From: Rhodospirillaceae bacterium
GTDB lineage: Bacteria; Pseudomonadota; Alphaproteobacteria; Rhodospirillales; Rhodospirillaceae
Reading direction: 5' to 3'
DNA length: 64,000 nt
Assembly: GCA_029245025.1 (NCBI GenBank)
Contig: JAQWQC010000031.1
Coordinates: 62,001-126,000 of the forward strand
The notes beneath the pieces were generated by a model that worked only from the letters and a program-made list of their open reading frames with translations, did no database searches and was not told where the DNA came from. This document shows, piece by piece, positions 1 through 64,000 of this stretch (its first letter is position 1; every line of letters begins with the position of its first letter). Made by a program: the position numbers and the translations under genes.

Positions 1-232
1 CCACACGCAGGTTGGCCATTTGCTCCGCTGCATCTACAGCAGCGCGTACAGACGCCTCAACAGCGTCCATATTCACAACTTGGCCATTGCGCATGCCGTT
101 AGCGCGATGATGCCCAACGCCAGCAATTTGCATTTGGCTTCTTTCATCTGTCGTTGCGATAAAGCAGCAGACCTTGGTCGTGCCGACATCAAGGGCCGCG
201 ATCACACTATTGCGGGCTGTACCTTTAGACAC
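1..232 (-). CDS. ftsA: FtsA, cell division actin-like ATPase (5' part, cut by window edge)
   Basis: FtsA is the actin-like protein that anchors FtsZ to the membrane and recruits later division proteins. Only the first 77 codons lie here; the gene runs off the left edge. Read on the minus strand from a GTG, the product shows LDVGTTK at residues 14-20, the phosphate-1 loop of the actin fold, followed by CCFIA. An AAGGAG ribosome site lies inside the ftsQ end upstream of the GTG. The start overlaps the ftsQ stop by 8 bases. Position after ftsQ in a dcw cluster supports the call; ftsZ would be expected further left. Confidence 0.9.
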   Translation of the reverse strand, partial: MSKGTARNSVIAALDVGTTKVCCFIATTDERSQMQIAGVGHHRANGMRNGQVVNMDAVEASVRAAVDAAEQMANLRV

Positions 233-1073
233 CTTTGGGTAACTCCTTATCGGGGACGACGTGATTGTCCGTGCGGACCTCACGTTCGGCGGGGCTGAAG
301 AGACTCTGCTGCGGGATAGGGGCGTAGCCATCTTTAAGTTGAACGACCAAGCGGCCTACTATTCTGAGATCGATTTCAGAAACCGCTCGGCTGAGCAGTT
401 GATGTTTGTCGTCAAGCGCAGCTAATTCATTTAAGGCGGCAGTGATATTTTCTTCCGGCAGTTTGATAGTTATCCCGCCATCCATGGCATCCAACAAGAT
501 ATTCCACCGGCGGCCACCCAAACGAACTGCCGCCTTTACGCGACGTCGAATTTCTTTTTGTTCGTCTAGGGCAGTGAATAGCGCATCGGCGTGAATTGGA
601 GCGTCGGGACCAACCACAACCGGCATATCCGCTGGAGCATTGGAAACTTCGATAATCACCGTGCCGTCGCGATCGATCAGCGTGTATTTGCCCGCATTCT
701 GCCAAATGGCAAATGCGGTGTATTCGGTCAACATGATGCGGAGGCTGTTGGGGAGGTGCCGAACAATTTCAGCAGACCGCACCCAAGGAAGAGCCGTGAT
801 GCGTGTTCTGGCCGCCGGAACATTGATATCCAAGATAGGCGCGCCACGCACGGCTCCGAGTGTATCCAAAATGTCTACTGCTGCAGTCTGTTGCCGGCCA
901 ATGACCAGCACCTCTTCGACACTCAAGCCAACAGCGGATAAAGATTCAGCAGTTTGTTCAGGAACGTTCTGCCAGCCGCTGACATTATCCAGTTGCGGGG
1001 TAACCCAAACAAGGCCGCCAGCGAAGACCAACGCCAGCATGCCATTTCTGATCCAGGGTTTTACGCGTCGCAT
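225..1073 (-). CDS. ftsQ: FtsQ, cell division protein
   Basis: Bitopic divisome protein that bridges the early cytoplasmic and late periplasmic division proteins. The product is 282 aa: a basic cytoplasmic tail, one membrane segment at about residues 10-27, a POTRA-type domain at about 50-118 (ending near residues [11 protein letters not shown]), and a beta-rich FtsQ domain. I chose the ATG at 1073 because GGAG sits 7 bases upstream; an in-frame ATG seven codons earlier (1094) has no such site. It overlaps ddl by 13 bases and ftsA by 8, which suggests translational coupling. Confidence 0.93.
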
Positions 1074-1984
1074 CGGGCGTTCTCCACCATCCACAACACC
1101 AAATCGGCAAAACTCATGCCGACATGAGCTGCCTGTTCCGGAACCAATGAGGTTGGGGTCAAGCCGGGTTGCGTATTGATTTCAAGTAAGTACAGATTAT
1201 CACCGTCGAGACGTAGGTCAGATCGTGTGACGCCACGGCAGCCGAGGGTCTGATGTGCAATGAGCGAAATTTCGAGCGCGCTGTCGTAGACTGCTTTGCT
1301 CAAATCAGCCGGGAGAACATGAATAGAGCCGCCCGCTGCATATTTGGCGTCGTAGTCATAGAACTGACGATCAGTGGTGATTTCAGTGACTGCGAGGGCG
1401 CGGTCACCCAAAACAGTGACAGTAATTTCCCGTCCGGGAATGTAGCGTTCGACCATAACCGGGCAATCAACCCCTAGCCCCATGTCGTCGAGCGGGGCTT
1501 TGTTGTCGCCCTCATGAAGGATATGGACACCTACAGCAGAGCCTTCATTGATCGGCTTGATTACGTAGGGCCGCGGCAGTGGATCGGATTTCTCGGCTAC
1601 GGCTCTTGTGACGATAACTTCCTCGGCGACCGGCAGCCCAGCCTCTGAAAAGAGCCGCTTGGCTAATGGCTTATCCATCGCCAACGCAGACGCTGTCCGT
1701 CCTGAGTGGGTGTAAGGCACCGCCATCATGTCCAAAAGGCCCTGAATACAACCGTCTTCACCAAAACGGCCGTGTAGGGCGTTGAAAACAACGTCTGGCT
1801 TGGCGTTAGCAAGGGCGGAAGTCAGCGCTGGAATGTCGCGCGTGACGTCAATGATCACGACGTCATAGCCCGCACTTTCAAGTGCGGCCGCGGCGTCTTT
1901 GCCTGATACTAAGGATACTTCGCGTTCTGAAGAGAACCCGCCTTGTAACACCGCAACTCGTGTAGAGGACTGCGCAGTCGTCAT
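1061..1984 (-). CDS. ddl: D-alanine--D-alanine ligase
   Basis: Makes D-Ala-D-Ala from two D-alanines and ATP, supplying the end of the peptidoglycan stem peptide. The 307-aa product begins near residue 10 with [16 protein letters not shown], the family's N-terminal block, and carries an ATP-grasp domain with the ELNTQPGLT-like end (seen as [15 protein letters not shown]) that holds magnesium ligands. The ATG at 1984 overlaps the murB stop as ATGA; a longer frame reading upstream to 2056 runs inside murB and looks non-native. The place between murB and ftsQ is standard for a dcw cluster. Confidence 0.95.
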
Positions 1985-2943
1985 GCAGCCCCCTCTGCGC
2001 GAGCAAGTGGCGCATTGTCGTCCGTGGCTGCAACACCAACTAGACGAATTTCCCAAGTTAGTGGAACGCCACTTACCTCAAACACCCGCCGACGCACCTC
2101 GTCACCGAGACCTTCCAGATCTGACGCCGTGGCCGTCCCAGTGTTAATAAGGAAGTTGCAATGTTTCTCAGAGACGGCAGCACCGCCGCGGATCAAACCG
2201 CGACAGCCTGCGCGGTCGATCAGTTCCCACGCTTTGGCTTCTGGTGGGTTCGCGAAGGTCGAGCCACCGGTCCGGCTTTGAACCGGTTGCGCGTCTTCCC
2301 GCTCAGCCCGGATTTCGCGAATACGGTCTGTAATTTTTTCAGTGTCACTTTCAATGCCTTTGAATTCGGCGCCAATAAAGATCCAATCAGGAGGTGTCGT
2401 GCAGTGGCGGTAGCTAAAGCCAAAATCTTCGCGAGATAGCTTGTGGAGCGTACCAGTGTTGTCCATGGCTGTGGCGCTGATCAGAATGTCTTGGATTTCC
2501 CGGCCATATGCACCCGCGTTCATCCGCACCGCACCGCCAATAGTCCCCGGAATACCGGTTAGAAACTCGAGACCGGCAATCCCCATATTACGTGCCGCTT
2601 TTGCAACATTGGCGTCGACGGCGCTACCACCGCAGCGGACGGTGGTGCCACCTGCTTCGATGGTGTTAAAGGCCCGACCGAGTTTAATCGTGACGCCTGG
2701 AATGCCGCCGTCGCGAATGAGGAGGTTTGACGTCAGGCCTATGATGGTGACAGAGATATTGTCAGGCTTGCCGCGCAGAAACATAGCAAGATCTTCTGTG
2801 TCTGCGGGTGTGTAGAGAACTTCTGCTGGCCCCCCGACACGGAACCAGGTCGTTGGCGCGAGCACGGCAAAGGGCTCGTAGCTGCCCCGAACACCGGGCA
2901 GCTGATCGATTAGATCAGGTGCTGGGTGCTCAGCTGCCATCAT
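1981..2943 (-). CDS. murB: UDP-N-acetylenolpyruvoylglucosamine reductase
   Basis: FAD enzyme that reduces the enolpyruvyl group of UDP-GlcNAc-enolpyruvate with NADPH to give UDP-MurNAc. The 320-aa product has the FAD-binding half ([15 protein letters not shown] near residue 31, then [21 protein letters not shown], cited only by its key GIPGTIGG core) and the C-terminal MurB domain with SEKHCNF, which carries the proton-donor serine. It starts at 2943 in an ATGA overlap with the murC stop; a second ATG directly follows. The short form without the extra loops is typical of alphaproteobacterial MurB. Confidence 0.96.
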
Positions 2944-4373
2944 GAGGCCATATCCTGGGCGGTCGAGGCACGAATTTTTGCCAGGTCGTCGGGTAAGGCC
3001 TGTGCCCAGGCCGTGATGTTGCCGGCGCCGAGGCAGACCACCAGGTCGCCAGGGCCAGCAATGTCATCAATGACGGCGGCTAAATGTTTCGGCGCAAATA
3101 ACCCGGTGACTTGCGAATGGCCGTGGGTATGCAGCCCCTCAATAAGGCCGTCACGATCCATGCCTTCGATTGGAGATTCACCGGCAGGATAGACGTCAGC
3201 AACGACGACGTGATCGGCATCGTTAAAGCAGGTGCAAAATTCCTCAAACAACGACGCCAGGCGCGAATAACGGTGTGGCTGAACCACAGCGATCACGCGG
3301 CCGGCTGCGGCGCTGCGGGCCGCCTTGAGTACGGCGGCGATTTCGACAGGGTGATGACCGTAGTCGTCAATGATGGTAATTCCATCAACTTCACCGGTCT
3401 TGGTGAAGCGTCGTTTGACGCCGGTGAATTGTGCGAGACCTTGGCGAATAACATCGTCTTCGACGCCCAGTTCGGCGCCGACGGCGATCGCGGCAAGGGC
3501 ATTTAGAACATTGTGCTGCCCAAACATGGGCAAATGAATTTCCTCGATGCGGCGTTCACCGCCCGTAATGCGATCAGAGATGGCTACATCGAATTGCGCA
3601 CCGCTCATGTCTAGGCTGATGTTTTCGCAACGCACATTGGCCAATGGTCCCATGCCGTATGTAATGATCTTGCGGTCGGATAGGTGCGGAATGAGGGCCT
3701 GCACTTCAGGGTGATCTATGCACAGCGTTGCAAACCCATAAAACGGAATAGAGTCGACGAAGGTCCGGAATGCTGCCTTCAAGGCATCGAAATCGCCATA
3801 GAAATCGAGATGCTCGGGGTCAATGTTGGTGACCACAGCGATCGTGGCTGGCAACCGAATGAACGTGCCGTCTGACTCGTCGGCTTCGACAATCATCCAG
3901 TCACCTTCACCCAGGCGGGCATTGGTCCCGTAGGCGTTGATAATGCCGCCATTAATGACGGTGGGATCTAATTTTGCTGTATCAAGAACTGAGGCGATCA
4001 ACGAAGTTGTCGTGGTCTTGCCGTGGGTTCCACCAACCGCGATAGCCCATTTCAGACGCATCAATTCGGCGAGCATTTCTGCGCGGCGAACAATCGGCAT
4101 CATCGCTTTGCGGGCGGCGGCCACTTCCGGGTTGTTTGACTTAACAGCGGTAGAAATGACGACCACGCGGGCGTCGCCCAGATTTTTTTCCCGGTGCCCG
4201 ACCTCAACCTTAATTCCCAGAGTGCGAAGACGGTCGACATTGGCGTTCTGTGCGATGTCACTGCCCTGCACCTGATACCCCAAGTTGTGCATGACTTCCG
4301 CAATACCACTCATGCCAATCCCGCCGATCCCGACGAAATGAATGATCCCGATGTCTAAGGGCATAGTGCGCAT
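2940..4373 (-). CDS. murC: UDP-N-acetylmuramate--L-alanine ligase
   Basis: Adds L-alanine to UDP-MurNAc, the first step of stem-peptide assembly, in the cytoplasm. The 477-aa product has the N-terminal dinucleotide-like fold ([12 protein letters not shown], residues 12-23), the ATP loop GTHGKT at 115-120, a central Mur ligase domain, and a C-terminal domain with the substrate-side motif DDYGHHP. The ATG overlaps the murG stop codon (TAATG). An alternative start three codons later is possible. Length is normal for MurC. Confidence 0.97.
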
Positions 4374-5506
4374 TAGGCGGCTCCTAGGGTTTTCTCAGAG
4401 TGGCCATTGCTGCCATGTAAGAGGCGTTCGACAGCATCAGCGAGACGGTCCGCTGCCTCAGGAATGGCAAATTTTTTGGCATTTGCAGAAGCTTTCGTAA
4501 GCGCTACTGAATCAGTTAAGAGCTGATCAAGATTGATCGCTAATGAGTCAGGTGTAAGAGCGTCTTGCTGCAGACACCAACCCGCACCGGCATTGACCAA
4601 GGCTTGCGCATTGTCAGTTTGATGGTCGTCAGCGGCGTAGGGGTACGGCACGTAAATTGCCGGACGTCCCGCATAGGAAACTTCACTCACGGTGGATGCC
4701 CCGGACCTGGTAATCAGCAGGTGTGACCTGGCTACCAATTCTGGAACGTCGTCGAAGAAAGGTTGTAAATGAGCTTGCACACCACAATTGGAGTAGGCGA
4801 GACGTGTTTCCGCGGCAATTTCGCTACGACATTGCTGATCGACAGTGATCCTCTTGCGCAGGTCATCAGGCAGGCGCTTTAAAGCGTACGGAACGAGGTG
4901 GCTAAATACAGCAGCTCCTTGGCTACCCCCTAACACGACTATCTTGATCGGGCCCTCACCCTCTGGCGCAACATAAGGCTTAGTCCGTGCAGCACCGAAT
5001 GACGAACGGACAGGCATCCCCGTTAGGAGGGGCGATACGCCATCTGGGATCAGGCGTGTGTTTTCGAAAGATGTGTAAACATGATCAACCCGCTTGGCGA
5101 ACAGCCGGTTCGCTTTCCCGATAACAGCGTTTTGTTCATGAACCGCCGTTGGTAACTTGAGGTGGGTTGCCGCCATTATGGTCGGGGCGGCAGCATAGCC
5201 ACCAAACCCGATAACCGCGGTTGGGTTTAGGTCTTTCAGGATGCGCCGTGCCTGAAAGACGCCAACGCCAAGGCTCAAGGCACCCTTAAGGCGACCTATG
5301 GCGCCAAAGCCAGCAAGACCCCGTGCAATGATTGTGTGTGTTTCTAGTTCCGACAGGGGCCCAGAGCGGGTCGCTCCACGTTCATCTGTGATCCATACCA
5401 AATTATGGCCGCGCTGCTTCAGAACGTTGGCTAGAGCTTCTGCGGGGAACATGTGGCCGCCGGTCCCACCGGCAGCGAGAACGATCGGATGAGATGGACC
5501 GGTCAT
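4373..5506 (-). CDS. murG: UDP-GlcNAc:undecaprenyl-PP-MurNAc-pentapeptide GlcNAc transferase
   Basis: Converts lipid I to lipid II on the inner face of the cytoplasmic membrane. The 377-aa product is a two-domain GT-B glycosyltransferase: GGTGGH at residues 13-18 is the N-terminal glycine loop, and VLGGSQGA followed later by [15 protein letters not shown] marks the donor-binding half. It sits between ftsW and murC and overlaps the ftsW stop as ATGA, so its translation is probably coupled to ftsW. Confidence 0.97.
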
Positions 5507-6633
5507 GTGCGCAGGCCCTCCATGTCGCGTCGACGGCGGGTTAGGCTCAAGATCATGCCCATGCCAATGGCGAGGGCGAGCATGGAAGAGCCGCCATATG
5601 AGATGAATGGAAGTGTCATGCCTTTGGTCGGCATCATGTGCAAGCTAGAGGCCATGTTGATGATGGATTGCAAGCCGAATTGAACGGCAAGTCCGCCAAC
5701 GGCCAGCAGAATGAATAGATTGTCCTCGCGCAGCACTTTGATCATTGCGCGCAAGACAAGGAAGCCAAACAGGGCAACCACCACCAGGCAGAGCAGGACA
5801 CCGAACTCTTCACCAGCGACGGCGAAAATAAAATCTGTGTGGGCGTCTGGCAGCTCTTCCTTGACGCGACCTTCTCCAGGTCCGCGACCAAACAGACCAC
5901 CATTCTGGAAAGCGCGTATGGCTTGTGTTACCTGGTAGGTGTCGCCTGACGCGGGATCAAGAAACCGATCCACGCGGCTAGCTACGTGCGGGAACAGGAA
6001 GTACGCGCTAACTAGCGCGCCGAGGCCAGCAAAGGCGATCAGTACGACCCAGAAGATCGGTAGTCCGGCCAGAAAGAACTGGGCGCACCATACCGATACG
6101 ACAACCATTGTCATGCCAACGTCCGGTTGGGATAGCAAAACAGCGCACACCATCATCAGACAGCCAAGCGCGATCGTGTTTCCAGGTACACCTTCTGTCG
6201 TTCGGCTAAGAGAAAACAGCCAGGCGGAAACCACGACGAAAAATGGTTTGATAAATTCAGACGGTTGGATCGATAGTCCACCAAGCCGCAGCCAGCGTTG
6301 TGCACCGTTGATTTCAGCACCAAGGAGCAGTGTCCCAAACATCATCATGAAGGCGCCAAACAGACCCACGACAGCAACGCGGCGAATCCACAATGCTGGT
6401 AACAAAGAGATGCCCAACATCACGGCGATCGCAACGGGCAGAAACACGGACTGCTTACGGACAAAATGATAGGTGTCTGCGCCTATTCTTTCAGCGGCCG
6501 GTGGCCCGGCTGCCAGAGTGAGAATCATGCCGATGACGATTAACGCTCCCGAGGAGACCAGCAGCCACCGGTCGACGGTCCACCACCAGCGGCCCACCAC
6601 ACTTGTATCGGAACGTGTAAACGCTGAACTCAT
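5503..6633 (-). CDS. ftsW: FtsW, septal peptidoglycan glycosyltransferase
   Basis: SEDS-family polytopic membrane enzyme that polymerises lipid II at the septum together with FtsI. The 376-aa product has about ten hydrophobic segments and the SEDS signature region NGAQRWLRLGGLSIQPSE. I place the start at 6633, where the ATG overlaps the murD stop (ATGA); an in-frame ATG six codons upstream lies inside murD. Large periplasmic loop after the seventh segment (PDAHTDFIFAVAGEE) is typical. Confidence 0.96.
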   Translation of the reverse strand: MSSAFTRSDTSVVGRWWWTVDRWLLVSSGALIVIGMILTLAAGPPAAERIGADTYHFVRKQSVFLPVAIAVMLGISLLPALWIRRVAVVGLFGAFMMMFGTLLLGAEINGAQRWLRLGGLSIQPSEFIKPFFVVVSAWLFSLSRTTEGVPGNTIALGCLMMVCAVLLSQPDVGMTMVVVSVWCAQFFLAGLPIFWVVLIAFAGLGALVSAYFLFPHVASRVDRFLDPASGDTYQVTQAIRAFQNGGLFGRGPGEGRVKEELPDAHTDFIFAVAGEEFGVLLCLVVVALFGFLVLRAMIKVLREDNLFILLAVGGLAVQFGLQSIINMASSLHMMPTKGMTLPFISYGGSSMLALAIGMGMILSLTRRRRDMEGLRT

Positions 6634-8018
6634 GCTGCGACCCCCGGCCAAGTGTCGAGGACCGCGGACCGGAACGCGTCGCCCCGCTCTTCGAAGTTCT
6701 TAAACATGTCGAACGATGAGCAAGCCGGGGACAGCAACACGGTGGCGTCTTTCGTTCCATCTTCTAATGCTTGATGGCCGGCATTGATCGTTGCGTCTTC
6801 TAGGGTGGGGTGAGTAGAGGCAGCGACACCGCCCTGGGACAATTCAGTAGCAAAATCCTGTGCCGACTCACCGATCAAGAACGCATGTCGGATGCGGCCA
6901 AACAGAGGCCCGAGGGCTGTGATGCCGCCCGCCTTAGCGACTCCACCCGCGATCCAATAGACAGATCCGTAACAGCTGAGTGCCTTCTCTGTCGCATCCG
7001 CATTTGTGGCTTTGCTGTCATTGACAAAGGTTACGTCCTGCATCGTGCCGATAATCTCTTGGCGGTGACGTAATCCAGGGAAAGACGCGAAGGCTTTAGT
7101 AATTACCTCTGACGAAACTCCATTGGTCCGTGCAATCGCGTAGGCTGCGGCAGCATTTTGCCAATTGTGTTTGCCTGGGAGCGCTTTAAGGCTCCGTAAG
7201 TCGATGGTTCCGCCCTGATCGAAATGGTTGTCGTTCAGAACGCCATCTCTGACCGAAACACCATCGGCCAGGTCTGACTCTGCCGAAATGCGGATAACGA
7301 GATGGCGACCATCACCTGCGAGATGTTGTGCGGTCGTTCGGCTTGGAACGTCGTCTTCACCAACGATTGCTAGGGCGCCGTCTTTCTGGAGCGCAAACAA
7401 TTCGGACTTGGCTGCGACATAGCCGTCGATACCGCCGTGGCGCTCGAGGTGGTCGGGCGTAATGTTAAGGAGAACCGCTGTTGCGCAGTGCAAGTTTGGT
7501 GTGAGTTCGGTCTGATAGGATGAAAGCTCAAGAACGTAGATCCCATCGGCGCCCAGAGGGGCGAGATCAAGGGCGGTGAATCCGAGGTTGCCGCCAACCT
7601 CGACCTGCTTTCCAGCTTCTGTCAGAACGTGAGCGGTCAATGCGGTCGTGGTTGACTTGCCATTGGTGCCCGTGATGCCAACAAACGTTGCGGATGGTTG
7701 CGCAGTCGCTAGCAAATCAACATCACAGCGTAGTGTATGTTTAGCGGCACGGGCCTTTTCAGCCAGCGGATGCGGAGTTGGATGCGTATGATGAACGCCA
7801 GGGCTCCATATAACGTGATCCAACTCGGTCATGTCGCCGGACTCAGCGTCAAAAATGGTAAATCCGTCTGCCAAGGCGCTGTCTCTCTGTTCAGCCTTGT
7901 CATCCCATACAAAAACACGCGCACCGGCAGTGGATAGAGCGCGGGCAGCAGATAGCCCGGACTTACCAAGTCCGACCACCAAGACGGTGTCATTGCGATG
8001 GGAGTAGAGAGGGATCAT
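6630..8018 (-). CDS. murD: UDP-N-acetylmuramoyl-L-alanine--D-glutamate ligase
   Basis: Adds D-glutamate to UDP-MurNAc-L-Ala. The 462-aa product shows a Rossmann-like start (VLVVGLGKSG, residues 12-21), ATP loop GTNGKST at 117-123, the central ligase motif LNITPDHLERHG, and a C-terminal domain ending in the LLSPACSSFDMFKNFEERG region typical of MurD. It begins 7 bases after mraY ends, one of the few non-overlapping junctions in the cluster. Confidence 0.97.
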   Translation of the reverse strand: MIPLYSHRNDTVLVVGLGKSGLSAARALSTAGARVFVWDDKAEQRDSALADGFTIFDAESGDMTELDHVIWSPGVHHTHPTPHPLAEKARAAKHTLRCDVDLLATAQPSATFVGITGTNGKSTTTALTAHVLTEAGKQVEVGGNLGFTALDLAPLGADGIYVLELSSYQTELTPNLHCATAVLLNITPDHLERHGGIDGYVAAKSELFALQKDGALAIVGEDDVPSRTTAQHLAGDGRHLVIRISAESDLADGVSVRDGVLNDNHFDQGGTIDLRSLKALPGKHNWQNAAAAYAIARTNGVSSEVITKAFASFPGLRHRQEIIGTMQDVTFVNDSKATNADATEKALSCYGSVYWIAGGVAKAGGITALGPLFGRIRHAFLIGESAQDFATELSQGGVAASTHPTLEDATINAGHQALEDGTKDATVLLSPACSSFDMFKNFEERGDAFRSAVLDTWPGVAA

Positions 8019-8025
8019 GCGATGC

Positions 8026-9111
8026 TCACCTCAGCTTCAACGTGCTCAGGCCGGCGATGGCCAGAATGCAAGCGATGATCCAGAAGCGGATGACGATCGT
8101 CGGCTCCGCCCAGCCTTTTTGCTCGAAGTGATGATGTAGCGGCGCCATGCGGAACACGCGGCGGCCTGTCAGTTTAAATGAGACGACTTGGACAATGACC
8201 GACACAGTTTCAAGGACGAACAGACCGCCCGTTATGCCGAGTACGATTTCGTGTTTTGTGACTACTGAGACCGCACCGAGTGCGCCACCCATAGCTAGTG
8301 AACCCGTATCGCCCATAAAGACCATGGCCGGCGGCGCGTTAAACCAGAGGAAGCCAAGGCCAGCGCCGATGATGGTGCCGCAGAAAACTGTAAGCTCGCC
8401 CGTTCCACGTACGAAGTGGACTTGAAGATACTCAGCAAAGAACGCGTTACCGATAAGGTATGAGATCACCAGAAACACGCCGGCGCAGATCATCACCGGT
8501 ACAATGGCAAGGCCATCCAGCCCGTCGGTGAGATTTACCGAATTGGAAGCACCGACAATAATGAAGGCAGCGAATGGAATGTAGAACCAACCGAGGTCAA
8601 TCAAGAGGTCTTTAAAGAACGGGAAGGCGAGACCCGTAGGCGTAATGTCTGTCGTTACGCTGACGATCCAAAGTGCTACAGCGATAGCGATGACCGCTTC
8701 CGCAACCAACTTAACCCGGCCGGGCAATCCGCCAGAATGACGTCTAGTGACCTTAAGGTAGTCGTCTGCAAAGCCGATGGCGCCAAAGCCCATAGTTACG
8801 GCCAGCACGGCCCATACATAAGCGTTGGAGAGATCGGCCCATAGTAGTGTCGATACAGAGATGGCCAGCAGCATCATCATGCCGCCCATAGTCGGTGTAC
8901 CTTGTTTTGTTAGGACATGGCTTTGCGGCCCATCCTCGCGGATCGGCTGTCCATTGGTCTGGCGACTCTTGAGCCAGCGAATAATCGCTGGACCGCACAC
9001 AAACGCGATTATCATCGCTGTAATCACAGCGCCACCGGTCCGGAACGTGAGGTACCGGAACAAGTTAAGGGCGGTGAAGTCGCCGGAAAATTCAGAGAGC
9101 CAGTAGAGCAT
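8026..9111 (-). CDS. mraY: Phospho-N-acetylmuramoyl-pentapeptide transferase
   Basis: Integral membrane enzyme that moves phospho-MurNAc-pentapeptide from UDP to undecaprenyl phosphate, making lipid I. The 361-aa product has about ten membrane segments with family motifs GTPTMGG (71-77), ADDYLK (115-120) and [10 protein letters not shown], whose aspartates bind magnesium, and a late HHHFEQKGW stretch (cytoplasmic loop E). Length matches the usual 360 aa. It follows murF by 18 bases. Confidence 0.98.
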
Positions 9112-9129
9112 TGTCGTTCGATTCCTCCC

Positions 9130-10554
9130 TCAGTCGCCGTTGACTGCTGATTGCGCGTTGCGGCTCAACTCTTTGAGCGCGTCCACGACAACAGACATGC
9201 GACTACCGAACGAACCCTTCACGGCAATAACGTCGCCGGGTTCAATAAATTCTGTAATTAAGGGCGCTAGCTCTTCTGCGTCAGCAGCGTGCGCCGTCGC
9301 TTGCTGTGATGGCAGTGCGTTATGGAGGTGGCGCATGGCCGGGCCTGCCGTAAAGACGCAATCAATGCCATCGGTTGCAATGGGGGTAGCTAGGTCCGCA
9401 TGCAACGCATCAGACTTAGCGCCGAGCTCGAGCATATCACCAAGCGCTAAAATGACCCGGCCACGTTTGCGGGTGGCATTTAGCGCTTCTGCTAATGCGG
9501 CAATGGAAGCCGGACTTGCATTGTAACTTTCGTCAATTAGATCGAATGACCCTGCAGACAGGGCGACAACGGATCGAGCCCCCCGACCTGCTGGGGGCGT
9601 CATGTCGTTGAGGTCGCCTGCCGCTTGTTCGATATCGCCACCTAATGCGTCGACGGTGGCTAAGACGGCCAGACTATTGAGGGCCATATGCTTGCCCATC
9701 ATGCCAATGTCGTACACAAGGCGTTTGCCGTTTACGTCGGCGGCGATACGAGTTCCAACTTCGCTCACGGACCATGCGATGAGCCGATATGCAGCGCCAT
9801 TGTCTGTTCCAAAAGAAACGATCTGTTCAGCACCAGCAGCTGACGCGGCTCTGGCCAGGCGATCATAGTGTGAGTTGTCGGCGGGAATGATGGCGACGCC
9901 ACCAGATTCCAGCCCGGAGAATATTTCTGCCTTCGCGTCGGCGATATCTGCGACGGAAGAAAAGAACTCTAAATGTACAGCTTCGACAGTCGTCACCACA
10001 GCGACGTGAGGCCGCACCATTTTGGAGAGTGGCTCGATTTCACCCGCGTGATTCATGCCAAGTTCGAGAACGGCATAGTTTGTCTCTGAGGGCATGCGAG
10101 ATAGGCTAAGTGGGACGCCCCAATGATTGTTGAGGTTGCCTGTCGTTGCATGGGTTGACCCCTGGCGAGACAATGCAAGCGTCAAAGCTTCTTTTGTTGT
10201 CGTCTTGCCAACGCTTCCCGTTACAGCAGCAACGCGGCCGTTGATCCGTGAGCGTGCCGCTCGAGCAAGCGCTTGCAGAGCAACTGTTGTGTCATCCACA
10301 ACAACGAGGCGGTCCTCGTTAACGGTTTGTTTGCCGTCTGTTGGTATACGGGAGACAATAGCCGAAGAGGCACCACGCTCTAGCGCTTCGATAACAAAAT
10401 CATGGCCGTCGAATTTAGGGCCCTCCACCGCAACAAAAAGGTCGCCAACTGATACAGCGCGGCTGTCTATGCTGACACCATCGGCATCCCATTCTCCCGA
10501 GACGCGTCCATCTGTCGCGGTTGCAACTTCGGCGTTGGTCCATAAAGCCGTCAT
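9130..10554 (-). CDS. murF: UDP-MurNAc-tripeptide--D-Ala-D-Ala ligase
   Basis: Adds the D-Ala-D-Ala dipeptide made by Ddl to the UDP-MurNAc tripeptide, completing the soluble precursor. The 474-aa product has ATP loop GSVGKTTTK at 113-121, the ligase core GNLNNHWGVPLSL and the C-terminal DESYNASPAS motif typical of MurF. Starts at 10554 in an ATGA overlap with murE. Confidence 0.97.
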   Translation of the reverse strand: MTALWTNAEVATATDGRVSGEWDADGVSIDSRAVSVGDLFVAVEGPKFDGHDFVIEALERGASSAIVSRIPTDGKQTVNEDRLVVVDDTTVALQALARAARSRINGRVAAVTGSVGKTTTKEALTLALSRQGSTHATTGNLNNHWGVPLSLSRMPSETNYAVLELGMNHAGEIEPLSKMVRPHVAVVTTVEAVHLEFFSSVADIADAKAEIFSGLESGGVAIIPADNSHYDRLARAASAAGAEQIVSFGTDNGAAYRLIAWSVSEVGTRIAADVNGKRLVYDIGMMGKHMALNSLAVLATVDALGGDIEQAAGDLNDMTPPAGRGARSVVALSAGSFDLIDESYNASPASIAALAEALNATRKRGRVILALGDMLELGAKSDALHADLATPIATDGIDCVFTAGPAMRHLHNALPSQQATAHAADAEELAPLITEFIEPGDVIAVKGSFGSRMSVVVDALKELSRNAQSAVNGD

Positions 10555-12011
10555 GACGCGCCACCCTGTTTTTTAATGACTGCGCGAGCGACTTCACGGT
10601 CGTCAAAGGGAAGGACCGTATCGCCAACGATTTGACCTGTTTCATGACCCTTGCCGGCGATCAGTAAGGTGTCACCGGGTTCCAGCGCCAAAATCGCGGA
10701 CTCAATCGCATCTGCGCGATCTCCAATTTCAGTTGCCTCTTGGCACTCAGCAAGAATTGCAGCGCGAATTAGCGTTGGATCTTCAGAGCGAGGATTGTCG
10801 TCAGTCACATAAGCGATATCTGCAGCTTCTTGTGCAGCGTGTCCCATAAGGGGCCGTTTCCCAGTGTCGCGGTCGCCACCAGCGCCGAATACAACGTTCA
10901 GTTTGTTTTGTGTGTGAGGGCGAAGGGCATTCAGCGCTGTGGTCAGGGCCGTTGGTGTGTGCGCGTAGTCCACAAATACGGAGGCACCGCTTTTGGTGCT
11001 ACCGACGTGCTCTAGGCGCCCAGGAACACCGACCAGTTGGGACATGGCAGAAATGACTTTGTCCGTTGTGACTCCAGTGGCGAGGGTGAGGCCAGCGGCA
11101 CATAGCGCATTCATTGCTTGAAAGGAGCCAGCCAGAGGTAGGACCACGTGTTCGACCTTACCGTGAAGCAATAGATCAAGGTCTTGTCCATGTGCGGTCG
11201 CTGTTGCGCTGACCAAACAAATTGCATCGCCAGCATAACCATAAGTAATGGCGGAGTGACCGCGGGCCTCGCAGGTAGCTTTAATCTTCGCGCATTCAGG
11301 GGTGTCTGCATTTATGACAGCGACACCTCCGGGGATAAGGACGTCAGAGAACAGCCGGACTTTAGCGTCGAGGTACGCGTCCATAGAGCCGTGGTAATCA
11401 AGGTGATCACGGCTCAAGTTCGTGAACGCGGCGGCGCTGATCTTCACGCCGTCTAGCCGGAATTGATCCAGACCATGACTTGAGGCTTCAAGGGCTAGGT
11501 GATCAACGCCACGCTCGGCGAGATCCGCCAACAGTTTATGCAAGGTGACGGGGTCCGGTGTTGTCAAACTGCCTGTTGTAGAAAGATCGTCAGATACAAC
11601 ACCTAAAGTCCCAAGAGCCGCCGCATGATGACCCGCATGCTGCCAAATCTGACGAACAAACTGTGCAACAGAGGTTTTGCCATTGGTGCCCGTAACGGCA
11701 ACGGCAATCTCTGGCTGTGCCACGAAGTATTTTGCCGCTAGTAGAGCAAACAAGCGGCGCGGATTGGAATCCGTGATCAATTGGACGTCGTCTCTGTCCA
11801 GATCCGTTCCGTCGGGCGCTATTACCGCGGATGCTCCACGTTTCACCGCTTCATCGATAAACGCGCGGCCGTCAACTTTGGTGCCCTGTAACGCGGCAAA
11901 CAAGAAGCCAGGTTCCACGGACTGAGAGTCAGCGGTGATGCCGGTAATTTCGAGATCAGTCAGGCGTAACATGTCTGTGCCGCTATCCTCCAATAACTCA
12001 CTCAGCCGCAC
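10551..12011 (-). CDS. murE: UDP-MurNAc-dipeptide--meso-diaminopimelate ligase
   Basis: Adds meso-diaminopimelate, the third residue of the stem peptide. ATP loop GTNGKTS is near residue 108 and the C-terminal DDNPRSEDP contains the DNPR signature of the meso-DAP-specific enzymes, so the wall should be of the A1-gamma type. I favour a GTG start at 12011, giving a family-like MRLSELL beginning and a 14-base overlap with ftsI. An ATG at 12044 in the same frame adds eleven residues that fall wholly inside ftsI. No strong ribosome site decides between them. Confidence 0.93.
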   Translation of the reverse strand: MRLSELLEDSGTDMLRLTDLEITGITADSQSVEPGFLFAALQGTKVDGRAFIDEAVKRGASAVIAPDGTDLDRDDVQLITDSNPRRLFALLAAKYFVAQPEIAVAVTGTNGKTSVAQFVRQIWQHAGHHAAALGTLGVVSDDLSTTGSLTTPDPVTLHKLLADLAERGVDHLALEASSHGLDQFRLDGVKISAAAFTNLSRDHLDYHGSMDAYLDAKVRLFSDVLIPGGVAVINADTPECAKIKATCEARGHSAITYGYAGDAICLVSATATAHGQDLDLLLHGKVEHVVLPLAGSFQAMNALCAAGLTLATGVTTDKVISAMSQLVGVPGRLEHVGSTKSGASVFVDYAHTPTALTTALNALRPHTQNKLNVVFGAGGDRDTGKRPLMGHAAQEAADIAYVTDDNPRSEDPTLIRAAILAECQEATEIGDRADAIESAILALEPGDTLLIAGKGHETGQIVGDTVLPFDDREVARAVIKKQGGAS

Positions 12012-13800
12012 GGTCACCGCCAAAGCCGGTACCGGCTGGGGCAAGGGCCATTTCGGAAATACGCGCGCTGGCTTCTATGAGGGTTCCCAATTCGGGCGCC
12101 ATCGGTTGTTTTGTTGTTGGATACACGCCAAGCATGGGCGCAATTTCGGCAACAATGCGGCCGACTGTGGGCGCGGCATTCCAGCCTGCTGTTGTGTAAT
12201 TGAATGTTTCTTTCAGGCCCTTTGGCTCATCGAGAAGGACCAACACCACATACCGCGGTGCATGCATCGGGAAAGCGGCGACAAAGGATGTTCGTATTTG
12301 GGTCTCGCTATACTCTCCTGCGCTATCGAGTTTCTCGGCCGACCCAGTCTTGCCGCCGACAACATATCCCCGAACCTCAGCTTGTTTGCCCGACCCTTCG
12401 GTGACGACCAAGCGCATCAGGCTACGCACTTGTTTGGATGTCGCCTCCGAAATAACACGGGTGCGGTCCTCGTCATGAACAATGTCACGTCTGAGCAGCG
12501 TTGGCCGATTAAGTATGCCGCCATTGACCATTGCGCTGATAGCCGATGCGACGTGAACCGGTGTGACCGCTATGCCGTGGCCGTAGGATATTGTGACGGT
12601 GTTAATTTCACGCCAAACCGCCGGGAACATGGGGCTCGCGATTTCTGGTAGTTCTAGATCAAGCGGCGAAAGAAGCCCGAGCTGGTGTAAGAAGTTTTGC
12701 TGAGCTGGTGTGCCTGCATCGAGGGCGATTTTGGCAGCACCGATATTTGACGAGTGGATAAGAATTTCTGGAACAGTGAGCCAACGTTTCTCAGCGTGAT
12801 AATCGTCGATTGTATAGCGAGCGACAGTCAGTGGCGTGCGGGCGTCATAGACGCTATCCATTGCGATAACGCCAAGCTCAAGCGCCATGGCAGCCGTAAA
12901 CAGTTTGAACGTTGACCCCATTTCATAAAGCCCGAGGGTTGCGCGGTTAAACTGCCGGTCTGTATCAGCGCGACCGTTATCTTTTGGATCGAAGTCAGGA
13001 AGAGACACTAGCGATAAGATTTCACCAGTACGGGCATCCATTACAACGCCAGCGGCACCAGTGGCTTTAAACCGGTCCATTGCGGCTTGTAAGGTTTCGC
13101 GTACGGCGTTTTGAACACCACTGTCCAAGGACAGCTCGAGCGCAGCAGGGCGTTGGGACAAAGTCTTGTCGAAAGTTAATTCAAGCCCAGCTATGCCTCG
13201 GTTGTCGGGATCCGTTGCGCCAACGACATGAGAATAGAGCGGGCCATAGGGGTAAATTCGACGCTCAGATTCTTCAAAGTACAAACCTGGAATACCCAAG
13301 GTATTCACAGCGATCTGTTCGCTTGGCGTTAAGTGGCGGCGCAGATATACGAAGCGTTGATTAGACTCTAGACGCCGAGTGAGGTCTGCCCGGTCTAGGC
13401 CCGGCAGAACGCTGATCAAAGCTTCAGCAGCGACGGTCGCGTCGATGATCTCTGTCGCGTTGGCGTATAGGTTTGCGGTCGGAAGGGTTGTCGCGATTGT
13501 GCGGCCTTCGCGATCAACGATATCCGAACGAAATGTAGGCGCTGGCTGATTGTTCGCAGCGTTATAGGTTGGGCCTGTATCAAGCGCACCGTTCAGGACC
13601 ATCAGGTCCACCAGTCGCACTGAGATAGAGAGAAAAGCGAAAGTGAACAGACCAGCGGTCACCATTAAACGAGCTCTGCCGATCTCGACAGCCCGCTGTG
13701 TTTCACCAACCAGTGTAACGCGAGCCTTAGGCGCTGACTGAATGTCTTCGCCGGGGTAAACGAAATCAATATTGCGGTTACCTTTAGGCCAAACCTTCAT
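11998..13800 (-). CDS. ftsI: FtsI / PBP3, septal peptidoglycan transpeptidase
   Basis: Class B penicillin-binding protein that cross-links septal peptidoglycan with FtsW. The 600-aa product has a short cytoplasmic tail, a membrane segment near residues 45-63, a pedestal domain, and a transpeptidase domain with STFK (296-299, the acyl-enzyme serine), SSN (350-352) and KTGS (484-487). It overlaps ftsL by 4 bases. The N-terminal cytoplasmic tail of about 43 residues is somewhat long, as in other Alphaproteobacteria. Confidence 0.96.
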   Translation of the reverse strand: MKVWPKGNRNIDFVYPGEDIQSAPKARVTLVGETQRAVEIGRARLMVTAGLFTFAFLSISVRLVDLMVLNGALDTGPTYNAANNQPAPTFRSDIVDREGRTIATTLPTANLYANATEIIDATVAAEALISVLPGLDRADLTRRLESNQRFVYLRRHLTPSEQIAVNTLGIPGLYFEESERRIYPYGPLYSHVVGATDPDNRGIAGLELTFDKTLSQRPAALELSLDSGVQNAVRETLQAAMDRFKATGAAGVVMDARTGEILSLVSLPDFDPKDNGRADTDRQFNRATLGLYEMGSTFKLFTAAMALELGVIAMDSVYDARTPLTVARYTIDDYHAEKRWLTVPEILIHSSNIGAAKIALDAGTPAQQNFLHQLGLLSPLDLELPEIASPMFPAVWREINTVTISYGHGIAVTPVHVASAISAMVNGGILNRPTLLRRDIVHDEDRTRVISEATSKQVRSLMRLVVTEGSGKQAEVRGYVVGGKTGSAEKLDSAGEYSETQIRTSFVAAFPMHAPRYVVLVLLDEPKGLKETFNYTTAGWNAAPTVGRIVAEIAPMLGVYPTTKQPMAPELGTLIEASARISEMALAPAGTGFGGDRAAE

Positions 13801-14111
13801 TGATCACCCCTCGACTTTAGAGCGGGTTCGGTATCGAGGGTTTTAAAGGGGAGCGCATCGACAGGGATGATCCGTGCCGGTTCAATAGGGGCTAGTTCGA
13901 GGTGTTCAAGACCGAGGCGCCGAAGGCGGGCAGGGTCGTTTAAGAACGTCCACTCAGCTTCTAAAACTTGTATGGCGCGCGCATGGGCGTCAACGTCAGC
14001 ATTGCGGCTGGCGAGCGCGTCTTCGAGGTTTTGCACCTCGTATTTCAGCACAAAGAGAGCAACAGCAACGACCAGAACGAGTCCGGTCCACATTACGTCC
14101 ATCAACCTCAT
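13797..14111 (-). CDS. ftsL: FtsL-like cell division protein
   Basis: Small bitopic divisome protein that pairs with FtsB and FtsQ. The 104-aa product has one membrane segment at about residues 7-23, then a coiled-coil-like stretch (YEVQNLEDALASRN to QVLEAEWTFLNDPARL) and a short proline-rich tail. The call rests on this architecture, the LNDPARLRRLGLEHL motif and the place between rsmH and ftsI; FtsL sequences diverge strongly. Its ATG overlaps the rsmH stop as ATGA. Confidence 0.88.
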   Translation of the reverse strand: MRLMDVMWTGLVLVVAVALFVLKYEVQNLEDALASRNADVDAHARAIQVLEAEWTFLNDPARLRRLGLEHLELAPIEPARIIPVDALPFKTLDTEPALKSRGDQ

Positions 14112-15112
14112 GCACCCCCCCCTTTAATTAAGGAGAGCGGAGGAAGAGCCGTGCGCTCTGCAATTCTAAGGCGGGCAGAACGCGCCCGAGTGTTATCCCT
14201 GACTTCTCTTTTTGAGGGAGTAATTGCCCTACCGTTGACCTGACTAAAAGTTGCAGTTGGTTTCCCGGCTGTTGGTGCGGGAACATGACGTGATGGGTTG
14301 GGTGCACGGCCACTGCGATCGCGGATGAAAGATTTAACGATCCTGTCTTCGAGGGAATGAAAGCTCACCACAGCCATTCGACCGTGCTCGGAAAGTAACT
14401 GTTCGGCACCGCTTAAGCCGCGCTCAAGTTCACTAAGCTCATCATTTACATAGATGCGCAGTGCCTGGAATGTTCGTGTCGCGGGATCAATTCCATCCTG
14501 TGATCGTTTCACTTCTGCACGGATCGTATCGGCCAAATGAATAGTGCGAGAAAATGGATGCGATTTGCGCGCCATAACGATGGCTTGCGCAATACGGCGA
14601 GAGAAACGTTCTTCGCCATACTTATAAATTATGTCAGCCAGTTCCGATTCAGGTAGAGTATTGATGGCATCTGCCGCACTCATACCCGACTTTTCCATGC
14701 GCATATCCAAAGGACCATCACGCAGAAAAGAAAAGCCACGGCTACGGTCATCGACCTGCATGGAACTGATTCCAAGATCGAGAGCGATGCCATCAACAGC
14801 ACGCACGTCATTCTCTATAAGAAGTTTTGCAAGGTCGCCAAAACGACCGTGTATGAAATGCAATCTGCCTGGATAATAGTCTGCGAGGACTTTTCCTCGC
14901 TCTAAAGCTTCAGGATCGCGATCAATCGCCCAAACAACGCAGTCTGCCGCCTGCAAGAGGGCTGCCGTATAGCCACCAGCACCAAAGGTTCCGTCAACAT
15001 AGAGTCCCCCGTCTTTTGGGTTTAACCCTTCAATGACTTCGGAGAGGAGGACTGGAATATGATCTGGGTCTGTAATCGGGGCGGAGGGGGAGGGCGCCAC
15101 GGGTGACATCAA
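14108..15112 (-). CDS. rsmH: 16S rRNA (cytosine(1402)-N4)-methyltransferase RsmH
   Basis: Methylates N4 of C1402 in 16S rRNA using S-adenosylmethionine. The 334-aa product has the SAM loop GTFGAGGYT near residue 41, the acidic AIDRDPEAL, DLGISSMQVDDRSRGFSF and the C-terminal VVSFHSLEDRIVK motif of the family. The last codons contain a run of eight G on the coding strand just before the stop. ATGA-type overlaps link it to mraZ and ftsL. Confidence 0.97.
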   Translation of the reverse strand: MMSPVAPSPSAPITDPDHIPVLLSEVIEGLNPKDGGLYVDGTFGAGGYTAALLQAADCVVWAIDRDPEALERGKVLADYYPGRLHFIHGRFGDLAKLLIENDVRAVDGIALDLGISSMQVDDRSRGFSFLRDGPLDMRMEKSGMSAADAINTLPESELADIIYKYGEERFSRRIAQAIVMARKSHPFSRTIHLADTIRAEVKRSQDGIDPATRTFQALRIYVNDELSELERGLSGAEQLLSEHGRMAVVSFHSLEDRIVKSFIRDRSGRAPNPSRHVPAPTAGKPTATFSQVNGRAITPSKREVRDNTRARSARLRIAERTALPPLSLIKGGGA

Positions 15113-15570
15113 TCGGCCTCCTTCCTAGCCCGAAGCAAGGATTCTCGCTCGGCCATTGCGCGCTCGAACATTTCTGCCTGAGCAGTTTCGAGCGCTGAAG
15201 GATTCCAGATCTGAAAGGTGCGGCCTTTGCCGACAAATGCACCTTGGCCGGTGAGGTCTGCTTTTTTTAGAAAGTCGGCTGGGAGCACGATGCGGCCGCC
15301 GCCATCAAATGGCAGGTCTCGGGCCGAAGCAAAAATTAGGTGGGCAATTACGTCTTCTTCGACCCCAGGGATTGGCTCATCGGGAAGGGTTTCAACCATG
15401 GCTTCGATCCGATCGAGACCACAGCCTTCAATACAAGGCCCCGTCAGGGCCGGATAACAGGTCACGCCGCTCAGGGATTTCGCCTGCAAAACCGCGCGAA
15501 AAGGCGCAGGGACGGAAATTCGCCCCTTCGCATCTATCTTATTAATGAAGGTCCCGATGAACGACTTCAT
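15109..15570 (-). CDS. mraZ: MraZ, dcw-cluster transcriptional regulator
   Basis: DNA-binding regulator that controls its own dcw operon in other bacteria. The 153-aa product has two AbrB-like MraZ half domains; the first begins FIGTFINKIDAKGRISVP and the second holds GGRIVLPADFLKKADL. I placed the start at 15570 because the family begins with this MxxFxG pattern; an in-frame ATG 17 codons upstream adds an unrelated leader. A GAGG-rich stretch ahead of the ATG may be both ribosome site and part of an operator. It is the first gene of the cluster. Confidence 0.95.
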   Translation of the reverse strand: MKSFIGTFINKIDAKGRISVPAPFRAVLQAKSLSGVTCYPALTGPCIEGCGLDRIEAMVETLPDEPIPGVEEDVIAHLIFASARDLPFDGGGRIVLPADFLKKADLTGQGAFVGKGRTFQIWNPSALETAQAEMFERAMAERESLLRARKEAD

Positions 15571-15577
15571 CGCTGGA

Positions 15578-15600
15578 CCACCCCTCAAACCACTAAACCA
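15578..15600 (-). promoter_or_regulatory. Candidate MraZ-box-like repeats
   Basis: Just upstream of the mraZ start the minus strand has TGGTTTAG, TGGTTTGAG and then GGGTGG, three TGG-containing units spaced 9-12 bases. Known MraZ operators are short direct repeats of TGG-type units at about one helical turn in front of mraZ. Position and pattern agree loosely; the spacing is uneven, and part of it may simply be the ribosome site. Confidence 0.3.
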
Positions 15601-15662
15601 ATAGCCGGGCTCTGCACGCACGTCTTGCGCTAGGGAGCCGAGCCTTCATGGTATGGCATGGG

Positions 15663-15732
15663 ATTATATGGGCGTCAATGGCACTGTATAGTGTTCAGAC
15701 CTATATGTTCTTTATTTGTTCTCAATTGTCAA
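15663..15732 (-). promoter_or_regulatory. Candidate promoter region of mraZ/dcw operon
   Basis: On the minus strand a perfect TTGACA (15732-15727) is followed 19 bases later by CATATA (15707-15702), and a perfect TATAAT lies further down (15668-15663) with no good -35 at standard spacing. Either could start the dcw transcript, about 100-130 bases ahead of mraZ. Read by eye only. Confidence 0.35.
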
Positions 15733-15789
15733 GCCGCGATATCCCATTCTCTCATAACGGATTGGCTGAAATCAGCCGGTTTGAGGAAA

Positions 15790-16182
<393 letters not shown>

Positions 16183-16220
16183 GTTACTTTTTAAACGAAA
16201 AATATATTAACTTCAATGAT

Positions 16221-16946
16221 TTACGAGAACACCCCCGCCACAGCATTGATCGCTTTTTGGGTCTGGTCATCCAGAATTCCTGAGCGATTGCGCGGGGTAA
16301 ATCTGGCTTGAAAGGCTGAAATCACTTCTGATTCTGCTGTATCCGAGTGGAGCACACGACCGCCGCAATCAGGGTCTCCCGGACGGGCATACCCTATTTC
16401 CATCAGCCAGTCCGATGGTGTCCCAGGGCGAGGGTCAATCTTGGAAACCATATCAGGCCAAAGTCCAATCCCACGGGATGCTAGGTGTTCCCATGGAAAA
16501 AGTTCACCAGGATCAGATTTGCGGCCTGGAGCAATATCCGAGTGACCGACGATGCCTGTTGCTGGAATATCGTACTGGTCTATTAAACCTTGGCTCACGG
16601 TAATCAATGCGTCGAGTTGTGGTTGAGGAAAGGCACGGTATCCGTATTCGTGTCCGGGATTCACAAGTTCAATGCCTATGGACGCGCTGTTGATGTCGGA
16701 TTCACCGCGCCAGAAGGACGTGCCTGCGTGCCACGCCCGCTTATCATCATCGACCAGCCGGTAGGCGGTGCCGTCTTCATCAATAAGGAGATGAGCACTA
16801 ACTTCTGCATCGGGGTCGCAAAGGCGCTGCAATGCGGCGTCGCACGAGACCATTCCGGTGTAATGGAAGACGAGCATCGTAATCTGACCCGTGCCGCGAC
16901 GCTCGCCATAGTTGGCGGACGGTCTGTCGATGCACTTAAAGGGCAT
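16221..16946 (-). CDS. N-acetylmuramoyl-L-alanine amidase (AmpD/AmiD type)
   Basis: Zinc amidase that cleaves the lactyl-peptide bond between MurNAc and L-Ala, in wall turnover or recycling. The 241-aa product has an amidase_2 domain with FHYTGM (first zinc histidine, near residue 28) and VGHSDIAPGRKSDPG (second histidine and the aspartate ligand), then a C-terminal segment of about 60 residues resembling a peptidoglycan-binding domain (ISAFQARFTPRN). I see no signal peptide, so it may act in the cytoplasm like AmpD despite an AmiD-like layout. It overlaps the permease gene downstream by 11 bases. Confidence 0.85.
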   Translation of the reverse strand: MPFKCIDRPSANYGERRGTGQITMLVFHYTGMVSCDAALQRLCDPDAEVSAHLLIDEDGTAYRLVDDDKRAWHAGTSFWRGESDINSASIGIELVNPGHEYGYRAFPQPQLDALITVSQGLIDQYDIPATGIVGHSDIAPGRKSDPGELFPWEHLASRGIGLWPDMVSKIDPRPGTPSDWLMEIGYARPGDPDCGGRVLHSDTAESEVISAFQARFTPRNRSGILDDQTQKAINAVAGVFS

Positions 16947-17850
16947 CGGCTTTAGATCTTGAGATAGTGGTTTTTGCTATGCGCCATTGGATGATGGCAA
17001 CCCCGGCTAGGGTCAAGCCGCCACCGAGCGCCTTCTGCCACGTTAATGGTTCGCTTAAAAGCAAGAGACCAGCTCCGACGCCGACAATAGGAATAAGCAT
17101 ATTGAACGGGACCACCGCGTTAACCGGATACTTCTGGACCAGACCATACCACGTTGCATGGGCGATGATGGAAGCGGCAATGGCGGTATAGGCCAAGGCG
17201 CCAATAAGCGGCCAGCCGGCATTTGCTATGGCGTCCCCTTGGCCGGTTTCCAAGGCGAACGAGAGCGCCATCACTTGCGGAGCGGCAAAGAGAGAGAGCC
17301 AGCCGGTGATGGCAAGGGGTCGAATATCTGGCATGCGTTTCACTAAAATATTGGACCAAGCCCAAAACACTGTGCAGATCACGAGAAGGAAGAAGGGAAC
17401 GGACGACGCGTTTCCTGGTTCACCCGCGAGAAAAGCGACACCGATAAAAGTCAGTAAGAGAGCAAGGCTTCGGCGCCAGCCGAAAGATTCCCGAAAGACC
17501 AACCACGAAATTATGATCGAAAATGGCACACCAAGTTGCAGCGCGATTGCGGCAGACGCAGCGTCAACACCCGCAAGGCCTACGAAAAGCAACCCGAAGT
17601 GCCCTGTTCCGAAACAGACAGAGAGAATGAATAAACTCCGCCAGTGCTTGCGATCAACGGGGCAGAACGGCACGATCAATGCCGCAACAATTAGAAATCG
17701 CAACGCTGTAAAAAATAGGGGCGGCGCTGCAGCGACCCCCACCTTGCCAGCGATGATATTAAACCCCCACAGCACGGCGGCCATAGTTGCTAGGGCGGTG
17801 TCACGGGGAGTCATATAAAGCGAGGGCCTATCATTAAGATGGCTCATCAC
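16936..17850 (-). CDS. EamA/DMT-family membrane transporter
   Basis: The 304-aa product has about ten hydrophobic segments arranged as two repeated EamA halves, each opening with a helix-rich block (LATMAAVLWGFNIIAGKVG near residue 20; the second from about residue 155). The family exports or imports small metabolites such as amino acids; the substrate cannot be read from the sequence. It overlaps the amidase gene and follows rpoH by 52 bases. A start at the in-frame ATG at 17814 is also possible. Confidence 0.85.
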   Translation of the reverse strand: MMSHLNDRPSLYMTPRDTALATMAAVLWGFNIIAGKVGVAAAPPLFFTALRFLIVAALIVPFCPVDRKHWRSLFILSVCFGTGHFGLLFVGLAGVDAASAAIALQLGVPFSIIISWLVFRESFGWRRSLALLLTFIGVAFLAGEPGNASSVPFFLLVICTVFWAWSNILVKRMPDIRPLAITGWLSLFAAPQVMALSFALETGQGDAIANAGWPLIGALAYTAIAASIIAHATWYGLVQKYPVNAVVPFNMLIPIVGVGAGLLLLSEPLTWQKALGGGLTLAGVAIIQWRIAKTTISRSKADAL

Positions 17851-17865
17851 TTAACAGCCTTACGA

Positions 17866-17889
17866 ACCGACGGCAAATATGCCGTCGGT
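17866..17889 (-). terminator. Hairpin after rpoH
   Basis: A perfect 9-bp stem (ACCGACGGC / GCCGTCGGT) with a 6-base loop lies 14 bases beyond the rpoH stop and ahead of the permease gene. There is no T-run on its minus-strand 3' side; six T follow only on the plus side. It may terminate or slow rpoH transcription, protect the mRNA end, or sit in the leader of the permease gene. Confidence 0.5.
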
Positions 17890-17902
17890 CCAATCTTTTT
17901 TG

Positions 17903-18772
17903 TTAGATCGAGTCCAAAGCCATCACGGAGGCCTCAGGCGCAAGTGCAGATTTCAACTTTGATATTGCGCCTGATTCAATCTGCCGAATGCGCTCGGCGG
18001 TCACGCCGTATACCGTTGCTAAAGCGGACAGAGTTTTCGGCCTATCGGTCAAATAGCGCTTCGTTACAATATCGCGCTCGCGCGCATCCAAATTTGTTAA
18101 ACTGCGGTTAATAGCGTCTTGATAAACACGCTCGCGTTCACGCGAAGCATAGGATTCCTCTGGAGAATCTGTGTCATCTGCAATGGTATCCAGCATGGTT
18201 AGCGTGTTGCCGTCTTCATCTGAGACGGGTTGGTCCAATGACGGGTCTATCGCGGACAGGCGCTGATCCATCGCAATGACGTCGCGGGTGGACACCTGAA
18301 AACGTCGCGCTATCAATTCTACATCTGCATCACTCAGGTAGCGGGAGCCCTCGAGGGTCATTTCCCGTTTCGCGCGCTTAAGATTGAAGAACAGCTTCTT
18401 TTTGCTGGCGCTATTGCCGACTTTAATCAAAGACCAGGTCTGTAAAATGAAATTCAAGATTGCGGCCCTAATCCACCAGCGGGCGTAAGTAGAAAAGCGG
18501 AATCCCTTTTCCGGCTTGAAGCGTTCCACAGATTGCATCAAGCCTATGTGTCCTTCGCTGATGAGATCATCGACGTTTATGCCGTAGCCGCTGTATTTGC
18601 GGGCGATCCTAGGCACCAGCCGGAGATGACTTTCGATCAACCGGTCCAGGGCATCCCGGTCGCCTGTCTTTTTCCAACGTCGGACGAGCTTTTTCTCTTC
18701 CGTTTCGCTGAGAACAGGAAAAGAGCGCGCATTCATAGCGTTTGGGATAGGTGTATGTCGCGATGCATTCAT
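17903..18772 (-). CDS. rpoH: RNA polymerase sigma factor, RpoH (sigma-32) family
   Basis: Group 3 sigma factor for heat-shock promoters. The 289-aa product has region 2 (IESHLRLVPRIARKYSGYG; FSTYARWWIRAAI near residue 103), the RpoH box KKKLFFNLKRAK at 124-135 that distinguishes this family from RpoD and RpoS, and region 4 with a helix-turn-helix at the end (LATVYGVTAERIRQIESGA). An AAAGGG ribosome site lies 8 bases before the ATG. Alphaproteobacteria often carry more than one RpoH, so this may be one of two. Confidence 0.93.
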   Translation of the reverse strand: MNASRHTPIPNAMNARSFPVLSETEEKKLVRRWKKTGDRDALDRLIESHLRLVPRIARKYSGYGINVDDLISEGHIGLMQSVERFKPEKGFRFSTYARWWIRAAILNFILQTWSLIKVGNSASKKKLFFNLKRAKREMTLEGSRYLSDADVELIARRFQVSTRDVIAMDQRLSAIDPSLDQPVSDEDGNTLTMLDTIADDTDSPEESYASRERERVYQDAINRSLTNLDARERDIVTKRYLTDRPKTLSALATVYGVTAERIRQIESGAISKLKSALAPEASVMALDSI

Positions 18773-18837
18773 TATGAAACCCTTTCTCTTCCGAGTATGA
18801 GCTTGATTGAGTATGAAATAGTACCAATCTACTCACG

Positions 18838-18874
18838 TATACAGCACTAAATTGGACTAATTTAGTGCTGTATA
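18838..18874. repeat. 37-bp near-perfect palindrome between divergent genes
   Basis: A 16-bp arm beginning TATACAGCACTAAATT, a 5-base centre GGACT, and an exact inverted copy. It lies about 65 bases ahead of rpoH and 200 bases ahead of the acyl-CoA dehydrogenase gene, which diverge. No T-run follows on either strand. An operator for a dimeric regulator or a strong RNA hairpin in a leader are both possible. The rest of the 18773-19071 intergenic stretch holds a direct repeat GAGTATGA (18793-18800, 18809-18816) and nothing else I can name. Confidence 0.75.
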
Positions 18875-19071
18875 TACGCTCGGTTCTGGGAATTGGATTT
18901 CCCCCTGATTTTCCGGGGCTTTTAACACCCTAAACTATATTTAGGACCGAAATTAGACACCGTTGACCACAGGCCTTAAAGCCTTAAGTTACAGACGACT
19001 GACACCCATAAATCCTAGGCAGAACAACACTTTGCTTCGGATTTGGCCGCCGACCAAAGGGACAAAAACAT

Positions 19072-20856
19072 ATGCAGACCTATAAAGCTCCAATCAGAGA
19101 TATGCGTTTTGTGCTCCATGAACTGTTTGGTGCCGCTGAGACACTGACCGCGTTGCCCGGATATGAGGATGCGTCAGCAGATTTGATTGATGCAGTATTG
19201 GAAGAGTGCGGAAAACTCTGCGAAGGTGTTCTTGCGCCAATCAATCAGTCTGGCGACGCAGAGGGGTGTAATTTTGACAACGGTGTTGTCACGACACCGA
19301 GTGGATTTAAAGAGGCTTACAAACAGTTCGCGGAAGGCGGCTGGTGTGGCTTAACCGCGAGCCCTGAGTATGGTGGGCAAGGCTTGCCGGAGACTTTGCA
19401 ATACCTGATCGATGAAATGGTTGGGTCAGCCAATCTGTCTTTCGGCCTCTACCCAGGTCTAACTCAAGGCACAATCATGTGTCTTGCGGCCCACGGGACT
19501 GATGAACAGAAGCAAACTTATATTCCTAAACTTGTGAGTGGTGAATGGCAGGGTACCATGTGTCTGACGGAGCCTCATGCAGGGTCTGATCTCGGTTTGC
19601 TGCGAGCCAAAGCCGAGCTCAACGACGACGGAACCTACGCCCTAACCGGTACGAAGATTTTTATTTCCGCGGGCGAGCACGACATGACGGACAACTTTGT
19701 CCATTTAGTTCTAGCCCGTTTACCTGACGCTCCAGAAGGTAGCCGCGGCATCTCGATGTTTTTGGTCCCGAAGTTCTTGGTCAATGATGATGGTTCCTTG
19801 GGAGATCGAAACGCGGCTGCAGCTGGATCGATTGAACACAAGATGGGGATGAAAGCCTCTGTGACCTGCGTCATGAACTTTGATGGGGCAAAAGGGTGGC
19901 TGGTCGGCAAGAAGCACAAAGGGCTCGCCAGCATGTTTACGATGATGAACAAGGAGCGTTTGTTTGTCGGCACTCAAGGCATTTCTCAAGCAGAAATGGC
20001 CTATCAAAACGCTACGGCTTACGCTAAAGATCGCATCCAAGGGCGCGCGGCTGGCGGCGCTAAACAGCCTGACAAAGCCGCGGACTCAATTCTTGTCCAT
20101 CCCGATATACGCAACAAACTATTGTTTTCCCGTTCGATTATTGAGGCGGAGAGGGCGCTTGCTGTCTGGACCCAACTTAATGTCGACATGGCTCATACAC
20201 ATGCAGACGCCGCTGTGCGCGAACGCGCTGGCGATATGGAAGCGCTCATTACACCGATTATTAAGTCGGCATGTACGGACTTTGGTACTGAAATCACCAA
20301 CTCTTGCCTGCAGGTGTTTGGTGGACACGGGTACATTAGCGAATGGGGTATGGAGCAACTCGTAAGAGATGTTCGTATCACCCAAATTTATGAAGGTACG
20401 AACACTATCCAAGCCCTTGATCTGGTCTGGCGGAAACTTGCTTTACATGATGGTCGATTGTTTGATGGGTTGCTTGAAGAAATTAGTGACTCGTTATCTT
20501 CAACCAAAGGTCGCAATGACTTGGCGGAGTTTGTTGTTCCTTTTAAAGGAGCACTAGATCGCCTCAAGGAGACAACAAATTGGCTGAAAAAGCAGGCCCA
20601 GCAAGATCCCGATGCACTGGGTGCAGCTGCTAACGACTATTTGCGCATGTTCGCGCTGACAGTGTTCGCTTGGATGTGGGTCCGCATGGCGGAAACGGCG
20701 CTTGATGCTATTAATCAAGGCGACGATTTCTATGACACGAAGTTGCAGGTCGGTCGCTATTTCATGGCGCGTGTACTGCCTGAGACCGTCTCATTGGAAG
20801 CTGTCATTAAATCTGGAGCAGTGCCAATGATGGCATTGTCCCAAGACGCTTTTTAG
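19072..20856 (+). CDS. Acyl-CoA dehydrogenase, DmdC-like long form
   Basis: FAD enzyme that introduces a double bond between C2 and C3 of an acyl-CoA. The 594-aa product has the three-part acyl-CoA dehydrogenase fold (MCLTEPHAGSDLG near residue 163; FGGHGYISEWGMEQLVRD; then the catalytic-glutamate motif YEGTNTIQ near residue 441) and an extra C-terminal domain. That layout and the N-terminal start match the group containing 3-methylmercaptopropionyl-CoA dehydrogenase DmdC, common in marine Alphaproteobacteria, but the group also holds other acyl-CoA dehydrogenases, so the substrate is not certain. An AGGGA ribosome site precedes the ATG. Confidence 0.88.
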   Translation: MQTYKAPIRDMRFVLHELFGAAETLTALPGYEDASADLIDAVLEECGKLCEGVLAPINQSGDAEGCNFDNGVVTTPSGFKEAYKQFAEGGWCGLTASPEYGGQGLPETLQYLIDEMVGSANLSFGLYPGLTQGTIMCLAAHGTDEQKQTYIPKLVSGEWQGTMCLTEPHAGSDLGLLRAKAELNDDGTYALTGTKIFISAGEHDMTDNFVHLVLARLPDAPEGSRGISMFLVPKFLVNDDGSLGDRNAAAAGSIEHKMGMKASVTCVMNFDGAKGWLVGKKHKGLASMFTMMNKERLFVGTQGISQAEMAYQNATAYAKDRIQGRAAGGAKQPDKAADSILVHPDIRNKLLFSRSIIEAERALAVWTQLNVDMAHTHADAAVRERAGDMEALITPIIKSACTDFGTEITNSCLQVFGGHGYISEWGMEQLVRDVRITQIYEGTNTIQALDLVWRKLALHDGRLFDGLLEEISDSLSSTKGRNDLAEFVVPFKGALDRLKETTNWLKKQAQQDPDALGAAANDYLRMFALTVFAWMWVRMAETALDAINQGDDFYDTKLQVGRYFMARVLPETVSLEAVIKSGAVPMMALSQDAF

Positions 20857-20875
20857 AATTGGACTTAGGCCAATC

Positions 20876-23800
20876 GTGAAACGCATTGGCATTGTCGCTG
20901 GCTCATTTGCCAGCACAATTCTAGCAATAGTTCTTATTACTCCGTCATTTATTGATTGGACTGAATACCGGGACACATTTGAAAGTCGCCTCGAGGCTGC
21001 AACTGGTCGAAGCGTTGTCATTGACGGTGATGTGAGGCTCTCATTGCTGCCTCGTCCGGCTCTCCGTGTTGCAGGTGTTCGAATAGGGAATCTTCCAGAG
21101 GCTTCGACGGACAGCTTCGTTTCTGCTGATGCTGTAGCCGCCAACTTGGCTTTTGGCCCCTTGTTGTCGGGGCGTATTCAATTTAATTCCATTGAAGTTG
21201 TTAGGCCCGTTATTAATGCTGAAGTACTTGCGAGCGGTCGCGCAACCTGGTCTATGGGTGAATCTTTGGCCAAAGAAAATGCTGCGCGAAAGGGAGGAGC
21301 CGCCAGCACATCATTTAATCTCGGAATAGATAGCCTTGTACTTATAGATGGGAAAGTGAACTATCGAGACGTACGTTCAAATGCGGAATACCGATTTGAC
21401 GGCTTGAATGCGGACCTTCGAGCGGGTGCGATCACAGGACCCTTTGACCTATCTGGTGAGGCTATGCTTCACGAAACTAAGTGGAAATTCCAGGCCGCTA
21501 TCGCTGCGATCACTGCGAATCGACCAAGTGCAATTTCGCTCCTTGTCCGCGCGCCAGATGCGGGTCTCACGACAAATTTATCAGGTCAGTTTTCTTTAGC
21601 AGAGGGAGGTCAAATGGGGTCTGGCCGTCTGTCTATCGAAGGTGACAATGCAGGTGCGACTGCATTGGCTCTTGGTTTGTTTGGGGATGAGAGCCTACCA
21701 AAGCCAATGACTGATGCCTATGCGGTAAAGGCCAGGCTAGCCCTTGAGGATAAGTCTGTCGAAATTTCAGAAATTGAGCTCGGTGTTGGTGGGGCCACGG
21801 CAGAAGGAAATGGCAGCGTATCTTGGGGCGACGGCACGCGTTTTGATCTAGCGCTTAAGCTCGGTCGACTCGACCTCAATGCTTGGCTAATGGGTGAGGC
21901 AAAACCTTCAATTAGGTTTGCGAGTGCTGGTGGGTTGGTCTGTGCTCGGGCGGTTTGTGCGCAAAGTGCGCTGGAACAAAATCAATTTGTATTTCCTTCG
22001 AATACATTTGGCTCAATAAATCTAAAAGTCGATCTTGTGGAATGGCGTGATCAGGTCATGCGTAACGGTGTTTTCTCCGCAACGCTGGCAGATAGTGAAG
22101 TTACGGTAGCAGCCGCAAGTATCCAGTTTCCAGGCAATACCTCTGCTCAATTTTCGGGATTTATTCGTTCAGAAAAGGGAAGGCCCGTTGTCGATTTAGA
22201 CGCCAATACGTCATCCCGAAATTTACGTGGCTTCCTGAAGTGGATGGACGTTGAGCCACCTGTTGAATTGGTGCCGCCAAGCCGATTGAACACGCTGTCT
22301 GTCTCATCGCGCATTAGAGGCACACCAGACCGCCTTGAGCTTGCTGACCTTAGTGCGACGCTCGACACGACAAGACTTACGGGATCAATTGTCTACGAGC
22401 CTGGCGGCATCCCAAACATCGACCTCAACTTAGCGTTGACCAACTTAGATTTAGACTCTTACCTTCCGGCGTTACGGGAAAGCCTGTCTCGCCCCGAGAA
22501 CCAAGAAAAAAGCTCCGCCAGTCGCGAGGCTGATCCATTTTCCACATTCACGAAGCTCAACACGTTTCTAAGTGCGTATGAAACACAAGTAAGCGTTTCT
22601 ATTGAGTCTTTAACTGCAGGTGGGCGGGTGGCGCGCGGTATTAACGTGGATGCCGAGACCGGTGACGGTATTGTATCGATTCGTGATGTGTCAGCGGCGG
22701 ATTTATCCGGACTGAGCGTCACAATGGCGGGTAAGGCCTACGATTTTTTAGATTTAGTGCGTATTAAAGACGCACAGATCAGGTTCGCGACGGCTAACCT
22801 TATGAAAACGAGCCGTGCGTTTGACTTCGACGTACCCCGATTGCCAATACTCGCAGAACCAATAACGATCGAAGTGTCTGCGAACGGACCTTTGAGGCAA
22901 TTAACATTAGATCTTATTGGTGAGATTGGCGCTCTCAATGTTTCGGCAAAGGGGTCTGTCTTGTCGTCGAACCTGGCGCCGAAATTCAAAGGCGACATCA
23001 GTGTTGATCACCCAGCGTATATCACGCTTATGGCCGACCTTGGGTACGCTCCGCCGGCGAACAGTGCTCCAGTCGGCGCCGTGATATTGACAACAAAACT
23101 TGACGGCGGTGGCCAATTTCTAAAACTGTCTGACCTAGTGATGAAGGCTGGTGATAATTCAGTTAGCGGTCAAATAGGGGTCAGCCTTGAGCGAACGCGT
23201 CCAAGCCTATCTGGCACTGTGAACATTGTATCCATCGATTTTGATTCCTTGTTTCCGGCAGACCCGACGGAAGAACTAACACGAGCTAGCCGGGCCAGAA
23301 GCACCAGTGGATCTGGCGCGGTTTCGGGGCGGTGGTCATCAGAACACTTTAATTTAGCTTCGCTCAACTCCTTTGATGCGACCTTGGACGTGACGGCGTC
23401 TAGAATCACGGCCCAAACAGTCGTGGTGGAGCAGCTGGTAGCGCCGGTGCAATTGGTCGGTGGCGTCCTTGCGATCGAACGCTGGCAGGGAAACGTGTAT
23501 GGAGGTCCCGCAGCAGGTACGGTTTATTTGTCAGTTGACCAGAGGCTCGACCTCAGAACGAGCCTTAAGGTTGAGAGCGCGATGTTGGGGCGCATGTCGA
23601 ATAGCGAAGGCGCTGCATCAGCTTTATCGGGGCAAGTTTCCCTCCAGGGAAACTTTGCGGCACATGGGTTAAGCCAAAGAGAACTCGTTTTAAATCTGTC
23701 CGGCGCAGGAACGCTGACAGCGACCGGTATCGATGTGGGTGGGACGGGCAAGAAAGCTTTCGCCTCTGATCTTTTGTCTTCAATTCGTGCTCTGAGTCAG

Positions 23801-24118
23801 TTGGGTGGTCTGTTAAGCGCTGACGTGACTAAAGGTTTAGCCGATATGACGGTCTCGTTTGTTGGTGAAGCGGGCGTATTCAAGTTGTCCAATGCTTCGG
23901 TCAAGTCAAACGCATATTCTGGGACGTTCGAAGGAATAGTCGATCTGGCGCGTTGGTGGGTCGACACCAAAGGCAAAGCACATCTTGAAGCGAATATGTT
24001 GACACAGCTGCTCGGCAATCGATTGCAACTGCCGTCGCTTATTCCTGTTACCGTTACTGGACCGCTAAATGCGCCTAATGTGAATATGGATACAAGCGGT
24101 GGGGTCGTTAACCAGTAA
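20876..24118 (+). CDS. AsmA-family protein
   Basis: The 1080-aa product begins with one membrane anchor (about residues 5-25, then PSFIDWTEYRD) and continues as a long beta-strand-rich periplasmic region; the start resembles AsmA N-terminal domains (IDGDVRLSLLPRPALRVAGV) and the last 300 residues an AsmA-like C-terminal domain ending near QLPSLIPVTVTGPLNAPNV. Family members (AsmA, TamB, YhdP) are bridge-like proteins linked to phospholipid or outer-membrane protein traffic. The start is a GTG 20 bases after the acyl-CoA dehydrogenase stop, so the two probably share a transcript; the functional link is unclear. Confidence 0.85.
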   Translation: MKRIGIVAGSFASTILAIVLITPSFIDWTEYRDTFESRLEAATGRSVVIDGDVRLSLLPRPALRVAGVRIGNLPEASTDSFVSADAVAANLAFGPLLSGRIQFNSIEVVRPVINAEVLASGRATWSMGESLAKENAARKGGAASTSFNLGIDSLVLIDGKVNYRDVRSNAEYRFDGLNADLRAGAITGPFDLSGEAMLHETKWKFQAAIAAITANRPSAISLLVRAPDAGLTTNLSGQFSLAEGGQMGSGRLSIEGDNAGATALALGLFGDESLPKPMTDAYAVKARLALEDKSVEISEIELGVGGATAEGNGSVSWGDGTRFDLALKLGRLDLNAWLMGEAKPSIRFASAGGLVCARAVCAQSALEQNQFVFPSNTFGSINLKVDLVEWRDQVMRNGVFSATLADSEVTVAAASIQFPGNTSAQFSGFIRSEKGRPVVDLDANTSSRNLRGFLKWMDVEPPVELVPPSRLNTLSVSSRIRGTPDRLELADLSATLDTTRLTGSIVYEPGGIPNIDLNLALTNLDLDSYLPALRESLSRPENQEKSSASREADPFSTFTKLNTFLSAYETQVSVSIESLTAGGRVARGINVDAETGDGIVSIRDVSAADLSGLSVTMAGKAYDFLDLVRIKDAQIRFATANLMKTSRAFDFDVPRLPILAEPITIEVSANGPLRQLTLDLIGEIGALNVSAKGSVLSSNLAPKFKGDISVDHPAYITLMADLGYAPPANSAPVGAVILTTKLDGGGQFLKLSDLVMKAGDNSVSGQIGVSLERTRPSLSGTVNIVSIDFDSLFPADPTEELTRASRARSTSGSGAVSGRWSSEHFNLASLNSFDATLDVTASRITAQTVVVEQLVAPVQLVGGVLAIERWQGNVYGGPAAGTVYLSVDQRLDLRTSLKVESAMLGRMSNSEGAASALSGQVSLQGNFAAHGLSQRELVLNLSGAGTLTATGIDVGGTGKKAFASDLLSSIRALSQLGGLLSADVTKGLADMTVSFVGEAGVFKLSNASVKSNAYSGTFEGIVDLARWWVDTKGKAHLEANMLTQLLGNRLQLPSLIPVTVTGPLNAPNVNMDTSGGVVNQ

Positions 24119-24123
24119 TAGCC

Positions 24124-24144
24124 GGAAGCGCTTGCGAGTGCTCC
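24124..24144 (+). terminator. Weak hairpin after AsmA gene
   Basis: GGAAGCGCT-TGCG-AGTGCTCC folds into an 8-bp stem with one bulged A and one wobble, in the gap between the convergent AsmA and ribbon-helix-helix genes. No T-run follows, so a terminator role is uncertain. Confidence 0.25.
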
Positions 24145-24209
24145 ATTTGCGCCAACACAACCGAATCAGCTAAATCCAATCGAACTTTTTTAAGGTATAT
24201 TAAACGAGC

Positions 24210-24461
24210 TTACGAAGCCTCAGTAGGGTTTCTTATGTTCTCCATGGAGCTCTCACCGTTTTGAGCAGCTTTAAGAACGTAGACTCGTATGGCGCTTGAT
24301 AACCCGCCTGAGCGCGTTCGGTCAATTTCCGCGACGAGGTCCGGGACTGATCTATTTCTTACTTTTGCGATGGCTTTCAGAGCGTTCCAAAACTCTTTCT
24401 CCAAAGATATGCTCGTCAGGTGTCCAGCGATTTTCAAAGACCGTTTTAATATGAGACTCAT
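24210..24461 (-). CDS. Ribbon-helix-helix domain protein
   Basis: The 83-aa product resembles the RHH_4 family of small alphaproteobacterial DNA-binding-like proteins: KRSLKIAGHLTSISLEKEFW (residues 6-25) supplies the strand and first helix, followed by VPDLVAEIDRTR and LSSAIRVYVL. Its targets are unknown. I place the start at 24461, six bases after the fumC stop; an in-frame upstream start lies inside fumC. The tight spacing suggests co-transcription with fumC. Confidence 0.78.
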   Translation of the reverse strand: MSLILKRSLKIAGHLTSISLEKEFWNALKAIAKVRNRSVPDLVAEIDRTRSGGLSSAIRVYVLKAAQNGESSMENIRNPTEAS

Positions 24462-24466
24462 GTGTT

Positions 24467-25861
24467 TCAGTCCGTCGGTCCGAGCATATGTTTTGGTTTG
24501 ACCCATCGGTCAAACTCTTCCTCTGAGACATAGCCAGTTTTACTGGCCGCTTCGCGAAGGGTGAAGCCTTCCTTATGGGCCAGCTTTGCGATGTCGCTGG
24601 CTTTATCGTATCCGATATGAGTGGAAAGTGTGGTGACTAACATGAGAGAGCGTTCGACATATTGGTCGATGATTTCCGTATTGGCTTGTAGCCCCTCAAC
24701 GCATCTTTTAGAGAAACTGGAACTGGCATCTCCGAGAAGGCGTATAGATTGAAGAAGTGCTGATGCAATTAGGGGCTTGAACACGTTGAGTTCTAAATGA
24801 CCGTGGGAACCGGCTATCGTGATAGCTGTGTGATTGCCCATAACTTGTGCACATGCCATGGTAATTGCCTCGGCCTGAGTGGGGTTCACTTTGCCGGGCA
24901 TAATCGAAGACCCTGGTTCGTTTGCAGGCAGGCTGAGTTCATTTAATCCGGCGCGCGGACCCGACCCGAGCAAACGAATGTCGTTGGCAATTTTCATCAG
25001 CGATACGGCAATTGTATTTAAGGCACCTGACATTTCGACAAAGGCATCATGGCCAGCGATGCCTTCAAACGGGTTGACGCTTGGCGTAAATGGAAGTTGC
25101 GTGAGCCGCCCCAATTCCATACAAAACGTGTCTGCAAACCCCTTCTTACTGTTCACGCCTGTGCCTACTGCCGTGCCGCCTTGAGCGATTGGATATAGTC
25201 TCACCAATGCAGACCGAATGCGTTCCAGCCCGAGGACGACTTGTGCTGCGTAACCGGAAAATTCCTGACCTAGAGTTAGGGGCGTTGCGTCCTGAAGGTG
25301 TGTCCGTCCAATCTTGACGATATCGGCAAAGGCTTCTGCTTTCGTATCGAGAGCGTCCCGTAATCTTTTGAGGCCCGGAAGGAGGCGGCCATGGGTCTCT
25401 TGCACAGCAGCGATATGCATGACGGTAGGAAATGTATCGTTGGATGATTGCCCATAATTGACATGGTCGTTAGGGTGTATTGGTGATTTTGTGCCGCGCT
25501 GGCTGCCAAGCATTTCGTTGGCTCGGTTCGCAATAACTTCATTGGCATTCATGTTTGATTGGGTTCCAGACCCGGTCTGCCATATCACCAATGGGAATTC
25601 TTCATCGTGGGTGCCATCTGCGATCTCTGCCGCTGCCGTAACAATGGTGTCCGCGATTTCGGGCTCTAAAGCACCCAGCGATTTGTTGGCTAGCGCAGCA
25701 GCCTGCTTTTGCAGCCCAAAGGCACGGATAATTGGTAGTGGAATCCGCTCAGTGCCGATTGGAAAATTCTCTAAACTGCGCTGAGTCTGCGCTCCCCACA
25801 GTCGCTCTGAGGGAACGTCCATAGCGCCAAAACTATCCGTTTCGGTTCTTATGCTAGTCAT
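24467..25861 (-). CDS. fumC: Fumarate hydratase class II
   Basis: Iron-independent fumarase that interconverts fumarate and malate in the TCA cycle. The product from the ATG at 25861 is 464 aa with the superfamily signature [11 protein letters not shown] near residue 318, the [15 protein letters not shown] block and the [19 protein letters not shown] region (key residues H-L-Q-D-A-T-P). A start three codons upstream (25870) is also open. A class I fumarase lies just upstream on the same strand, so the cell has both types. Confidence 0.97.
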
Positions 25862-25876
25862 AATGTACATTCCGGT

Positions 25877-26500
25877 TCAAGCCAGTTCAGAGAGGAAGTT
25901 AGCAATAGCATCTAGGGCGGCTGTCCAATTTTGATCTTTCGTGCGTCCCGATTTCTTGCGCGGTTTAAGCGAATGATCACCATCCTTAGACCAATAGTAG
26001 GAAATAGCCTTCGATAACGTAAGAGCCGTTATAGTTTCGTGAGATCCCATCGCGTCGCGGGTTCCCTGACATACCAGCATTGGTGTTTGTATGTTGATGA
26101 GATGATCAATGCGCGGCTTATCGGCTCGTCCAGCCCCATAAAAGGGGTATCCCAAAGCCAGCAAGCCTCGAACTTTGGCATCGTCTGCAACGATTGTAGC
26201 AATGCGCCCGCCCATGGATTTGCCACCGATGACCAAGTTCTTTGGGCCAAAGTGATCAATTACTGAATTCCAGGTGTCCACTAGTTTCGGTTGGCGATCG
26301 GGTGGACGTTTCTTTCCGGTGACGCGCCGCTCGTACATATAAGGAAATTCAAACCGCACACACCGATGACCATGGCCAGCAATCCCATGGGCAAACACCT
26401 CCATAAATTCCGAGTCCATGGGAGCTCCGGCGCCGTGAGCAAGTACAACAGTGAGCTCGGTATTATTCGGCCCGTCGATTAACAAGTCAGGAAGTGACAC
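25877..26500 (-). CDS. Alpha/beta hydrolase, KANL3/Tex30-like
   Basis: The 207-aa product is a small serine hydrolase fold: strand VVLAHGAGAPMDS (residues 18-30, oxyanion region), nucleophile elbow GKSMGG with serine 95, an aspartate in QGTRDAMG and a late histidine in DGDHSLKPR. It resembles the dienelactone-hydrolase-related KANL3/Tex30 group, whose bacterial members have no clear substrate. It sits 3 bases from the class I fumarase stop and 15 from fumC, so all three are likely one operon. Confidence 0.8.
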   Translation of the reverse strand: MSLPDLLIDGPNNTELTVVLAHGAGAPMDSEFMEVFAHGIAGHGHRCVRFEFPYMYERRVTGKKRPPDRQPKLVDTWNSVIDHFGPKNLVIGGKSMGGRIATIVADDAKVRGLLALGYPFYGAGRADKPRIDHLINIQTPMLVCQGTRDAMGSHETITALTLSKAISYYWSKDGDHSLKPRKKSGRTKDQNWTAALDAIANFLSELA

Positions 26501-26503
26501 GGT

Positions 26504-28114
26504 CTAAATATTAGCGAAGAAATCGTTGCCTTTATCGTCGACAATTACAAAGGCAGGGAAGTTCTCGACTTCGATGCGCCAAATGGCTTCCATACCAAGC
26601 TCCGGGTACTCCAGCACTTCGACTTTTTTAATGGAGTCCTGCGCCAGTTTTGCGGCAGCGCCTCCAATAGAACCCAAATAGAATCCACCATGAGTCTTGC
26701 AGGCGTCGGTGACTTGTTTCGACCTATTGCCTTTGGCCAACATAACCATCGAGCCGCCGTTTTCCTGCAAGAGTTCAACATAGGAATCCATGCGTCCTGC
26801 CGTGGTTGGTCCGAATGAGCCTGACGCCATGCCATCGGGAGTTTTGGCGGGTCCGGCATAGTAAACGGGGTGATCTTTTATATAGCCGGGTAAGCCATCG
26901 CCTGCATCCAACCGTTCTTTCAACTTGGCATGGGCGATATCCCGCGCGACGATCATCGGGCCGGTCAAATTGACGCGGGTTTTGATGGGGTACTTACTTA
27001 GTTCGGCGCGAATCTCAGCCATTGGCTTGTTGAGATCAATACTCACCACATCTTCAGACATTTTGTCTTCGCGAACCTCTGGCATGTATTGCGCGGGGTT
27101 GTTTTCAAGTTGTTCCAGGAAAACACCATCGGCGGTGATCTTTCCCTTGATCTGCCGGTCGGCGGAACAAGACACGCCGATGCCGACGGGGCAGGACGCG
27201 CCGTGCCGGGGCAAGCGAATGACGCGAACATCATGGCAATAATATTTTCCGCCGAACTGAGCGCCGATCCCTAAGTCTCGGGTAATATCCAAAACTTGTT
27301 GTTCTGCTTCCGTGTCTCGAAACGCCTGACCATGCCCGCCGCCCTGGGTCGGCAGGTCATCAAGATATCGCGCAGACGCAAGTTTCACCGTCTTTAAGTT
27401 GGCTTCGGCCGAGGTGCCGCCGATAACGATTGCTAGGTGATACGGAGGGCAGGCTGCCGTTCCCAGGGTTCTAATTTCCTCTTCGAAGAATGCCTTCAGT
27501 CCGCCTGGGTTAAGTAGAGCTTTCGTTTTTTGATAAAGGAACGTTTTGTTGGCTGAGCCGCCGCCTTTGGCCATAAACAGAAATTTATAGGCGTCGCCGG
27601 AAGTGGCGTAGAGGTCGATCTGCGCTGGCAGATTGTTGCCCGTATTTATTTCCTCAAACAATGATAGGGGGGATAGCTGAGAATAGCGAAGGTTAAGATT
27701 GGTGTAGGCTTCAAGGACCCCAGCTGAGAGCGCCGCTTCGTCGCTGCCGCCAGTCCAAATTCGTTGGCCCTTCTTTCCCATAATGATCGCGGTGCCGGTG
27801 TCCTGGCACATGGGTAGAACCATGCCAGCGGCTATGTTCGCGTTCTTAAGGAGTTCTAGGGCAACAAAACGATCATTCGGCGAAGCCTCAGGGTCATCCA
27901 TGATCGCTCGGAGTTGCGCCAGATGGCCCGGGCGCAGCAGGTGCGACACATCCTTAAAGGCTTCTGCTGTAAGTTGGGTAATTGCATCGGGGTCAACCGC
28001 GACCACTAACTCACCACGAAAGGTGTCGGCTGTTACCCCATGATTAGAAATTTTGCGATACGGCGTTCCATCATCACTTAATGGAAACATGTCGGAGAAG
28101 GCGGCATCAAGCAT
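26504..28114 (-). CDS. Fumarate hydratase class I (iron-sulfur)
   Basis: Oxygen-sensitive 4Fe-4S fumarase. The 536-aa single-chain product has cysteine 103 in MCQDTGT, a second in [14 protein letters not shown] and a third in [10 protein letters not shown], the expected cluster ligands, then the beta domain with [15 protein letters not shown] and [13 protein letters not shown]. Length matches the FumA/FumB type rather than the split two-subunit form. Its pairing with fumC suggests switching between an iron-dependent and an iron-free enzyme. Confidence 0.95.
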
Positions 28115-28167
28115 GGCCCTGCGTCCCTATGCTGTATGGGAGTTTGCTTCTCTGAAGCCCAACTCGA

Positions 28168-28761
28168 TTACTTATTTCTAAAAGCGTCAAGAGTGACAAT
28201 CTTACCTGACTCATCTTCGTCGCTTGCGTCTGGTTCGGGTTCTTCGAATTGAGTAGATTCGTTACGAATCCGCTGGTTGGTTTTCAATTTCTGAGTAACG
28301 ACAGAATTGCCGACCGGTGGCATTTCAAAATCATCATCTTCATCGAATTCATCGCCGTCCATATCGGACTCGTCTTCGTCTTCAAACTCAACATGGAACT
28401 GAAGACCGAATTTTGCGTGCGGGTCTGCAAACGCAGTAACAGCTGCAAATGGGATGTGAAGCGGCTGGCTGGCTCCGTTAAAGCTCAATGTAATATCAAA
28501 GCTGTCGTCTCCGACGTTCAAATCCCGGAATTGGTGTTGAAGAATAATGGTCATTTCGCTGGGGTGCATTGCGTGCAGCGAGTCAGCGATACGAACGCCG
28601 GGGTACGTAGTGTCAAAGGTGATATAAAAGTGGTGCGAACCTGGCAGGCCCTGCGCCTGTGTAATTTCTAACGCCTGCCGTAAAACGCCGCGCAGGGCGT
28701 CTTCCACCATTCGTTCATAGATCAGAGTTGTTACTAGCGGTTCGGTCACGGTCACAGTCAT
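28168..28761 (-). CDS. sspB: SspB-type ClpXP specificity factor
   Basis: Adaptor that tethers ssrA-tagged proteins to ClpXP. The product from the ATG at 28761 is 197 aa: an N-terminal fold with YERMVEDALRGVLRQALE and HHFYITFDT, then an acidic linker (DEDESDMDGDEFDEDDDFE) and a conserved basic C-terminal tail ending IVTLDAFRNK, which in this family docks on ClpX. An in-frame GTG at 28785 is possible. Neither start has a clear ribosome site. ssrA lies directly upstream on the same strand. Confidence 0.88.
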   Translation of the reverse strand: MTVTVTEPLVTTLIYERMVEDALRGVLRQALEITQAQGLPGSHHFYITFDTTYPGVRIADSLHAMHPSEMTIILQHQFRDLNVGDDSFDITLSFNGASQPLHIPFAAVTAFADPHAKFGLQFHVEFEDEDESDMDGDEFDEDDDFEMPPVGNSVVTQKLKTNQRIRNESTQFEEPEPDASDEDESGKIVTLDAFRNK

Positions 28762-28861
28762 GTGATTGGAGAAAAAAAATAACACCCCATTTTGGAGGTC
28801 GGATACATTGGGTTCAATGCCAAAACCATCTTTTTTGAAGTTACGGGGTTAAATATGAGAG

Positions 28862-29146
28862 CCGGAGAAAGTGAGGGGCTTCTGTTGCCCGGTGCCCCCC
28901 GAACCGCGCTTACCGGCAATTAAGCGGCAGCGGCGTACTCAACGTTGTCGTTGGCACTTTTCAAAATGGCCCGATAACGGCGGAACCATGCCGAGTACAG
29001 CTACTATCTTTACCACGCGCGTCGATCCTATTTCGCCCCCATAGACGGCCCGATTCTGGCCGGAAATGGTGGAGGCGCCGGGTACTGCCCCCGGGTCCGC
29101 GGCGCTTATTCCATAGCAGGTTTAGCACCATAGTCGCCGAAGCGAC
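28862..29146 (-). ncRNA. ssrA: Permuted two-piece tmRNA (alpha-type)
   Basis: Rescues stalled ribosomes and adds a degradation tag. On the minus strand the gene begins with the acceptor piece: a UUCG-capped hairpin near 29140 and a T-arm-like hairpin (stem CCGGG/CCCGG, loop GGCAGTA) ending CGCCTCCACCA, CCA at 29069-29067. A 26-base internal spacer (29066-29041) follows, then the coding piece starting GGGGGCG at 29040, which pairs with CGCCTCC as a 7-bp acceptor stem. The resume codon GCC is at 28955 and the stop TAA at 28920, encoding ANDNVEYAAAA. Pseudoknot-like helices follow (GGGGC / GCCCC). The outer ends are estimates. Confidence 0.93.
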
Positions 29147-29152
29147 CTGTCT

Positions 29153-29181
29153 AATATAGGGCGTATGGGTAACATTTGCCA
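29153..29181 (-). promoter_or_regulatory. Candidate ssrA promoter
   Basis: TATATT at 29158-29153 on the minus strand lies about 8 bases ahead of the apparent start of the tmRNA acceptor piece. A weak -35, TGGCAA, sits 17 bases further up (29181-29176). The -10 placement fits the RNA start, the -35 match is poor. Confidence 0.35.
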
Positions 29182-29207
29182 TGTTTAGAAAGATTCTTTA
29201 GTCAGGG

Positions 29208-29235
29208 TTGTTCCAACAAACAGCCGGTCTATAAA
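29208..29235 (+). promoter_or_regulatory. Candidate thyA promoter (leaderless)
   Basis: TTGTTC (29208-29213) and TATAAA (29230-29235) are 16 bases apart, and the -10 ends only 6 bases before the thyA ATG at 29242. A transcript from it would start at or next to the start codon. No ribosome site precedes the ATG. Confidence 0.4.
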
Positions 29236-29241
29236 TAGCTA

Positions 29242-30036
29242 ATGCAGCAATATCTTGATCTCATGAAACACGTGCTCGAGACCGGCGCGCAAAAAGGGGA
29301 TCGTACGGGAACCGGAACGTTATCGGTATTCGGTCACCAAGTGCGCTTCGATTTGTCGCAGGGATTTCCTGTGACCACGACGAAGAAACTCCATCTGCGA
29401 TCCATAATCATAGAGTTGTTGTGGTTTCTCCGTGGCGACACCAATATCCGGTACCTAAAACAAAATAAGGTTTCGATTTGGGACGAGTGGGCCGACGCGA
29501 ATGGCGATTTAGGCCCTATCTATGGATATCAATGGCGGTCCTGGCCGGACCCAAAGGGCGGCTCGATCGATCAAATTGAGAGGTTGCTTCACAACCTAAA
29601 ACATAATCCTGATTCAAGACGTCACATGGTTACGGCTTGGAATCCGGCCGACGTGGACTCCATGGCGCTCCCACCGTGCCATTGCTTGTTCCAGTTTTAT
29701 GTTGCTGATGGAAAGTTATCTTGCCAGTTGTATCAACGTAGCGCTGATATCTTTTTAGGCGTGCCATTTAACATCGCCTCTTATGCTTTGTTGACCCTAA
29801 TGGTTGCGCAGGTCACTGGGTATGAGCCGGGTGAGTTTGTGCATACATTTGGAGATGCACACCTTTATTCGAATCACATTGAGCAAGCAAAAACACAATT
29901 TGCACGTTCACCCAAAACGCTGCCGGTGATGAAAATTAATCCGGACGTGACTGATCTATTCTCCTTTGAACTCCCTGATTTCACGTTGGAAGGCTACGAT
30001 CCTCACCCTCATATATCGGCACCGGTTGCGGTGTAG
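29242..30036 (+). CDS. thyA: Thymidylate synthase
   Basis: Methylates dUMP to dTMP with methylene-tetrahydrofolate, producing dihydrofolate. The 264-aa product has the same length as the E. coli enzyme, with catalytic cysteine 146 in [12 protein letters not shown], the [17 protein letters not shown] block and the folate-site start [11 protein letters not shown]. folA follows 9 bases later and recycles the dihydrofolate. The ATG has no ribosome site and may head a leaderless message. Confidence 0.98.
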
Positions 30037-30045
30037 CAGGTGGCG

Positions 30046-30570
30046 ATGAGTGGCTCTAAAATTATGTTGTGTCTTATCATGGCAAGAGCAGAGAACGGCA
30101 CAATCGGCGCTGACAATGCATTGCCCTGGCATATTTCAGCCGACCTGAAGAATTTCAAGCGCCTCACTATGGGTAAGCCTGTGGTCATGGGGCGCAAGAC
30201 ATTCGAATCAATTGGCAAGCCGCTGAAGGGCCGTGCAAATATCGTTATAACCCGCCAAAGCGATTGGTCTGCGAGCGGAGCAATCGTTTGTCACGATATC
30301 AAAGAGGCGGTCAGAACGGCCAAAGCGCAGGCTGAAAAAGACGACGTCAATGAGGTGATGGTGATTGGCGGTGCAGAAATATATGCCCGTGTGATTAACG
30401 ACGCAGATCGCTTTTATCTTACAGAATTACACCGACCTTACGAGGGCGATGCATGGTTTGCGGCACCTGACAAAACGAAATGGGGCGAGACGTCGCGGGA
30501 GCGGTTTGGCCCGGATGAAGAAGGTGGCCCGTCATATAGTTTCGTTTGTTTCGACCGCCGAAAAGTCTAA
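30046..30570 (+). CDS. folA: Dihydrofolate reductase
   Basis: Reduces dihydrofolate to tetrahydrofolate with NADPH. The 174-aa product shows NALPWHISADLKNFK, MGRKTFESIGKPLKGR and VMVIGGAEIY, the substrate and cofactor motifs of the family. I use the ATG at 30046, preceded by AGGTGG; a GTG two codons earlier (30040) is in frame. Forms a pair with thyA. Its stop touches the stop of the convergent mrp gene with no gap. Confidence 0.96.
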   Translation: MSGSKIMLCLIMARAENGTIGADNALPWHISADLKNFKRLTMGKPVVMGRKTFESIGKPLKGRANIVITRQSDWSASGAIVCHDIKEAVRTAKAQAEKDDVNEVMVIGGAEIYARVINDADRFYLTELHRPYEGDAWFAAPDKTKWGETSRERFGPDEEGGPSYSFVCFDRRKV

Positions 30571-31671
30571 TCACGACCCCATCGCAATTGTCGGCAAGGG
30601 TTTTGTTGTGCCGTCATCCAGTTTAGCGGCAATCTTGGCCGCGATATTAAGATAGGCTTTTGCATTAGAACTTTCTGGATCGGCCATGACGATAGGTGTG
30701 CCCGCATCTGATGTTTCTCGAATTTTGAGATCAAGCGGGAGGCCGCCAAGAAAATCAGTTTCTAGTTCCTTCGCGGTTTTTTCCGCGCCTCCGGTGCTGA
30801 AAATATCTTCTCGATGCCCACAAGACGAACATATGTAGTGGCTCATATTTTCGATCATACCGAGGATGGGAACTTCCACTTTGCGAAACATGTTGAGGCC
30901 TTTGCGCGCGTCAAGCAGGGCGATGTCTTGGGGGGTTGAGACGATAACAGCTCCCGCGAGAGGGACCCGCTGTGACATAGTCAATTGGGTATCGCCCGTG
31001 CCCGGCGGCATGTCGACGACCATGATATCAATGTCTCCCCAGTCCACATCTTTGAGCATTTGTTCCAGAGCGCCCATGACCATAGGACCACGCCAGACCA
31101 CCGGATTGTCTTCCGCTACCATGAACCCGATTGACATGACCTTTACGCCATGATTTTCCAATGGGTGAACCTTGGTGCCGTCTGAGTGAGGTTTCTGTCC
31201 TGCCAGACCAAGCATGCGTGGCATTGATGGACCAAAAATGTCGGCATCGAATAGGGCGACGCGCTTTCCGAGCTTAGCAAGCGCGACCGCGACATTTACA
31301 GCTGTAGTAGACTTGCCAACGCCGCCTTTACCAGAGGCAATGGCGACGATTGACTGAATGCCAGGGAGGGCAAGTTGCTCTCGTCCGCTGCCTTCCTTTG
31401 GCTTTGAACTTTGTGCTTCCTTTTTCTCTGCCGTCAGGACCACTGCGGCAGACAGCACGCCAGGTAAATCGTACACCGCTTTTTCGGCTTTGGCCCGAAC
31501 GGGCTCTAGCTTAGGGCCTAGATCGGGCGGGACCTCCAGGGCAAACGCGACGTGGCCGTCCTTGATAACAATATTCTGGACCCAGCCACGGGCTGTCACG
31601 TCTAGGCCCTCAGCCCCAGAATCCACGGACTTGAGAGCATCAATAATGTGGTCCTTGGTGACTTGGGTCAC
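30571..31671 (-). CDS. mrp: Mrp/ApbC iron-sulfur cluster carrier ATPase
   Basis: P-loop ATPase that carries 4Fe-4S clusters to target proteins. From the GTG at 31671 the product is 366 aa: an N-terminal MIP18-like domain (TKDHIIDALKSV), a deviant Walker A (ASGKGGVGKST), Walker B region VVDMPPGTGD, and the cluster-binding CSSCGH pair of cysteines. I prefer this GTG since GGAGA lies 8 bases upstream and the family begins here; the frame is open to 31764 (other starts 31731, 31764). Confidence 0.92.
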   Translation of the reverse strand: MTQVTKDHIIDALKSVDSGAEGLDVTARGWVQNIVIKDGHVAFALEVPPDLGPKLEPVRAKAEKAVYDLPGVLSAAVVLTAEKKEAQSSKPKEGSGREQLALPGIQSIVAIASGKGGVGKSTTAVNVAVALAKLGKRVALFDADIFGPSMPRMLGLAGQKPHSDGTKVHPLENHGVKVMSIGFMVAEDNPVVWRGPMVMGALEQMLKDVDWGDIDIMVVDMPPGTGDTQLTMSQRVPLAGAVIVSTPQDIALLDARKGLNMFRKVEVPILGMIENMSHYICSSCGHREDIFSTGGAEKTAKELETDFLGGLPLDLKIRETSDAGTPIVMADPESSNAKAYLNIAAKIAAKLDDGTTKPLPTIAMGS

Positions 31672-31792
31672 TCTTGAAATCTCCGTTAAATCTTCCCATG
31701 TCGGTACCAATACCGAAAAAGCCTTAGACATGGTCTGGGCCCGCGTTGCGCCACCCCGGTACATGTCATATAAGGCCGGGACACTTAAATTT

Positions 31793-31814
31793 GGTCACCA
31801 ACGCAGCGGTGACC
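31793..31814. repeat. Inverted repeat in mrp-hflK divergent gap
   Basis: GGTCACC, 8-base spacer, GGTGACC: perfect 7-bp arms at operator-like spacing between the divergent mrp and hflK genes, 24 bases ahead of the hflK start. Could bind a dimeric regulator; no protein can be assigned. Confidence 0.45.
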
Positions 31815-31837
31815 GCTCGTAATGAAGGGATACTCCA

Positions 31838-32950
31838 GTGTTCTGGAAACAACAAGGTAGTGGTCCATGGGGCGGCGGTAGTTCAGGAGATTCTGGCCGG
31901 CGGAACAGCGGCGGCGGCGGAAGCTCCTGGGGTGGTGAACCACCCCCGGATTTAGAGGAACTGCTAAAGCGGAGCCAAGACCGGGTGAGGCAATTCATGC
32001 CTGGGGGTATGGGCTCGTCACGCGGTATCATAATTATTGTCGCGGTCTTTTTGTTTTTCTGGGCTGCTAGTGGTTTCTACCGGGTCCAGCCTGATGAACA
32101 GGGCGTTGAACTACTGTTCGGTCGCTATGTAAAGACCACACAACCTGGTCTTAACTACTGGTTCCCCGCACCAATTGGCGAAATTCAAACGCCTAAAGTA
32201 ACCCTAACCAACCAAATTACGGTTGGTTTCAGGGGGGTGCCAAATACAACCAACCAGCGTGACGTGCCGCAGGAGAGTCTCATGCTGACTGGCGATGAAA
32301 ACATCGTCGATGTGGATTTTGTGGTGCAATGGCGTATTCGCGAGGCTGGTGATTTCCTCTTCAATATTCGAGCGCCGGAGCAAACTGTTAAGTTGGCTGC
32401 AGAGAGCGCGATGAGAGAAGTCGTTGGCCAAAACACCCTCGACTTTGTCACCACGGGTGGTCGTGAAGTTGTTGGCCAAACCGCACAAACGGTGCTGCAA
32501 GAAATTCTCGATAGCTATGGTTCAGGTATTAGCATCCTGGAAATAAGAGTGCAGGGTGCGAATCCACCTCCAGAAGTAATTGATGCGTTTAATGATGTGC
32601 AGCGCGCTAATCAGGACCAAGAGCGGTTGCGTAATGAAGCGACCGCCTATCGAAATGATATTGTCCCGCGCGCAAAGGGTGAAGCTTCTCGTATGGTCGA
32701 GAATGCATCGGCCGAAAAAGAAAAATTGATTCGTGAGGCCGAAGGTCAGGCGCAACGCTTTGACGCATTTTACCAGACCTACAAAAATGACAAGGATGTG
32801 ACGTCACGCCGCCTCTACCTAGAAGCGATGCAAGAGGTCTACAGCCGGTCAGATAAAGTTATTATGGATGAGAATGGCCAAGGCAGCGGTGTCGTGCCTT
32901 ATTTACCGCTCAACGAGTTGCGCGGCACTCGACCGCAAGGAGACAACTGA
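31838..32950 (+). CDS. hflK: HflK, FtsH protease modulator subunit
   Basis: Membrane SPFH (band 7) protein that forms a cage with HflC around FtsH. The 370-aa product has a glycine- and proline-rich cytoplasmic tail (residues 6-36), one membrane segment at about 64-80, an SPFH domain (ENIVDVDFVVQWRI) and a coiled-coil tail. It begins at a GTG with GAAGGGA 7 bases upstream. The stop overlaps the hflC start. Confidence 0.96.
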   Translation: MFWKQQGSGPWGGGSSGDSGRRNSGGGGSSWGGEPPPDLEELLKRSQDRVRQFMPGGMGSSRGIIIIVAVFLFFWAASGFYRVQPDEQGVELLFGRYVKTTQPGLNYWFPAPIGEIQTPKVTLTNQITVGFRGVPNTTNQRDVPQESLMLTGDENIVDVDFVVQWRIREAGDFLFNIRAPEQTVKLAAESAMREVVGQNTLDFVTTGGREVVGQTAQTVLQEILDSYGSGISILEIRVQGANPPPEVIDAFNDVQRANQDQERLRNEATAYRNDIVPRAKGEASRMVENASAEKEKLIREAEGQAQRFDAFYQTYKNDKDVTSRRLYLEAMQEVYSRSDKVIMDENGQGSGVVPYLPLNELRGTRPQGDN

Positions 32951-33822
32951 TGAAATCGGGTAATCTGCTCGCTCTTGGCGTCATTGTTCTTGTTAGTGCG
33001 ATTGCTCTAACAGGCACACTCTTCACGGTTCATCAAACACAACAGGCAATTGTGCTGCAACTTGGTGAAACAAAACGCGTTATCGTAGAGCCAGGTCTTC
33101 ACTATAAAATCCCCCTGATTCAGAACGTAGTCTATTACGACAACCGTGTTTTGGATTTGGACCCACCAAGCCAAGAGATGCCTCTAGTCAATCAGCTCCG
33201 TATTATTGTCGACGCGTTTGCGCGTTACCGAATTGTTGACCCTCTCACATTCTATCAAGCCGTCCGCACAGAAATTGGTTTTCGTGACCGATTTGGGACC
33301 ATTTTGAACGGTAGTGTGAGGGATGCGTTGGGGCAGGCTGAATTGGCTGATCTTCTCACCAAAAAGCGCGTTGAGGTTATGCAAGAGATTACACGCGGTG
33401 TTAGTCGCCGAGCGCCTGAGTTTGGTGTTGAAGTGGTGGACGTTCGTATCGGGCGCACAGACTTACCGCCAGAGACCAGCCAGTCTGTATACAATCGCAT
33501 GCGTTCTGACCGTATTGCCCAGGCGGCGCTGCTGCGCGGACAAGGGCAAGAAACAAAGGCTCGTATCGAAGCCGAGGCAGACCGGGAAAGAACAATTATT
33601 CTCGCCGATGCTGAGCGTGAGGCTCAGATTCAACTCGGAGATGGCGAAGCACAAAGCCGAAAGATCCTCAACGAAGTCCACGGCAAAGACCCTGAATTTT
33701 ATGCGTTCATGCGGTCCATGGAGGCTTATCGCGAGTCCTTGACCGAAGGGACAACGATGATCCTAAGTCCGGACTCAGAATTCTTTCGATTTTTTGACGC
33801 CCTACCTGTGTCGCGCGACTAG
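32950..33822 (+). CDS. hflC: HflC, FtsH protease modulator subunit
   Basis: Partner of HflK. The 290-aa product has an N-terminal membrane segment (about residues 5-25), an SPFH domain (TVHQTQQAIVLQLGE; VDAFARYRIVDPL) and a long coiled-coil rich in R, E and A (EAEADRERTIILADAERE). The TGATG overlap with hflK points to coupled translation at 1:1 output, matching the alternating HflK/HflC cage. Confidence 0.96.
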   Translation: MKSGNLLALGVIVLVSAIALTGTLFTVHQTQQAIVLQLGETKRVIVEPGLHYKIPLIQNVVYYDNRVLDLDPPSQEMPLVNQLRIIVDAFARYRIVDPLTFYQAVRTEIGFRDRFGTILNGSVRDALGQAELADLLTKKRVEVMQEITRGVSRRAPEFGVEVVDVRIGRTDLPPETSQSVYNRMRSDRIAQAALLRGQGQETKARIEAEADRERTIILADAEREAQIQLGDGEAQSRKILNEVHGKDPEFYAFMRSMEAYRESLTEGTTMILSPDSEFFRFFDALPVSRD

Positions 33823-33902
33823 TTGGTTCGAAGCCAGATCCCTTACTTTTGTGGTGGAGGTCGGCCTTGGATTACGAAACTGACAGAAAGATACTGTGTA
33901 CC

Positions 33903-33931
33903 GTTGAATGTGTTGTTGAACGCCCTCATTT
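33903..33931 (+). promoter_or_regulatory. Candidate RpoH-type promoter of degP
   Basis: GTTGAAT (33903-33909) and CCTCATTT (33924-33931), spaced 14 bases, resemble the sigma-32 consensus (CTTGAA ... CCCCATNT) with one mismatch in each core block. It lies about 60 bases ahead of degP in a 170-base gap after hflC. The gap otherwise holds only the strong ribosome site AAAGGAGG. Confidence 0.4.
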
Positions 33932-33992
33932 CAGACAAAAACAGTTGTTAAGGCATCGGGGACAGCCACGTTAAACCAAAGGAGGCCCTTCA

Positions 33993-35531
33993 ATGGCCCG
34001 CACTGCTTCTTTTTCCAAACCTGATACTGCAGGGACTAACGTCCTCGCCCTGTGGGGTGCTGCAGTTGGCATAGCACTCGTGTTGGTAATGTTTCCCAGA
34101 CTTGCCGACGCTCAGCGTGTCCCCCAGACATTTGCAGACGTTGTGGAAGACATTATTCCCGCCGTGGTGAACATCTCGACGACTCAGATTGTCGAGCAGC
34201 GGAACCGAAGCCGGCGTAGCCTTCCGCAGATGCCGCGTGGTGGTCCGTGGGAAGACATGTTCAAGGATTTCCTCGAGCAATTTGGTGACCAACTGCCCCA
34301 GGATCGAGATGGTGGTGATGACGACCGGCCTAGTCGTCGCGCGTCTTCCCTAGGGTCGGGCTTTATCATTGAGTCTGACGGTCTCGTGGTTACCAACAAC
34401 CATGTCATCGAGAATGCCGATGAAATCAATGTTGTCCTGGCCGACAATACTATTTTAAAAGCGACGGTCATCGGCCGTGACCCGAAAGTCGATCTCGCCC
34501 TTCTCAAAGTTGAAGCGGATGATCCGCTGCCGACAGTGAAGTGGGGCGACTCAGATGAGATGCGTGTAGGGGACTGGTCTGTCGCTATCGGTAACCCGTT
34601 CGGCATTGGTGTTACAGTCACGGCCGGAATTGTCTCGGCTCGCTCACGTCAGCTCAGTAACGGTAATGCCTACGACGATTACATTCAGACAGATGCAGCG
34701 ATTAATCGCGGCAATTCAGGTGGTCCACTTATCAATATGAGCGGAGAGGTTATTGGCATTAACACGGCGATCTTCTCTCCAACGGGTGCCAGTGTTGGGA
34801 TCGGGTTTGCTTCACCGTCCAATCTTGCGCGGTCTGTTATCGAAGATCTAAATGAATTCGGCCGTACCCGGCGCGGCTGGTTGGGCGTTAAGATTCAAAC
34901 GGTAACGCCTGAGATTGCGGAGAGCCTTGGATTGGATAGCGCTCGAGGGGCGTTGGTGGCTGAACTGGTTGAGGATAGCCCCGCAGAAAAAGCTGGCATA
35001 GAGCCCAGTGATGTCATTCTGACCTTCGATGGTCAGCCGGTCGAGGAGATGCGTCAATTGCCACTAATTGTCGCTGAAACCGACATCGACAAGCGCGTTA
35101 AAGTAACTGTGTGGCGCAATGGTAAAGAAAAGAACCTGAATGTCCGGATTGCCGAGCTTGATGAAGAAGAAGTGCAAGTTTCTGCGCGCTCAGACTCAGG
35201 CCCACGAAATAGCGAGCCGGATCGTAAGGAAATTGATGGGCTTGGCGTGACTGTTGCAGAGCTGACTTCTGATATTCGCACTCAGTATGATCTTCCTGAG
35301 GAAATTACGGGGCTTGTCATTGTTGATGTAGACGGAAATACCGACGCAGCCGAGAAGGGCCTGCGTCGAGGCGATATTATTGCCGAGGTGCAGCAGACGC
35401 CTGTCGAAACTGCTGCGGATGCAGAGGAAGTGATTGCCGACGCGCGAAAGAAAGGCCGAAGCGTTGTCTTGTTGCGTGTCCAATCTGGTGATGATTTTCG
35501 TCTAGTCCCCGTAAGGATCGTCAAAAGCTAA
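33993..35531 (+). CDS. degP: DegP/HtrA-like periplasmic serine protease
   Basis: Envelope protease and chaperone for misfolded proteins. The 512-aa product has a membrane or signal segment at about residues 17-38, a trypsin-like domain with histidine 137 (TNNHVIENA), aspartate 167 (VDLALLKVE) and serine 242 (GNSGGPL), then two PDZ domains (from about 290 and 405, including RGWLGVKIQTV). A perfect AAAGGAGG ribosome site precedes the ATG. The hflK-hflC-degP order is standard in Alphaproteobacteria. Confidence 0.96.
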   Translation: MARTASFSKPDTAGTNVLALWGAAVGIALVLVMFPRLADAQRVPQTFADVVEDIIPAVVNISTTQIVEQRNRSRRSLPQMPRGGPWEDMFKDFLEQFGDQLPQDRDGGDDDRPSRRASSLGSGFIIESDGLVVTNNHVIENADEINVVLADNTILKATVIGRDPKVDLALLKVEADDPLPTVKWGDSDEMRVGDWSVAIGNPFGIGVTVTAGIVSARSRQLSNGNAYDDYIQTDAAINRGNSGGPLINMSGEVIGINTAIFSPTGASVGIGFASPSNLARSVIEDLNEFGRTRRGWLGVKIQTVTPEIAESLGLDSARGALVAELVEDSPAEKAGIEPSDVILTFDGQPVEEMRQLPLIVAETDIDKRVKVTVWRNGKEKNLNVRIAELDEEEVQVSARSDSGPRNSEPDRKEIDGLGVTVAELTSDIRTQYDLPEEITGLVIVDVDGNTDAAEKGLRRGDIIAEVQQTPVETAADAEEVIADARKKGRSVVLLRVQSGDDFRLVPVRIVKS

Positions 35532-35560
35532 CGCTGAAGCGTTGTAAGTAGGGGCGGTCC

Positions 35561-36013
35561 ATGCGCGTCGACTTTTATCATTTACAGAAGTGGCCCTTGG
35601 AACGCGCCTTGCCGCAAATCTTGACAAAAGTACGCCAGGCAGGTCATCGAGCCGTTATATTGGCGGGCTCAGTTGAGCGTGTTGAAAGCTTGAGTAATGC
35701 GCTTTGGACCCACGACCCCAATTCCTGGCTGGCCAACGGCACAGCGAAAGATGGCCATGCGGCAGACCAGCCTATTTGGCTAACGGATCGGGCAGAGAAT
35801 CCAAATGAAGCCTCAGTCTTGGTTGTGACCGATAGCATTGCGCCGGCCGATTTGGCGGCTTATGCGCGGTGCCTGGATTTGTTCGACGGTAATGATACAG
35901 ATGCCATTTGCGCGGCCCGCGATCGCTGGCAAAACGCCCGGGACGAGGGACATGAATTGCATTATTGGCAGCAGACAGATCGGGGGGGATGGGAAGAAAA
36001 AGCCCAGGCGTAG
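35561..36013 (+). CDS. holC: DNA polymerase III subunit chi
   Basis: Accessory subunit linking the clamp loader to single-strand-binding protein. The 150-aa product begins MRVDFYHLQKWPLERALP, typical for HolC, and has an ILAGSVERVESLSNALW block, a WLANGTAKDGHAADQPIWL block and RDRWQNARDEGHELHYW near the end. It follows degP by 29 bases. A G7 run lies near the 3' end. Confidence 0.9.
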   Translation: MRVDFYHLQKWPLERALPQILTKVRQAGHRAVILAGSVERVESLSNALWTHDPNSWLANGTAKDGHAADQPIWLTDRAENPNEASVLVVTDSIAPADLAAYARCLDLFDGNDTDAICAARDRWQNARDEGHELHYWQQTDRGGWEEKAQA

Positions 36014-36149
36014 GAACTCGAGCCGTCATTCCTATCCCAGCGCTTGCGTGTTGCTTCAACGCGTCCTGTTGGCTATAACCCGCGCGGCTCAGGCCGATAT
36101 ACTGATTTCGGTTTCCCCAATTTTTTTGATGAAAATGGACGCATAAACC

Positions 36150-36572
36150 ATGGCCCTAGAACGGACTTTCTCTATTATCAAACCAGACGCCACACGCCGG
36201 AATTTGACCGGAAAAGTTATTTCCATGCTTGAAGAGGGTGGCCTCCGCGTTGTCGCTCAAAAGCGCGTAAAGCTGGATCAAGCCAAGGCCGAGGGGTTTT
36301 ATGCAGTTCATAAAGAGCGCCCCTTTTTCAACGACCTTTGTGCCTTCATGACGTCTGGGCCAGTAATTGTGCAAGTTCTCGAAGGTGAGAATGCTGTGGC
36401 CCGTAATCGTGAAATTATGGGGGCCACGAATCCTGCAGACGCTGACGAAGGAACAATCCGTAAAACGCTGGCAGAGAGCATAGAAGCCAATTCAGTGCAC
36501 GGATCAGATTCGTTAGAGAATGCGGCAATTGAAATTGCCTTTTTCTTTAATAACGACGAAATCGTCGGATAA
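36150..36572 (+). CDS. ndk: Nucleoside diphosphate kinase
   Basis: Transfers the gamma-phosphate of ATP to other nucleoside diphosphates through a phosphohistidine. The 140-aa product has the usual length, starts [15 protein letters not shown], and carries the catalytic histidine 117 in NSVHGSDS. There is no convincing ribosome site ahead of the ATG. A 136-base gap upstream contains a TATACT element but no clear -35. Confidence 0.98.
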
Positions 36573-36602
36573 CAGCTAGTCTGTTTAGGGGTCAAAACGC
36601 TG

Positions 36603-37226
36603 ATGACGCCTCTGCCGCGACGCCCACGCCTCAGTTTTTTTGTGTCTCACCGGGGTAGCAATATGCGGGCCATTGTCTCGGCGTGTCAGACAGGTGCTTT
36701 AGCCGCTGATCCAGTTCTACTCATCAGCAACAATCGGACAAGTGCTGCACTTAATTGGGCCGCAGAGAATGGTTTGCCCCATGCGCATCTCAGCCCGAAA
36801 AGCAGCGGATCAGAAGATGCGCTCGATCAAGCACACCTTGACGCGCTGCAAGAGGCAGGAGCCGATCTAATTATTCTTGCGGGCTATATGCGCAAGATTG
36901 GTCCGAGGGTGTTAAACGCGTTCAGCAACCGCATTCTCAATATTCATCCGGCGTTGCTGCCCAAATACGGGGGGCAGGGCATGTATGGTCACCACGTACA
37001 TGAAGCCGTTGTTTCCAATAAGGAATCAGAATCCGGAGTGACTGTTCACCTGGTCGACGACGAATATGACACTGGTCCAATTATTGCCCAGGCCAAGGTG
37101 CCGGTTTTCCGCGAAGATACACCTGATGACGTGTCGGCGCGGGTGCTGGTTCAGGAGCATCGCTTTTTCTCGGAAACTTTGATCCGTATCGTGTCAGGCG
37201 AGATTGATCTGGATGCCTTAGGCTAA
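36603..37226 (+). CDS. purN: Phosphoribosylglycinamide formyltransferase
   Basis: Formylates glycinamide ribonucleotide with formyl-tetrahydrofolate in purine synthesis. The 207-aa product has [10 protein letters not shown] (residues 15-24), the catalytic [12 protein letters not shown] with histidine 115, and the [16 protein letters not shown] loop. It converges on purM, with the two 3' ends overlapping by 9 bases. Confidence 0.97.
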
Positions 37227-38351
37227 ACCCCAGGCATCAGTCAGTTGACTGATACGCACTGAGCCACCGTCGCCCTGTTCTGAGACGGTGCCAAGGCGCC
37301 GGGGCTGTTCTCCGTTTTCCGATAGAACGTTCATCGCATGTTGTTCGTTTTCGGCCGAGACGATCACTGTCATACCGATTCCGCAATTAAATGTCCTAGC
37401 CATCTCAACGGCGGACATGCCGCCTGCTTCGCCAAGCCATGCCATCATTGGGGGTAGGGTTAGAGCATTTGCATTCAGGTTAACGGCCAACCTTTTGGGC
37501 AACACACGAGGGATATTCTCCAGCAGTCCACCGCCTGTGATGTGAGCAAAGCCGTGTGCTAGGTCGGCTTTAACCAACGCAAGGCAGGGTTTGATGTAAA
37601 TTCGGGTTGGAGTTAGCAAAGCTTCGCCCAGTGATTTTGACGAATCAAACGGGGCGGGATCGTCATAACTAAGACCGGCGACTTCAACCACTTTTCTAAT
37701 TAGGGAGTAGCCATTCGAGTGAAATCCAGAAGAGGGCAGGCCAAGTACGACATCGCCGACACCAATGTCGCGCGGTAAAATTCCATCCCGTTCAACAGCG
37801 CCGACAGAGAATCCAGCAAGGTCGTACTCATTCTTGCCATAGAGTCCTGGCATCTCAGCGGTCTCGCCCCCGATTAAGGCGCAACCGGCTTCGCGGCAAC
37901 CGGCGGCAATCCCGCTAATGACAGAGGTCGCCGCTTCGATAGAAAGTTTGCCGGTTGCAAAATAGTCGAGAAAAAAGAGAGGTTCTGCACCTTGGACGAC
38001 CAGATCATTCACACACATGGCCACTAAGTCGATACCTACGGTGTCGTGGCGATCAGCTTCAATGGCGACCAATAACTTGGTCCCGACGCCATCATTACTA
38101 GCGATCAGCACTGGATCTTTGTATCCGGTTGCCTTGAGGTCAAAGAGGCCTCCGAAGCCGCCAAGGGCCGAATCGGCGCCACTTCGACCCGTCGATTTGG
38201 CGAGTGGCTTTATGGCTTCCACCAGGGCGTTGCCGGCGTCAATATCGACCCCGGCGTCTTTGTAGGTTAAACCGTTGGAACGGCGGCCATCGGCCTGAGA
38301 GGACTTAGAAATGTCGGCCTCACTTAGCGCGGCGAAAAGAAGACGTACCAT
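37218..38351 (-). CDS. purM: Phosphoribosylformylglycinamidine cyclo-ligase (AIR synthetase)
   Basis: Closes the imidazole ring of FGAM with ATP, the fifth step of purine synthesis. From the ATG at 38351 the product is 377 aa with [38 protein letters not shown] and GGETAEMPG, the family signatures. The frame stays open upstream to 38519, but that part is antisense to the signal peptide of the next gene. The chosen start lies 41 bases inside the head-to-head DUF2066 gene, and no other ATG, GTG or TTG exists before the conserved LTYKDAG. Confidence 0.93.
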
Positions 38352-39654
38352 AGCCAAAGACGGGCGCGTTGCAACGGCTCGCCATAACTTCTTTTTGGCG
38401 GCGACAATCGCCGCCGCATTCTGTCTGTCGATTGTGCTCGCACCTGGTTTCGTGTTGGCCCAACAAGAGGTCTTCACGGTCACTGGGGTGCCTGTCGATG
38501 CGCGTGGTGGTACAATCACTGAAGCCCGAGCCCAAGGTTTGCAGGAGGGGCAGATTGAGGCGCTAGATCGGTTGTTACGGCGTTTGGTGCCAACCGCGTA
38601 TCAGACAGATTTGCGAAACCTGTCCACGCGTGATGCGATTGACCTGGTTCGCGATTTTTCGGTGTCAAATGAACGGACGGCATCAGGCCGATATCTTGCC
38701 GATTTAACGGTTCGGTTCCGCCCCGAGTCTATTCGGTCAACCCTGAGGTTGGCCGGTGTGCCATTTGCAGAGACAGTCAGTAAACCGATCACAGTGGTGC
38801 CGATCTACCAAGAATCCGTGGTATCCGAGCCAGTAATTTGGTCCGATTCGAATCCCTGGATGGATGCATGGATTCGTCTGCCTCAGGCTATGGGGCTCGT
38901 GCCCCGCCAGCTTCCATTCGGCGACCTGGAAGACTTATCAACGCTAAGCATTGAAGACGTCCAAGCCCGAGATCAGGTGAGGCTGCAAACCTGGGCCAGC
39001 CGTTATGGCGCTGATGACGTCGTTATTGCTTTGGCTTCTCCACTTAGCAGCCTTGGATCTGGGTCTGTAGGCGTGACGCTATATTTTACTCGAACCGGTG
39101 CAGAGCGACGGTTGGGTGTTCCCGCTACGGGTGGGCAGACTTGGTCTGAGTTATTTATTGCAGCGGCAGGCCAGGCCTGGGCTGTGGTTGAAGACCAATG
39201 GAAAAAAGAGAACATGCTGCAATTTGACTTAAGCGGTCAGATTACGGCGTTGGTCCCACTCAATTCCCTGGAGGATTGGCTAACTGTGCGGTCTCGTCTC
39301 GAGCAGGTTCCAATGATTGATCGCCATGAGTTGCAAGCGATCACGAGGGGTTTAGCTCAAGTCACCATTTATTATTTGGGTGACGAAGATCAGCTAAAGC
39401 TAGCGATGGCACAAAGTGATTTGGGGTTTTTTTGGCAGGACGAGGCGTGGGTAATTGAAGACCTTGCCGCGGAAACAAATATTATTCAAACCTTTGAGGA
39501 TTATAACACCGCGCCCTCTATGCCTGTTCCAGGATTACAATCTTCAATCTTCTCCCAGCCAGCAGAACAAGTGCCGCCACCATCTTACCCGGTTTGTTTG
39601 GCAATGGGACGTCCCAGCGGGGTCTTAAGGGTTTCTTCTGCTGATAAATCATGA
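38311..39654 (+). CDS. DUF2066 family secreted protein
   Basis: The 447-aa product has a basic start, a hydrophobic segment (about residues 29-47) with cleavage likely after VLAQ, and a DUF2066-like region ([39 protein letters not shown]) for which no function is known. AGAGGA lies 7 bases ahead of the ATG. It overlaps hda as ATGA, a common neighbour in Alphaproteobacteria, so the two are co-translated. Periplasmic location is inferred. Confidence 0.8.
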
Positions 39655-40334
39655 CGACATCAAAACAACTCCCCCTGGAACTGGGTCACCGCACGGCTAT
39701 CGGGCGCGCTGATTTTTTGGTTACTGACGCCAACCGTGAAGCTGTTGGCTGGATTGATACCTGGCCAAACTGGCCGGCGCCTTGTCTTGGGCTATATGGT
39801 CCCCCTGGGTGCGGCAAGTCACATCTGGTTCAAGTCTTCGTGGCAAAGGCAGGTGCTCATGTGCTTGAGGTGGGCGAGATATCGGAGGTTGAACCTGTCA
39901 CTCTCGTAGAGGCGCACAGCGCATTGATATGGGATAACGCTGATGCCGTGCCCGACGAATCAGCATTATTTCATCTTTTCAATGTGGTCCGTGAGGCGCG
40001 CAAGCATCTTCTCATCGTCGGTCAAACAGCACCCGCCCGATGGGACGTGGCTCTCCCCGACCTGAAATCCCGCCTAAGCGGTATGCCATCGGTTGAAATA
40101 CGATCGCCAGATGATGCGACGATCGCTGCTGTACTGGTGAAGCTCTTTCGTGACCGTCAGTTAGAGGTCACACCAGAATTGGTAGACTACGTCCAAAAAC
40201 GAATTCCGCGCACCTTTGCCGCCATACAAAAAATGACGGAGCGCGTCGATCACGATGCTTTAGCGCAAAATCGAAAAATCACAGTTCCGTTGGTGCGCGA
40301 TATCTTAGACAGCTACAACTTCAGGCCTGATTAA
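39651..40334 (+). CDS. hda: Hda/HdaA-like DnaA regulatory ATPase
   Basis: AAA+ protein related to DnaA domain III that helps inactivate DnaA-ATP after initiation. The 227-aa product begins with KQLPLELGH, which fits the clamp-binding QL[SP]LP-type motif of Hda, then Walker A GPPGCGKS (50-57), a LIWDNAD Walker B-like stretch, and sensor region LKSRLSG. No C-terminal DNA-binding domain IV is present, which separates it from DnaA. Confidence 0.9.
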   Translation: MTTSKQLPLELGHRTAIGRADFLVTDANREAVGWIDTWPNWPAPCLGLYGPPGCGKSHLVQVFVAKAGAHVLEVGEISEVEPVTLVEAHSALIWDNADAVPDESALFHLFNVVREARKHLLIVGQTAPARWDVALPDLKSRLSGMPSVEIRSPDDATIAAVLVKLFRDRQLEVTPELVDYVQKRIPRTFAAIQKMTERVDHDALAQNRKITVPLVRDILDSYNFRPD

Positions 40335-40407
40335 TCTATCGCCGAATCTTCAAGCCGCGGAGTTTTATAAAGCGCTTAAGTTAGCCACATGACGCGTCAA
40401 TCTGGTC

Positions 40408-40878
40408 TCACTGTTCGCAGCTAATAGATACCTTAGCCAGAGCCATTACAGGATGCTTTGAAAGTGCGCCGGATAGCGCGGCGTTTGAGGTATTTCGTTG
40501 GTCCGCCAAGACACGAGTCAAATCTTTCATTGTAGGGTTGTGCCCAACCAACAAGCCTCGATCGGCTAATCCGCCTTGCCTTATATGTGCTGCCGCCATT
40601 TCCGTCGAGGCGAGGTAGAGTTCGTTCACATAAGACACCTTCAGATCGGGCCAAATCACTAAAACCGGTTCTAAGGTGAGGCCTGCTCGTTTTGCCGTCG
40701 AGCACATCACGAAACCTGGCTTTAGATCTGAAAACTTAAGGTGGCGGTCTATTTTCTTGGCCTCGCGTTGTCCTCGCGGGGCTAGGGAACGCGCATGATC
40801 ATTCGTAGATTCGTTAACCGCTTTGGCATGTCGCAAGAGCAAGAGGGAAAGTGTTAAGAGGTGTCCTATAATCGACAC
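40408..40878 (-). CDS. SixA-like histidine phosphatase
   Basis: Small phosphoglycerate-mutase-fold phosphatase. The 156-aa product has LLLLRHAKA (the RHG-type motif with catalytic histidine near residue 17), an SDLKPGFVMCSTAKRA block and VGHNPTMKDL with the second histidine. SixA removes phosphate from phosphohistidine domains in E. coli; targets here are unknown. The start is uncertain: the GTG at 40878 lies directly beside a TATAAT, so a later start may be used. Confidence 0.78.
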   Translation of the reverse strand: MSIIGHLLTLSLLLLRHAKAVNESTNDHARSLAPRGQREAKKIDRHLKFSDLKPGFVMCSTAKRAGLTLEPVLVIWPDLKVSYVNELYLASTEMAAAHIRQGGLADRGLLVGHNPTMKDLTRVLADQRNTSNAALSGALSKHPVMALAKVSISCEQ

Positions 40879-41022
40879 ATTATAAGCTGTCGTGATAGGG
40901 TTCAGATCCCGTAAAAATTGCGTTTTGTGAAATACGGTTCCAGGGCCGTTAGTTTCTGCTTTCTAGCGGGGGGCGTGGTAGCAAGAAAAAATCTGCCAGT
41001 GAATGACTAAAGGAATATTTGC

Positions 41023-43188
41023 GTGAGCCCACAAGACAGTACCCCTGTCTCTGAGAACGCTGATCGGCCTACGATAAGTCTGGATAGCAGTGATCGGTTT
41101 ATCAACCGGGAACTCTCTTGGCTGTCGTTCAATACGCGCGTCCTTGAGGAAGCCGAAAATGTCAAACATCCCCTGTTGGAACGGGTACGATTTTTGTCGA
41201 TATCGGCATCTAACCTGGATGAATTTTATATGGTTCGCGTCGCTGGCCTAAAAGGGCAGGTTAGGGCTGGTGTGACGCAGCGGAGCGCTGATGATCTGAC
41301 TCCGCAAGAACAACTCACTCAAATTAACTCCGCTGTTCGAGATATCCTGCGGCATCAAGACGAATGTTGGGATTTGTTGCAGGTAGAACTCGACAAAGAA
41401 GAAATTCATGTCGTTTCAAAAGATGAACTCAATGCTACGGATAAGGCCTGGCTCCTCGACCGTTTTATGGAGCATATTTTTCCTGTTCTTACACCCTTGG
41501 CGATTGACCCGGCTCACCCATTTCCTTTCATACCCAACCTTGGCTTATCTCTCATTCTACAACTGGTGCGCATTGAGAATGGCGAAGGTATGCGGGCCCT
41601 TGTGCCCATGCCATCGCAGGTGGATCGATTGATTCGCCTGCGTGGGCGGAAAATAAGGTTTATTACTCTTGAAGAGGTCATAACACTTTTCTTTGACCGC
41701 CTCTTTCCCGGTTTCAAGGTTATGCAGTCGGGTGTGTTTCGAGTGCTTCGCGATAGTGAAATGGAGATTGATGAAGAAGCCCAAGACTTGGTGCAGAGCT
41801 TCGAAACAGCGTTGAAGCGTAGACGGCGCGGCAGCTGTATCCGTTTAAAGGTCAGTGCGTCTATGCCCGAAGACCAGGTCAATTTAATTTGCGACGAATT
41901 GGAAGTGTCGTCGGATGATATGTTTCGTATGGACGGGATGATTGGTCTCGCAGACGTTATCCAGCTTATTACAGGAGAGCGCCCTGACCTTGAATTCGTC
42001 CCCTACAACGTTAGATTCCCAGAGCGAATTAGAGATTTCGGGGGTGATAGTTTCGCCGCTATTCGCAAGAAGGACATTATCGTCCACCACCCATACGAGT
42101 CTTTCGATGCGGTCGTGCAGTTTCTCCGGCAGGCGGCCCAAGACCTTAACGTTGTGTCGATCAAACAGACTCTCTACCGCACAAGTAAGAACTCGCCGAT
42201 TGTTGAGGCCTTAATAGAGGCGGCTGAGGCTGGAAAATCCGTAACTGCTATGGTGGAGCTCAAGGCCCGTTTTGATGAAGAGGCAAACATCCGTTGGGCG
42301 AGGGATCTGGAACGAGCTGGCGCCAATGTGGTCTATGGTTTTGTTGATCTAAAAACCCATGCCAAGATTTCCCTTGTAACTCGTCGGGAAGGCAGTGCGC
42401 TGAATTCCTATGTTCACTTCGGGACTGGGAACTATCACCCGGTTACAGCGAAAATCTACACCGACTTGTCTTTTTTCACGTGTGATCCTGCTCTGTGTCG
42501 CGATGCTAATCGGGCCTTCAACTTCATGACCGGATACGCCCAACCCGATTCTCTAGAGAAGCTAGCGATTGCGCCGATCGGCCTTAAAGAAAAGATTGAT
42601 GACCTTATTGATCAGGAAATTGAATTTGCAAAAGCTGGTCAGCCCGGAACCATATGGGCGAAAATGAACTCGCTTGTTGATCCTACTGTTATTGACGCTC
42701 TGTACGAAGCGTCCCAGGCGGGCGTACAAATAGAGCTCATTGTGCGTGGTATTTGCTGTCTGCGACCCGGCGTGCCCGGCTTATCTGAGAACATTCGCGT
42801 TAAGAGTATCATTGGGAGATTTCTCGAGCATTCGCGAGTCTTCGTATTCGGCAATGGGCACCCAGTGCCCTCTCGCGCCGCAAAAGTCTATATGTCGTCT
42901 GCGGACTGGATGACGAGGAATATCGTCAACCGTGTGGAAACCTTCGTTCCGATCGAGAATCATACAGTACATCAGCAGGTGCTTGATCAAATCATGGTCG
43001 CAAATATCAACGATAACCTGCAGAGTTGGACCCTTGATTCGGACGGCCGGTTTGCCCGGGACGAGGCTGGCGACGCACCGTTTAGTGCCCATGATTACTT
43101 CATGAATAACCCGAGTTTGTCGGGTCAGGGAAGCGCGCTTGATCAGGCAAAACGTCAAGTGACCAAATTGGTTCCAAGCCGCCGATAA
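41023..43188 (+). CDS. ppk: Polyphosphate kinase 1
   Basis: Builds long polyphosphate chains from ATP at the membrane. The 721-aa product has the N-terminal [19 protein letters not shown], a helical head domain, [14 protein letters not shown], and two phospholipase D-like halves with [11 protein letters not shown] (phosphohistidine region) and [13 protein letters not shown]. Starts at a GTG with AAAGGA 9 bases upstream. ppx follows 30 bases later, giving synthesis and breakdown in one operon. Confidence 0.98.
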
Positions 43189-43218
43189 ACCTGCTATCAG
43201 CGCTGCTCTTAGAGTTTG

Positions 43219-44730
43219 ATGAGAGAAACAAGCGTGCCTGAAGACAGCACGATACTGGCCGACCGTCACCGGCCCATAGGCGTCATAGATATCGGGTCAA
43301 ACTCGGTGCGATTGGTCGTCTATAGCGGTGTTATGAGAACGCCGACTCCGATCTACAATGAGAAATCCATTTGCGCCTTAGGGCGCGATCTTGAATCTAC
43401 GGGCAAATTGCACCCGGACGGTATTGAGAAAGCACTCCAAATTCTGGGACGTTTTACGGCCCTGATAGAGGCGATGGGCCTAGACAGACTAGATGTACTA
43501 GGAACTGCCGCTATTCGTGACGCGTCGGACGGCAAGAAATTTACAGAGCTCGTTAAAAAAGAAACGGGGCTGTCCGTAAAAGTTTTGTCCGGGAAGCAAG
43601 AGGCGCAGCGAAGTGCACTTGGTGTGCTGTGCGGGATCCCCGATGCTGACGGTATGGTGGCGGATCTCGGTGGAGGTAGTCTTGAACTTGTCGATGTCCA
43701 TGGCAGTGATTTTGCCCACCACGCGACCTTACCCCTCGGCACGCTCCGCCTTGCAGATTCGTCCGGTCTCGACTTGGACAAAGCGCTCGAAACAATAAAT
43801 CAGCACCTCGATCAAGAAGCGTGGATTTCCGGAGTGAAGGGGCGGACAGTTTATGCCGTGGGTGGAGCGTGGCGGGCTCTAGCTCGAGTTTGCATCGCCC
43901 ATATGAACTACCCGCTACATGTCTTGGATAATTTTACGCTCACGCGACCCCAAGCCCAGTCTCTGTTCGGACTTATCTCTAATCTTGGCCCTCAGACGCT
44001 GGAGAAAATCCGTCGTGTTGACAAGTCGCGTCTCCAAGCTCTGCCGTTGGCGGCGGCTATGCTTGGGCGTCTGTTGGAGGTGGCGCGGCCAGATAACCTT
44101 GTGTTCTCGATTTACGGTATGCGCGAAGGTCAATTTTACAAGGACCTGCCTAACGCCTTGAAATCCGAAGACCCGCTTATCAGTGCAGCAGAGGAATTGT
44201 GTCGCGCAGCTGGACGTGATCCGCGCTCCGGGCACGAGGCATTCGAATGGTTGGCGCCTCTTTTTCCAGGCGAGACAAAAGATCAAGCCAGACTCCGCCT
44301 CGCAGCTTGCATTTTACGAGATGTCTATTGGTCTGAGCATCCTGACTTTCGTGCCGAACAGGCTTTTCTGCGCGCACTCCGACTACCCTTTATGGGGTTG
44401 GGGCACGAAGACAGGGCGAGTTTGGCGTTGGCATTGTTTTACCGATACCGCACAGATGATACGACCCCGACAATTGATCAAGCACATGCAGTGCTTGATG
44501 AGGCCCGTCTTCATCGGGTCAGAACAATCGGTTTAGGACTCCGACTCGCCTATTCATTGACCGGAGGTGCACCTGGGATTCTTAAGAAGGCAAAACTAGA
44601 CATAGGGAAGATCGCTATAACTTTATTGATTCCCGCTGATGAAACGGTATTCGACGGAGGATCCTATCCTAAGAGGTTGTCTCGCTTGGCAAGTCACGTT
44701 GACCGCAAAGACAAAATACAGATCGTATAG
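43219..44730 (+). CDS. ppx: Exopolyphosphatase, Ppx/GppA family
   Basis: Releases phosphate from polyphosphate ends (or converts pppGpp to ppGpp). The 503-aa product has the ASKHA-fold phosphate loop VIDIGSNSVRLVVY, a GTAAIRDASDG block, DLGGGSLELVDV, VGGAWRALA, and a C-terminal helical HD-like domain from about residue 320. I use the ATG at 43219; a TTG just before and a GTG at 43234 are alternatives. Partner of ppk. Confidence 0.95.
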   Translation: MRETSVPEDSTILADRHRPIGVIDIGSNSVRLVVYSGVMRTPTPIYNEKSICALGRDLESTGKLHPDGIEKALQILGRFTALIEAMGLDRLDVLGTAAIRDASDGKKFTELVKKETGLSVKVLSGKQEAQRSALGVLCGIPDADGMVADLGGGSLELVDVHGSDFAHHATLPLGTLRLADSSGLDLDKALETINQHLDQEAWISGVKGRTVYAVGGAWRALARVCIAHMNYPLHVLDNFTLTRPQAQSLFGLISNLGPQTLEKIRRVDKSRLQALPLAAAMLGRLLEVARPDNLVFSIYGMREGQFYKDLPNALKSEDPLISAAEELCRAAGRDPRSGHEAFEWLAPLFPGETKDQARLRLAACILRDVYWSEHPDFRAEQAFLRALRLPFMGLGHEDRASLALALFYRYRTDDTTPTIDQAHAVLDEARLHRVRTIGLGLRLAYSLTGGAPGILKKAKLDIGKIAITLLIPADETVFDGGSYPKRLSRLASHVDRKDKIQIV

Positions 44731-44741
44731 CGCGTGGCTCG

Positions 44742-45896
44742 CTAAGCTCGTTCAATGACTTCTATGACCTTGCTGTCGGGGGATAAGCTAAGCGCTAGCT
44801 TTCCATGTTTAAGCCTCAGCGCATCTTCGCCAAAGAGGTCGCGACGCCAACCGGACAGGGCAGGTACGTCAGCAGCGTCATCACAAGCAATTCGCTCAAG
44901 ATCATAGACGGTGGCGACCAATTTAAGGGCAACATCACTGGCTTCGCACCGTGCTTTCAACAAGACTTTAAGTAGATCAATGACCGGGCCAAGACCAGGC
45001 GGTTTCTCGAGAGGTCTAGGAAGTCTAGGGCATTGATCATCTGGCGTATCGAGCCCTAGTTTAATGGCGGCGATAACTTCGGAAGCATGTTTGCTACGGG
45101 CGAGGTGTTTGGCAAGACGTGTCTGCGATAGTGCCTTCTCATCTGTTGGCCGTAGAGCGGCTAGCTCAACCAGAGCGTCATCCTTAATAACTCGCCTGCG
45201 CGGTGTATTCTGCTTTTGAGCAGTGCGTTCTCGCCAGGCAGAAACTTCTTTTAGGATGGCCAGAAAGCGAGGCCTTTTCTCACGTGACTTTAACCGACGC
45301 CAGGATTCTTCCGGTGACAAGGAATAGGTATCCGAGCTCGTCAGGATTCCCATTTCCTCGGCAACCCAAGAGGCTCGATCCGAGCGCTCCAGTTCAGCTT
45401 TGAGTTTGACGTATATATCTCGCAGATGCGTGACGTCTGCCAAGGCATACTCAATCTGTTTTTCTGATAGCGGTCGCCGTGTCCAGTCTGTGAAGCGCTG
45501 ACTTTTGTCGATCCGTGCCTTGGTGAGCTTGGTGACCAAGGTCTCGTAGCCTACGGATTCGCCAAACCCACAGACCATTGCTGCAACTTGGCTATCAAAA
45601 AGGGGTGCTGGAATGAGACCAGCTTTGTGGAAAAAGATCTCTAAATCTTGTCGCGCTGCGTGGAAGACCTTGATCACGTCAGTGTTGCTGAAAAGGTCGT
45701 ATAGCGGTGCCAGATCGAGGCCATCTGCCATCGCATCAATGCAGTAGGCCTCATCGGGCCCAGCAACTTGGACCAAACACAGCAACGGCCAGTAGGTCGT
45801 TTCCCGGTGGAATTCCGTATCGACGGTGATGAATTCTGCTGTAGACAGCCGCTGACAAAAGGCGGCCAAATCATCAGTTCTGGTGATTAACTCCAT
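44742..45896 (-). CDS. rnd: Ribonuclease D
   Basis: 3'-5' exonuclease for tRNA maturation. The 384-aa product has the DEDD active site: TVDTEFHRE (near residue 23), FHAARQDLEIF, and YALADVTHLRDIY, followed by an HRDC domain (about 205-285; RTAQKQNTPRRRVIKDD) and a second helical domain. I start at 45896, the ATG of MELITRTDDL; the frame upstream to 45986 looks non-coding. The overlap-free junction with ppx is convergent. Confidence 0.93.
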   Translation of the reverse strand: MELITRTDDLAAFCQRLSTAEFITVDTEFHRETTYWPLLCLVQVAGPDEAYCIDAMADGLDLAPLYDLFSNTDVIKVFHAARQDLEIFFHKAGLIPAPLFDSQVAAMVCGFGESVGYETLVTKLTKARIDKSQRFTDWTRRPLSEKQIEYALADVTHLRDIYVKLKAELERSDRASWVAEEMGILTSSDTYSLSPEESWRRLKSREKRPRFLAILKEVSAWRERTAQKQNTPRRRVIKDDALVELAALRPTDEKALSQTRLAKHLARSKHASEVIAAIKLGLDTPDDQCPRLPRPLEKPPGLGPVIDLLKVLLKARCEASDVALKLVATVYDLERIACDDAADVPALSGWRRDLFGEDALRLKHGKLALSLSPDSKVIEVIERA

Positions 45897-46019
45897 GACC
45901 GATGTCTTATCGTCTCTGTCCGAACGCCGCAACCGGCAGGGCGCAAGAGAACAATCTTTTGCTGAGATCGGCCAGAACCTTGACAAATGATCCGGTTCGG
46001 TGTGGTTTCTCCGCCCGTT

Positions 46020-46040
46020 CCCTAGGTAACAGGCCTAGGG
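46020..46040. repeat. CCCTAGG inverted repeat upstream of aspS
   Basis: Perfect 7-bp arms CCCTAGG / CCTAGGG around a 7-base centre, 29 bases ahead of the aspS start, in the divergent gap to rnd. A TTGACA lies 35 bases further up (45980-45985). It could be an operator or a leader hairpin; no T-box features are present. Confidence 0.4.
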
Positions 46041-46068
46041 TCTAATATTCCGTTACAGGGACTCGGTA

Positions 46069-47874
46069 ATGCACCGTTACAGAACGCACAATTGCGGCGC
46101 GCTGCGCCTCGAAGACGCTGGAAAACAAGCCCGCTTATCTGGCTGGGTTCACCGCAAACGGGACCACGGCAACCTGGTCTTTGTCGACCTGCGGGATCAG
46201 TTTGGGGTTACCCAATGCGTGGTCGATACGTCTAGCCCTGTTTTCGCTACGATCGATAACGCCCGTTCTGAAACTGTCTTATGCATCACCGGGAGTGTAG
46301 TTGAGCGCACGGATGATACCGTTAATGAGAAGCTCCCCACTGGTAAGGTGGAAGTGCAGATTGAGGCAGTTGAAGCCCTGTCTCAAACCGACGTTTTACC
46401 TATTCAGGTGTACGGTGAGAACGATTACCCAGAAGATTTAAGGTTGAAGTATCGTTATCTCGATCTTCGCCGGGAAGAGATGCGAATTAATATCCTGCTG
46501 CGGTCGCAGGTTATCGCCAGCATTCGCCGTCGAATGATCGAATCCGGGTTTACTGAATTTCAAACCCCTATTCTTACTGCGTCGTCGCCCGAGGGTGCGC
46601 GCGATTTCTTGGTGCCATCGAGACTTCATCCAGGACGGTTCTACGCACTTCCCCAGGCGCCACAAATCTTCAAGCAACTCGTTATGGTCTCCGGCTTTGA
46701 CCGTTACTTCCAGATTGCGCCATGCTTTCGCGACGAAGATGGACGCGCAGATCGTTCACCTGGAGAGTTCTACCAATTAGACCTTGAGATGGCTTTCGTT
46801 ACGCAAGATGACGTATTCGAGGCCATAGAGCCCGTCATTGGCGGAGTGTTCTCTGAGTTCGCGAACGGGAGAGTTGTGACAGAAGGGCAGTGGCCGCGTA
46901 TTCCCTATGCCGAAGCAATTTTTAAGTACGGCACCGACAAACCCGATCTACGGAATCCGTTATTAATTACGGATGTTACGGAGTCTTTTGCGGGCTCTAA
47001 CTTCGGGTTATTTGCTAAGAACATCGAAAAAGGGTCGATCGTGCGCGCGATTCCAGCGCCTGGCTCGGCAGGGCAGCCACGAAGTTATTTTGACAAACTT
47101 AATGACTGGGCCCGCAGCGAGGGCGCTGGTGGGCTTGGATATATTGTTTATGAGGCAGACGGCGGTGTTAAGGGTCCAATCGCAAAGAATCTAGATGATG
47201 ACCGTGTTGCTGCCATTCGAGATGCGGCCGGTGTCGGATCCGGAGATAGCGTGTTCTTCGTGTGCGACAAGCCTTCCGTCGCTGAAAAGTTTGCTGGCGT
47301 TGTGCGCACCAAAGTATGTGAGGAGTTGGACCTTCTTGCGAGAGACAGGTTCGATATCTGCTGGATCGTGGACTATCCCATGTATGAGCAAGATGAGGCG
47401 ACCGGTGAGATCGATTTCAGCCACAACCCATTTTCTATGCCCCAAGGTGGGCTCGAAGCGCTTGAGACAAAAGACCCTCTCGATGTGATGGCTTACCAGT
47501 ATGACATTGTCTGCAACGGCGTGGAGCTGTGCTCAGGCGCAATCCGTAACCATCGTCCGGACATCATGATCAAAGCTTTCTCAATCGCTGGCTACGCGGA
47601 AAGTGTGATTGAAGAGCGCTTTGGCGGTATGTTTAACGCTTTCAAATACGGCGCACCGCCGCACGGTGGTGCGGCGCCGGGGATTGATCGAATTGTTATG
47701 TTATTGGCTGATACGCCCAATATTCGTGAAGTTACGTTGTTCCCCATGAACAACCAAGCTGAAGACCTCATGATGCAGGCACCAAACGAAGTCAGCGAAA
47801 AACAGCTCAAAGAACTCCATATAAAACTCGACCTTCCAAAGGAGATCGAGAGAGGCGAGCGGGGCGCTGAATAA
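46069..47874 (+). CDS. aspS: Aspartyl-tRNA synthetase
   Basis: Charges tRNA-Asp (and, in bacteria lacking AsnS, tRNA-Asn for amidation). The 601-aa product has an OB-fold anticodon domain ([19 protein letters not shown]), class II motif 1 to 3 regions ([33 protein letters not shown] near residue 540) and the bacterial GAD insertion (about 300-415). Length and insertion match the bacterial form. Whether it is discriminating cannot be judged by eye. Confidence 0.97.
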
Positions 47875-47880
47875 CTTGGT

Positions 47881-48816
47881 TTAGTTTGTATTTGGCCAAA
47901 GCCAGGCGGCTCCCCTAACTCCACTGGAATCGCCATGTTTTGGGGGAAGCAACTGTGTCTCAACCGTGTCAGAAAAAATGAATGCGTCCCAGATTTTGGG
48001 TACTTCTTCATAGAGTAGTGGAATGTTTGACAGGCCGCCGCCAAGTACAACGACATTGGGGTCAATGACGTTAATGATTGAAGCTAATGCTTTCGAGATT
48101 CGGGAGACGTAGTGATTCAGCGCAGTCTGGGCAAATGCGTTTCCCTCGGCGGCGGCATCGACAACAGCTTTGGCATTATCGAAAGTATGCGATTTTTCGT
48201 TGTCATATGCATCTTGGCAAAGGCCTTGGCCTGACAAGAAAGTCTCAATACATCCGGATCTTCCGCAATAGCATTCTGGACCTGGAATCTCGTCGCGAGC
48301 TAAGTCCGGCCAGGGCAGGGGGTTGTGGCCCCACTCGCCCGTAATTGCATTCGGCCCTCTGACAATCTTTTTGTCGACGACAAGCCCTCCGCCGACGCCG
48401 GTACCGAGGATGACGCCAAATACAATGGGGTGACGATCTCCCGATCCGTCAGATGCTTCAGAGAGGGCGAAGCAATCTGCGTCGTTCGCAAGCCGAATTG
48501 CCCGTCCCAGCTGGGTTTCAATATCGCGATCAAGCGGTCGGCCGATGAGACAGGTTGAATTCGCGTTCTTAACTAATCCTGTGGAAGGAGAAATTGTGCC
48601 CGGGATGCCAATCCCCACAGTTGGCAGATCGTCACTTTTTTCAGTATCCAACTCAGAGTCTGCTGCGAGAACCAAATCAACTATAGCCGCAACTGTTACT
48701 GCGTAGTCACCAACAGGGGTTGGAACACGTTTTCTAAGTAACTCCGCGCCGTCACCATCGAGCGCAATTAATTCAATTTTTGTTCCGCCTAAGTCGATTC
48801 CGTATCTTACAGACAT
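47881..48816 (-). CDS. ROK-family sugar kinase
   Basis: The 311-aa product starts YGIDLGGTKIELIAL, an ATP-binding ROK start, and has the family zinc motif CYCGRSGCIETFLSG near residue 175, plus GTGVGGGLVV and VVLGGGLSN. The family phosphorylates glucose, fructose, N-acetylglucosamine or N-acetylmannosamine; the absence of a helix-turn-helix marks it as a kinase, not a repressor. Substrate cannot be fixed; fructokinase or glucokinase are likely. Convergent with aspS with a 6-base gap. Confidence 0.88.
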   Translation of the reverse strand: MSVRYGIDLGGTKIELIALDGDGAELLRKRVPTPVGDYAVTVAAIVDLVLAADSELDTEKSDDLPTVGIGIPGTISPSTGLVKNANSTCLIGRPLDRDIETQLGRAIRLANDADCFALSEASDGSGDRHPIVFGVILGTGVGGGLVVDKKIVRGPNAITGEWGHNPLPWPDLARDEIPGPECYCGRSGCIETFLSGQGLCQDAYDNEKSHTFDNAKAVVDAAAEGNAFAQTALNHYVSRISKALASIINVIDPNVVVLGGGLSNIPLLYEEVPKIWDAFIFSDTVETQLLPPKHGDSSGVRGAAWLWPNTN

Positions 48817-48925
48817 GCTTCAACCATAACCCGTTTTCTCTTTCCATGCAGCCTCGTGTTTAATTATGGCGATAATACTGGGGCTCGGGTAGCATTGGTA
48901 AATCCTGGAGCTGACAGGTAACATA

Positions 48926-49798
48926 ATGGCCGAATTATCTCCTCTTCGCGTTACCGCATTCTTTGATGAGCAGACATTTACTGTCAGTTATCTCGTGTGT
49001 GAATCGCGAGGAAGAAAGGCGGTGATCATCGACTCGGTGTTGGATTTTGACGCCAGTTCTGCTCGGACCTCGACTAAGAGTGCAGACAAAATACTTGCAG
49101 CGGTTCAGAGCGAGTCCTTGCAAGTCGAATGGGTGCTTGAAACTCATGTGCATTCCGACCATCTCTCAGCGGCGCCATACCTAAAGGCAGAACTAGGGGC
49201 TGCTGTGGCTATTGGCGCACATATCACCACCGTCCAGAGAGAATTTGGTCAGGTCTTTAATCTTGGAGCTGATCTCGCGCGCGATGGGTCTCAGTTTGAC
49301 CGCCTCCTTAAAGACGGCGATGTGTTGCGTGTTGGGGAACTTGATATTAACGCTTGGCATACCCCTGGCCATACGCCTGCATGCATGACCTATCTGATTG
49401 GCGACGCCGCCTTTGTTGGCGACACGCTATTTATGCCCGATTACGGTACCGCGCGATGTGATTTCCCGGGTGGGAATGCGGCGGTTATGTACCAATCAAT
49501 TCAGCGCATCCTAACTTTGCCAGAGGAGACCCGTATTTTTGTCTGCCATGACTATGGGCCTGACGGTCGACCTTTTGAATGGGAGAGCACTGTTGCTGAG
49601 CAACGAGCGGCGAATAAACATATTAAAGAAGGGGTGCCTAAGGAGAAATTTGTCAGTATGCGAACAGCGCGAGACGCCACCCTCGCAATGCCAGCGCTTA
49701 TTCTCCCGTCCGTGCAAGTTAATATTCGCGCTGGCGAATTTCCTCCACCGGAAGAGAACGGTGTTTCGTATCTCAAGTTGCCATTGAATACGATCTAG
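48926..49798 (+). CDS. Metallo-beta-lactamase-fold hydrolase, persulfide dioxygenase/Blh-like
   Basis: The 290-aa product has the metal motif THVHSDH with histidines 74, 76, 79 and aspartate 78, the later HTPGHTPACM and VGDTLFMPDYGTARCDF, and HDYGPDG near residue 210. This order, with PDYGTARCDFPGG, is that of the ETHE1-related sulfur dioxygenase and Blh group, which needs only one iron. It acts on persulfides in known members. Its stop overlaps the stop of a convergent ArsR gene by 4 bases. Confidence 0.82.
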   Translation: MAELSPLRVTAFFDEQTFTVSYLVCESRGRKAVIIDSVLDFDASSARTSTKSADKILAAVQSESLQVEWVLETHVHSDHLSAAPYLKAELGAAVAIGAHITTVQREFGQVFNLGADLARDGSQFDRLLKDGDVLRVGELDINAWHTPGHTPACMTYLIGDAAFVGDTLFMPDYGTARCDFPGGNAAVMYQSIQRILTLPEETRIFVCHDYGPDGRPFEWESTVAEQRAANKHIKEGVPKEKFVSMRTARDATLAMPALILPSVQVNIRAGEFPPPEENGVSYLKLPLNTI

Positions 49799-50112
49799 CC
49801 GGGTTTATTATAACCCTGATCTATGGCTTTGCTTAGGGCGGCTAGGATGATTTGAATTTTGCTCCCTTTCAGCGTGTAGTATATGGTCTGAGCTTCTCGG
49901 CGGGTCATAACAAGACCATCACGACGAAGCCTAGCGAGGTGCTGGGATAATGCCGACTGACCAATCGAGCCGATAGATTCTAGCTCCTTCACGCTGCACT
50001 CACGCTGGCTGAGTCGGCATAAAATGCTCAGGCGGTGCGGATTTCCGATGGAACGTAACACACTACAGGTGTTTTCTGTATCCTTCTCTAAAGGTGCTAG
50101 GTCGTCTGCCAC
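49795..50112 (-). CDS. ArsR-family transcriptional regulator
   Basis: The 105-aa winged-helix protein has LRSIGNPHRLSILCRLSQ and the recognition helix region GQSALSQHLARLRRDGLV. These resemble the persulfide sensors BigR, YgaV and SqrR. Cysteines are at 16, 32 and 39, but I see none near the C terminus where the second sensing cysteine of BigR lies, so its signal is uncertain. Being next to a persulfide-dioxygenase-like gene supports a sulfur link. It diverges from the deacetylase gene. Confidence 0.85.
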   Translation of the reverse strand: MADDLAPLEKDTENTCSVLRSIGNPHRLSILCRLSQRECSVKELESIGSIGQSALSQHLARLRRDGLVMTRREAQTIYYTLKGSKIQIILAALSKAIDQGYNKPG

Positions 50113-50238
50113 ATGCTTTACTCCTATCTCGTAAGGAAGTTTAGCGGGCGATTAAGCCGCAAGAAAAGACCCTGAACGGTATTTGTCTTGAGATTGTATG
50201 TTTAAGATCGTGAAACTCAATTTCAGTGAAGCGCCGCT

Positions 50239-51168
50239 ATGTCCGTACTCTATGTCACCGACGATATTTTTCTCAGCCATGATACCGGCCCATGCCATCC
50301 GGAGAGTATCGATAGGTTGCGCAGCGTCAACAATGCCCTCGCAGACGAAGAATTTAGTGGCCTCTTGCGAAGGGCAGCGATCAACGCGACGGATGATCAA
50401 ATGGCGGCACCCCATTCTGAACAATTGGTACAGGCCATAATCGAGGCTGTACCTGACGATGGGTATCGCCATATCGACCCTGATACGGTGATGTCGCCAG
50501 ATACAGATGAGGCGATACGTAAAGGAGCGGGAGCACTTGTATCTGCTGTTGATGCAGTTGTGACGGGCGAGGCTGCATCAGCGTTTTGCGCGGTACGTCC
50601 GCCTGGTCATCATGCTGAACGCGGCCGCCCAATGGGGTTTTGTTTTGTTAACAATGTTGCTGTCGCTGCTCTACATGCTAGGGCCCAGCACGGTCTGAGA
50701 AAAATTGCCGTAGTTGACTTCGATGTCCACCACGGAAATGGCACCCAAGATATTTTTTGGAATGACCCAGACCTCTTTTTTGCGTCCATTCACCAGTATC
50801 CGCATTATCCGGGGACCGGGGCTTCGGATGAAACTGGAGCTCATGGAAATGTTGTCAATGCGCCGCTTCCGGCTGGAACCGAAGGCGGTGGCTTTCGCAA
50901 AGCTTTCCAGCGAGATATTTTACCAGCTCTCGACACCTTCGCGCCAGATTTTGTACTTATTTCTGCTGGTTTTGATGCTCATAAGGATGATCCTCTGTCG
51001 GATATGGGGTTGGAAGAGGATGATTTTTTCTGGGCTACCCGGCAGATTTTAGCCGCCGCACACCTCCACGCAGACGGACGGGTGGTTTCAGCCCTAGAGG
51101 GCGGCTATAACCTACGCGCCCTAGGCGCTAGCGCAGCGGCCCATGTAAAGGCCCTGATGAAAGGGTGA
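50239..51168 (+). CDS. Histone-deacetylase-family amidohydrolase
   Basis: Zinc deacetylase related to class II HDACs, AcuC and acetylpolyamine amidohydrolases. The 309-aa product has RPPGHHAERGRPMGFCFVNN (paired histidines), VDFDVHHGNGTQD (zinc ligands) and SAGFDAHKDDPL (third ligand), and ends with a SALEGGYNL motif. Substrate in bacteria is not known from sequence. It heads a plus-strand run to tlyA, common in Alphaproteobacteria. Confidence 0.92.
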   Translation: MSVLYVTDDIFLSHDTGPCHPESIDRLRSVNNALADEEFSGLLRRAAINATDDQMAAPHSEQLVQAIIEAVPDDGYRHIDPDTVMSPDTDEAIRKGAGALVSAVDAVVTGEAASAFCAVRPPGHHAERGRPMGFCFVNNVAVAALHARAQHGLRKIAVVDFDVHHGNGTQDIFWNDPDLFFASIHQYPHYPGTGASDETGAHGNVVNAPLPAGTEGGGFRKAFQRDILPALDTFAPDFVLISAGFDAHKDDPLSDMGLEEDDFFWATRQILAAAHLHADGRVVSALEGGYNLRALGASAAAHVKALMKG

Positions 51169-51196
51169 TGCGGCGTCACAGACGAAAGCAGATACG

Positions 51197-51445
51197 ATGG
51201 CAGAGACGAAAATCCCTAAAGATATTGCAGGCCTAAACTTTGAGGATGCGCTCAGCCAACTCGAAGGCATTGTTCGCGACTTAGAGGCCGGCCAAGTTAA
51301 GCTTGATGAAGCGGTCAAGTATTATGAGCGCGGCGCTCTACTCAAGCGTCATTGTGAAGCTAAGCTGGCTGATGCGCGTATGAAAATCGAGAAAATCACT
51401 GGCCTAGGCGATGCCATGAAATTGGAAGACGTGGAGTCAGAATGA
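51197..51445 (+). CDS. xseB: Exonuclease VII small subunit
   Basis: Small subunit of the single-strand-specific exonuclease VII. The 82-aa product is helical, with FEDALSQLEGIVRDLEAGQ (residues 15-33) and LDEAVKYYERGALLKRHCEAKL, the family signature. The stop overlaps the ispA start by 4 bases, so the two are co-translated, as in many bacteria. Confidence 0.96.
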   Translation: MAETKIPKDIAGLNFEDALSQLEGIVRDLEAGQVKLDEAVKYYERGALLKRHCEAKLADARMKIEKITGLGDAMKLEDVESE

Positions 51446-52365
51446 GGCAGGATGGTGCAGAATCTGCGCCTGGACATTCGCTGACATTTTCCGAAGATCT
51501 GCGGCGCGTTGCAGACTCGCTCAATGCGTGCGTTGATGAGTTGCTCCCGTTGCCAGACGGACCCGAACAACGAGTTGTCGAAGCCATGCGTTATAGTGCG
51601 CTCAATGGCGGCAAGCGATTGCGGCCTTTTCTGACAATTGCCAGCGCAGATTTATTCGAAGTGCCACGCGCGCACTCTTTACGGGCTGGTGCGGCAGTGG
51701 AGATGGTGCACTGCTATTCTCTCATTCATGATGACCTTCCGGCGATGGATGATGATGACATGCGCCGTGGCCGTCCCACATGTCACAAAGCTTTTGACGA
51801 GGCCACGGCGATCCTTGCGGGTGACGCGCTTCTCACCCAGGCGTTTTCGGTTTTGAGCGACGATGCCACCCATCCGAATGGTGATACGCGGGCCAAGATT
51901 ATCGCCACACTCGCTGACGCTGCAGGTGCAGCGGGTATGGTCGGTGGTCAGATGCTCGATCTTATGGTTGAGCAATCAGATATGGCTGAGGAAGATGTAG
52001 AGCGGTTGCAAGCGCTCAAGACTGGGCGACTGCTTGCCGCGCCGTGCCTGATAGGCGGGCTTCTCGGCCAGGCGGATGCCGACACGTTGGAGAGCCTAGA
52101 CGCTTATGGGAGCTGCCTAGGGGCAGCTTTTCAGATCACCGACGATCTCCTGGACCTTGAGGCAACAGAGAGCGATTTGGGCAAGGCGACGGGCAAGGAT
52201 GCCGCTGCTGGTAAAGTGACATTTGTTTCGCTCCACGGTCCGGAACGTGCTAGAAATCGGGCGAAAACCCTGGTTGATCAAGCAGTTGCTGCATTGTCAC
52301 GGTTTGGTGACGCTGCAGAACCTCTCCGCGCTGCTGCAGCATTTACTGTCAGTCGACGATCTTAA
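51442..52365 (+). CDS. ispA: Polyprenyl diphosphate synthase (farnesyl-type, IspA)
   Basis: Condenses IPP with allylic diphosphates. The 307-aa product has the first aspartate-rich motif DDLPAMDDDDMRRG near residue 96, KTGRLLAAP, and the second motif ITDDLLDLEAT near residue 231. The chain-length region cannot be read with certainty, so farnesyl or geranylgeranyl product is open. dxs follows 18 bases later, placing precursor supply and prenyl elongation together. Confidence 0.94.
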   Translation: MRQDGAESAPGHSLTFSEDLRRVADSLNACVDELLPLPDGPEQRVVEAMRYSALNGGKRLRPFLTIASADLFEVPRAHSLRAGAAVEMVHCYSLIHDDLPAMDDDDMRRGRPTCHKAFDEATAILAGDALLTQAFSVLSDDATHPNGDTRAKIIATLADAAGAAGMVGGQMLDLMVEQSDMAEEDVERLQALKTGRLLAAPCLIGGLLGQADADTLESLDAYGSCLGAAFQITDDLLDLEATESDLGKATGKDAAAGKVTFVSLHGPERARNRAKTLVDQAVAALSRFGDAAEPLRAAAAFTVSRRS

Positions 52366-52383
52366 ACAAAGGGACGGCACAGA

Positions 52384-54327
52384 GTGGGAACGGACGCAGA
52401 AACGGTCAAGCCGGGACTCGAGACACCGTTGCTTGATCGCATTACAAGCCCGAAGGACATGAAAGATTTGTCCGTAGACGAGCTTACCCAGCTAGCCGAT
52501 GAATTGCGGGCTGATCTCATTCACAAAGTATCTCGCACCGGCGGACATCTCGGCGCTGGGTTGGGTGTGGTTGAACTTACGGTTGCTCTTCACCATGTTT
52601 TTGATACGCCAGAAGATCGCCTGATTTGGGATGTGGGGCACCAATGTTATCCGCACAAAATTCTCACCGGGCGTCGGGACCGGATGTCTACCATTCGACA
52701 AAAGGATGGTTTGTCTGGTTTTACGAATCGGCCAGAAAGCGAGTTCGACCCTTTTGGTGCAGGGCATAGCTCAACCTCTATTTCGGCTGGCCTTGGTATG
52801 GCCGTCGCACGCGATTTGTCTGGTGGATCAAACCAGGTGGTTGCGGTGATCGGTGATGGAGCTATGAGCGCAGGCATGGCGTACGAGGCGATGAACAACG
52901 CTGGCAGCATGGATAGTCGGCTCATCGTTATTCTCAACGATAATGACATGTCGATTGCGCCAGCAGTTGGAGCGATGAGCGCTTATCTTTCGCGACTGTT
53001 ATCGTCCAAGTCTTATCTGAATCTTCGCGAGGCGATGAAACAAATCGCATCTCATTTCCCGAAGACCTTGAAGACGGCGGCCCGCAAAGCTGAAGAATAT
53101 ACCCGAGGCATGGTAACCGGTGGCACGCTATTCGAGGAATTGGGCTTTTATTACGTTGGTCCGATCGACGGTCACAAGGTCGAGCACCTGGTGCCCGTCC
53201 TGAAGAACGTCCGTGATTCCAAAGCAGGTGGACCGTTTCTTATTCACGCTGTGACTCAAAAGGGGAAGGGTTACGCACCCGCAGAGGAGTCCGCAGACAA
53301 GTATCATGGTGTCGCAAAGTTCGATGTGGTGTCAGGCAACCAAGCACAGTCAAAGCCAAACGCGCCGAGCTATACGTCTATTTTTGCCAAAGCATTGATT
53401 GCAGAGGCGGAGGAAGACGAGAAGATTGTCGCCATAACAGCGGCTATGCCAGGCGGCACAGGTTTGGACAAATTTGCCGAACAGTTCCCAGGCCGTACCT
53501 TTGATGTTGGTATTGCTGAACAGCACGCAGTCACGTTTGCTGGCGGATTAGCAACTGAGGGTTACAAGCCGTTTGCAGCTATATATTCAACCTTTCTACA
53601 ACGGGCTTACGATCAGGTTGTGCATGACGTTGCCGTACAGAATTTACCGGTTCGCTTTGCCATAGATCGTGCGGGCTACGTCGGGGCGGATGGTTGCACC
53701 CACCAGGGTGCATTTGACCTTGCGTATTTGAGTTGCTTGCCCAATTTCGTTGTCATGGCGGCAGCCGACGAGGCAGAGCTAGTCCATATGGTTGCAACGG
53801 CATCCGCCTATGATAACGGTCCAATTGCGTTCCGCTATCCTCGAGGAGAAGGTATCGGCATTGAACTCCCAGCAATGGGAGAGGTTCTGCCAATCGGCAA
53901 AGGCCGTATCTTGCGACAAGGAACATCTGTTGCACTCCTAAGTCTAGGAACGCGCCTCGGGGCCTGCCTTAGCGCCGCCGATGATTTGGCAGCTCGCGGA
54001 TTGTCGACCACTGTCGCCGATGCCCGCTTCGCAAAGCCACTGGACGCAGAGTTGGTGGCTCATTTGGCAGAGAGCCATGATCTTTTAGTGACGGTTGAGG
54101 AGGGTTCGCAAGGTGGCTTTGGTGCACAGGTGCTGCAGATGCTCGCGGCCAATGGACACCTTGATCGGGGTCTGGCTGTCAGAACGCTTACGATGCCAGA
54201 TGCCTTCCTTGATCATGCTAAACCGGAGGATCAAGTAGATGCGGCCGGACTAGATGCATCTGGCATAGTCCAAACAGTCCTAAAGGGGCTTGGCCAGGAT
54301 GTTTCTGAGCGTCCGGCGAGCGCCTAA
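52384..54327 (+). CDS. dxs: 1-Deoxy-D-xylulose-5-phosphate synthase
   Basis: First enzyme of the MEP isoprenoid pathway; a thiamine-diphosphate enzyme that condenses pyruvate with glyceraldehyde-3-phosphate. The 647-aa product begins at a GTG and has [17 protein letters not shown], the thiamine motif [18 protein letters not shown], and the transketolase-like C-terminal half with [11 protein letters not shown] (near residue 381). Length is normal. tlyA follows 10 bases later. Confidence 0.97.
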
Positions 54328-54337
54328 CTGACCTCAG

Positions 54338-55084
54338 ATGGCAGGTAATAAAACCCGACTTGACCAGCTCATGGTCGAGCGTGGGCTTGCCGAATCTCGT
54401 ACGCGAGCCCAAGCCTTAATCATGGCTGGCGCGGTATATTCTAAGGAAAAACGCCTGGACAAGCCTGGTCATCAAATTGCCTTTGATGTCGCGCTGACTG
54501 TACGTAGCAAGGATCATCAATGGGTTTCCCGTGGCGGCCTCAAGCTCGCGCACGGCCTCTCACACTTTGAATTTGATCCGTCGGGTTTTACGGCAATTGA
54601 TGTCGGGGCGTCGACCGGCGGTTTTACCGATGTACTCTTAAGTCATGGCGCGTCGAAGGTATTCGCTGTGGATGTTGGTTATGGCCAACTGGATAGTAAG
54701 CTAAGAGGTGATGAAAGAGTGGTCGTGCTTGAGCGAACGAATGCGCGCTATCTTACCGATGAGCATATCTCTGAACAGGTTGGTTTGGTTGTCTGTGACG
54801 CCAGCTTTATTGGCCTTCGTACTGTGTTACCTGCCTCCATGGCGCTCACTAAGTCTAAAGCAACATTGATTGCATTGATTAAGCCGCAGTTCGAGGTAGG
54901 TAAAGGTCGCGTTGGCAAGAAAGGCGTTGTCCGTGACCCCGATCTGCATAATGAGGTGTGTGCCAAGATATCAAGTTGGCTAAACGACCAACCCAATTGG
55001 ACCGTGATCGGGATTACTGAAAGTCCCATTACTGGACCTGAAGGCAACAAAGAGTTTCTAATTGGAGCTAAACGCGCCCCTTAG
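54338..55084 (+). CDS. tlyA: TlyA-family rRNA 2'-O-methyltransferase / hemolysin
   Basis: Methylates ribosomal RNA at cytidine 2'-O in known members; once called hemolysin A. The 248-aa product has an N-terminal S4 RNA-binding domain (TRLDQLMVERGLAESRTRAQ) and an FtsJ-like Rossmann domain (DVGASTGGFTDVLLSHGA; KPQFEVGKGRVGKKGVVRD). Converges on sppA with an 11-base gap. Confidence 0.94.
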   Translation: MAGNKTRLDQLMVERGLAESRTRAQALIMAGAVYSKEKRLDKPGHQIAFDVALTVRSKDHQWVSRGGLKLAHGLSHFEFDPSGFTAIDVGASTGGFTDVLLSHGASKVFAVDVGYGQLDSKLRGDERVVVLERTNARYLTDEHISEQVGLVVCDASFIGLRTVLPASMALTKSKATLIALIKPQFEVGKGRVGKKGVVRDPDLHNEVCAKISSWLNDQPNWTVIGITESPITGPEGNKEFLIGAKRAP

Positions 55085-55095
55085 TCGCCAAGGAT

Positions 55096-56886
55096 TTACC
55101 TGATAGTCAAAGGCGGTGCGTATAGCACACCAGCCTCAGGTCCGCGTGCCAAAGGAGCGACCCATGTGTTGATCGTCTGGGTTAGGTTGACAAGACTTTC
55201 AATCGCGCTTTTTAGGCCGAAGGGGAGAGTTCCTTCTTCGAGAGAGTCTAGGATGCTTTCGAGGGGATCTTTTTGTTTCGGGTAGGGCACCAATCGGACA
55301 AGGTCCTCTGGCGTCAGACCAATCGACACTTTTGTGTGGTCAATTGCGTCGCTCAATCCTCCTAGCTCGTCGATCAACCCGAGGCGTTTGGCATCTGCGC
55401 CACTCCACACACGACCTTTGGCAACGGCATGAATATCCTCGACCGGCATCTCCCGGCCAGCGGCGGCTTTTGCCGTGAAATCCTCGTAGATGGCATCAAG
55501 GCTTCTGTTCACGCGCTCTAGTTCAGTCTTATCGAAGTCTCTTGACGGTGTGAAAATATCGCCATTCTCACCATAGGTCAGTGTGGACCAATTGATACCA
55601 AGTTTTTCCAGTGAATCTTTAAAAACAAACTTGCTAGAGATCACACCAATGGAGCCCGTTATCGTTCCGGGCTGCGCGAAAATAGTATCAGCTGGCATGC
55701 CTATGAAATAACCACCCGAGGCAGCTGCGTTGCCCATAGAAACGACAAAGGGCTTACCTGTTTCCTTGGCTCGGACAACTTCACGCCAAATTGTGTCTGA
55801 GGCGACGTACGAGCCACCCGGGCTATCAACTCGCAGTATAATTGCATCAATATTGTCATCCTCAGCAGCGTCGCGAACAGCTTTGGCCAAAGTGTCGCCA
55901 CCGATTCCTGAATTGCCACCGAATAGGTTATCTTCTGACTGCCCCCGTGCGATGGCGCCAACTGCGTAGATCATAGCAATGCTATGTTCTGCTTCTGGCG
56001 TCTCTTCGGGCAGACCAAAACTAAGGTAGCGCCGTATAGAAACGTTTTTTCCGTCCTCAAAAGAGTCTTCGACACTTTTATCGAATTCATCCCGATAGGC
56101 GAGGTGATCGACTAAGCCGCCATCCATGGCTTCTTGAGCAAGCAACGGGCCGCTTGCCATTAATCGCTGCACTTCATTACCACTGATTTGTCGAGCTTTA
56201 GATATGCCCTCGACGATTTGTTCGAATATGGATCCAAATAGGGTGTCTAAGGCTTCCTTGTTTGGTCCTGATATTTCCGAATTGGTGAAAATTTCCGCTG
56301 CCGATTTATATTCGTAGCGCTGTATCGTGTTTGTGCGGACCCCAATTTTGTCGAGAAACTCTTTTAGAAAGGGCTGTTCAATAGCCAATCCTGTTAGACC
56401 CACTCCGCCGGATGGCTGGAGCCAAATTTCGTCGAATGCGGTCGCCAAGTAATAAATCGTTGTGGCATTACCCAATTCACCACCTAAAGTGTCGCTGTAC
56501 AGCAGCGCCGGTTTGCCGCTTGCTCTAAAATTAACAACCGCATCCCGAATTTCTTGTACCTGCGCGAGCCCAAGGCTTTTTCCACTAATTGTGGCGGTCA
56601 CGGCCTGCACCTTGTCGTCTTTACTAGCCCGCCGGAGGGCGATGACAGCGTCCTGGAGTGATACCTGTCCTGATACGCCAAAGGGTGCAAAGTTTGGACC
56701 GCTGCGGCCTTCTGAGAAACCTGCATCCAGATTCATGGATAAGATCATGCTTTCTGGCTGTGTTCTAGCTTGGTTCGGCAGACTGTCTGTTTTTGTCAGG
56801 AAATAAATAAAGAAACCGCTTAAGACGAGAAACGAAAGTCCGATAGTTGTCAAAATACCAACGAGAATCTTGCCAATTATGCGCAT
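55096..56886 (-). CDS. sppA: Signal peptide peptidase SppA, 67-kDa type
   Basis: Membrane serine protease that degrades cleaved signal peptides. From the ATG at 56886 the product is 596 aa: one membrane segment (about residues 5-29), an N-terminal half with the general-base lysine in RYEYKSAAEIF, and a C-terminal half with the nucleophile serine in NAAASGGYFIG. The long two-repeat form is typical of Gram-negatives. A longer frame to 56952 overlaps aroC and adds no family-like sequence. Transcribed after aroC. Confidence 0.94.
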   Translation of the reverse strand: MRIIGKILVGILTTIGLSFLVLSGFFIYFLTKTDSLPNQARTQPESMILSMNLDAGFSEGRSGPNFAPFGVSGQVSLQDAVIALRRASKDDKVQAVTATISGKSLGLAQVQEIRDAVVNFRASGKPALLYSDTLGGELGNATTIYYLATAFDEIWLQPSGGVGLTGLAIEQPFLKEFLDKIGVRTNTIQRYEYKSAAEIFTNSEISGPNKEALDTLFGSIFEQIVEGISKARQISGNEVQRLMASGPLLAQEAMDGGLVDHLAYRDEFDKSVEDSFEDGKNVSIRRYLSFGLPEETPEAEHSIAMIYAVGAIARGQSEDNLFGGNSGIGGDTLAKAVRDAAEDDNIDAIILRVDSPGGSYVASDTIWREVVRAKETGKPFVVSMGNAAASGGYFIGMPADTIFAQPGTITGSIGVISSKFVFKDSLEKLGINWSTLTYGENGDIFTPSRDFDKTELERVNRSLDAIYEDFTAKAAAGREMPVEDIHAVAKGRVWSGADAKRLGLIDELGGLSDAIDHTKVSIGLTPEDLVRLVPYPKQKDPLESILDSLEEGTLPFGLKSAIESLVNLTQTINTWVAPLARGPEAGVLYAPPLTIR

Positions 56887-56921
56887 GAACTTTGTATCCG
56901 TTATTGCAGACGATGGGGCGT

Positions 56922-58007
56922 CTAACCGTTCTGAGCTTTGTGCCTTAGCCAATGGTCTGCGAGCACAATAGCCATCATAGCCTCAGCTACTGGGACACCG
57001 CGAATACCCACACAGGGGTCGTGGCGGCCCTTGGTCTGTATTTCGGTATCGTTACCGCGAATATCAACGGTTTTGCGTGGACTTAATATAGAACTGGTGG
57101 GCTTGATCGCAAGTCGGGCTACTATGTCTTGGCCTGAGGATATGCCGCCGAGTATCCCCCCGGCTTTGTTGCTGAGAAATTCGACTCCGCCTTCTTTAGA
57201 TATACACATCTCGTCGGCATTTTCTTCACCGGACAGCGCTGCGGCCTCGAACCCAGCACCAATTTCCACACCTTTGGCTGCGTTGATGCTCATCAAGGCA
57301 GCGGCCAAGTCTGCATCTAATTTTCCGTAGATTGGGGCGCCGAGCCCAGCCGGAATGCCTTCAGCGACAATCTCAATAACAGCGCCAGCGGACGAGCCTT
57401 CTTTACGAATGTTGTCGAGATATTTTTCCCAGGTGGCTACCGCTGTTGCATCTGGACAAAAGAACGGATTGTTTTCGGTGCTGGTCCAATCCCAATTGTC
57501 GCGATTGATCTTGTGAGGACCTATCTGAGTCAGTGCGCCGCGAATGGTGATTTGCTCTCCGAGCGCCCCAGCTAAAACTTTCCGCGCTATACCGCCGGCC
57601 GCCACCCGCATTGCAGTTTCGCGAGCTGAGGATCGGCCGCCACCGCGATAGTCCCGAATTCCATATTTTTTCCAATAGGTGTAGTCCGCATGACCGGGCC
57701 GGAATTTTTCCGCAATATCACCATAGTCCTTAGAGCGCGCATCAACGTTCCCGATCATCAAGCCGATTGGAGTTCCAGTGGTCACACCGTCAAAAACGCC
57801 GGACAATATTTTAATCTGATCGGGTTCTTTTCGCTGAGTCGTGAAACGGGATTGCCCAGGTTTGCGTTTCTCAAGCCAGATCTGGATATCATTATCGTTC
57901 AAAGGAATGCGCGGCGGTACGCCATCAACAACGCAACCGATAGCTGGGCCGTGGCTCTCACCAAATGTTGTAAAACGAAATAGGGTGCCAAATGTGTTTG
58001 CAGACAT
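56922..58007 (-). CDS. aroC: Chorismate synthase
   Basis: Last shikimate-pathway enzyme, with reduced FMN. The 361-aa product has [36 protein letters not shown] and QSRFTTQR, all chorismate synthase signatures, and a normal length. fabI lies 8 bases upstream on the same strand and sppA 35 bases downstream, so the three are probably one transcript. Confidence 0.98.
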
Positions 58008-58015
58008 CTGAGCGG

Positions 58016-58855
58016 CTAGTCTTTGAGGTTCGCGCCGTCAAGAAGGTCGGCAATATCCTGAGCTGACTCAGGCGCCATCATCCCGACCACATGGTATCCA
58101 CAATCCACATGATGAACTTCACCCGTGACACCACTCGATAAGTCGCTAATGAGATACAAGCCAGAACGACCGACGTCATCCAATGTAACGTTGCGATGCA
58201 TCGGCGCATTGAGTTCATTCCACTTAAGAATATAGCGGAAATCGCCAATGCCTGATGCAGCGAGAGTTTTCATTGGCCCCGCCGACATCGCATTCACGCG
58301 AATATTGTCTCGACCTAAATCCGTAGCGAGATAGCGCACGCTGGCTTCCAATGCTGCCTTGGCAACACCCATCACATTGTAATGGGGTACGACACGTTCC
58401 GCGCCGTAATAACTGAGGGTGAGCAACGAGCCGCCATCTGGCATGAGTGCCGACGCACGGCGGCAGACGTCTGTGAACGAGAAGCAGGATATATCCATCG
58501 TTCGCAAGAAATTTTCTCGGCTAGTATCTGCATATCGACCGTTCAGTTCAGCTTTGTCTGAGAACGCGACGGCATGAATGACAAAATCGATTTTTCCCCA
58601 CGTATTGCCAACCTGTTCGAACAGGCTGTCAATGGAGTCTGGATCGGTCACGTCACATGGCGCGATTATATTAGCGTTAACGCTCTCGGCGAGCGGCCTT
58701 ACCCGCTTCTCAAGTGCATCGCCTTGATATGTAAATGCCAGTTCCGCGCCTTGTTTTGAAGCCTGGCGCGCGATTCCCCATGCGATGGATCGATCGTTTG
58801 CCACGCCCATTACCAGGCCGCGCCGGCCAGAGAGAAATCCGGGCTGCCCGCTCAT
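58016..58855 (-). CDS. fabI: Enoyl-ACP reductase (NADH) FabI
   Basis: Final reduction of fatty acid elongation. The 279-aa product is a short-chain dehydrogenase fold with the FabI-specific [14 protein letters not shown] start (residues 16-29), a [22 protein letters not shown] stretch (key tyrosine and the catalytic lysine in GVAKAA), and [16 protein letters not shown]. No other enoyl reductase is in the window. It heads the minus-strand run with aroC and sppA. Confidence 0.97.
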
Positions 58856-58883
58856 ATGACGTCCTGTGTCCCGAAGCTACAAA

Positions 58884-58911
58884 CATATAAACTTTTAGTC
58901 TGATTGCTCAA
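58884..58911 (-). promoter_or_regulatory. Candidate fabI promoter
   Basis: On the minus strand TTGAGC (58911-58906) and TATATG (58889-58884), spaced 16 bases, lie about 28 bases before the fabI start. Both are 4 of 6 matches to the housekeeping consensus. Read by eye only. Confidence 0.35.
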
Positions 58912-58957
58912 ACTATGCTCATCCTACACCACTGAAAGTTAAGGGCAAGACTGACGC

Positions 58958-59062
58958 ATGACCGGTTCACAAGGTGACTCAAAAGAAATGCGCTTGATCG
59001 AGAAATTCGATCCATCGTATTCCAATGCTATCGTTTCGTATGGTTTGCCGAAGGATGCATGA
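58958..59062 (+). other. 34-codon open frame of unknown status
   Basis: An ATG frame ahead of the yihY ruin reads MTGSQGDSKEMRLIEKFD and closes at TGA 59060-59062, overlapping the start of the yihY remnant. I do not recognise it. It could be a small gene or leftover sequence of the lost yihY 5' region. AAGGG lies about 13 bases upstream, too far for a strong ribosome site. Confidence 0.2.
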
Positions 59063-59545
59063 AGTGCGATCAAGTCAATCGCGTTGCTACCTCTTTGAGC
59101 TACACCTTAACTTTAGCTTTTGTTCCGGCAAGCCCTTTGATGCTGCCCATATTGGCGGCTTTTCGCGCTTTCGCGGGCTTGAGAGATTCGGTTCTTGATC
59201 TGGTTCTGACCAATTTTATTCCCGATACGGGAATGTTCATGAACAAGGCCCCGAAGAGCTTCATTTTGCTACAAGCCGCCTTACGACCATTAGCTTTTGG
59301 GGTTAATAGTTACCTCGGCACTTCTTCCGCTGAGGATCGGGTGGCGTTTAATCGAAACTTTCGCGTAGCCAGGCCCGTTTTCTGTTCTGCTTGGTAAATA
59401 CATGCTGGCGGTTCTATTCGAGGCCGCTTTTATGTTAATTTACACCGATGTTCCAAACCGTAGGGTCAGAATCGGTGACGCTTTTCGGGGCGGCCTTATT
59501 GCGGCGCTCAGACCACGAAAGAACCAGTGGTCAGGTGGTCGTCTC
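59050..59545 (+). pseudogene. Broken YihY/BrkB-family membrane protein gene
   Basis: Two adjacent open frames (59059-59397 and 59402-59629) match different parts of one YihY/virulence factor BrkB protein. The first has VATSLSYTLTLAFVPASPL, LVLTNFIPDTG and AFNRNFRVARPVF, the N-terminal and mid segments. The second has LFEAAFMLIYTDVPNRRVRIGDAF and GGLIAAL, the late segments. About 80-100 residues of the middle and all of the last helix are missing, and a stop at 59395-59397 breaks the frame. In other Alphaproteobacteria yihY often lies beside fabI, so this looks like an ancestral neighbour in decay. Confidence 0.75.
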
Positions 59546-59872
59546 ACCCTGATGATGGATGTCGTGGCAGCGATTCATGCCGTTGCCGGATTGGGCGCTG
59601 CACTGTCCCAACGGGTGTTGCGACAATAAATTTGTTTCAAACAAGCATCGGCCCCAAGGGACTGCCGCAGTTCTTTGCTGTAATCTTCACCGACGACGCT
59701 TAACACGGGGCGGCTCCCGAAGGCTATCGATCATGTCATCCCAGAAAAACAACCGAAGCGTCTTATCTAACGCCCAAAATATAAACATTTAGATTCTCCG
59801 TATATCGAATTGATATAGCCCTAGGATTGAATATAAGTGCCACTGAAGAGCCTTCATAATACCCCGTTCTTC
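59546..59872. other. Gene-poor decayed stretch
   Basis: After the yihY remnant, no frame here shows a recognisable domain. The frame ending 59629 loses YihY similarity after GGLIAAL. The stretch to the lipoprotein gene stop looks like eroded coding sequence or spacer. No repeats, hairpins or RNA signatures stand out. Confidence 0.5.
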
Positions 59873-60364
59873 TTATTGGCTGACAATCTTCCAACTGCCA
59901 TTTTCCTGACGACAGGCAGTACCGTAGCCGTTTTCTTGCCTACCACCCACAGTAAATTCCGTTTGAAATTCGCGGCAATAACGTCCTGTGTTGGTGTAGC
60001 CGTCACGTACCGGTTTGACATTACCGAAGTTGCCACTTTCAGGGTTGTTCCAAACAATGGCTTCTCCGATAGGCGCGCTGTAGGCGTACTGCTGCGCGCG
60101 GTAGGCTTTCATGCGGTCAAGCTCATCCATGCCGCGCCCCACTTTATTACCGATGGCTGCGCCAAGCATTGTTCCGGCAGCGGTGGCGACGATTTGGCCG
60201 CCTCCGGAGCCAATGGAGGACCCGGCCCACGCGCCCGCCGCCGCACCTAAAAGGGTACCGAGGGTTTCGTTTTGGTTGCTGCCATCTGCTGCACAACCGC
60301 TAAGCACCATGGCTGAGGCCAGAAACCCAGCTGATAACGTTGTTCTCAAAGGGGATCTCGACAT
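59873..60364 (-). CDS. 17-kDa surface antigen-like lipoprotein (RT0821/Lpp0805 family)
   Basis: The 163-aa product has a lipoprotein signal with lipobox LSGC (cysteine at about residue 24), a glycine-rich hairpin (LGTLLGAAAGAWAGSSIGSG; TMLGAAIGNKVGRGMD) as in the Rickettsia 17-kDa antigen, and a C-terminal domain with YCREFQTEFTVGG and GTACRQENGSWKIV. It is anchored in the outer membrane in known members. A GAGGAA ribosome site precedes the ATG. Confidence 0.88.
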   Translation of the reverse strand: MSRSPLRTTLSAGFLASAMVLSGCAADGSNQNETLGTLLGAAAGAWAGSSIGSGGGQIVATAAGTMLGAAIGNKVGRGMDELDRMKAYRAQQYAYSAPIGEAIVWNNPESGNFGNVKPVRDGYTNTGRYCREFQTEFTVGGRQENGYGTACRQENGSWKIVSQ

Positions 60365-60515
60365 AAGTTCCTCACAATTCCGTTGGCAAACCTCTGATAA
60401 TCTACAACTTCATACAACCGCGAAAAGGTGGCAAAATCAGGGCGAAATGGGGTGTGCCGTGGTTGACATCTGCGTGATTGCGGACCAAACCGGAACTTCC
60501 TACCTAAATGTATAA

Positions 60516-61133
60516 ATGAGCGTTAAACGCATGGCGACACCAGACCTTATCCCCAAAGTAGAAGACCCGATGGAGCTGTTTGAGGCGTGGTTCCAAGAGG
60601 CACAGACGTCTGAGTTGAATGACCCAGATGCGATGAGCCTTGCCACATCAACCCCTGATGGGATGCCTTCTTTGCGCATGATTTTGCTCAAAGGTCACGG
60701 CCCCGATGGATTTGCGTTCTATACCAATAAAGAAAGTAAAAAAGGCCAGCAGATCGCGGCTAATGCCAGGGCTGCACTCTGTTTTCATTGGAAGTCGTTA
60801 CGTAGACAGGTCCGAGTTGAAGGGGTTCTAACGGAAGTAAGTGAGCATCAGGCTGATACATATTTTGGGTCCCGCTCCAGGGAGAGTCAGGTCGCAGCGT
60901 GGGCATCTAACCAGTCGAGGCCAATGAAAGACCGTGATGAATTCATTGAAAAGTTTACCAGCGCTACCACCAAGTTTGACGGTAAAGACGTGCCGCGCCC
61001 AAAACACTGGTCTGGATTTCTACTGACACCTGGTATGATTGAATTCTGGCTCGACCAGCCACATCGTATGCACGATCGTTTGGTATATAAGAAAGAGGGA
61101 GCGCAATGGAGTGCTGAACGGGTCTATCCCTAA
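60516..61133 (+). CDS. pdxH: Pyridoxamine 5'-phosphate oxidase
   Basis: FMN enzyme that oxidises PNP and PMP to pyridoxal phosphate. The 205-aa product has PDGMPSLRMILLKGHGPDGF, the FMN block FYTNKESKKGQQIAANARAAL (key YTN and KKG), FHWKSLRRQVRVEG and the C-terminal RMHDRLVY. Length is normal. No ribosome site is clear at the ATG; an in-frame ATG at 60531 is also possible. Confidence 0.96.
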   Translation: MSVKRMATPDLIPKVEDPMELFEAWFQEAQTSELNDPDAMSLATSTPDGMPSLRMILLKGHGPDGFAFYTNKESKKGQQIAANARAALCFHWKSLRRQVRVEGVLTEVSEHQADTYFGSRSRESQVAAWASNQSRPMKDRDEFIEKFTSATTKFDGKDVPRPKHWSGFLLTPGMIEFWLDQPHRMHDRLVYKKEGAQWSAERVYP

Positions 61134-61155
61134 CTCTTAGCCGTATAGTGAACTG

Positions 61156-62094
61156 ATGCCAACTGACTCGCTGACAACTGCTGCTCTGACCGCACCGCTA
61201 ACGCGTCTTATGCGGTTTGCCACGTATGCTGCTGTGTGCACTGCGATCATGCTGATCGTTGTTAAGACTGTCGCCTTTCTCATCACAAACTCTGTTGCTT
61301 TGTTGTCGAGTTTGGTGGACTCGGTCCTTGATCTATTTGCCTCGCTCGTCACCTTGTGGGCGGTCGGGCACGCTCTGACACCTGCAGACAAAGAGCATCG
61401 CTTTGGCCATGGCAAGGCTGAGCCTCTTTCTGGGTTGGCGCAGTCTGCATTTGTTGCAGGGTCAGCCGTTTTGCTTTTGGTGGAGGCGGCGTCAAGGATT
61501 AACAAAGACAATCAAGTTGAGTCTGGAGATGTAGGAATCGGTGTGATGATATTTTCCATCATCGTTACTCTTGTCTTGGTGGTCTTCCAGAAATTTGTGG
61601 TAAAGCGTACAGGATCGGTAGCGATTGGTGCGGACTCGCTCCACTATACAGGTGACCTACTTCTCAACCTAAGTGTCATTGGGGCTCTGATGCTTTCCAC
61701 GTATGGAAACGTCGGTTGGGCGGACCCTGTATTCGCAATCGGCATCGGGTTTTTCCTCCTATGGAATGCTTCCAAAATAGCCCATAAGTCGGTGGCATTT
61801 CTCATGGATCATGAGTTGCCGGAGGAACAACGGCAGGCGATTAAGGCGGTCGTGCTTAAGCATCCCAAGGTCATAGATGTGCACGAATTGCGCACCCGCT
61901 CTTCTGGTTTGCAGGTGTTTATGCAGATGCACATGGTGCTTGATGCCAAGTTGTCATTGTTGGAGGCCCATCGCATTGCCGACGAGGTTGAGGTGGCGTT
62001 GATGGCGGACTACCCGAGCGCTGACATCATTATCCACCAAGATCCTGATGGTGTTGAAGAATTTCACCAGCCAGTGGGGTCAGCATTAGCCTAA
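61156..62094 (+). CDS. Cation diffusion facilitator (FieF-like)
   Basis: Proton-coupled exporter of divalent metals such as zinc or iron. The 312-aa product has six hydrophobic segments; the metal site residues appear as SLVDSVLDLFAS (two aspartates, near residue 50) and GADSLHYTGDLL (histidine and aspartate near 155), the DD-HD set of the zinc/iron group. A cytoplasmic domain follows from about residue 205 (LPEEQRQAIKAVVL). The HRFGHGKAEPLSGLAQS loop is typical. It follows pdxH by 22 bases. Confidence 0.93.
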   Translation: MPTDSLTTAALTAPLTRLMRFATYAAVCTAIMLIVVKTVAFLITNSVALLSSLVDSVLDLFASLVTLWAVGHALTPADKEHRFGHGKAEPLSGLAQSAFVAGSAVLLLVEAASRINKDNQVESGDVGIGVMIFSIIVTLVLVVFQKFVVKRTGSVAIGADSLHYTGDLLLNLSVIGALMLSTYGNVGWADPVFAIGIGFFLLWNASKIAHKSVAFLMDHELPEEQRQAIKAVVLKHPKVIDVHELRTRSSGLQVFMQMHMVLDAKLSLLEAHRIADEVEVALMADYPSADIIIHQDPDGVEEFHQPVGSALA

Positions 62095-62180
62095 AATCGC
62101 GGCGCCAGGAGTGGCATTCAATAGGTTGAGCCTGTTACCATAGCCCTTCACGTAGGGTGAGTGTTCAAGTGGGGAGCGCC

Positions 62181-63056
62181 ATGTCCGCTGTTAAGAGTGT
62201 CCTTGCTGTAGTTGGAGACCCGCAATCGGGGCGGGCATGCTTAAGCACCGCTTTACGGTTGGGCAGGCAGTTGGATTGCCATGTCGACGCATTACACGTT
62301 TTGGCCGATCCGACCGCAGCCTTGCCATTGGTAGGCGAAGCTATGTCCGGTGCTATGGTCGATGAAATGATGGGTGTTGCTGAGCGAGAAGCCGGCCAGC
62401 GCGCAAACTCAACTCGGACTATGTTCGATGAGGTGACATCAGGTAATTCTTATCCGTCTAGCGCCACATCCATTGACGGTTTTGGTGTCAGTTGGCTCGA
62501 AGAATCCGGTGTAGAAGAGCAGGTTGTGGCGCTGCGCGGATGTCGTGCGGATTTGATTGTTGTGGGTCGCCCGACAACGGAGAATGAAACAGCAGCCGTG
62601 ATGACGCTTAATGCAGCGCTGATGCAGAGCGGGCGTGCCGTAGTCGCCGCACCGCCAATCTTATCTGAGGATGACACTGTGCCTGGCCCTGTTGAGCGCG
62701 TTGCGGTGTTTTGGAACGGGAGTACTGAAGCAACCCGGGCCGTTCAAGCAGCCTTGCCACTGCTAGCGGCTGCGAAAGAAGTCACTGTTCTCAGAGTAGA
62801 AGAGGAAGAGTGGTACGCCGGAACTGAAGACTTAGATGTTCACTTAACCCGTCATGGTGTAAAAACGGTTATTTCTAAAGTCTTGCCCCGGGAAATACGG
62901 ACAGGGCGATCTTTACTATACGCGGCGCAGGACTGTAACGCCGATATGATGGTCATGGGTGCATACACGCGGTCTAAGCTTCGGCAACTCATGCTAGGCA
63001 GTGTTACAGGTTACGTTATGGAGCATGCAATCCTGCCCGTTCTGATGTGCCACTGA
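62181..63056 (+). CDS. Two-domain universal stress protein
   Basis: The 291-aa product holds two Usp folds: the first starts VKSVLAVVGDPQSGRACLSTA and the second VERVAVFWNGSTEATRAVQA near residue 170. The second has MGAYTRSKLRQLMLGSVTGYV at the end; this resembles the ATP loop G-x2-G-x9-G-S but with threonine at the second glycine, so nucleotide binding is uncertain. I chose the ATG at 62181 with GGGGAG 5 bases ahead; a GTG at 62157 is in frame. Role in stress survival is inferred from the family. Confidence 0.88.
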   Translation: MSAVKSVLAVVGDPQSGRACLSTALRLGRQLDCHVDALHVLADPTAALPLVGEAMSGAMVDEMMGVAEREAGQRANSTRTMFDEVTSGNSYPSSATSIDGFGVSWLEESGVEEQVVALRGCRADLIVVGRPTTENETAAVMTLNAALMQSGRAVVAAPPILSEDDTVPGPVERVAVFWNGSTEATRAVQAALPLLAAAKEVTVLRVEEEEWYAGTEDLDVHLTRHGVKTVISKVLPREIRTGRSLLYAAQDCNADMMVMGAYTRSKLRQLMLGSVTGYVMEHAILPVLMCH

Positions 63057-63376
63057 ACGGCATTCAATCCCTAAATTATCCGAATGGACCTAATTGTCTT
63101 GGCGGTGCCCGTCATGTTTCTGCTGTTTCGAAATCTCCCGCGCAAGGCTAAAGAAGGGCGCTAAGACCAGCGAAAGAGAACTCTGAGGCGCGATCCGTGA
63201 TTTATCTTGTTTCGATCCTTGTGTCGACATCCAAAGTAAGCGCTGGCGGGAATGAGAACATGCTTCTCTGAGATTTCTTTGAACGTTGGCTTATCTGCTG
63301 CAGTTTCTGCCCGGGCATTGATTGCAGGTGGTTTCTGTCAAGAGACATCATGTCCCCACTACAAAATGTATGCGGT
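63057..63376. other. Gene-poor stretch after the universal stress gene
   Basis: A 26-codon frame MDLIVLAVPVMFLLF (63084-63164, plus) is too short to trust. I see no RNA, recognisable protein domain or strong repeat. Composition resembles its surroundings. Confidence 0.5.
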
Positions 63377-63511
63377 TTAATCAGTCCCGATAATGGTCGC
63401 GGGATTGGTTGGACGGATATTAGATCCGTTTAGCTGTTCAAAAAAGACGCGAAAGGATCGGGCCAATCCAAGGCGTTCAATGATATCGCGCCTGCGGCGC
63501 TCTAAGCTCAT
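63377..63511 (-). CDS. Possible 44-aa small protein
   Basis: A minus-strand ATG frame reads MSLERRRRDIIERLGLARSF and ends TIIGTD at TAA 63379-63377. It is basic and helix-prone at the start and lies 54 bases downstream of the TPR protein on the same strand. The ATG lacks a clear ribosome site and I do not recognise the sequence, so it may be a chance frame or a remnant. Confidence 0.3.
   Translation of the reverse strand: MSLERRRRDIIERLGLARSFRVFFEQLNGSNIRPTNPATIIGTD
63413..63429. repeat. Short inverted repeat ACGGAT/ATCCGT
   Basis: Arms of 6 bp around a 5-base centre ATTAG, inside the candidate 44-aa frame. Too short to assign a role. Confidence 0.25.
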
Positions 63512-63564
63512 ACCGAGAACACATCGGACCGCATAAATTTGTGAGTTAAGCGTATTGGTTGCAG

Positions 63565-64000
63565 TTAGCTTTGTCGCTCTACATTACCTTCCTGTCCGAC
63601 ACGTTCCGCGGCCTTTTTGCGGGTCCGCAGGGTGAGGCTAATATTGGTTATCAAAACATCATCTCCAGGGCTGAACGTCAGCGCTTTATAATAATCGGAC
63701 AGAGCTTGATCATATTTCTGTTGGTAGAAATGGATGTTCGCCCTGTTGTTATAGAAACTCCACTCCCGCGGCCTTTTGGTGATCGCTTTGTTGCAGGCCT
63801 CAATAGCTTCGGCGAAATGCCCTTGGCCTGTGAGGCCAATGCACAGATTATTGAGGGCAGCTGCGATATTCTTCGGCGTTAGGCCGCCAGAGCGCAAAGC
63901 CTGCCTCGCGAGGCCGACACCCTTATTCCATTTTTCAAGGTCTAATGCGTGGGCGGACTCATTCACCAAGCCATTGCTAACACTAAAAATATTTGCCTGG
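63565..64000 (-). CDS. TPR-repeat protein (3' part; N terminus beyond window)
   Basis: The frame is open to the right window edge, where it reads QANIFSVSNG ahead of residues VNESAHALDLEKWNKG. At least two tetratricopeptide units are visible: one with ALNNLCIGLTGQGHFAEAIEACNKAI and the next with YNNRANIHFYQQKYDQALSDYYKAL. The residues after the edge look like the mature start of a secreted protein (…QANIF), so a signal peptide may lie outside. Such proteins scaffold other proteins; the partner is unknown. Confidence 0.75.
   Translation of the reverse strand, partial: QANIFSVSNGLVNESAHALDLEKWNKGVGLARQALRSGGLTPKNIAAALNNLCIGLTGQGHFAEAIEACNKAITKRPREWSFYNNRANIHFYQQKYDQALSDYYKALTFSPGDDVLITNISLTLRTRKKAAERVGQEGNVERQS

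Follow-up and report, generated by a model that had tools for sequence, protein, structure and literature searches.

Two-piece tmRNAs such as that of Caulobacter, to which the Rfam models RF01849 (alpha_tmRNA) and RF04321 (tmRNA_permuted) belong, have a permuted gene order, an encoded CCA, a GGCRGTA T-loop, and a tag that starts with ANDN. In known systems, the adaptor SspB binds the N-terminal half of the tag. A search of the open-access literature for tag peptides of permuted alphaproteobacterial tmRNAs found none, and likewise found none of the peptides ANDNVEYAAAA, ANDNVAYAAAA, ANDNVELAAAA, and ANDNVEYAA. Supplementary tables and tmRNA databases were outside the scope of that search, so these tags may nevertheless have been published. 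As for their fate, a passage of one review (PMC8012679) states that ClpXP, ClpAP, and Lon recognize the tmRNA tag, and that ClpXP takes alanine tails at the C terminus as a signal for degradation.

The window analyzed here, a stretch of 64,000 nucleotides from a Rhodospirillaceae bacterium, carries a gene of the same design. It is a real, ordinary split ssrA of alphaproteobacteria and confirms a standard ribosome-rescue gene. With a probability of about 97%, we regard it as the ssrA of this cell in its circularly permuted form, most likely in working order. Its features and the neighboring adaptor gene are as follows.

28870 to 29185, minus strand: permuted tmRNA gene (ssrA), the whole alpha_tmRNA model including the 5' leader (RF01849; ARAGORN tmRNA*).
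28920 to 29129, minus strand: tRNA-like domain through the tag stop (RF04321, tmRNA_permuted).
29067 to 29094, minus strand: 3' part of the acceptor piece, with T-arm, acceptor 3' strand CGCCUCC, discriminator A, and CCA (read from the sequence; geometry rederived by script, locus L001).
29041 to 29066, minus strand: intervening spacer of 26 bases, presumably removed in the mature two-piece RNA, as in known permuted tmRNAs.
29034 to 29040, minus strand: 5' acceptor strand of the coding piece, GGGGGCG, whose third base pairs with U.
28920 to 28955, minus strand: tag reading frame ANDNVEYAAAA and TAA (read from the sequence; ARAGORN).
28168 to 28785, minus strand: sspB, alphaproteobacterial SspB adaptor (PF04386, E = 1.5e-44; PDB 2qas, 2nys, 2qaz).

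The alpha_tmRNA model matches over its full length (1 to 355 of 355) at positions 29185 to 28870 with 260.1 bits (E = 1.7e-74; gathering cutoff, 50 bits), and tmRNA_permuted does so (1 to 213 of 213) at 29129 to 28920 with 150.7 bits (E = 7e-30; cutoff, 47 bits). ARAGORN also finds a permuted tmRNA at the locus, with the tag ANDNVEYAAAA. An initial annotation, made from the letters of the window, had proposed a two-piece permuted tmRNA with exactly this tag and had held that the lack of a tmRNA model match would speak against it; Rfam and ARAGORN both side with the proposal, the alpha_tmRNA and tmRNA_permuted scores lying far above their cutoffs. The limits given for the gene, 28862 to 29146, were nearly right but slightly off, as the alpha model extends from 28870 up to 29185 and takes in a 5' leader. 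Compared with the consensus of that model, the stretch 3' of the tag stop is shorter in this gene; in a single-strand fold, the 3' segment from 28919 to 28863 folds no better than its own shuffles (z = 0.23).

On the minus strand, the CCA-bearing acceptor piece precedes the coding piece, with complementary acceptor strands on either side of the short spacer. The T-arm at 29094 to 29078 consists of the stem CCGGG, the loop GGCAGTA, and the stem CCCGG, and is followed by the acceptor 3' strand (29077 to 29071), the discriminator A (29070), and the encoded CCA (29069 to 29067). Placement of the CCA, of the 26-base spacer, and of the coding piece's 5' end at 29040 in the initial annotation agrees with this reading. 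The acceptor stem that it called perfect does form seven pairs, but six of these are Watson-Crick and the third is G-U, which makes the stem perfect only if wobble counts. We take this third-pair G-U to be the pair by which AlaRS identifies its substrate, and its presence fits charging with alanine.

The remark that the T-loop is not tRNA-like was correct, but the loop is no oddity. The loop of the window gene is also that of the Rfam alpha_tmRNA consensus, and the form GGCRGTR occurs in 217 of the 219 loci with one readable T-arm (GGCGGTA, 94; GGCAGTA, 90; GGCAGTG, 33; other, 2), out of 242 loci searched, some of which are the same contigs taken twice. For the script to count a T-arm, a 5-pair T-stem had to be followed by an acceptor strand with CCA and then by a 5' strand able to pair with it; GG at the start and G-T as the third pair were also required, while the loop sequence was left unconstrained. 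Among the 23 loci without a single T-arm, one gave several candidates and 22 gave none; 16 of the latter are SspB loci in which ARAGORN likewise found no tmRNA, and the remaining 6 have an ARAGORN tmRNA that the rule missed. The spacer varies between 26 and 42 bases among the seven AAAA loci with a T-arm among those listed (L001, L023, L025, L029, L030, L061, and L062).

The tag frame (GCC AAC GAC AAC GTT GAG TAC GCC GCT GCC GCT TAA) is open from the resume codon, ends in -AA, and closes with TAA. For comparison, tags were collected from 161 genomes: 57 with a match among 61 searched at the order level and 104 more from a search of the class (385 genomes searched, 352 matches, 349 genomes with a match), these 104 being additional to the order-level set. 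The 104 that were read come from the better-scoring matches listed, with some passed over, which biases the class sample toward high scores. Of the 161 genomes, 149 received a tag from ARAGORN, and 35 of these 149 belong to the window's own, overrepresented family; the other 12 were read by an ANDN-like motif, which by construction finds only such starts, and all end in LAA, VAA, IAA, or MAA.

Every one of the 149 ARAGORN tags from this class and order sample ends in AA, a putative degradation signal by analogy with known tags. The ANDN start, which had been called usual, is found in 144 of them. The window tag had also been called short; this did not hold, as its eleven codons fall within the range of 10 to 12 that covers 133 of the 149. 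At the third residue from the end, it has alanine (32 tags) rather than the commoner leucine (67) or valine (41) of its RF01849/RF04321 relatives; isoleucine (3), methionine (3), glutamine (2), and arginine (1) make up the rest. The full AAAA end occurs in 21 of the 149 tags, of which 17 are from the 35 of its own family, one each from families f2 and f17, and two from f91. This amounts to 4 of the 81 families with tags read, or 8 of 81 when every AAA end is counted. Among the 114 genomes from other families, 4 have AAAA and 8 have AAA. Judged by these tags, the AAAA end is common near the window genome and rare elsewhere.

Within the genus, all seven genomes examined have an alpha_tmRNA match and an AAAA tag, ending in VEYAAAA in four and VAYAAAA in three. 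The six besides the window genome use the same frame, where a different frame in relatives had been named as grounds for giving up the reading. Tags of the type ANDNV(E/A)YAAAA or ANDNVELAAAA are carried by the tmRNAs of the genus (L023, L025, L026, L029, L061, and L062) and of further family members (L065, L069, L081, and L083; L030, L067, L070, L074, L075, and L077), and differ from the window tag in one or two mid-tag residues. The last alanine codons vary synonymously among the AAAA genomes of the family (GCG GCC, GCG GCG, GCT GCA) with alanine kept, as expected if the tag peptide matters; within the genus, they are invariant. What had been flagged as an odd four-alanine end is thus a lineage trait. 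An end common to the genus and several relatives is variation within a known family and no surprise.

Other tag forms were seen in the same collection. A 15-residue tag, ANDNVALVEDVRLAA or ANDNVALVSDVRLAA, is found in L018, L027, L066, L072, L167-L187, and L189, and L080 has the longer 15-residue tag ANDNVALVENVRLAA. ARAGORN gave unusually long tags for L157 (1-601) and L145 (1-601), of 25 and 20 residues, respectively; the 25-residue tag may be a misread frame. Nine records (L171, L173, L174, L175, L177, L180, L181, L183, and L187) are titled Candidatus Marinimicrobia, yet carry an alphaproteobacterial ssrA and sspB and are probably mislabeled MAGs. The named relatives with the greatest identity at the SspB locus (best 80 of 87 retained) are MAGs assigned to Rhodospirillaceae or Alphaproteobacteria, which makes an uncultured Rhodospirillales-like alphaproteobacterium the probable source of the window.

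The remaining parts of a trans-translation system are present in the same genome. It is 98% complete and contains a single alpha_tmRNA match, one smpB (TIGR00086, 180.8 bits against a cutoff of 119.1), and one clpX above the cutoff (TIGR00382, 658.2 bits, with five weaker matches below it), alongside the SspB adaptor (PF04386). The ClpX ORF retains GYVG and RKHP, presumably the motifs that contact the substrate. An overlap of the AAAA end with alanine tails made by RqcH was also considered; NFACT_N (PF05833) has no match in this 98% complete genome, which hence shows no sign of RqcH alanine tailing. Rfam further places a bacterial class A RNase P RNA in the window at 15792 to 16181 on the minus strand (326.8 bits); RNase P is, we assume, the enzyme that trims the 5' ends of the tmRNA pieces. 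Transcription signals near ssrA match weak patterns, with one promoter-like site (shuffle mean, 0.7) and two overlapping terminator-like sites (shuffle mean, 0.6). A weakly matching terminator-like hairpin and T run at 28784 to 28799 on the minus strand, between ssrA and the likely start of sspB, may end the tmRNA transcript.

The sspB gene is next downstream of ssrA on the same strand, followed by a fumarase gene, with thyA on the other side of ssrA on the plus strand. Its true start is more likely the ATG at 28761, judging from the ORF. The folded domain of its product matches the SspB-alpha structures 2qas, 2nys, and 2qaz (phmmer E = 2.2e-31 to 1.8e-29), and a C-terminal LDAFRxK stretch of 2nys aligns as well, although not significantly when taken alone (i-Evalue, 48). 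Unlike these structures, the window SspB has, as the ORF reads, a long acidic linker from the folded domain to the C-terminal end. In all 32 order-level loci with flanks read (the 30 best scoring and two more of the genus), the 1.5 kb downstream of the tmRNA contain an SspB ORF on its strand. For the whole flank set, the count is 49 of 62; all 13 misses come from the class sample, and in three of these (L047, L053, and L057) a contig end truncates the locus.

The initial annotation suggested that the pairing of tag and local SspB may show adapted recognition. More broadly, SspB and/or ClpX of this lineage might have changed to read AAAA, altering the choice of protease or its rate. Conservation of the end in all seven genus genomes examined and the synonymous codon changes among AAAA relatives would agree with this, as would the presence of the longer tag ANDNVALVEDVRLAA in close relatives, from which it follows that tag ends do switch. 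Likewise, given the alanine-tail signal described in the cited passage (PMC8012679), the AAAA end can be expected to act as a degron. However, the N-terminal half of the tag, where SspB would bind, is the common ANDN, ClpX keeps both motifs, and AAAA recurs in three other families. On a tree of 99 distinct SspB rows from 129 loci with an SspB core (identical rows and rows without an ARAGORN tag dropped), the 9 rows with AAAA require 3 changes and are scattered among rows whose tags end in VRLAA, AVAA, or RAAA, several long branches being flagged; the sister group of the genus carries ANDNVALVEDVRLAA. With only 3 changes and such interleaving, the switches are too few to claim that SspB and the tag changed together. 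Adapted recognition by the local SspB thus finds no support here, and we consider a degron of this adapted kind improbable. A reading in which this is a decayed or relocated copy and the real tmRNA lies elsewhere is hardly credible against a full-length match that is the only alpha_tmRNA match in a 98% complete genome and that has a counterpart in each genus genome examined, and we found no point in its favor.

We therefore return to a working permuted ssrA. By analogy with known tmRNAs, tRNA-processing enzymes would trim the transcript into two pieces, the acceptor piece with its terminal CCA and the coding piece, which would be held together by base pairing and charged with alanine. With SmpB, the tmRNA would enter stalled ribosomes and rescue them, and the nascent chain would gain A-ANDNVEYAAAA; the tagged chain would be degraded mostly by ClpXP, aided by the SspB encoded next door. 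The AAAA end would then be this lineage's version of the usual -xAA end.

In conclusion, the locus leaves current knowledge unchanged. It is conceivable, if improbable, that the tag end of this Rhodospirillales-like family switches between a short all-alanine form and a longer one such as VALVEDVRLAA beside a conserved sspB, and that the all-alanine form alters the destruction rate or the protease. The tags do provide a natural series of degron ends (AAAA, RAAA, AVAA, and RLAA), all accompanied by the same adaptor gene, on which a simple degradation assay could draw.
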